From assembly GCA_023267075.1 (NCBI GenBank), contig JAHFNY010000007.1, positions 1 to 32,502 of the forward strand: DNA of 32,502 nt, written 5' to 3'. Within the stretch, counting starts at the first letter, position 1; each line of letters starts with the position of its first letter. A program made the translations under genes and the position numbers. Origin of the DNA: Candidatus Vogelbacteria bacterium (lineage in GTDB: Bacteria > Patescibacteriota > Minisyncoccia > Phycocordibacterales > XYD1-FULL-46-19). This document shows positions 1 to 32,502 of this stretch, one piece after another. The notes under the pieces were generated by a model. That model worked only from the letters and a program-made list of their open reading frames with translations, was not told the origin of the DNA and did no database searches.

Positions 1-2
1 CC

Positions 3-347
3 CAGACTATTGATCGGATTATTGATACTTTCCCGGCCAGTCAGCAAGAGCAGATCCGAGTTCAGCTCGCGGCCAGCTTATTGGGGATTTTCTCCCAGCG
101 CTTGGTCCCGCGGGTTTCCGGTGGCCTTGTCCCTACTTATGAATTGTTAATTAATAATACGGCCGTGTCTAACTTAATCCGGGAGGGTCGGACCGCCGAG
201 ATTGATGTGATTATTGAAACGGGGGCAGAAGCGGGAATGATTGACCTTAATCATTCTTTAGTTGATTTAGTTCAACGGGGTGAGATTACCGCCGAGAATG
301 CTTATCGTTATTCCCTTAATCCTAAAGTTCTCGATCGTCTAATGTAA
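3..347 (+). CDS. pilT: Type IV pilus twitching ATPase PilT, C-terminal part (5' end outside window)
   Basis: Frame open from the window start: QTIDRIIDTFPASQQEQIRVQLAASLLGIFSQRLVPR...AEIDVIIETGAEAGMIDLNHSLVDLVQRGEIT, typical of the PilT/GspE C-terminus. The track start (TTG at 81) is internal. Confidence 0.9.
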   Translation, partial: QTIDRIIDTFPASQQEQIRVQLAASLLGIFSQRLVPRVSGGLVPTYELLINNTAVSNLIREGRTAEIDVIIETGAEAGMIDLNHSLVDLVQRGEITAENAYRYSLNPKVLDRLM

Positions 348-354
348 ATTTTTT

Positions 355-1566
355 ATGATTTTTAATTATCAAGCCACTAGTCGCGAGGGAGTCCGCCAAG
401 ATGGGGCGATTGAAGCGCCAACTGAAGATTTAGCCATTGCTTCGCTCCAACGGCGGGGTTTGATTATTCTTAATATTAAAGAGAGTGGTGGGACTAAATG
501 GTGGAATTTAAATCGTAAAATTAAACTTTTCTCTCGGGTCAAGACAAGTGATGTAGTCATTCTCTCACGACAAATTGCCACTTTGTTCGAGGCTAAAGTC
601 TCGGTTCTCTCCACTTTCCGCCTACTCGCTTCAGAAAGTAGCAATCCGATTCTGCAAGAGGCTTTGACGGGAATCACTGATGATGTGAAGGGTGGTATCG
701 CGATTTCCGCGGCGATGGCTAAACATCCGGACGTCTTTTCCACTTTTTACGTGAGTATGGTTAAAGCAGGGGAAGAATCGGGCAAGTTATCAGAGACGTT
801 TACCTTTCTTGCTGATCACCTAGAGCGGTCTTATGAATTGGTCTCTCGAGCCAAAAACGCTCTTATTTACCCCGCCTTCGTGGTGGCGTCATTTATTGTG
901 GTAATGGTCTTAATGCTTATCTTCGTCATTCCGCGGCTCTCGGCGATTCTCTTAGAGAGTGGTCAGGACGTGCCTATTTATACCAAGATTGTCATTGGCG
1001 CCAGTAATTTTCTCGCCGCTTATTGGCCATTCCTTCTTCTTTTTATTTTAGTGATCGCTTTTTTCCTCTGGCGCTATATTCCCACCCAAGCCGGTAAAGC
1101 CTCGTGGTCGCGTTTCCAACTGGAAGTGCCTTACGTTTCTAATTTATATAAGAAGTTATATCTCTCGCGGATTGCCGATAACTTAAATACGATGTTGACC
1201 TCGGGAGTAGCGATGGTCCGAGCACTAGAAGTAACGGCCGAGGTGGTGGGGAATCAAGTTTATCGCAATATCCTTCTTACTTCCGCCGAAGCGATTAAAT
1301 CGGGGAGTAGTGTGTCTGATGCCTTCGCTCGCTACCCCGAGATCCCGGGGATTATGATCCAAATGATTAAAGTCGGTGAAGAGTCGGGGAAATTGGGCTT
1401 TGTCTTAAGTACGGTGGCTCGCTTCTATCAACGGGAGGTTAATAATGAGGTGGATACTCTAGTCGGTTTGATTGAGCCGGTAATGATTGTGGTCCTAGGT
1501 TTGGGCGTGGGGCTTCTCTTAACCTCGGTCTTAGTGCCAATTTACAATGTTGCATCCAGTTTATAG
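355..1566 (+). CDS. pilC: Type IV pilus inner-membrane platform protein PilC/GspF
   Basis: 403 aa with two GspF-like repeats (LSRQIATLFEAKVSVLSTFRLL; LSRIADNLNTMLTSGVAMVRALE; MIKVGEESGKLG) and C-terminal TM. Confidence 0.93.
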   Translation: MIFNYQATSREGVRQDGAIEAPTEDLAIASLQRRGLIILNIKESGGTKWWNLNRKIKLFSRVKTSDVVILSRQIATLFEAKVSVLSTFRLLASESSNPILQEALTGITDDVKGGIAISAAMAKHPDVFSTFYVSMVKAGEESGKLSETFTFLADHLERSYELVSRAKNALIYPAFVVASFIVVMVLMLIFVIPRLSAILLESGQDVPIYTKIVIGASNFLAAYWPFLLLFILVIAFFLWRYIPTQAGKASWSRFQLEVPYVSNLYKKLYLSRIADNLNTMLTSGVAMVRALEVTAEVVGNQVYRNILLTSAEAIKSGSSVSDAFARYPEIPGIMIQMIKVGEESGKLGFVLSTVARFYQREVNNEVDTLVGLIEPVMIVVLGLGVGLLLTSVLVPIYNVASSL

Positions 1567-1640
1567 GGGTTCTATAATGTAAGGACTTAATAATAGTAAG
1601 GTCGAATAATCGTTATTTTTAAAAGTTTTTAAAGTCATTT

Positions 1641-2042
1641 ATGTATAAAAAAGGTTTTACCCTCATTGAACTCTTGGTGGTGATTGCCATCATCGGTATT
1701 CTCTCAGGGATTGTGTTGTCCTCGCTTAATACGGCGCGGAGCAAGGCTTCAGACGCGGCGGTTAAGGCTAACTTAACTAATCTCCGAGCGCAAGCTGAGC
1801 TTTATTACGATTCCAATGGCAACTCTTATGCTGGTGTTTGTACTGGTGCCGGTGGTATTGCTTCTGGTCATACTGCGGCTAATAGTGCTGGTAATGGCGG
1901 GGGAGTTTGTAATGACAGCGCGGCGGCTTGGGCGGCTGATGCTACTTACAAGAGCGATGCCAGTAAGTTCTGGTGTGTAGATAGCACCGGTGCTTCCAAA
2001 GAAGAATCGGCGACTCTTGGTTCAGCCACGGTTTGTAGTTAA
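1641..2042 (+). CDS. Type IV major pilin-like protein
   Basis: MYKKGFTLIELLVVIAIIGILSGIVLSSLNTARSKA: class III signal peptide (G|FTLIE) and hydrophobic helix; standalone gene followed by a strong terminator. Confidence 0.92.
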   Translation: MYKKGFTLIELLVVIAIIGILSGIVLSSLNTARSKASDAAVKANLTNLRAQAELYYDSNGNSYAGVCTGAGGIASGHTAANSAGNGGGVCNDSAAAWAADATYKSDASKFWCVDSTGASKEESATLGSATVCS

Positions 2043-2058
2043 TTAAGGTGAAGTAACT

Positions 2059-2090
2059 AAAACCCCCCGGCCCTAGGGCCGGGGGGTTTT
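2059..2090 (+). terminator. Rho-independent terminator downstream of the pilin
   Basis: AAAACCCCCCGGCCCTAGGGCCGGGGGGTTTT, a perfect 32-nt palindrome 16 nt after the pilin stop. Confidence 0.92.
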
Positions 2091-2110
2091 GTGTTATAAT
2101 TACTTATACT

Positions 2111-2908
2111 ATGTTGGCGCTTATTGGCTATATTTTTACCTTTGTTTTAGGGACCATCATCGGTAGCTTCTTAAACGTGGTGATATTACGTTATCACACT
2201 GGCGAGACCCTCCACGGCCGCTCGCGCTGTCTCTCGTGCCGAGCGACGCTCCAACCGATTGATCTTATCCCCATCGTGAGCTTTATCAGCACTCGCGGCC
2301 GCTGTCGTTATTGCGGTTCTAAAATCAGTTATCAGTATCCGGTGGTAGAGTTATTAACGGGAATTATTTTTGCTCTTTTGTGGTGGCGTTTTAGTGGCTC
2401 ACCGATTGAGTTTCTCCTTATGGCGGTGGCGGCTAGCCTCTTAGTGGTGATCACAGTTTACGATATTCATCATCAGATCATTCCCGATGAATTAGTGTTT
2501 TACTTTGGCGTGGTGGGTTTGCTCGCGCCGATTTTCCACGCCTTGGTTACCGGGTCGCTCGCTTTGCTCGTTATTGGTTTTCTCCATAGCCTGTTAACGG
2601 GCGGGATTTTCTTCTTGGCTTTTTGGGGTTTATGGCGACTCTCGGGCGGCCGGTGGATTGGTTTAGGCGATGCTAAACTATCCTTTGGTATCGGCACCTT
2701 ACTGGGATTAGCCAAAGGTTTGACGGCGCTTTTAACTGGTTTCTGGCTCGGGGCGATTATCGGTCTTCTTCTCTTGCTTGCCAGTCGTTTTAAGCTGAAG
2801 AAATTAGATCATTACTTTACCTTGAAGAGTGAATTACCCTTCGCGCCGTTTCTGGTCATTGGCTTATTGCTTGTCCTTATCTTTAATTTAAATGTCATTC
2901 CGTTATAA
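2111..2908 (+). CDS. pilD: Prepilin peptidase (A24 family, PilD-like)
   Basis: GSFLNVVILR, CLSCRATLQPIDLIPIVSFISTRGRCRYCGSKIS (CxxC...CxxC), VYDIHHQIIPDELV and GLGDAKL motifs. Confidence 0.95.
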   Translation: MLALIGYIFTFVLGTIIGSFLNVVILRYHTGETLHGRSRCLSCRATLQPIDLIPIVSFISTRGRCRYCGSKISYQYPVVELLTGIIFALLWWRFSGSPIEFLLMAVAASLLVVITVYDIHHQIIPDELVFYFGVVGLLAPIFHALVTGSLALLVIGFLHSLLTGGIFFLAFWGLWRLSGGRWIGLGDAKLSFGIGTLLGLAKGLTALLTGFWLGAIIGLLLLLASRFKLKKLDHYFTLKSELPFAPFLVIGLLLVLIFNLNVIPL

Positions 2909-3527
2909 AAATTTTAAACTTAATCAGCAAAGCGGCTTCTCTTTGTTGGAGATGATCGTGGTAACGGCCATTTTTGTTACGGTTACCGGGATTGTCCTTG
3001 CCAATTTACCCACCTTCCGCAACCGGGCTTCGCTTGATTTAACCGCTCAAGAAATGGCTTTGGCTATACGTGAGGCTCAAGTGTATGGCACAGCCACGCG
3101 AGTGAGTGGTGATACTTATCCGTCATATGGCATTCACTTCCAATTAACTGATGGGCCAGCTAAAGACTTTGTCTTATTTGCTGATGCTAATACTAATAAA
3201 GCCTATGATCTTGGCGCTGATTGTAATAAAACTGGTCAAGAGACAGAATGTTTAGATAAATATTTGTTGGACGGCAATTTTAAAATCACTGATTTGTGCG
3301 TGGATAGTGTGAGCAATTGTGTTAAGACCAATCAGATCATTGATGTGGTTTATACCCGACCTTTCCCTGAGCCAAGTATTTGTGATTTATCTGGTTGTAA
3401 TCACAATACCGCTTACGTCATTATTAGTTCACCCGACGGCAGCGATTATCGAGTGGTGGCTATTTGGAACAATGGTCAAATTACGGCTGAAAATCCGGCT
3501 AATCAGGCTAAAACTAATCAACCATGA
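2892..3527 (+). CDS. Prepilin-like protein (GspH/FimT-type)
   Basis: QQSGFSLLEMIVVTAIFVTVTGIVLANLP; overlaps the pilD 3' end. Confidence 0.85.
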   Translation: MSFRYKNFKLNQQSGFSLLEMIVVTAIFVTVTGIVLANLPTFRNRASLDLTAQEMALAIREAQVYGTATRVSGDTYPSYGIHFQLTDGPAKDFVLFADANTNKAYDLGADCNKTGQETECLDKYLLDGNFKITDLCVDSVSNCVKTNQIIDVVYTRPFPEPSICDLSGCNHNTAYVIISSPDGSDYRVVAIWNNGQITAENPANQAKTNQP

Positions 3528-4060
3528 AGTTTAAACCAGAACAGGGGGGATTTACTCTCATTGAAATTATGGTGGCGGTGTCGCTTTTTATTGTGGTGGC
3601 GTTTATTACCACCAGTGCCTTTACCTCTTTTACCGAGGCCAGTCGGCGCTCTCAAGCCATTCGTAATAATATTGATAACTTAAACTTTGCCATGGAGAGT
3701 ATCGTCCTTAAGATTAGAGAGGGTAATAATTATAGCTGTCTGGAAGATGATGACGTGGCCGCTGGTGTGACTCATGATTGTCCGACCGCACCCAGTCAGA
3801 CAATTGCCTTCTTGGCGGATAATGGCGATGTGGTGAAGTATAAATTTGCTCAAGATGCAAGTGGGGGGACAATTTTAAAATCAGAAAATGGCAGCGCTTT
3901 TGAACCGATCGTCGCTACTCAAGTGAATGTCTCGCGGCTTGATTTCTATGTGAAGAATGGCGAGCGGCCGCTAGCGAGAATTGTGATTCAAGGATCAGTC
4001 ACCACCGCGGCTGGAGCGAGTGAATTCACTTTACAAACCACCATCTCTCAACGGCCATGA
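3524..4060 (+). CDS. Prepilin-like minor pilin
   Basis: EQGGFTLIEIMVAVSLFIVVAFITTSAF; ATGA overlap with the upstream ORF. Confidence 0.85.
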   Translation: MKFKPEQGGFTLIEIMVAVSLFIVVAFITTSAFTSFTEASRRSQAIRNNIDNLNFAMESIVLKIREGNNYSCLEDDDVAAGVTHDCPTAPSQTIAFLADNGDVVKYKFAQDASGGTILKSENGSAFEPIVATQVNVSRLDFYVKNGERPLARIVIQGSVTTAAGASEFTLQTTISQRP

Positions 4061-4638
4061 TAGTTAAAATTAAACAACTTAAGCTGGTTTCTAGGGAAAG
4101 AGGTTTTACATTGATTGAAGCGTTTATTGCCATTTCTATTTTACTGATTGCCGTCATTGGGCCGATGTCGCTTATCTCTCAATCGATTGCCGATGCCAAT
4201 TATGCCGCCAGTCAAATTACCGCTTTTTACTTGGCTCAAGAAGGACTGGAGTTAGTGATCAATCAACGGGAGTTAAACAATAGCGCTGGTCGTGAGGCTT
4301 GGCTTACGGGTTTAGATAATTGTCTTGACGGTAAAAAATGCGAAGTTTCTCTCGATGATAACTTTACTTTAAAAACTTCTCCCTGTGATCCGGTGACTGG
4401 TTGTACTGACCCACTTTACTTAGACACGGCCACTGGGATTTTTAGTTATGATAATTTTAGCGCTCGCCCCACCACTTTCACTCGGACGATTACTATTAGT
4501 CCGCCTCAATCTATCGCGGTTAAAAATAATGGCACTAATGTGGATATTACTATTGATGCTAAAGTAGATTCGACGGTGAGTTGGAGCGATAAGGGCGTGC
4601 CGCGGTCATTTACTCTCTCAACTTTAATTACCGATTAA
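4057..4638 (+). CDS. Prepilin-like minor pilin
   Basis: RERGFTLIEAFIAISILLIAVIGPM; ATGA overlap with the upstream ORF. Confidence 0.85.
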   Translation: MIVKIKQLKLVSRERGFTLIEAFIAISILLIAVIGPMSLISQSIADANYAASQITAFYLAQEGLELVINQRELNNSAGREAWLTGLDNCLDGKKCEVSLDDNFTLKTSPCDPVTGCTDPLYLDTATGIFSYDNFSARPTTFTRTITISPPQSIAVKNNGTNVDITIDAKVDSTVSWSDKGVPRSFTLSTLITD

Positions 4639-4639
4639 T

Positions 4640-5209
4640 ATGAGGTGGAAAAAAGTACAATCTAAAGGCTTCGTCCTCCTCTACGCCGTCCTCGTCTCCG
4701 GGGTGGTTTTAAGCGTGGGCTTGAGCTTGATCAATTTAATTACCAAGCAAATTATTCTCTCTTCCATCGGCCGCAATTCCCAATTTGCCTATTATGCGGC
4801 CGATGCCGGCAAGCAATGCGCTTACTTCTGGTATACCAGCTTGTTCCCAGTCTTTGGCATGCCGAGCGATATTACCGTTAGCCCGCCCGATCAAAGTAAT
4901 TTACCGCCCGAACTCTTCCAGACTAATCCGATTATCAATTGCTCGGGCGAGAATCTTCAGGTGAACCAGACAGTAGAACCCAATGGGCTGATTTCTAACT
5001 TCACTATGCCGATTACCGATGGGGTAAGTAGTCAGGCCAGTTGTGCCACGGTTCGCGTTTCCCGCCAAGTGGAGAATCCGGGGACCGAGAGCGCTCAAGT
5101 GACCACGGTTATCCGTTCCAGCGGTTACAATGCCTCGTGTAATGCTTTAAGCGGGAATGTGAATGATCCGCGGCGGATTGAGCGGGTGGTGTATCGAGTC
5201 GATAAATAA
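4640..5209 (+). CDS. PilX/GspK-like pilus-assembly protein
   Basis: KGFVLLYAVLVSGVVLSVGLSLINLITKQ: prepilin-like N-terminus without Glu5; follows the preceding stop by 1 nt. Confidence 0.7.
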   Translation: MRWKKVQSKGFVLLYAVLVSGVVLSVGLSLINLITKQIILSSIGRNSQFAYYAADAGKQCAYFWYTSLFPVFGMPSDITVSPPDQSNLPPELFQTNPIINCSGENLQVNQTVEPNGLISNFTMPITDGVSSQASCATVRVSRQVENPGTESAQVTTVIRSSGYNASCNALSGNVNDPRRIERVVYRVDK

Positions 5210-5212
5210 GGT

Positions 5213-7183
5213 ATGGACGCTAAAGCCAGGATTGAAAAGTTGAAGACCCTCATCAACTATCATCGTCATCGCTATCATGTTTTAGACCAACCCGAGATTT
5301 CTGATGAAGCTTACGATTCATTGGAAGAAGAACTTCGGCGATTAGAAGAAGCTCATCCGGAGTTTATTACCGCCGATTCACCGACTCGGCGCGTCTCCGG
5401 CGCGCCGCTCCCTGCTTTTACTAAAGTTAAACATGCTATTGCCCAATGGTCCTTTGATGATGCTTTTACGGAAACAGATATCAGAGCCTTTGATAAACGA
5501 GTGAAGAAATTGGCGGGGGGTGAAATAACTTATGTGTGTGAGCTTAAGATTGATGGCTTTAAAATTGTTTTAACCTATGAGCGGGGGGTATTGAAGACGG
5601 CGGCAACGCGCGGTGATGGTCTGGTGGGTGAGGACGTGACTCAAAATGTGAAGACCATCGCTTCTATTCCATTAAAATTGAGCCGGCCAGTAAACATAAT
5701 TGTGGAAGGGGAAATTTGGATGGGCCAAGGAGAATTTAAGCGTATCAATCAAGACCAAGAGCAGAAAAACTTGCCGCTCTACGCTAATCCGCGGAATATT
5801 GCCGCCGGCACCATCCGTCAGCTTGACCCTAAGATTGTGGCGGCAAGAAGATTAAATAGTTTTATTTATGATTTGGCTCAAGCTGATTTCGCTTTGCCGG
5901 CCACTCAAGGAGAAGAATTAAAATTGTTGCAGGAGCTGGGCTTTAAGGTTAATCAGCATTTCACTCAAGTGAGGGATATTGAAGGAGTGATTAAATTTTG
6001 GGAAAAATGGCAGGAGCAAAAAGGGCAAGAAGATTATTGGCTGGATGGCGTGGTGGTGAAGGTGAATGAACGAGTTGTTCAAGAAAAGTTGGGCTATACG
6101 GGAAAAAGTCCGCGCTTTGCCATTGCCTTCAAATTCCCGGCGGAGCAAGTCACAACTATGGTGGAGGCAATCTCGCTCCAGGTGGGACGGCAGGGGACAA
6201 TTACCCCGGTAGCCGAGCTTAAACCGGTGCAAGTAGCCGGCACAACCGTGGCTCGAGCGACGCTCCACAATGAAGATGAGATTAAAAGGTTAGACGTACG
6301 AATCGGCGATACCGTGATTATTCAAAAGTCGGGTGACATCATCCCGGACGTAATCGCCGTACTGAAAGACTTGCGACCAAAGAATTCTAAACCATTTATT
6401 TTTCCCACCAGTTTGCCGGGGGTGGGTGCGATTGCTCGTCTCCCGGGTGAGGCGGCCCATCGGGCGGTAGATAAAAACACCTTCGCTCAAGTGTCGCGGC
6501 GCTTTCACTATTTTGCCAGCAAACACGCTTTTGATATCCCCGGTTTGGGACCAAAGCAAATTGACGCTTTGTTGGAACATAAATTGCTGACTACGTATGC
6601 CGATATCTTTAAACTCACCGAGGAAGAATTATTGGCCTTACCGCGTTTTGCTGAAGTCTCCGCCGAAAAATTGATTAAGTCTATTCACTCCCGGCGCAAA
6701 GTCACTTTAGCTCGATTTATTACCGCTCTCTCTATTCCCCAAGTGGGGGAGGAAACGGCCGAGGACTTGGCGGAGCACTTTGGCGTTCTAGATAAATTAA
6801 TGAAAGCCAATCAAGAAGAATTAAGCGCTATCAGTGGCGTGGGAGAAACGATTGCCGAGAAGATTACTGAATTTTTTGCCAGTAAAGATAATCAGAAAAT
6901 AATCGCGGATTTACTCAAAGAAGTAAAAATAGAAAGAGTGGTTAAAAAAGTTGCCGGCAAATTAGCCGGTCAAACCTTTGTCTTAACCGGCACCATGACC
7001 AGTCTAAGCCGCGATGAGGCCAAAAGAAAGATTAAAGATTTGGGCGGGGAAGTGACGGATTCGGTATCTAAAAATACCACCTATGTGGTGGCGGGTGAAA
7101 ACCCGGGTTCCAAACTAACCAAAGCCCAAACCTTAGGGGTCAAAATCCTCTCTGAAGAGGAATTTCTAAAACTGATAAAATAG
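5213..7183 (+). CDS. ligA: NAD-dependent DNA ligase LigA
   Basis: YHRHRYHVLDQPEISDEAYDSL (domain Ia), CELKIDGFK (KxDG), OB-fold, HhH and BRCT regions. Confidence 0.97.
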   Translation: MDAKARIEKLKTLINYHRHRYHVLDQPEISDEAYDSLEEELRRLEEAHPEFITADSPTRRVSGAPLPAFTKVKHAIAQWSFDDAFTETDIRAFDKRVKKLAGGEITYVCELKIDGFKIVLTYERGVLKTAATRGDGLVGEDVTQNVKTIASIPLKLSRPVNIIVEGEIWMGQGEFKRINQDQEQKNLPLYANPRNIAAGTIRQLDPKIVAARRLNSFIYDLAQADFALPATQGEELKLLQELGFKVNQHFTQVRDIEGVIKFWEKWQEQKGQEDYWLDGVVVKVNERVVQEKLGYTGKSPRFAIAFKFPAEQVTTMVEAISLQVGRQGTITPVAELKPVQVAGTTVARATLHNEDEIKRLDVRIGDTVIIQKSGDIIPDVIAVLKDLRPKNSKPFIFPTSLPGVGAIARLPGEAAHRAVDKNTFAQVSRRFHYFASKHAFDIPGLGPKQIDALLEHKLLTTYADIFKLTEEELLALPRFAEVSAEKLIKSIHSRRKVTLARFITALSIPQVGEETAEDLAEHFGVLDKLMKANQEELSAISGVGETIAEKITEFFASKDNQKIIADLLKEVKIERVVKKVAGKLAGQTFVLTGTMTSLSRDEAKRKIKDLGGEVTDSVSKNTTYVVAGENPGSKLTKAQTLGVKILSEEEFLKLIK

Positions 7184-7264
7184 GCAGTTGTAGTTTATTG
7201 TTTGTTGTGATATACCTACGACGGATATCATTTGGGTATAAACTTTATGGAAAGGAGAGATATA

Positions 7265-7582
7265 ATGATTAGCGTTTTGAATAGACTCAGACCGGCGCTC
7301 GGCGGAAGACTTAAAATCGCATTTATTGATACCCTAGACAAACGTGATCTTGGGATAGTCATCTGCGCTTTATCCGCCAATGGTTTCCGTAAACTGAAGA
7401 TACACACGAATGAGAGTGGTTTCCAAGACGAAGATTTTTCCCCTCTCTGTTTATGCTTGATTGATGTTGGTTTGGATGTAAACGAAAGAGTACCCCTTGG
7501 GTGTCAAAGAATCGGTGATTACCTTACTGAATTATCAACCAAGGAATTGCTTACTGAGAAGGTGGTCGTCTGTAATCTCTAG
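7265..7582 (+). CDS. Hypothetical protein (orphan ORF, about 105 aa)
   Basis: GGAAAGGAGAGATATA-ATG gives a strong SD for the ATG at 7265 (track start 7232 is upstream). A terminator follows. Confidence 0.65.
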   Translation: MISVLNRLRPALGGRLKIAFIDTLDKRDLGIVICALSANGFRKLKIHTNESGFQDEDFSPLCLCLIDVGLDVNERVPLGCQRIGDYLTELSTKELLTEKVVVCNL

Positions 7583-7610
7583 TTTGTAATGTTTCGGATA
7601 ATAGTTTTTG

Positions 7611-7642
7611 GCCGTTGCTTCGCAGTGACGGCTTTTCTTTTT
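7611..7642 (+). terminator. Rho-independent terminator
   Basis: GCCGTTGCTTCGCAGTGACGGCTTTTCTTTTT: imperfect GC hairpin plus T tract. Confidence 0.65.
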
Positions 7643-7743
7643 GATAAAAAAGGTGAGATTGTAAGTGTCTTGTGTTTTTTGGTATATATGATATAATGAA
7701 GGAAGGTAATCAAAAAGACAAAACATAGAAAGGTAGGTGCTCC

Positions 7744-8340
7744 TTGAAAACAAACAAAGACAAGTCATGGATGCTTGCCTTTATCGCAGGCTTTCTCAGT
7801 ATTATGGCATTCGTCCTGTATAACTGGAAGAATCTTTCCGGGTCGACACATCCAAACATAAGTTCGTGGATGGTGTGGGGATTTATCACTGTACTTAATT
7901 TTACGAGCTATAAAAAGCTGACAGGAGATTGGGTAAAAAGTATTCTCCCTACCATCGGTGCTGTAATGTGTATTATTACGTCCTTGCTTTCGCTTAGAAC
8001 AGGATCATTCCGTGGATTGAATCTCATTGACGAATTATGTCTTGTACTTGGAATGTTTGCTGGTCTATGTTGGTGGATGTTTAAATCTAAGGGTTTTGCT
8101 GAGACTCTAGTCCAAATTATCCTGGAAATCGCACTGGCTATAGGGTTCATTCCAACGATTGTTGGTGCGATCAATAATCCATCTGATGAGCCGTGGCTGT
8201 CTTGGTTTCTTTGGACACTAAGTTTTTCTTTGCAGTACTTTGTCGTCAAATTGACTTGGAGAGGGAAATTGATTGATTTCCTCTATCCCGTCAATATGTT
8301 CTTGTTTCATGGCACAATTTTTGTCCTTGCGTTGTTGTAA
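7744..8340 (+). CDS. Hypothetical multi-pass membrane protein
   Basis: 198 aa (TTG start) with about six hydrophobic segments; TTGTGT-N16-TATAAT promoter (7670-7697); terminator downstream. Confidence 0.75.
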   Translation: MKTNKDKSWMLAFIAGFLSIMAFVLYNWKNLSGSTHPNISSWMVWGFITVLNFTSYKKLTGDWVKSILPTIGAVMCIITSLLSLRTGSFRGLNLIDELCLVLGMFAGLCWWMFKSKGFAETLVQIILEIALAIGFIPTIVGAINNPSDEPWLSWFLWTLSFSLQYFVVKLTWRGKLIDFLYPVNMFLFHGTIFVLALL

Positions 8341-8357
8341 CGCTTACTAATCACATT

Positions 8358-8393
8358 CACTCCTTCTGCTCTGGCGGAGGGAGTGTTTTTTTT
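8358..8393 (+). terminator. Rho-independent terminator
   Basis: CACTCC...GGAGTG hairpin followed by TTTTTTTT. Confidence 0.75.
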
Positions 8394-8475
8394 GATAAAA
8401 ATGGTGAAAATGATATAAAATATTTTTACATTATTTACCCTATATCTACATCATATCTATACCACTTATACCAAT

Positions 8476-8515
8476 ATTATTCCAAAACAATGCCATGGCG
8501 TAAAAATGGAGCAAT
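8476..8515. repeat. Imperfect 40-nt repeat R1 (contains dyad CCA-N7-GCCATGGC-N7-TGG, 8482-8509)
   Basis: ATTATTCCAAAACAATGCCATGGCGTAAAAATGGAGCAAT; 33/40 identical to 9131-9170 by manual alignment. Confidence 0.85.
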
Positions 8516-8553
8516 ATTTTATAAAATACTATAATTAAATGATGATTAAATAA

Positions 8554-9123
8554 CTATAATTTGAAATGGAGTTTAAGTTCAGCCTCGTTAGTAGGATTTA
8601 TTAATTCGGCATAACGGACATACGGTCGGACATCAAAAAATTCAATGATAAAGTTAATTTCATCCTGACAGGGATAAGGATAAATAAAAACTGATTTTTG
8701 CCATTCTTTAAAACCTAGTTCTTGAAGTTTTCTGCGTAAGGCATCTCTAGCGGTGCGTTTTTTATGTGGGATATCATAAATAACTATTCGCCATTTTTTG
8801 TCCCAACTTTTAGGAGTGGTGATAATTAGACGATCGGGATAAAATTTATTGGTGGTAGTTTTACCTTTTTCCGATAAAGTTAATAAAATTGAGCCGTCAT
8901 TTTTCTCTTTCCAATCGACGAGTCTATCGTGGTGGAATTCTCGGAGCAGGCGATAGAGATATTGCCGATCAATCGATTTAAATTCTTTCGGTATAGATGA
9001 GATAATTTTTACTTGCCTTTTGCCAGTCCGATTTAAACTTATATCCAGACCAGTCATTAGTAATAGTAAAACTTTTTGTTTAACTGGGCTTTGAATTCTT
9101 TTACCGCTGCTATTTTTACTCAT
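8554..9123 (-). CDS. PaaX-like / Cas2-like domain protein (N-terminal helix-turn-helix-like region plus C-terminal Cas2-like ferredoxin fold)
   Basis: KKWRIVIYDIPHKKRTARDALRRKLQELGFKEWQKSVFIYPYPC resembles the Cas2/PaaX C-terminal fold (YDI...R...L...GF...QKSVF). Confidence 0.8.
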   Translation of the reverse strand: MSKNSSGKRIQSPVKQKVLLLLMTGLDISLNRTGKRQVKIISSIPKEFKSIDRQYLYRLLREFHHDRLVDWKEKNDGSILLTLSEKGKTTTNKFYPDRLIITTPKSWDKKWRIVIYDIPHKKRTARDALRRKLQELGFKEWQKSVFIYPYPCQDEINFIIEFFDVRPYVRYAELINPTNEAELKLHFKL

Positions 9124-9130
9124 TATCTAT

Positions 9131-9170
9131 ATTATACCAAAATGATGTCATGGCAGTAAAATGGAGCAAT
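9131..9170. repeat. Imperfect 40-nt repeat R2 (contains dyad CCA-N7-GTCATGGC-N7-TGG, 9137-9164)
   Basis: ATTATACCAAAATGATGTCATGGCAGTAAAATGGAGCAAT; covers the minus-strand promoter TTACTG-N17-TATAAT of the Cas2-like gene. Confidence 0.85.
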
Positions 9171-9197
9171 TGTGATAGAGGAAGGAAATGGTATAAT
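9170..9197 (+). promoter_or_regulatory. Promoter of gatC-gatA
   Basis: TTGTGA-N16-TATAAT ending 11 nt before the gatC ATG. Confidence 0.65.
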
Positions 9198-9208
9198 ATA
9201 ATCTATCT

Positions 9209-9523
9209 ATGATTACTAAGGAAGAGGTGGAAAAATTGGCTAAGCTGGCCCGGGTTAAGGTGCCGGCCGGGGAGTTGGATAAATTGGCTAAAGATATGGA
9301 AGCCATTTTGGGCTACGTTAGTGAGCTTAAAAGTGCGCCAGTTTATCCGTCCTCTGGCGCGATGGCGGCCGAAGGACCAGAAATTGGTCAGGTGAAAAAT
9401 GTTTTGCGAGATGATGCTGACGCACATGAAGCTGGTTTATATACGGCTGATTTGGTGAAGGCCTTCGCCAAGTCGCGCGACAATTACTTGTCGGTCAAAC
9501 CAATTTTAACTAAGAATGAGTAA
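9209..9523 (+). CDS. gatC: Asp-tRNA(Asn)/Glu-tRNA(Gln) amidotransferase subunit C
   Basis: MITKEEVEKLAKLARVKVPAGELDKLAKDMEAILGYVSEL...LRDD; directly upstream of gatA. Confidence 0.95.
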   Translation: MITKEEVEKLAKLARVKVPAGELDKLAKDMEAILGYVSELKSAPVYPSSGAMAAEGPEIGQVKNVLRDDADAHEAGLYTADLVKAFAKSRDNYLSVKPILTKNE

Positions 9524-10943
9524 GATGGCCGGTAAAGATTTAACTACTTTAACTATTAAGCAAGCGGCGGCCAAGATGCAGGCCGGAGAATTTACCGCCC
9601 AAGAATTAACGGAAAGTTATTTGGCTAAGATTAAAGAGCGCAACGGTGAGCTCAATGCTTATTTAGAAGTTTTTACCGACGCGGTGGATCAAGCTAAAGT
9701 GATTGATGACAAGCGGAAGAAAGGGGAGCAATTGGGAGACTTGGCCGGTATCCCCATGGCGATTAAAGACAATATTTTAATTAAAGATCGGAAGTGTTCT
9801 TCTGCGTCTAAAATTTTAGAAAATTATGTGGCGAGTTACGACGCTTATGTAATTGAGCGGTTGAAGCAGGCTGGAGTGGTCTTCCTCGGCCGGACTAATA
9901 TGGATGAGTTTGCCATGGGCGGCTCCACCGAGAATTCCGCCTTTGGTCCGACCCGTAATCCGCATGACCCAACCCGTGTCCCGGGCGGATCATCTGGCGG
10001 TTCCGCCGCCGCTGTGGGCGGCGGAACCGCCCTGGCCGCGCTTGGTTCAGACACTGGTGGTTCTATCCGTGAGCCAGCCAGCTTCTGCGGGGCGGTGGGT
10101 CTTAAGCCAACCTATGGCGCGGTCTCGCGTCGCGGGGCGATGGCCATGGCCTCATCCCTGGATCAAATTGGCCCGATTGCCAAAACCGTGGAAGATGCGG
10201 AAATTATTTTCAATACTATCCGCGGTAAGGATGAACTGGATGCCACCAATTTTGATTCAGAAAATAAATTAGATGTTAAAGCCAAACTTAAAATTGGCGT
10301 GCCCAGAGAATTTGTGAGTAATGGTCTAGATCCAGTAGTGGCCAGTAATTTTTCTGCGACTTTAGAAAATTTAAAATCTGCCGGTCATGAATTGGTAGAT
10401 ATTGAATTGCCGTCATTTAAATATGCCCTCGCTTGTTATTACGTCACCATGTTTGCCGAGTCATCCACTAATCTTGCTCGCTTTGATGGTTTGCGTTACG
10501 GCGTGCAAGTGAGTGGTCAAGATTTACTGGGTGATTATGAGGAGACGCGTGGCGCCGGCTTTGGTCCTGAAGTCCGCCGGCGAGTAATCTTGGGGACTTA
10601 CGTTCTCTCGGCTGGTTATGCCGATGAGTATTATTATAAAGCTGCTGGAGTGCGTCGGTTGATTAAAGCTGATTACACCCGAGTGTTTAAAGAGGTAGAT
10701 GCGATTATTACGCCCACTGCGCCGGGACCGGCATATAAAATTGGCGAGAAGATTGGTGATCCACTGGCCATGTACTTGGAAGATATTTTTACCGTGCCGG
10801 TTAACTTGGGTGGGGTGCCGGCGCTCGCGGTGCCCTCTGGTAAAACGGCCGAGGGCTTACCTTTGGGTGTGCAATTTACGGCGAGTCATGGGCGGGAAGA
10901 TGTTTTATTTACTCTCGGTCGGCAAATTGAGACTTTAAGTTAA
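9516..10943 (+). CDS. gatA: Asp-tRNA(Asn)/Glu-tRNA(Gln) amidotransferase subunit A
   Basis: Amidase signature GGSSGGSAAAVGGGTALAALGSDTGGSIREPASFCGAVGLKPTYG. Confidence 0.97.
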   Translation: MSKMAGKDLTTLTIKQAAAKMQAGEFTAQELTESYLAKIKERNGELNAYLEVFTDAVDQAKVIDDKRKKGEQLGDLAGIPMAIKDNILIKDRKCSSASKILENYVASYDAYVIERLKQAGVVFLGRTNMDEFAMGGSTENSAFGPTRNPHDPTRVPGGSSGGSAAAVGGGTALAALGSDTGGSIREPASFCGAVGLKPTYGAVSRRGAMAMASSLDQIGPIAKTVEDAEIIFNTIRGKDELDATNFDSENKLDVKAKLKIGVPREFVSNGLDPVVASNFSATLENLKSAGHELVDIELPSFKYALACYYVTMFAESSTNLARFDGLRYGVQVSGQDLLGDYEETRGAGFGPEVRRRVILGTYVLSAGYADEYYYKAAGVRRLIKADYTRVFKEVDAIITPTAPGPAYKIGEKIGDPLAMYLEDIFTVPVNLGGVPALAVPSGKTAEGLPLGVQFTASHGREDVLFTLGRQIETLS

Positions 10944-10947
10944 ACTT

Positions 10948-11529
10948 ATGGATCAACCCCTTTTTAACCCGAACTTCCTCAATTTAGAATATTTCTTCAA
11001 TCGGATTTATGAATTGTTAAAAACGCCGTGGCACGTGGCCGGTGACGTTTCCTGGCTCTTCGCCATCCTCTCTCAAATGTGGTGGCTGATGCTCGTTTTA
11101 TCCATTATTCTCGCGGCGCTTATTCTTTATTTAGCCCTCCGCTTGCGGGAGATCCGCCAAGCCGAGGCGATTGAGATGATGAATATCTTTGAAGAAGCGT
11201 CAGAAGATAAAGGGGTACGGAACACGCGCTGGGAGAATTTGCTTAAATATTTAGAATCAGATAATCCGTCGGAGTGGAAGCTGGCGATTATTGAGGCCGA
11301 CACCTTGCTGGATGAAATGGTGACTAAGCTTGGTTACCTGGGGCAGAACTTGGGTGAGCGGCTGAAGGGGATTGAGCCGTCTGACTTCCTCACTCTCCAA
11401 GAAGCCTGGGAGGCGCATAAAGTGCGCAATCAAATTGCCCATGAGGCTGGCTTCCAACTCTCTAAGCGCGAAGCCCGGCGGGTGATTGAACTCTTTGCCA
11501 AAGTCTTCCGCGAGTTTAATTATATTTAA
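10948..11529 (+). CDS. Membrane-anchored hypothetical protein with HEPN-like C-terminal region
   Basis: TM segment WWLMLVLSIILAALILYLALRL, then a helical domain with VRNQIAHE (R-x4-H). Confidence 0.7.
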   Translation: MDQPLFNPNFLNLEYFFNRIYELLKTPWHVAGDVSWLFAILSQMWWLMLVLSIILAALILYLALRLREIRQAEAIEMMNIFEEASEDKGVRNTRWENLLKYLESDNPSEWKLAIIEADTLLDEMVTKLGYLGQNLGERLKGIEPSDFLTLQEAWEAHKVRNQIAHEAGFQLSKREARRVIELFAKVFREFNYI

Positions 11530-11619
11530 GTTAAATATTTTCTAGTTGACTTTTAGGTGGTTTTTAGATAGTTTTGGGTTAGGTATTTCTAAAACAAAGA
11601 GAAGAAAGGGACTTTGAAA

Positions 11620-12363
11620 ATGGATAATATCATTGATTTGAGCGTTTATTTTGGCAATCAGAGAAATCTCCAGACAAGAGTCGAAGAAGCCGAAGTGGAA
11701 CTTGATCTTCGAAGAAGTGAACTCCAAAAATATAATGATCAAATGACAGAAAAGTTGGGGATTGAATTATCAAGAGGTTCATCTACTGGCGATCCGCTCC
11801 AAGACAGTATCATATGTATTCTTGGACTGAACGAGACGGCTATCGAACGGATCCTTGCTTTCAGTACTCAACTTGAAACAGCCAAGGAGCTTTTTGTTGC
11901 CGTCCCCCGCCAGGAATGTATCAAACACGTGAACTTTCCTACACCGACATCCCAGAATCAATATGTTACTGATTGGGGGTATATTCTCGGTTTCTTGTCG
12001 GGTGAGAGGTTAGAAATCAAGAGAAGTACCAACGGGGGAGGGCAGACTTACACTTTGGTCTTACCATTCAGGCGCTATGTGAAATGGAATTTTAAGTTTA
12101 AGGGAGGTAATACTGAAGTACCAGTGGCTGAACCTCTCTTTGCTGAAGAAAATGTACCTGGTGATCTTGGACCATCTTTGTTACTGCTTTCGCTTCTTGA
12201 AAAAGGTATTGGTTTTAGATCATGTTTGACGGTAGTCGTCGATGGTGCACCTCTGGTTGATAATAGTTTGGAATCTTGGAAAATGACTGCGGCTCTTACT
12301 ACTGGCCGAAATAAAATACAAGCGTCCACTTCCGATGAACAGCTTGCTGGTGCTGGTATTTAG
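11620..12363 (+). CDS. Hypothetical protein (orphan ORF)
   Basis: Own promoter TTGACT-N17-TAGTTT (11546-11574), SD AAAGGGA before ATG 11620 (track uses TTG at 11614), own terminator. Confidence 0.7.
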   Translation: MDNIIDLSVYFGNQRNLQTRVEEAEVELDLRRSELQKYNDQMTEKLGIELSRGSSTGDPLQDSIICILGLNETAIERILAFSTQLETAKELFVAVPRQECIKHVNFPTPTSQNQYVTDWGYILGFLSGERLEIKRSTNGGGQTYTLVLPFRRYVKWNFKFKGGNTEVPVAEPLFAEENVPGDLGPSLLLLSLLEKGIGFRSCLTVVVDGAPLVDNSLESWKMTAALTTGRNKIQASTSDEQLAGAGI

Positions 12364-12386
12364 GAACAATCGTGGGTCAGGGCCCA

Positions 12387-12420
12387 GGGATCTTCCGTAA
12401 GGAAGGTCCCTTTTATTTTT
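12387..12420 (+). terminator. Rho-independent terminator
   Basis: GGGATCTTCC-GTAA-GGAAGGTCCC-TTTTATTTTT. Confidence 0.9.
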
Positions 12421-12439
12421 TACACGATACTCAACCTTG

Positions 12440-12511
12440 TTGCGGGGGCGGGAATTGAACCCGCTACCTGGAGGTTATGAGCCTCCCGAGCAACCGTTAC
12501 TCCTCCCCGCG
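12440..12511 (-). tRNA. Initiator tRNA-fMet (CAT)
   Basis: CGCGGGGAGGAGTAACGGTTGCTCGGGAGGCTCATAACCTCCAGGTAGCGGGTTCAATTCCCGCCCCCGCAA: cloverleaf, CAT loop, C1xA72 mismatch; CCA not encoded. Confidence 0.92.
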
Positions 12512-12561
12512 GTACGTTTGGTATCCTACCTCACTTTCGGTTAAAAATCAATTGAAACCGG

Positions 12562-12634
12562 AGCCACCTCCCGGAGTCGAACCGGGGACCTCTGCTTTAC
12601 GAAAGCATTGCTCTACCAGCTGAGCTAAGGTGGC
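12562..12634 (-). tRNA. tRNA-Thr (CGT)
   Basis: GCCACCTTAGCTCAGCTGGTAGAGCAATGCTTTCGTAAAGCAGAGGTCCCCGGTTCGACTCCGGGAGGTGGCT; loop TTCGTAA. Confidence 0.93.
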
Positions 12635-12690
12635 ACTTCTTCGCTAAAGCTACGAAGTGCAAGCACTGCGAAAGCTTGGTGAAGTAGTGG

Positions 12691-12763
12691 AGCCGATGTC
12701 CGGGATTGAACCGGAGACCTCGTCATTACCAATGACGTGCTCTACCAACTGAGCTACATCGGC
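12691..12763 (-). tRNA. tRNA-Thr (GGT)
   Basis: GCCGATGTAGCTCAGTTGGTAGAGCACGTCATTGGTAATGACGAGGTCTCCGGTTCAATCCCGGACATCGGCT; loop TTGGTAA; CCA encoded. Confidence 0.94.
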
Positions 12764-12792
12764 TAAAGCCCTAAAATAATTTAGGGCCGTGG

Positions 12793-12866
12793 CGCGGGCG
12801 ATGGGACTTGAACCCACGACCTCTAGCGTGACAGGCCAGCGCTCTAACCAGCTGAGCTACGCCCGC
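12793..12866 (-). tRNA. tRNA-Asp (GTC)
   Basis: GCGGGCGTAGCTCAGCTGGTTAGAGCGCTGGCCTGTCACGCTAGAGGTCGTGGGTTCAAGTCCCATCGCCCGCG; loop CTGTCAC; CCA encoded. Confidence 0.94.
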
Positions 12867-12923
12867 AAAATTTAGGGAACAAAAATACTCTACCTCAATT
12901 ACCTGTTCTTTACAACGAGGTGG

Positions 12924-12997
12924 TGCCGATGGCAGGACTTGAACCTGCGACCTAGCGCTTATGAAACGCTCGCTCTAACCAACTGAGCTACATCGGC
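12924..12997 (-). tRNA. tRNA-Met (CAT), elongator type (Ile2-CAT not excluded)
   Basis: GCCGATGTAGCTCAGTTGGTTAGAGCGAGCGTTTCATAAGCGCTAGGTCGCAGGTTCAAGTCCTGCCATCGGCA; loop TTCATAA; CCA encoded. Confidence 0.88.
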
Positions 12998-13086
12998 AAA
13001 TATTACCCATCGGCTTAATACAAGCCAAACACAGCAATTTTTCCACAAAAATGACTAAAAATCAACCGTGTTATACTAATTGAGTA

Positions 13087-13959
13087 ATGGCTAAAGAAGA
13101 ACTTAAGGCGAAGATTGCGGCGTTGGAAGCGGTCATGGCGGCGCCCGATTTCTGGACCGATAAGCTTAAAGCCCAGGCTAAAATTAAGGAATTGGCCGAG
13201 TTGAAGGATCAATTGGCCGGGGTGGGGAAGTACGATAAGTTGGAAGCGATTATTACCATTTTCTCTGGCGCCGGCGGCGATGATGCCGAGGACTTTTCCC
13301 GTATCTTGTTTGAAATGTATCAGAAGTACGCTGCCCGTCAGGGGTGGAGGGTGAAGCTTATTCATGAGAACTTAAATGATCACGGCGGTTATCGCAATCT
13401 CACCTTCCAAGTTGAGGGCAAAGGGGCTTATGGTATACTTAAGCACGAGTCCGGCGTCCATCGCTTGGTCCGGATCTCACCGTTCTCTAGTAAGTCGCTC
13501 CGGCATACGTCGTTTTCTCTGGTTGAGGTCTTGCCCGACTTGCCAGCGGCGAGTGCGTTAACCATTCCGCCAGAAGATTTACGAGTAGAATTTGCTCGTT
13601 CTAGTGGTCCGGGCGGCCAGAACGTTAATAAGCGAGAAACGGCGGTGCGTTTAGTCCATATCCCGACTGGTCTCGCAGTTCACGCCGAGGGCGAACGCTC
13701 TCAAGCCCAGAATCGAGCTAAAGCTTTAGCCATTCTCACCGCTAAAATTGACAAGCTGATGACTGAGCGGCGAGAGAAGGAGGAGCAGGGGATGTACGTG
13801 TCTAAGACCACCGAGATTGAGTGGGGTAATCAGATTAGATCGTACGTTTTCCATCCCTATCGCCTGATTAAAGATCATCGTACCGGGGTAGAGACCAGCG
13901 ATATTGAAGCGGTTTTAAATGGAGAGTTAGAACCTTTTTTACATAATGATTTATTTTAA
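13087..13959 (+). CDS. prfB: Peptide chain release factor 2 (shortened domain 1)
   Basis: GPGGQNVNKRETAVRLVHIPTG (GGQ) and HRLVRISPF (SPF recognition tripeptide of RF2). Confidence 0.95.
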   Translation: MAKEELKAKIAALEAVMAAPDFWTDKLKAQAKIKELAELKDQLAGVGKYDKLEAIITIFSGAGGDDAEDFSRILFEMYQKYAARQGWRVKLIHENLNDHGGYRNLTFQVEGKGAYGILKHESGVHRLVRISPFSSKSLRHTSFSLVEVLPDLPAASALTIPPEDLRVEFARSSGPGGQNVNKRETAVRLVHIPTGLAVHAEGERSQAQNRAKALAILTAKIDKLMTERREKEEQGMYVSKTTEIEWGNQIRSYVFHPYRLIKDHRTGVETSDIEAVLNGELEPFLHNDLF

Positions 13960-14626
13960 CCAAGTTAGTAAAATTTATCCCGGCAATTCGGTCGCGCTAA
14001 ATAATGTAACCTTCACCGTCGAGCCCGGTGAGTTTCTCTCCGTGGTGGGCCATTCCGGCGCCGGTAAAAGTACCCTCCTTAAAATGATTTTAGCCGAAGA
14101 TAAGCCCACTGAAGGGACAGTTTTCTTTGAGTCCACCAATATTCACGAATTAAGTAAACACGCTATCCCGCTACTTCGCCGGCGGATTGGCAGCGTCTTC
14201 CAAGACTTCCGTCTACTGCCCGATAAAACGGCGTATGAGAACATTGCCTTCACCATGGAGGCCGCCGGTCGCGGTGATGAAGAAATCGCTTCCGATGTGC
14301 CCTACGTTTTAGAATTAGTGGGTTTAGGTAATCGCTTGTCCAGCTTCCCCCACGAGCTCTCGGGGGGCGAGCGGCAACGAGTAGCGATTGCTCGGGCGAT
14401 TGTGAATCAACCAGATCTCCTCATTGCTGATGAACCCACTGGCAATCTTGATCCAATCAACACTCACGAGATTATCCAAATTTTTAAGAAGATTAATGAT
14501 ATTGGGACCACAATTATCCTTACCACCCACAATAAGGGCGTGATTGATGATCTGGGTCGGCGGGTAATTACTTTAGAAAATGGCCGGGTGGCTCGGGATG
14601 ATAAAAAGGGTCGCTATGTTCTATAA
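13946..14626 (+). CDS. ftsE: Cell division ATP-binding protein FtsE
   Basis: ABC ATPase: GHSGAGKST, LSGGERQRVAIARAI, LLIADEPTGNLD; overlaps prfB and is followed by ftsX. Confidence 0.95.
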   Translation: MIYFNQVSKIYPGNSVALNNVTFTVEPGEFLSVVGHSGAGKSTLLKMILAEDKPTEGTVFFESTNIHELSKHAIPLLRRRIGSVFQDFRLLPDKTAYENIAFTMEAAGRGDEEIASDVPYVLELVGLGNRLSSFPHELSGGERQRVAIARAIVNQPDLLIADEPTGNLDPINTHEIIQIFKKINDIGTTIILTTHNKGVIDDLGRRVITLENGRVARDDKKGRYVL

Positions 14627-14632
14627 TAGCTT

Positions 14633-15547
14633 ATGACTATGCTTAAACTAACTTTAAAACGCATTATCCGCCTGGGCTTTGTTAGCTTCTGGCGTAACTC
14701 GGTGGTAACACTCGCTTCCGTCCTTACCCTTCTCGTGACTTTGTTTGCTATTGGCGGAATGATTTTAGGTGCCGCTTTTATGGGTGGAGTGCTTGCCAAT
14801 ATCCAAGAGAAGGTAGATATCTCGGTTTCTTTTAAACTAGACGCGGCCGATAATGATATTGCCGCCATGAAGAATGCCCTCGCCCTTTTACCGGAAGTTA
14901 AGTCCGTAGAATATTTATCGCGCGAGCAAGAGTTAGCCGACTTTAAAACCAAGCATCAAGATAATGCCTTACTCATTCAATCTTTAGATGAAGTGGGCAA
15001 TCCGTTCGGCGCGCGGCTTAATATCCGGGCTCAAGATCCCACTCATTATGAAGCCATTGCCAACTTCCTCCAGAGTAAAGATCAGACTGCTGCGCCGATT
15101 ATTGATCAAATTAGCTTTAAGAAAGACATTGTCGATAAATTGATCGCTATCTCGCGGGCGGCGCGGAGTGTGGGCGTGGCGGTGAGTATTGTCCTCATCT
15201 TTATTTCCATCTTGGTAACCGTCAACACCATTTCGCTCGCTATTTATATCTCGCGTGACGAGATCTCAGTGATGCAATTAGTGGGCGCGGGTGACTCTTA
15301 CGTCCGCGGGCCGTTCTTAGTCGAAGGAATTTTAGCCGGATTGATTGCGGCAGTTTTAGCGCTCGTTTTACTGTACCCTTCAGTCTTGTGGGTGCGCAAT
15401 ATTACGGCCGGAGTCTATGGTGGGATTGATTTAGCCACGTATTACTTTACCAACTTCTTTCAATTATTGTTTGTCCTTGTTCTCTCGGGCGTGGTCTTGG
15501 GCGGAGTAGCCAGCTTCTTAGCGATTAGAAAGTACGGCGCGGTTTAG
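14633..15547 (+). CDS. ftsX: Cell division permease FtsX
   Basis: FtsX topology (N-terminal TM, extracellular domain, three C-terminal TMs); adjacent to ftsE. Confidence 0.93.
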   Translation: MTMLKLTLKRIIRLGFVSFWRNSVVTLASVLTLLVTLFAIGGMILGAAFMGGVLANIQEKVDISVSFKLDAADNDIAAMKNALALLPEVKSVEYLSREQELADFKTKHQDNALLIQSLDEVGNPFGARLNIRAQDPTHYEAIANFLQSKDQTAAPIIDQISFKKDIVDKLIAISRAARSVGVAVSIVLIFISILVTVNTISLAIYISRDEISVMQLVGAGDSYVRGPFLVEGILAGLIAAVLALVLLYPSVLWVRNITAGVYGGIDLATYYFTNFFQLLFVLVLSGVVLGGVASFLAIRKYGAV

Positions 15548-15552
15548 AGATT

Positions 15553-17196
15553 ATGGCCCGGCATAAATACATCTTTGTTTTGGGTGGGGTGATGTCGGGA
15601 GTCGGCAAAGGGGTAACCACATCTGCTATTGGTAAGATTCTTAAGGCCCGCGGTTTTAACGTCAGTCCACTCAAGATTGATCCGTATCTAAATGTTGACG
15701 CCGGTACCATGAATCCGATTGAGCATGGTGAGGTTTTTGTTTTAGATTCAGGATTAGAATGCGATCAAGACATGGGTAATTATGAGCGCTTCTTAGATCA
15801 ATCAATCCCGCCGGAAAATTATATGACCAATGGGATGGTCTTTAAATATGTGATTGATAAAGAGCGCGCCCTTGGCTACGGCGGCAAGTGCGTGGAGCCC
15901 ACCTATCATATTACGGAAGAAATTTTGCGCCGGATTAACCTCTCTATTCATAAGAGTGATGCCGATATTTCTATTATTGAAATTGGCGGGACAGTGGGTG
16001 AGTATCAAAACGCCATCTTCATTGAAGCGGCGCGGGTGCTCAAACTCAAACATCCCAATGATGTGCTCTTCGTCCTCGTTTCTTACTTGCCGGTGCCCGA
16101 CAAAATTGGGGAGATGAAGACTAAACCCACTCAAGCGGCAGTGCGGACGCTTAACTCTTACGGCGTTCATCCAGACATTGTGATTGCCCGCAGTAATCGG
16201 CCATTAGATAATAGGCGGAAAGAGAAGATTGGCTTCTCCTCCAACATTAATCCCAAGCACATTATCTCGGCCCCCGATGTAGACAGTATTTATGATATTC
16301 CCCTCAACTTTGAGAAAGATGGCTTATCTTCCACCATCCTGCGTTTGTTAAAATTGCGACCCAAGCAAACTGACTTGGAGGATTGGCGGAAGATGGCCGC
16401 GCGAGTGAAGGACGGTGGTCCAGTAGTGAAGATTGGGATCGTGGGGAAATATTTTAAAACGGGCGACTTCGTCCTCTCGGACGTGTACATTTCAGTCATT
16501 GAATCGCTTAAGCATGCGGCGGGAGCGGCGGGGGTTAAATTAAATTTAGAATGGTTGGACGCTGGCGATTATGAGAAAGATAAAAGTAAATTAAAAGAAT
16601 TAAGCGCTTACGATGGTATCCTCGTGCCAGGCGGCTTTGGCGAGCGGGGAGTGGAGGGGAAGATTGCCGCGATTGAGTATGCCCGGGAGAAAGAAATCCC
16701 GTACTTTGGCCTCTGTTACGGCATGCAACTCGCGGTCATTGAATACGCCCGGCACGTGGCCAACTTGAAAGGTGCGCATACGACGGAGGTGAATAAGCAG
16801 ACTAAGTATCCAGTGATTGATATCATGCCCGAGCAAGTAGAGAAAATGTCTAAGGCCGATTACGGCGGGACGATGCGCTTGGGGGCGTACCCGGCCAAGC
16901 TTAAAGGGGAGAGTATTGCCGCCCGGGCCTATGGCGCCACGACCATTAGTGAGCGGCATCGCCATCGCTATGAAGTTAACCCGGAGTATATTGATATTTT
17001 AGAGAAAAACGGCCTCGTTTTCTCCGGCCGCTCGCCCGATGGTGTGTTGATGGAAATTGCCGAGCTCCCGCGCTCGCGTCACCCCTTCTTCCTCGGGACT
17101 CAATTCCATCCGGAATTTAAATCCACCCCGCTCCATCCGCACCCACTTTTCTTCGCCTTTATGAAAGCGGCCAAAGCCCGCGCCGGGAGGAAGTAA
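15553..17196 (+). CDS. pyrG: CTP synthase
   Basis: GVMSGVGKGVTTSAIGKILKARG, KIDPYLNVDAGTMNP, KTKPTQAAVRTL, GLCYGMQLAVIEYAR, HRHRYEVNPEY, QFHPEF. Confidence 0.96.
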   Translation: MARHKYIFVLGGVMSGVGKGVTTSAIGKILKARGFNVSPLKIDPYLNVDAGTMNPIEHGEVFVLDSGLECDQDMGNYERFLDQSIPPENYMTNGMVFKYVIDKERALGYGGKCVEPTYHITEEILRRINLSIHKSDADISIIEIGGTVGEYQNAIFIEAARVLKLKHPNDVLFVLVSYLPVPDKIGEMKTKPTQAAVRTLNSYGVHPDIVIARSNRPLDNRRKEKIGFSSNINPKHIISAPDVDSIYDIPLNFEKDGLSSTILRLLKLRPKQTDLEDWRKMAARVKDGGPVVKIGIVGKYFKTGDFVLSDVYISVIESLKHAAGAAGVKLNLEWLDAGDYEKDKSKLKELSAYDGILVPGGFGERGVEGKIAAIEYAREKEIPYFGLCYGMQLAVIEYARHVANLKGAHTTEVNKQTKYPVIDIMPEQVEKMSKADYGGTMRLGAYPAKLKGESIAARAYGATTISERHRHRYEVNPEYIDILEKNGLVFSGRSPDGVLMEIAELPRSRHPFFLGTQFHPEFKSTPLHPHPLFFAFMKAAKARAGRK

Positions 17197-17209
17197 AATA
17201 ATAATTTCG

Positions 17210-18100
17210 ATGAAACCTATTATTCAAGAGCCAAAGATGTTAGTCAGAATAATGGCCGGGGCCATAATTTTGCTATTGGCGGGTAATATTGGATCTTATC
17301 TCGTTTTATCGGCTCGCATCAGCGCTCTTGCTGGCAGTATGGCCTCCACTACCGATAAGCTCCAACTAGCCATTGACCAGACTCATCAATCGCTCTCCAG
17401 CACCCTCACCGCCCAAGAGCAGAATGTGGGCGCGCTTCAACAACAATTGGGCGGCTTCCAAAGTAAAGTTGGCGACCTCTCGGGGACATTAAATACTCTC
17501 CAGAAGTTGTCGCAGACCGACCCAGAATTGCTCAAGAAGTATTCTAAAGTTTACTTCCTTAACGATAATTACGTTCCATCCCACTTGTTGGAGATCCCGC
17601 CGGCTTATGAGTATAGCGATGCTAAACAACTTTTAATCTACAGTAATGTCCTCCTTCACTTAGAAGCAATGATTGAGGCCGCCTCTTCTACCGGCATTAA
17701 GCTCTATGCCTTCTCGGCCTATCGCTCCTTCGCCGAGCAGAAGGCGCTCAAGGGGGATTATACCGTGGTTTATGGCGCTGGCACGGCCAACTCCTTCTCG
17801 GCTGATCAGGGCTATTCTGAACATCAGCTGGGCACGGCGGTAGATATGATTACCACCGGCTTGGGCGGGGCCTTAGACGGCTTTGATCGCACGCCGGCTT
17901 ATCAGTGGATGCTTAATAATGCCTATAAGTATGGCTTTATCCTCTCGTATCCGAAGAATAATGGCTATTACGTTTTTGAGCCGTGGCACTGGCGCTTTGT
18001 TGGCCTTAAACTCGCCGCCGATCTCCACACCCAAGGCAAAAACTTTTACGATCTTGATCAACGAACGATTGATACGTATTTAGTGAATATCTTTGATTAA
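17210..18100 (+). CDS. VanY-like D-alanyl-D-alanine carboxypeptidase (M15 family), membrane anchored
   Basis: N-terminal TM; SAYRSFAEQKAL, YSEHQLGTAVDM, FEPWHWRFVG. Confidence 0.9.
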   Translation: MKPIIQEPKMLVRIMAGAIILLLAGNIGSYLVLSARISALAGSMASTTDKLQLAIDQTHQSLSSTLTAQEQNVGALQQQLGGFQSKVGDLSGTLNTLQKLSQTDPELLKKYSKVYFLNDNYVPSHLLEIPPAYEYSDAKQLLIYSNVLLHLEAMIEAASSTGIKLYAFSAYRSFAEQKALKGDYTVVYGAGTANSFSADQGYSEHQLGTAVDMITTGLGGALDGFDRTPAYQWMLNNAYKYGFILSYPKNNGYYVFEPWHWRFVGLKLAADLHTQGKNFYDLDQRTIDTYLVNIFD

Positions 18101-18146
18101 GCTATTTTCCCGAGGCTAAGCTTTGGTAGCTGTTTGTTGGTTGTTT

Positions 18147-18641
18147 TCAAAATTTCCAATTTGATCTTGTTGTTTTATGAGACCAAACTATGATTTTTTT
18201 CTCCCCCTCTTTATCACCATCTATTATTTCACCACCATTTTCACTTAGCCATTTTTTACCAAAATCATCTTCTAAATATACTTTGAACTGAAATTCATTG
18301 TTTCCTATTTCATTTATATTAGGGGTGTCGATCCAATAATAAGATGAATTACCAGTTCCAGCGGTTATTATCCTTGGTTTGGTTAGACGTATTTTTTTAT
18401 TTACCATATCAAAACCCCACAAATAAAGATTAATCTTTCCGGTGTTTAGTAGTTCTATTTTTCCAGTTGTTTGACCTGGTATTGCTGCTAATGAAACATA
18501 GTCTTGGAGTTTTTTTAATCTTCTATTAATCAATATTTGCCACAAACCAAAAATAAGAGCGCCTGATGCTGTTGCAATATCGAGCCATATTTTGTGTTCA
18601 CTAAGAAATTTTTCTATTTCTATAATACATTTAATTATCAT
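18147..18641 (-). CDS. Hypothetical membrane-anchored protein (164 aa)
   Basis: Start reassigned to ATG 18641 (MIIKCIIEIEKFLSEHKIWLDIATASGALIFGLWQILINRRLKK); the track's N-terminal 71 aa are the tRNA-Gln read in frame. Confidence 0.7.
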   Translation of the reverse strand: MIIKCIIEIEKFLSEHKIWLDIATASGALIFGLWQILINRRLKKLQDYVSLAAIPGQTTGKIELLNTGKINLYLWGFDMVNKKIRLTKPRIITAGTGNSSYYWIDTPNINEIGNNEFQFKVYLEDDFGKKWLSENGGEIIDGDKEGEKKIIVWSHKTTRSNWKF

Positions 18642-18643
18642 AA

Positions 18644-18714
18644 CTGCCGGGCTTGGATTCGAACCAAGGTGAGTGGATTCAGAGTCCACTATCCTACCGC
18701 TAGATGACCCGGCA
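18644..18714 (-). tRNA. tRNA-Gln (CTG)
   Basis: TGCCGGGTCATCTAGCGGTAGGATAGTGGACTCTGAATCCACTCACCTTGGTTCGAATCCAAGCCCGGCAG; loop CTCTGAA; U1-A72 pair. Confidence 0.92.
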
Positions 18715-18769
18715 ACACTTGTTTTTTTTGCCTTTAAAATCGACTTTACCGTAACATATTTTGGGAGAT

Positions 18770-18815
18770 AAAAAAAGACCCCAGCTAGCCTTGTGTGGGT
18801 CAAGGCTAGCTGGGG
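18770..18815 (-). terminator. Rho-independent terminator of the receiver-like gene
   Basis: Perfect 15-bp stem CCCCAGCTAGCCTTG/CAAGGCTAGCTGGGG with 7-nt loop, T tract on the minus strand. Confidence 0.93.
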
Positions 18816-18850
18816 TGTGCGTGGGGACGCGGGGCGGAGATCGAGTGATT

Positions 18851-19228
18851 TCAAGAAAGTAGACTTTCTATTATCTTTTCTACAATCTTGGATTTTTCCA
18901 CGAAGTCGACTACCCCGGCTTCTTTGTAATCTTTCCGCAGTTGACTACCGGGTTGGCAATAGGCTGAAGTAGAGAAGAAGAGGAATCGCGGGTTTTTCTG
19001 GTTAGAAAATCGACGCACAACCTCGAGGCCCTCACCCCCATTGGGAGTAAACTCATGATTGATGAAGATTTTGGTACCCTTTGATTGGACCCCAATTATT
19101 TTCACCGCTTCTTCCAGGCTGGCACATCTTACGGCTTTGGCGACTTCTTCTGATACGTCTTCCCGTTTCAGTTGGGCATTAATCGTCTCCACAATTTTTT
19201 CTTCGCTGTCTATCACCAAAAAGTCCAT
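18851..19228 (-). CDS. Stand-alone receiver-like (response-regulator fold) protein, probable pseudo-receiver
   Basis: MDFLVIDSEEKIVETI...KIFINHEFTPNGGEGLEVVRRF...FFSTSAY...GVVDFVEKSK; SD GGAAGGAGGTTACAA-ATG; promoter TTGACT-N17-TATAAG. Confidence 0.75.
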   Translation of the reverse strand: MDFLVIDSEEKIVETINAQLKREDVSEEVAKAVRCASLEEAVKIIGVQSKGTKIFINHEFTPNGGEGLEVVRRFSNQKNPRFLFFSTSAYCQPGSQLRKDYKEAGVVDFVEKSKIVEKIIESLLS

Positions 19229-19313
19229 TTGTAACCTCCTTCCGGCTAGGCCGTTTCTGTTCTACTTATACTCTTGCTTTTGGTTAAAGTCAAGGGCATA
19301 CTCATAATGATTT

Positions 19314-19832
19314 ATGAGCAAGATTTTAGGCCCCAAATTTTTTAATCAACCCACTTTAATGGTGGCGAGAGACTTGCTGGGTAAATTTCTGGTGCGGAAA
19401 GTGGGTGGTAAAGAATTAGCCTTAATGATTACCGAAGTGGAGGCCTATGACGGGTTAGAAGATAAAGCCAGTCACGCCTCGCGGGGCCGGACGGCCAGAA
19501 ATTTGCCCATGTTTGGTCCGGCCGGCCGGTGGTATGTTTACTTGGTCTACGGTAATCACTTTATGTTAAATATTGTCACGGGTGATAAAGATTATCCCGC
19601 AGCGGTATTATTGCGCGGGGTGGAAGGAGTAAATGGCCCGGGGCGTTTAACTAAGCAGTTTAGAGTTGCTAAAAGTTTTAATAATAAACCAGCCAATAAA
19701 AAGATTGGCCTGTGGTTAGAAGACCGCGGGGTAAAAATTAAACGGAAAGAAATTAAAACTGGGCCCCGCATTGGCGTGGCTTACGCCGGCCCGAGATGGG
19801 CGAGTAAACCCTATCGCTTTTATTTAAGCTAA
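19314..19832 (+). CDS. mpg: DNA-3-methyladenine glycosylase (AAG/MPG family)
   Basis: VARDLLGKFLVRKVGGKELALMITEVEAYDG..DKASHASRGRTARN..MFGPAGRWYVYLVYGNHFMLNIV..AAVLLRGVE..GPGRLTK. Confidence 0.94.
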   Translation: MSKILGPKFFNQPTLMVARDLLGKFLVRKVGGKELALMITEVEAYDGLEDKASHASRGRTARNLPMFGPAGRWYVYLVYGNHFMLNIVTGDKDYPAAVLLRGVEGVNGPGRLTKQFRVAKSFNNKPANKKIGLWLEDRGVKIKRKEIKTGPRIGVAYAGPRWASKPYRFYLS

Positions 19833-20279
19833 AAGTTGTTCTACCACTTCTTTAACTACACTCCCATCGGCGAGGCCCTTGCACTCTTTCATCACCGCGC
19901 CAACCAAGATACCAATTTTACTTTTATCGGTTACGCCCAATTCTGTAATTTTGGCTTGAGCAATTTTCTTAATCTCCTCCACGCTCATTTGGGCGGGTAA
20001 GTAAGCTTCAATAATCTTCAACTCTGCTTCTTCTTTAGCCGCCAAGTCGTCGCGGCCGCCAGCTTTAAATTGGCTGATGGAGTCTTGGCGTTGTTTACTG
20101 CCGCGTTTAATCACCGCCAAAGCCTCGTCGTCAGTTAATTCATCCGTTGGTTTCTTTCCCTTAGCTACTAGCTCATTGGTAAAAGCGGTGACTAAACCGC
20201 GGACTACCGAGAGGCGGACCTCGTCTTTAGCCTTCATCGCGTCTTTAATCTCATCTTTAATCTTTTGTTGTAATGACAT
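19824..20279 (-). CDS. yqeY: GatB/YqeY domain-containing protein
   Basis: MSLQQKIKDEIKDAMKAKDEVRLSVVRGLVTAFTNE...; start moved from 20297 to 20279 because -10 TACAAT (20288-20293) overlaps the upstream Met. Confidence 0.9.
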   Translation of the reverse strand: MSLQQKIKDEIKDAMKAKDEVRLSVVRGLVTAFTNELVAKGKKPTDELTDDEALAVIKRGSKQRQDSISQFKAGGRDDLAAKEEAELKIIEAYLPAQMSVEEIKKIAQAKITELGVTDKSKIGILVGAVMKECKGLADGSVVKEVVEQLLA

Positions 20280-20303
20280 ATGGAGGTATTGTAGCAAAAA
20301 TCG

Positions 20304-20345
20304 GTAAAAAAAGAAGCGCCGGTTCGCAAGGGGCGAACACGGCGC
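20304..20345 (-). terminator. Rho-independent terminator of the small membrane ORF pair
   Basis: Minus strand GCGCCGTGTTCGC-CCCTT-GCGAACCGGCGC-TTCTTTTTTT. Confidence 0.85.
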
Positions 20346-20357
20346 AGAAATTGGACA

Positions 20358-20480
20358 TTATTCTTCCTCTTTCCCTCGATTTTTCCGGAAGAAGAAGTAC
20401 ATAATGAATAAAAAGAAGATACACACCCCGAAGATAATTCTTAGGAACGTATCAAGGTGAGAAACATGATGGATCTCCAC
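20358..20480 (-). CDS. Putative 40-aa single-pass membrane protein
   Basis: Not in ORF track: SD AAAGGAGGAGAATT-GTG; (M)EIHHVSHLDTFLRIIFGVCIFFLFIMYFFFRKNRGKEEE*; followed by terminator. Confidence 0.6.
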   Translation of the reverse strand: MEIHHVSHLDTFLRIIFGVCIFFLFIMYFFFRKNRGKEEE

Positions 20481-20721
20481 AATTCTCCTCCTTTCTTTCT
20501 CTTTCTTTTCTTTCAAAGAGCGGAGCGATTTGGAACAGGGCCAAAGATAAAATGATGAGCATAATTACCCCAGGGTAGAGGAGTACCAATTTTATTCTTT
20601 CTGGGATTGTTGATTCCTTTATCTCCCCATTTCGATAGTAAAGGTCAGAAAGATATAAATAGCCAAAGAACAAAATAAAAACGCCAATAGCAATGAACCC
20701 TCCGACGATATCATGCTTCAT
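20452..20721 (-). CDS. Hypothetical small membrane protein (two TM helices)
   Basis: SD AAGGAGGTAAAA-ATG; promoter TTGCTT-N17-TATAAA; two hydrophobic segments. Confidence 0.75.
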   Translation of the reverse strand: MKHDIVGGFIAIGVFILFFGYLYLSDLYYRNGEIKESTIPERIKLVLLYPGVIMLIILSLALFQIAPLFERKERERKEENCGDPSCFSP

Positions 20722-20814
20722 TTTTACCTCCTTCGCTTGCTGGTTGTTTTAGAACTTCAGACTGTTTTATATCATATTAAAGCTAAATAAGCAAGCAGTG
20801 CTATAATTTAAGCA

Positions 20815-23751
20815 ATGACTCAAGAAAAGTTCGAGCAGGAATATGCGAAGCTTAACCCGCGGCAGAAGGAGGCAGTGGAGGCGATTGAAGGTCCAGTGAT
20901 GGTGGTGGCGGGCCCTGGTACCGGCAAGACTCAGATTCTCACGCTCCGGATTGCTAACATTTTAAAACAAACCGATACGGCCCCGGCTCAAATTTTAGCT
21001 CTCACTTTTACCGAGTCGGGCGTGGCCAGCATGCGGGGGCGGCTGGCCACGATCATTGGCTCGGCGGCGTATGCGGTGAACATTAATACCTTCCACGGTT
21101 GGTGCAATGAAGTGATTAAGAAATATCCGGAAGACTTCCCACGGATTGTGGGCGCGCGGAGTATTCATGAAGTGGATCAGGTGGAAATTTTAGAAAAATT
21201 AGTAGAAAATTTAGAGTTAAAACTGCTTAAACCATTTGGTGATAAATTCTTATACGTTAAACCACTGAAGCGAGCGATTGAAGAGCTCAAGCGCGAGGGC
21301 TTGGCGCCGGCCGAGTTTAAACAGATTTTAGTTAAAGAAGAAAAAAGGTTTAAGAATTTACCTGATCTGTATTATGAGAAAGGGGCCCATAAAGGCAAGA
21401 TGAAGGGTGACTATCTTAAGCTTAAGCGCGAGCTGGAGAAAAATGAGGAGCTGGCGCGGGTGTATGAAGCGTATGAAGAGAGATTAATGAAAGAGCGTTT
21501 ATATGACTTCAGCGACATGATTATGGAAGTCTTGCAGATTCTTAAAGCTAATCCCGATTTACTCCAGATCTTGCAAGAAGAACATCAATATTTATTAATT
21601 GATGAGCATCAAGATACTAACAATGCCCAGAATAAAATCATTGAACTGTTGGCAAGCTTTCACCTCAACCCCAATCTCTTCGTGGTGGGAGATGAGAAAC
21701 AGGCCATTTACCGCTTTCAGGGCGCCTCACTTGAGAATTTTTTATATTTTAAACAAGTTTACCCAGCGGCTAAGCTAATTACCTTAGAAGATAATTATCG
21801 TTCCCAGCAAACTATTTTAAACGCGGCGGGGAGTTTATTATCCGACCCTTCGGTGGCGCTCAGGGCAAAAGCTAATCATCAAGTTAAACCGATTAAAATT
21901 TACGCGTTTGACCGAGCCGAGGAAGAAGTTTATTGGCTCGCTAGTGAAATTAAGATGAAGATTGAGTCGGGGTTAGAACCGAGCGAGATCGCCGTGCTCT
22001 ATCGCGATAATCGCGACGCTTTCCCGCTGGCGCGGATGTTGGAGAAGCTTGAGGTCCCCTTGATGATTGAATCAGATCAAGATTTACTCGGTCAAGGTGA
22101 CGTGCGGAAGTTGATTATGATCTTAGAAGTGTTGGCGAACTTCGGTGAAGATGCGCCTCTCGCTCAAGTCCTTCACTTGGATTTATTTAACCTAGAGCCA
22201 CTCACAGTGTATAAGCTGATTAAGCAGACTCATGATGAAAGAAAATCGCTCTGGAGCTTGCTTAAGCAAGATCAAGATTTAAATAAAGTCTATGAACAAT
22301 TGAAAGCTTGGCACTCTTGGAGTAAGAATGATGACTTATTAACGGTGTTTGAGAAGTTGGTCCGGAGTAGTGGTATTTTAGAAAGTATTTTAACTTCCCC
22401 GGAGGCGGAGGATCGCTTTGAGGCTATTCGGCGTTTATATGAAGAGGTCGGTAATTTGGTGGAGAGTCATCCGGAGGCAACGCTGGCTGACTTCTTTAAC
22501 TATTTAGCCACGGTTAAGACTCATACCCTGTTTATTAAACGAGCTCGCCTTGGTGGACGGAAGGGGAAAGTGAGGTTAATGACGGCTCATCGGGCCAAGG
22601 GGCTAGAATTTGATGAAGTCTATATCGTTAATGCTTACGATGGTCATTGGGGTGGGAAGCGGCAACATGATTTACTTAAGCTCTTGCCGCAAGTTTACTT
22701 GTCCTCCGAAGCCTTGGCGAAGGAGGAGGGAGATCATAATTCAGATGAGAGGAGATTATTTTATGTGGCTTTAACTAGAGCCAGAAAGGAAGTGGCGATT
22801 AGTTACGCCAAACTAGGGGAGAACGGCCGCGAGCAATTGCCCAGTCAATTTATTACCGAGATAAAAGATGAATTGAAGGAGGAAGGAGAGACAAAAGATT
22901 GGCAAAATAAATATGCTCAAGATAAAGCGATAATTTTTACTCATATAGATAAGATAGGAGAGCATTCCCTTCATGATCAAGACTTTGTCCGAGAGATTTT
23001 CTTGAATCAAGGTTTATCAGTCTCGGCCTTAAACAATTATTTAACTTGCCCGTGGCAATACTTCTACCGTAACTTAATCCGCTTGCCGGAGGCCCAGACT
23101 AAGCATCAACTTTATGGGACGGCGGTCCACGCGGCGCTCGCTGATGCCTTTAGATTAATGAAAGAGCGGGAGATTACTCAAGAGTCACTGTTGGCAAGCT
23201 TCGGTTCTCATTTAGGCAAATTACCCTTAACTAAGCGCGATTATGATGAGGCTTTAGCTAAAGGCAATAGGGCTCTTGCTGGGTGGTGGGAGGCGTGGCA
23301 TACGACCTGGCCGAGTAATGTGCTGACCGAGTTTAGAATTGCCGGCGTGTTATTGACTGATGAGATTAGATTAACTGGCGTTTTAGACAAGCTGGAATTT
23401 ATTGACGGCAGTAATAAAGTGCACGTGGTGGATTATAAAACCGGCCAACCGCGGAAAGATGAAGATTATTACCGGCAACTGGTGTTCTATAAACTCTTAT
23501 TAAACAAGTTTGCCCGAACCGACGAAAGTCGGGGCGGGTATAAAATGGAAGAAGGGGTGATAGATTTTATTGAACCAAATGATACGGGTAGATACAAAAA
23601 AGATAATTTTATTATAGAAGACCAAGAAGTAGAAGAATTAGAAGCCTTAATCAAAAAAGTGGCGGCGGAAATTCTCTCCCTCGCCTTTTGGGACCGTCGT
23701 TGCGACGACAAAAAATGTGAGTACTGTAAACTGCGCGAAGTGATGAATTAA
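20815..23751 (+). CDS. UvrD/PcrA-like DNA helicase fused to PD-(D/E)XK nuclease domain
   Basis: AGPGTGKTQ, LLIDEHQDTNNAQ, VVGDEKQAIYRFQGA, TAHRAKGLEF, LFYVALTRARKE; C-terminal LTGVLDKLEF..VHVVDYKTGQ and CDDKKCEYC. Confidence 0.94.
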   Translation: MTQEKFEQEYAKLNPRQKEAVEAIEGPVMVVAGPGTGKTQILTLRIANILKQTDTAPAQILALTFTESGVASMRGRLATIIGSAAYAVNINTFHGWCNEVIKKYPEDFPRIVGARSIHEVDQVEILEKLVENLELKLLKPFGDKFLYVKPLKRAIEELKREGLAPAEFKQILVKEEKRFKNLPDLYYEKGAHKGKMKGDYLKLKRELEKNEELARVYEAYEERLMKERLYDFSDMIMEVLQILKANPDLLQILQEEHQYLLIDEHQDTNNAQNKIIELLASFHLNPNLFVVGDEKQAIYRFQGASLENFLYFKQVYPAAKLITLEDNYRSQQTILNAAGSLLSDPSVALRAKANHQVKPIKIYAFDRAEEEVYWLASEIKMKIESGLEPSEIAVLYRDNRDAFPLARMLEKLEVPLMIESDQDLLGQGDVRKLIMILEVLANFGEDAPLAQVLHLDLFNLEPLTVYKLIKQTHDERKSLWSLLKQDQDLNKVYEQLKAWHSWSKNDDLLTVFEKLVRSSGILESILTSPEAEDRFEAIRRLYEEVGNLVESHPEATLADFFNYLATVKTHTLFIKRARLGGRKGKVRLMTAHRAKGLEFDEVYIVNAYDGHWGGKRQHDLLKLLPQVYLSSEALAKEEGDHNSDERRLFYVALTRARKEVAISYAKLGENGREQLPSQFITEIKDELKEEGETKDWQNKYAQDKAIIFTHIDKIGEHSLHDQDFVREIFLNQGLSVSALNNYLTCPWQYFYRNLIRLPEAQTKHQLYGTAVHAALADAFRLMKEREITQESLLASFGSHLGKLPLTKRDYDEALAKGNRALAGWWEAWHTTWPSNVLTEFRIAGVLLTDEIRLTGVLDKLEFIDGSNKVHVVDYKTGQPRKDEDYYRQLVFYKLLLNKFARTDESRGGYKMEEGVIDFIEPNDTGRYKKDNFIIEDQEVEELEALIKKVAAEILSLAFWDRRCDDKKCEYCKLREVMN

Positions 23752-24906
23752 TTATTTTGTATCCCGGAGTTTGAGAGCGGGGAAGAGGGCAAGGAGCATT
23801 ACTAGGCCGAGGGCGAGGAAGATGAAGCGGAGGGGTAAGAAAAAGAGGAAGATGGTAGCAAGGAGTGGAGCGATAATGTAAGACAAAGGGACTAAATTAC
23901 GCGACAGGGCGAGGACATCGGCATCAGCGGCGGTAATCTTTTTAAATAAATAAATTTCCTTCATTGCTTCAATACTAGCCGCGCCCACCCGGGTCATAAA
24001 GAGGGTCACCGCCCACACTAGTATTAGGCCACTCGCGATAAAGGAAATAGACATGGTGGCGATGGCGATAATAATAATGGCGCCAATTAAAATCTCTTTC
24101 TCGCCTAAGTAACGATCGGCGATCAAGCCTAGAGGGTAATCCAGGAGAACAAATGGTAAGAGCATCCAGGTGAAGATAATGCCAATCTTGGGCCAGCCTA
24201 AGCCAATTGTTTCATGGAGATAAAGAGGAATGTAGATGACCATAATGGCGTAGAAAATCTGGAGTAAGAAGTCAACGCTAATAATCCGAGCCAGATCACT
24301 ATGCTCCCCTTGCCAGAAGAGAAGCTTAAGGGTGGTAAAGGGGGAGCGACCATCGGCTCTAATTTCCCCGCCGCGGCGATTGATAAGGAGAAGGAGCGGC
24401 AGAGTGGCGAGCGCCGCGGCGGCAAAAACGCGAGAATAAGCATTACCGGTGCCAATTAAAGTGGCGGCGAGAAAGGGGGAGACGAACCAGCCTAAATTAA
24501 CAATCATTAAGAAAGCGCCGCGGATGGAGCCGGTATTCTCATCGCGAGAGGAGTGTTCAAGCTCCAAGTCTACAATAAAGTGGAGGACAATATTACCAAC
24601 GGAGTAAATGATGAAAGCGAGGAGAATAGATGTGGAATCAGGGGTTAAAGCTAAAACCAAAGTGGCGGCAAGAGTAATTATTAAACTTAGACTAATGGTG
24701 AGCCGAGGCCGGCGGGCAAGAGCATGGGGTAAAGCCATTAAGGCGAGGATCGTCGCCAAGGAAGCAATGGTGTAAATAAAGCCCACGGTCCGCTCGCCGG
24801 CCGCGGTGGCCAAATACGAGGAACTAATATAAGCGGGTAGGGCGGCAGTAAGAGATAAACAAAAGCCGGAGAGATAAGCCCGGTAGCGATTAAAAAAGTT
24901 AGGCAT
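23752..24906 (-). CDS. MFS transporter
   Basis: About 12 hydrophobic segments over 384 aa, MFS-like pattern. Confidence 0.85.
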   Translation of the reverse strand: MPNFFNRYRAYLSGFCLSLTAALPAYISSSYLATAAGERTVGFIYTIASLATILALMALPHALARRPRLTISLSLIITLAATLVLALTPDSTSILLAFIIYSVGNIVLHFIVDLELEHSSRDENTGSIRGAFLMIVNLGWFVSPFLAATLIGTGNAYSRVFAAAALATLPLLLLINRRGGEIRADGRSPFTTLKLLFWQGEHSDLARIISVDFLLQIFYAIMVIYIPLYLHETIGLGWPKIGIIFTWMLLPFVLLDYPLGLIADRYLGEKEILIGAIIIIAIATMSISFIASGLILVWAVTLFMTRVGAASIEAMKEIYLFKKITAADADVLALSRNLVPLSYIIAPLLATIFLFFLPLRFIFLALGLVMLLALFPALKLRDTK

Positions 24907-24911
24907 ACTTT

Positions 24912-26678
24912 TTAGACTTCAATTAACACCGGTAAAATAATTGGTCGCTTGGCGGTTTTCCGAAATAATTCTTTCCCTAACACTTCTCGCACTTCATTCT
25001 TAAGATAATCAAAGTTAATCGGATGCATCTTGGCACTGGCGTCTTCAATTGTCTTCTTAGCGAGGAAGCGAATATTGCGTAAGAGTTCTTGTGATTCTTT
25101 TAAGTAAACGAAGCCGCGGGAAATAATGTCGGGCGACTTCCGGACTTTGCCGGTTTTAATATCAATAATGGCGATGATGACGAACATACCATCTTGAGCG
25201 AGCATTTGTCGATCGCGGATTACGACCTCTTGAACATTATTAGAATCCAAACCGTCTACCATTACCACGCGGCTACTCGCCGTTTCCTTCAACTTCACAA
25301 TTCGTTTGCCGTGATCTTGGATTTCCACAATGGAGCCATTATCGGGGACAATAATATTTTTCTCGGGCATGCCCATACTTTCAGCCAAGTCTTCATGAAC
25401 GCGGAGCATATAATGACTGCCGTGGACGGGGATAAAGAACTTGGGTTTGAGCATTTTATGGACCCAGGCTAATTCATCGCGATAAGAATGGCCGGAAGAG
25501 TGGACATTAGCCACACCATAATGAATGATCTTGGCGCCTTGGCGGGAGAGATTATCTTTCAATTTTTCTACGCTCTTTTCATTACCTGGGATGACGGAAG
25601 AAGAGAGGAGGACGGTATCGCCCTTTTTAATTTTAATCGTTCGATGTTCGCGATTAGCCATGCGCATGAGGGCGGCATATTCATCACCTTGAGCGCCGGT
25701 CGCGAGGACCACTAATTTATTGTCCGGATAATCATCCATATTCTCGCCATTGATGATGGTGCCATTACGGACTTTTAAGATACCCAATTCTTTAGCAATT
25801 TCCACATTAGTCTTCATTGACCGGCCTTCCACCACCACTTTTTTCCCCAAGCTCTCGGAGGCTTCCACAATGGCGATGATGCGATCAAAGAGCGAAGCAA
25901 AGGTGCCGATAATAATCCGACCCTTAATATTCTGAATGATATCTTTTAGGTTTTTATGAACTTCTTTTTCCGGATAAGAAAAGCCTTCTTTACCAACGTT
26001 GGTGGAGTCGGCAATCAAGAGAAGATTTTTCTCCCGGCCCAAGTCGCTGTAAGTCTTAAGCTCAAAGTCGGCTGGTTGGCCATTTTTATTCTCGATTTTC
26101 ACATCGCCAGTGAAGATGACATTGCCATACGGTGTTTCAATCACTACGCCAAAGGAGTCAGGGATAGTGTGAGTAGCGCCAAAGAAACGGACAGTAAAGT
26201 CGCCCAGTTTAAGCGTGTCTTGCTTCTCAATCATTCTAATATCTAGTTTAGGTAAATGGGGGAATTCTTCTTGGCGCTTTTTAATCATCACCGCTGTGAG
26301 GAGAGAAGTATAAATCGGTGGATTGCCAATTTTCTCCATTACGTAAGGGATGCCGCCGATGTGATCTAAGTGGCCGTGGGTAATGATGACTGCTTTCAGA
26401 TTTTTCTTCCGTTCTTCCACATAAGTGGAGTCGGGGATGATGTAATCCACGCCAGGTGTCTCTTCTCCAGGGAAGGCGAGGCCAATGTCTACCACTAAAA
26501 TAGAGTCGCGAAATTCAATCGCGGTCATATTCTTACCAATTTCTTCTACGCCACCCAAGGGAATGACCCGAATGTTGCCGGGAGAAAGTGGTGGGATCTT
26601 GCCATTAGCATCGGGAGCGGTATTTTTTTGACTAGGACGGTGCGGCGGTCGGCGGCCGCGATTTTTATTTTTATCCAT
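24912..26678 (-). CDS. rnj: Ribonuclease J
   Basis: RVIPLGGVEEIGKNMTAIEF, ITHGHLDHIGGIPYV, FFGATHTIPDSFGVVIETPYGNVIFTGDVK, HSSGHSYRDEL. Confidence 0.95.
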   Translation of the reverse strand: MDKNKNRGRRPPHRPSQKNTAPDANGKIPPLSPGNIRVIPLGGVEEIGKNMTAIEFRDSILVVDIGLAFPGEETPGVDYIIPDSTYVEERKKNLKAVIITHGHLDHIGGIPYVMEKIGNPPIYTSLLTAVMIKKRQEEFPHLPKLDIRMIEKQDTLKLGDFTVRFFGATHTIPDSFGVVIETPYGNVIFTGDVKIENKNGQPADFELKTYSDLGREKNLLLIADSTNVGKEGFSYPEKEVHKNLKDIIQNIKGRIIIGTFASLFDRIIAIVEASESLGKKVVVEGRSMKTNVEIAKELGILKVRNGTIINGENMDDYPDNKLVVLATGAQGDEYAALMRMANREHRTIKIKKGDTVLLSSSVIPGNEKSVEKLKDNLSRQGAKIIHYGVANVHSSGHSYRDELAWVHKMLKPKFFIPVHGSHYMLRVHEDLAESMGMPEKNIIVPDNGSIVEIQDHGKRIVKLKETASSRVVMVDGLDSNNVQEVVIRDRQMLAQDGMFVIIAIIDIKTGKVRKSPDIISRGFVYLKESQELLRNIRFLAKKTIEDASAKMHPINFDYLKNEVREVLGKELFRKTAKRPIILPVLIEV

Positions 26679-26693
26679 TTTATTTTTTACTTT

Positions 26694-28382
26694 TTAATTT
26701 AAGTGAGAGAAGATTGGCCAGACTCGCTCGGTATTGATATACCATTTATAAACGCTCGCTAAACGGTCGGCGGGAGTGGTTAAGCCGTTAAGGGTGAGAC
26801 CTTTAATCGCACTGGGGACGACGTAAATAAATGAGGGAGAATAAATGAACACTGCTGGTAGATCGTGCTTAATAGTGGTGGAAAAGTCGTTTAAGTCTTT
26901 AACTCGAATCGTTGGATCAGTAGTGGAACGAGCTTCAGTTAAAAGTTTATCGACATTTAAATTGGTATAGAGCGAGACATTCAAGCCTGGGTCAGTCCTT
27001 TGGGAGGAATGCCAAAAGGCAAAGGGGTCAGGATCAGCACCCACAATCTCGCCAAAGAAGAGGGCGTCAAATTGCCGCGGCCGAATGACGTTCTGATTTA
27101 AATCGCCCAGTTCAAACACGTCTAAAGTGACATCCGCGCCAAGTGTGCGCCAACTTTTAGCAATCAATTCGGCCGCGGCTTTAAGCTCCGGCGTGGCCGC
27201 CGTCGCTAAATGGAAGGCAAGCCGGGTGGTAGACTTTTTATCTTTCTTAAGCCAGATACCATCACTGCCTTTTTGCCAGCCAGCGGCGGTGAGGGTGGAA
27301 CTGGCGGCGGTTAAGTCAGTTTTAATAGTAGTGAGGTTAGAGGGTAGGGGCCCATCAATAGCTTGACCATAACCTTTAAGCACTTGTTCTACCACTTCTT
27401 GGCGGGGAGCGGCTAAGTTAAGAGCGGTCCGGACGGCGCCGCTCGCTAAAACCGGCGCTTGATTCTGATTAAAGAAAACGGCAAAGACCCGAGGTAAAGG
27501 TGACACTTTAAGCGTAGCGCCGTCTTTAGCTAAGGCTGCAGCTTGATCCGGAGCGAGAGCGGCGAGCGCCCCAATCTCGCCTCGCTTATAAGCATTTAAG
27601 AGGTCATCACTAGTGCTGTAAAAGTGGAAAGTAATTTGGGTAAGGGAGGGCGCGCCTAGAGCGAAGTGATCAAATGGCGCCAGATCATAAGACATGGGTA
27701 TGCCGCTATTGTCTTTAGTCACCGCCGTCACTTGATAGGGGCCACTGCCAATACCTTTTAAATTGAGATCATTTAAGGCAAAGGTCTCGGCGCTAATATC
27801 CTTCCATAAATGTTTGGGTAAAATGCCAATGGTGGTGAGGTTAAGGAAAGTAGCGTAAGGTTGCTTTAAGTGGAAACGGATCTCGGTGGCGCTTGACTTC
27901 TCAATCTTGATCCCATCCCAAGCGGCGCGATGAGCGCTTTTAATCAGCGGATCTTGAGCCTTCAGAATAGTAAATTCTACATCATCAGTGGTTAGAGGCT
28001 TGCCGTCTTGCCAGGTCAAATTATTTTTAAGAATGAAGTCATACGTTAGACCATCGTCAGAAACAGTATATGAGGCGGCTAGATCAGGGATTAACTTGCC
28101 ATCGGGTCCGAGGCGCATCAGACCAGAATAGACGAGAGCGGCGAGGTCGCGGTCGGCATCAGAGACGGCGAGAAGCGGATTAATAAACCGGGGCGTACCT
28201 AAAATCCCTTCCGTTAAGTTGCCGCCCGGGGCAGGGACAGTGACCAAGATCTTGCTATTTAAAGTGTAAACCAATCCGAGAAGGCCAATGATAAAGGCCA
28301 CAGCGAGCCCTAAGATGAAGACTTGGGCGCGAGCATCAAACGAGCGGAACACCGCTAACAACTTCTCCAGATAATTTTTCAC
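26694..28382 (-). CDS. Peptide ABC transporter substrate-binding protein (SBP family 5), TM-anchored
   Basis: GGNLTEGILGTPRFINPLLAVSDADRDLAALVYSGLMRLGPDGKLIPDLAASYTVSDDGLTYDFILKNNLTWQDGKPLTTDDV. Confidence 0.92.
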   Translation of the reverse strand: MKNYLEKLLAVFRSFDARAQVFILGLAVAFIIGLLGLVYTLNSKILVTVPAPGGNLTEGILGTPRFINPLLAVSDADRDLAALVYSGLMRLGPDGKLIPDLAASYTVSDDGLTYDFILKNNLTWQDGKPLTTDDVEFTILKAQDPLIKSAHRAAWDGIKIEKSSATEIRFHLKQPYATFLNLTTIGILPKHLWKDISAETFALNDLNLKGIGSGPYQVTAVTKDNSGIPMSYDLAPFDHFALGAPSLTQITFHFYSTSDDLLNAYKRGEIGALAALAPDQAAALAKDGATLKVSPLPRVFAVFFNQNQAPVLASGAVRTALNLAAPRQEVVEQVLKGYGQAIDGPLPSNLTTIKTDLTAASSTLTAAGWQKGSDGIWLKKDKKSTTRLAFHLATAATPELKAAAELIAKSWRTLGADVTLDVFELGDLNQNVIRPRQFDALFFGEIVGADPDPFAFWHSSQRTDPGLNVSLYTNLNVDKLLTEARSTTDPTIRVKDLNDFSTTIKHDLPAVFIYSPSFIYVVPSAIKGLTLNGLTTPADRLASVYKWYINTERVWPIFSHLN

Positions 28383-28413
28383 AAATTAAAATTTAGTAAA
28401 AGAGTAAAAAGAC

Positions 28414-28644
28414 TTATTTAATGATGATGGCAAGAATGGCCGAGAGAACGAACAGGGCGGCCACAATAATCGTGGCAATAAACAATTGACGTTCTAAACC
28501 GCGCTTGTGGTGAAAACTGGCAATATGGCTCTGACCGAAGGCACTGCCAAGACCAGCCTCACTTTGCTGGAAGAGGATAAGAGCGACCAAGATAACAGAA
28601 ATAATGATTTGGATCCACGGGAGGATCGGGGCGAGCGCGGTCAT
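28414..28644 (-). CDS. secG: Preprotein translocase subunit SecG
   Basis: MTALAPILPWIQIIISVILVALILFQQSEAGLGSAFG...; start moved to 28644, just after -10 TATACT (28654-28659). Confidence 0.88.
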   Translation of the reverse strand: MTALAPILPWIQIIISVILVALILFQQSEAGLGSAFGQSHIASFHHKRGLERQLFIATIIVAALFVLSAILAIIIK

Positions 28645-28740
28645 GTACCGGGTAGTATAGCATACCATTGCCGTAAAGCAAGTAGGATGATAGGGTAAAG
28701 TTGGAAATTGGCTTAACTTAAACCAGAGGGGGTCTTTGTC

Positions 28741-29412
28741 ATGAATAAAGAATCGCGGGTAATTGTGAAGTTGAATTCTGACTTTTCTGCTCGAGATAGT
28801 TTTGAATTGGCAGAGTTGTTGGCACCATATGTCCACTCCATTGCTATTGGTTGGGATGTTTTATTGAACGAATTTGATTTCCAACGATGGCAAGAAGACA
28901 ATAAGCTGTTTTTTCTGCTGAATTTTTACGATATCAAGGAGACTGTTTTGAGAGCGGTCAGGATTATTGACCAAAGTACTTCGATTTGGGGTTGTAGCGT
29001 TAGTCTTGATGTGCAGAAGGAAACCCTTCATACCCTGAAACGGGAAGTCTCAAATAATTGGCGCATAAAAGGTGGCCAGAGTCCGCTTCAAATTTTTGGC
29101 ACTAAACCCGGGAGAGATTTCGCTTATTGGGATTGGGTTAATTTGCACAATTTTTGTGATGGGGTGATCTTTCGGCATAAAGACAAGGACTTTGCCAGAA
29201 TTAAGAGTCTACCCCTTCCTCAATCGATTATCTTGACCGATGTTGAGTCGCCAACAGAAGTGGTTAAGCAGGGGGTAGATTATGTGATTTTGGGAGAGGA
29301 AATTACTGGAGTCGGTGATCCAGTTCTTGCAGTTGAGAGAATTAACGATGAAATTGAAACGGCAAAGACTGCAATTAAATTGGCGGCAGCCGGCTTCGTC
29401 GGTGACGCGTAA
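28741..29412 (+). CDS. Divergent orotidine 5'-phosphate decarboxylase-like (TIM barrel) protein
   Basis: FFLLNFYDIKETVLRAV aligns with the OMPDC FLDLKFHDIPNTV segment; GVDYVILGEEITGVGDPVLAVERINDEIE resembles the OMPDC C-terminal phosphate site; SD AGAGGGGG. Confidence 0.65.
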   Translation: MNKESRVIVKLNSDFSARDSFELAELLAPYVHSIAIGWDVLLNEFDFQRWQEDNKLFFLLNFYDIKETVLRAVRIIDQSTSIWGCSVSLDVQKETLHTLKREVSNNWRIKGGQSPLQIFGTKPGRDFAYWDWVNLHNFCDGVIFRHKDKDFARIKSLPLPQSIILTDVESPTEVVKQGVDYVILGEEITGVGDPVLAVERINDEIETAKTAIKLAAAGFVGDA

Positions 29413-29487
29413 TATCTTCTTGTCTTTCTGCTCATTGGGTGCTAGGGTAGGGGCTGATTTAGGATTTCAAACTTGAAAAAAAGGAAA

Positions 29488-29628
29488 ATGGCTATGGCTG
29501 ATAATAACCCCACACCCCAACCCCCAGTCGTGTCACCTCATTTCTTGTTTTCTTCTGGTGATGAGGATGATATCTTTAAACCTCATCAGCAAGATGAATT
29601 TGCATCAGAAGGAGAGATGCAGTTTTGA
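29488..29628 (+). CDS. Putative 46-aa protein
   Basis: Not in ORF track: SD AAAAAAAGGAAA-ATG; MAMADNNPTPQPPVVSPHFLFSSGDEDDIFKPHQQDEFASEGEMQF*; terminator 14 nt after stop. Confidence 0.6.
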   Translation: MAMADNNPTPQPPVVSPHFLFSSGDEDDIFKPHQQDEFASEGEMQF

Positions 29629-29641
29629 TCCAGCCTTTTGA

Positions 29642-29678
29642 CCCCGCCGGTGGCGTTGACACCGGCGGGGCTTTACTT
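29642..29678 (+). terminator. Terminator hairpin copy 1 with embedded -35 box
   Basis: CCCCGCCGGTG-GCGTTGA-CACCGGCGGGG-CTTTACTT. Confidence 0.9.
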
Positions 29679-29684
29679 TAGTTT
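29656..29684 (+). promoter_or_regulatory. Putative promoter of the 81-aa ORF
   Basis: TTGACA-N17-TAGTTT; -35 lies in the terminator loop/3' arm. Confidence 0.5.
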
Positions 29685-29738
29685 TAAATTAGAAATGAGT
29701 TCCTAACATGTAGAGTAAACCCAAACCGGGAGGAATGA

Positions 29739-29984
29739 ATGGTGAGTAAAAGTTTAAGAGAGATAGCGGTAGAGGTGGCTAAGATAGGGGAAAATATTTT
29801 ACTTCATGACCCAAAATCAGGCCGGAGACTTATCGAACTGGGAAAAATGCTTGAAGAGATTAATCCTGGTTTGATTATACCGGCGGATCAAATCGAGCCA
29901 GCGGAAAAAAGGTTTGGTAGTCCTGATTATCCTGATGACCCTTTTGATGGCAATTGTGCTGATGGAACACCTATTTTTAGGTAA
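29739..29984 (+). CDS. Hypothetical protein (81 aa)
   Basis: SD CGGGAGGAATGA-ATG; terminator immediately downstream. Confidence 0.65.
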   Translation: MVSKSLREIAVEVAKIGENILLHDPKSGRRLIELGKMLEEINPGLIIPADQIEPAEKRFGSPDYPDDPFDGNCADGTPIFR

Positions 29985-29999
29985 TAGATTCCCATCCTG

Positions 30000-30036
30000 C
30001 CCCGCCGGTGGCGTTGACACCGGCGGGGCTTTTCTT
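30000..30036 (+). terminator. Terminator hairpin copy 2 with embedded -35 box
   Basis: CCCCGCCGGTG-GCGTTGA-CACCGGCGGGG-CTTTTCTT; first 33 nt identical to copy 1. Confidence 0.92.
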
Positions 30037-30041
30037 ATAAT
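30014..30041 (+). promoter_or_regulatory. groES-groEL promoter
   Basis: TTGACA-N16-TATAAT, 8 nt before the groES ATG. Confidence 0.85.
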
Positions 30042-30049
30042 ACGAGCGT

Positions 30050-30349
30050 ATGAAAAACATTCCTCTTAAGCCCCTGGGCGATCGGGTAGTCATTCTCGCC
30101 GGTGAAGCTAAATCTGGTAAGACTAAATCCGGTCTGATTATCCCCGAGACGATTAATAAAGAACGGCCGGAAGAAGGCCTGGTGGTGGCCGTGGGTCCGG
30201 GTAAAATGGACGACGGCAAGCTGGTGCCAATGACGGTGAAGAAGGGTCAGCGCGTGCTCTTCTCTAAATACGGTCCGGATGAAATTAAGATTGACGGCCA
30301 GGAATATTTAATCGTCAGCGAGTCGCAAGTTTTAGCCATTATTGAATAA
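30050..30349 (+). CDS. groES: Co-chaperonin GroES
   Basis: IPLKPLGDRVVI...KTKSGLIIPETINKERPEEGLVVAVGPG; directly upstream of groEL. Confidence 0.96.
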   Translation: MKNIPLKPLGDRVVILAGEAKSGKTKSGLIIPETINKERPEEGLVVAVGPGKMDDGKLVPMTVKKGQRVLFSKYGPDEIKIDGQEYLIVSESQVLAIIE

Positions 30350-30351
30350 CT

Positions 30352-32019
30352 ATGTCAGCTAAACAAATTTTATTTAACGAGAAAGCCCGCAAGTCCTTAA
30401 AGAAGGGGATTGATAAACTGGCCGCCGCCGTCCAGATGACGCTGGGCCCCCGCGGTCGCGCCGTAGTGATTGAGAAGAGTTATGGCGCGCCGCAAGTTAC
30501 CTTAGATGGCGTGACGGTAGCCAAGGAGATTGAGCTGGAAGACAAGTTTGAGAACTTGGGCGCCAATTTACTGAAGCAAGCTGCCGATAAGACTAACGAT
30601 AAAGTAGGTGATGGCACGACGACGGCGATAATTCTCGCCCAAGCGATTATTGAAGAGGGCGAGAAGGCGGTGGCCGAGCGCGGCTTCAACGTCATTCACT
30701 TGGCGGATGAAATTAAGAAGGGCAGTGTGGAAATTAGTAAAGCCCTAGAGGCTCAAGCCGAGGAAGTAAATGATAAAAAGAAGGTGGAGGAAGTGGCCAC
30801 CCTCTCGGCTAAAGATGCCGCCATCGGCAAGCTGATTGCCGGCGTTTTTGGCGAGGTGGGTAAAGAGGGGGTGATTACGATTGATGATTCTAATACCGTG
30901 GAGAGTTCATCCGAGGTGGTGGAGGGAATGCAATTTGATAAGGGTTATATCGCCCCGTATATGATTACTGATAGCGAGAAGATGGAAGCCAGTTACGACG
31001 ATCCGTACATTTTAATTACTGATAAAAAGATTAGTGCGATTAAAGATATTCTTCCGCTTTTAGAGAAGATGGCGGCCAGTGGTAAGAAAGACTTGGTGAT
31101 TATTGCTGAAGATGTAGATGGCGAGGCCTTAACCACTTTGGTGGTCAATAAGCTCCGCGGTATCTTTAACACTTTAGCGATTAAAGCGCCCGGCTTTGGC
31201 GACCGGCGGAAAGAAATGTTGGAAGACTTGGCAGTGGTGACGGGGGCGAAGGTGATTACGGAAGATATTGGTCTTAAACTTGATTTGGCGGAAGTAACGA
31301 TGCTCGGCCGGGCTCGGCGCGTAGTCTCGTCTAAAGATGTCACGGTAATTGTGGGTGGTAAGGGTAAGAAGACGGAGATTAAAGAGCGAATTGAGGCGAT
31401 TAAAGCCCAATTAGAAAAAACTGAATCTAAATATGATCAGGATAAGTTAAAAGAGCGCTTAGGTAAGCTCGCCGGCGGGGTGGCAGTGATTAAAGTGGGC
31501 GCGCCCACCGAGAGCGCCCAGAAGGATCTGAAGCAACGGGTAGAAGACGCCGTGGCGGCCACGCGGGCCGCGATGGAGGAGGGGGTAGTGCCGGGTGGCG
31601 GGATTGCCCTGTGGAATACCATTAGTATGGTGGCCGGTGAGACTACTAAAATTGCCGATAATGAGGCAGCGGCCGCGGCGCGAGATATCTTGCGTAAGGT
31701 CTCCCAAGCGCCGTTAGAAGCGATTATTGATAACTCCGGCGAGGCGGCCAGTAAAGTGATTAATGAAATTAAAGCGGCTAAAGATAAAGCCAAGACCAAG
31801 ACCGAGAAGTGGTGGCTGGGCTTTAACGCCAGTATTAATGAACTGGCGGATTTAAAAAAGGCGGGGATTGTGGATCCGCTCAAGGTGACCAAGACCGCCT
31901 TCCAAAACGCCGTTTCCGTGGCCGCTAATTACTTAACCATTGGCGCGGCCGTGGCCGAGATCCCCAAGAAAGAAGAATCACACACCCACGGCAACCCCGG
32001 CATGGGCATGGACTATTAG
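30352..32019 (+). CDS. groEL: Chaperonin GroEL
   Basis: [58 protein letters not shown]-terminus [12 protein letters not shown]. Confidence 0.98.
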
Positions 32020-32064
32020 TCCCGACGTAAAGTCGGGATCCCGACAGAATCGTCGGGACTTTTA
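32019..32064 (+). terminator. Compound terminator downstream of groEL
   Basis: GTCCCGAC-GTAAA-GTCGGGATCCCGAC-AGAATC-GTCGGGAC-TTTT. Confidence 0.8.
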
Positions 32065-32095
32065 GCTTTATTAGCTTCATGTTAAGATACAAAAT

Positions 32096-32502
32096 ATGAA
32101 GTTTGAGACAGCGCCAATTCAAGAAAATGTGGAGGGAAAAGATTTAGCGGAGCTTAGTCCCGATGAGATAGAGTTGTCTTTTCTCCGGGATAAGATTGAA
32201 GCGGAAAGAATCAATGAAACTTTTCCGCCCTCAAATGGGGAAGTGCCACCTAAGCATTTTGCCGGTGAATTTGACACCAGCTTGTTAGATGAGAAGGATC
32301 TTAAAGCGTGGAAAATTTTCCAAATGTTTGTTGAGGGCCAGATTCTGGTGGAAGAGGCTAAGGGAAAATTGTTGGCTTATCATCGTGAAATAGTAAATGT
32401 CCCTAAGTCTCTGACTCGGTCAACAAAAGATAAATTTATGAATTATCTTATGAATCAATTCCAGAAGGAACTAGCCAAGAAAAACTTGCACGACGCGGGA
32501 AT
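32096..32502 (+). CDS. Hypothetical protein, 3' end outside window
   Basis: Open frame from ATG 32096 to the window end (MKFETAPIQENVEGKDLAELSPDEIELSFLRDKIEAERINE...); -10 TAAGAT just upstream. Confidence 0.7.
   Translation, partial: MKFETAPIQENVEGKDLAELSPDEIELSFLRDKIEAERINETFPPSNGEVPPKHFAGEFDTSLLDEKDLKAWKIFQMFVEGQILVEEAKGKLLAYHREIVNVPKSLTRSTKDKFMNYLMNQFQKELAKKNLHDAG

Follow-up and report, generated by a model that had tools for sequence, protein, structure and literature searches.

In intrinsic (Rho-independent) terminators, a GC-rich hairpin and a T tract stand directly after a stop codon, and in leaderless sigma70 promoters of the TTGACA-N16-TATAAT type the start codon lies at about +1. 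The junction upstream of the groES-groEL operon in a Candidatus Vogelbacteria genome exhibits both arrangements. However, it differs from other intrinsic terminators in that the loop and 3' arm of its hairpin also contain a consensus -35 element, and from other leaderless promoters in that its spacer is made of the terminator's 3' arm and T tract. At the frd-ampC junction of Escherichia coli, too, a promoter overlaps with the end of the preceding transcription unit; this promoter lies within frdD, and a terminator/attenuator follows the transcription start, within the ampC leader. We regard frd-ampC as the nearest precedent, although at groES the -35 element lies inside the hairpin and the predicted start lies downstream of it. 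The locus also resembles systems of polymerase recycling, in which a terminator near a promoter should favour the re-use of polymerase. In vitro, polymerase moves along DNA by diffusion after its release and initiates again at promoters in the vicinity (PMC6978380; also PMC6978322), the distance between terminator and promoter is expected by the authors to have an effect (PMC6978380), and RNA-sequencing evidence has been presented for antisense restarts in cells (PMC6978322). Recycling was demonstrated in vitro with separate elements, whereas the predicted groES elements are superimposed. In the library searched, in which subscription journals are few, no paper was found that describes leaderless promoters of this group or places a -35 element within a natural terminator hairpin.

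The host genome comprises 551,529 bases in 27 contigs (45% GC, about 91% complete), and the window, i.e. the whole stretch of DNA that was analyzed, spans 32,502 nucleotides. The 33-mer CCCCGCCGGTGGCGTTGACACCGGCGGGGCTTT is present at 29642-29674 (copy 1) and 30000-30032 (copy 2) with 0 mismatches, as the initial annotation had stated (shuffle expectation, 0.00), and a search of the 551,529-base genome allowing up to 3 mismatches retrieved these two copies and no third. Each copy forms an isolated hairpin with a 7-nt loop and a T-rich tail, and TTGACA extends from the loop (TTGA) into the 3' arm (CA), in agreement with the annotation. The annotated stem length of 11 bp is correct for copy 1, and copy 2 actually has a 12-bp stem because of the extra pair G29999-C30029. 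The predicted RNA folds have energies of -26.6 kcal/mol (copy 1) and -30.1 kcal/mol (copy 2), and no shuffled sequence was equally stable. The features of the locus are listed below.

Table. Features of the groES junction and of a second terminator-promoter junction in the window
Feature	Position	Strand	Details
Second terminator-leaderless-promoter junction	2058..2113	+	15-bp hairpin 2058-2091; TATAAT 2095-2100; ATG 2111
46-aa ORF	29488..29628	+	Upstream of hairpin copy 1; stop codon 13 nt before hairpin
Hairpin copy 1	29642..29678	+	11-bp stem 29642-29652/29660-29670; loop 29653-29659; interrupted T tail
81-aa ORF	29739..29984	+	GGGAGG before start
Hairpin copy 2	29999..30035	+	12-bp stem 29999-30010/30018-30029; loop 30011-30017; T tract TTTTCT; from folding and terminator scan
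-35 element TTGACA	30014..30019	+	Hairpin copy 2: TTGA in loop, CA in 3' arm
-10 element TATAAT	30036..30041	+	Immediately 3' of T tract; spacer of 16 to TTGACA
groES (Cpn10)	30050..30349	+	Pfam PF00166, E = 3.3e-28; no ribosome-binding site
groEL (Cpn60)	30352..32019	+	Pfam PF00118, E = 1.3e-59; 2 nt after groES

Copy 2 combines the features of a terminator with those of a promoter. Its hairpin begins 15 nt past the stop codon of the 81-aa ORF and is stable, GC-rich and directly followed by the TTTTCT tract; an approximate terminator score d, obtained with our own rough re-implementation, reaches ~42 in copy 2 compared with ~4 in copy 1. The TTGACA-N16-TATAAT arrangement, whose spacer falls within the 16-18 range of sigma70 hexamer pairs, matches the sigma70 promoter at 12/12 positions and is the best of 34 sites in the 19.5 kb scanned. 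The motif TTGAC-N16-19-TATAAT is enriched throughout the family and occurs 16 times in the genome, with one of these matches inside a hairpin, compared with 0 matches in the reversed control. The full match, the leaderless spacing and the enrichment over the control thus support the earlier assignment of copy 2 and TATAAT to the groESL promoter.

The position of this promoter relative to its gene was absent from the initial description. The groES ATG lies 8 nt downstream of the end of TATAAT, and the gene is not preceded by a ribosome-binding site, so that both sequence features of a leaderless gene are found. Across the genome, exact TATAAT peaks 6-11 nt upstream of ATG, with 55 sites in six positions versus roughly one per position elsewhere; many transcripts of this organism are probably leaderless. 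Because its TATAAT lies at a distance that matches the genome-wide peak, groES is probably leaderless as well, with a predicted transcript start at or adjoining its ATG.

Copy 1 appears to carry out only the first of these two functions. It is a probable weak terminator of the 46-aa ORF, and its T tract (CTTTACTTT) is weaker than that of copy 2. Its TTGACA (29656-29661) is followed by no usable -10 element: the corresponding position reads TTAGTT or TAGTTT, and the best candidate, TAGTTT at a spacing of 17, matches at 3/6 positions. Copy 1 is not among the promoter-like sites of the scanned region, and it lacks a sigma70 hexamer pair at the required spacing. The earlier proposal that copy 1 and TAGTTT drive the 81-aa gene was therefore rejected for lack of a credible -10; TAGTTT is also ~55 nt away from an ORF that has its own GGGAGG. 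Neither small ORF has a Pfam match (29491-29625 was scanned for the 46-aa ORF), and no credible homologue of the 81-aa ORF was found among 40 relatives. Since copy 1 retains an apparently useless TTGACA, it is probably a recent copy of copy 2, a direction of copying that we infer.

The close succession of terminator and promoter is not confined to groES in this genome. Among 73 terminators found 3' of genes, seven are followed by a leaderless -10 element within 60 nt. In three of these seven junctions (window position 2058, groES and one on contig C7), the hairpin or T tract extends into the -35 position, and only groES has TTGACA there. At 2058..2113, the hairpin includes the -35 position, whose sequence does not resemble TTGACA. 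A separate 16-bp hairpin at window 18778-18816 has a tail of seven Ts (CTTTTTTTAT) and, on the minus strand, TTGACC in stem and loop, but no -10 follows; it is apparently a plain minus-strand terminator.

In the relatives examined, the groES -35 element is in no case covered by a terminator hairpin. In G010, the closest relative by groES identity (73%), and in G011 (69%), a terminator is followed by a separate leaderless promoter, and in G011 TTGACA starts 8 nt past the hairpin. An 8-bp inverted repeat over the groES -35 element of G002 lacks a T tail and was not counted, as short repeats of this kind are expected by chance (2.9 of 95 promoter contexts in shuffles). Given the unfused order in G010 and G011, the fusion of terminator and promoter at groES is apparently derived and represents a more compact arrangement.

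The same kind of fusion is found at other loci of the family. A scan of 397 genomes of the order with a composite pattern gave 10 matches versus 5 in the reversed control, a result that is weak on its own. Upon inspection, four of the 10 matches had a stem over the -35 element: one of 5 bp (L083) and three strong fusions, all from the same family, namely groES in the present genome, G008 (CCAAAATCCCGCCCTGTTGACAGGGCGGGATTTTGG, with TTGACA-N17-TATAAT in a 16-bp hairpin) and G014. Inspection of more family promoters added fusions in G002, G013, G005 and G010. Stems of 11 bp or more overlap the -35 element in 9 of 95 promoter contexts versus 0.25 in shuffles, although the contexts were partly selected for GC- or T-rich spacers and the count is therefore inflated. 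Thus, the absence of similar overlaps in related genomes, which the initial annotation had named as evidence against its reading, applies to groES in the relatives examined and does not extend to their other loci.

The fusions in G002, G005, G013 and G014 are located at the 23S rRNA promoter, and Rfam confirmed the 23S gene downstream of the promoter in G002 and G013. The G004 23S rRNA promoter is probably an interrupted version, so that four or five genera have the arrangement at this promoter. The 23S promoter lies outside any hairpin in the present genome and in G003, G006, G007, G008, G009 and G012, which indicates that the fusion is optional at this locus. In the fused 23S promoters, TTGACG is constant while the surrounding stem varies with compensation, 6/16 pairs being changed on both sides. 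In a covariation analysis, 97.2% of cells were paired, 0/500 shuffles gave results as high and slid controls were lower, but the sample of five sequences, selected for this look and in part for GC- and T-rich spacers, was small and biased, so that these figures are inflated.

The 23S region shows further features, in the present genome (contig C13, 24512-24765, in L066) and in the regions upstream of 23S in L124, L125, L130, L139, L140, L167, L169-L171 and L174-L175. The 23S rRNA has a promoter of its own. Across genera, its leader contains a recurring short ORF of ~10-14 codons, MNSKRTAKTKRKE being one example, whose ..AAGCGG-like end is conserved and which may represent either a leader peptide or an RNA element.

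We consider it likely, from the arrangement of the sequence elements, that the hairpin at 29999-30035 serves through compaction both as the intrinsic terminator of the 81-aa gene and as the -35 element and spacer of the groES-groEL promoter. Alternatively, the hairpin may be a terminator and nothing else, with an incidental TTGACA, and groES may be transcribed by upstream readthrough or from a different promoter. The occurrence of the same TTGACA in copy 1 without a -10 and the existence of two other terminator-promoter junctions in the genome without any -35 agree with such an arrangement. However, it leaves unexplained the combination of exact TTGACA, exact 16-nt spacing, exact TATAAT and leaderless distance, as well as the lack of reversed-control matches to the motif in the genome and the repeated independent occurrence of the fusion in the family, and we judge it unlikely.

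The two copies also invite explanations that center on the repeat itself. The 81-aa ORF is an orphan enclosed by two identical direct repeats of 33 bp, in a genome where repeats of at least 22 nt are scarce, as would be expected of a mobile or recombining unit in which the hairpin and the 81-aa gene were inserted beside groES. Yet only two copies exist, none was found in viral contigs, the 21-nt core is shared by just two unrelated genomes in a scan of the genome collection, and no recombinase was identified beside the repeats. Moreover, mobility would account at most for the duplication and not for the promoter, and this origin seems very unlikely. A repressor operator, i.e. a CIRCE-like heat-shock element common to the 81-aa gene and groES, would fit an inverted repeat that spans the groESL -35 element and recurs upstream of two genes. 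In conflict with this idea, the CIRCE sequence (TTAGCACTC-N9-GAGTGCTAA) is absent from the groES promoter and gave two 4-mismatch chance matches elsewhere, and HrcA (PF01628) was not found in the genome, which is about 91% complete, in a search with positive controls. The 33-mer sequence is present neither at other loci of the genome nor in relatives, and both copies come after stop codons and carry T tails. We therefore regard an operator as very unlikely and as the least probable of these readings.

In the favoured dual arrangement of terminator and promoter, the RNA form of the copy 2 hairpin would end transcription of the upstream 81-aa gene, and the same bases, as double-stranded DNA, would provide the -35 hexamer and the spacer of the groES-groEL sigma70 promoter. 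Such a junction most likely originated by compaction of an ordinary succession of terminator and leaderless promoter, which is unfused in relatives. Because the hairpin lies upstream of the predicted transcript start, it would have no role in the groES mRNA. Sigma region 4 recognises duplex DNA, and a cruciform at the hairpin would thus disable the -35 element, making a supercoiling effect through cruciform extrusion possible. The initial annotation had also raised the possibility that readthrough or supercoiling is coupled to groESL expression. A terminating polymerase would cover the groES promoter, so that heavy transcription from upstream would be expected to occlude it for a short time; after its release, the polymerase would be well placed for a restart at this promoter.

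The overlap is probably a genuine space-saving device, since relatives build the same kind of structure elsewhere, including at 23S rRNA genes. As a counterpoint, the TTGACA of copy 1, which lacks a -10, has no visible use, and the hexamer may be present in the groES hairpin partly because the two copies have their hairpin sequence in common. In a broader reading, a -35 element inside the preceding terminator would be a selected device of the family at highly expressed units (23S rRNA and groESL), handing the released polymerase to the next promoter or letting upstream transcription gate the downstream unit. We put this forward as a tentative and rather doubtful extension.

Other repeats and ORFs were observed in the genome. 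The region 857-4619 of contig C15 (L021) looks like a diversity-generating retroelement. The variable C-termini of its two target genes are almost identical (ending ..LGLASARNC), an ORF at 3953-4619 resembles a reverse transcriptase, and a copy near 3050-3140 is template-like. Each target gene is followed by a copy of the same 105-nt segment, which contains a terminator; this duplicated segment is unrelated to the 33-mer and belongs to the retroelement-like locus. The palindrome CCCAAGGTG[A/T]CACCTTGGG occurs in four copies (contig C13 at 17694, 17887 and 18371, and contig C18 at 5766), also within longer hairpins. Between secG and groES, a 223-aa ORF (window 28741-29412) scores below threshold against the OMP decarboxylase/HUMPS family (21.2 bits versus a cut-off of 27; E = 0.00031).

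The terminator and the promoter at groES are each ordinary; their fusion, which places a full-consensus -35 element in the hairpin and is seen upstream of a predicted leaderless chaperone operon as well as, independently, at the rRNA promoters of relatives, was not found in the literature searched. At such junctions, RNA-level termination and DNA-level initiation would constrain the same bases, which provides a compact and testable case, and at the 23S rRNA promoters the stems covary around a fixed -35 element. The prediction of terminators or promoters alone would misread junctions of this type in tiny genomes. If transcription confirms the arrangement, it would constitute a natural system for the interplay of termination, promoter occlusion and polymerase recycling.
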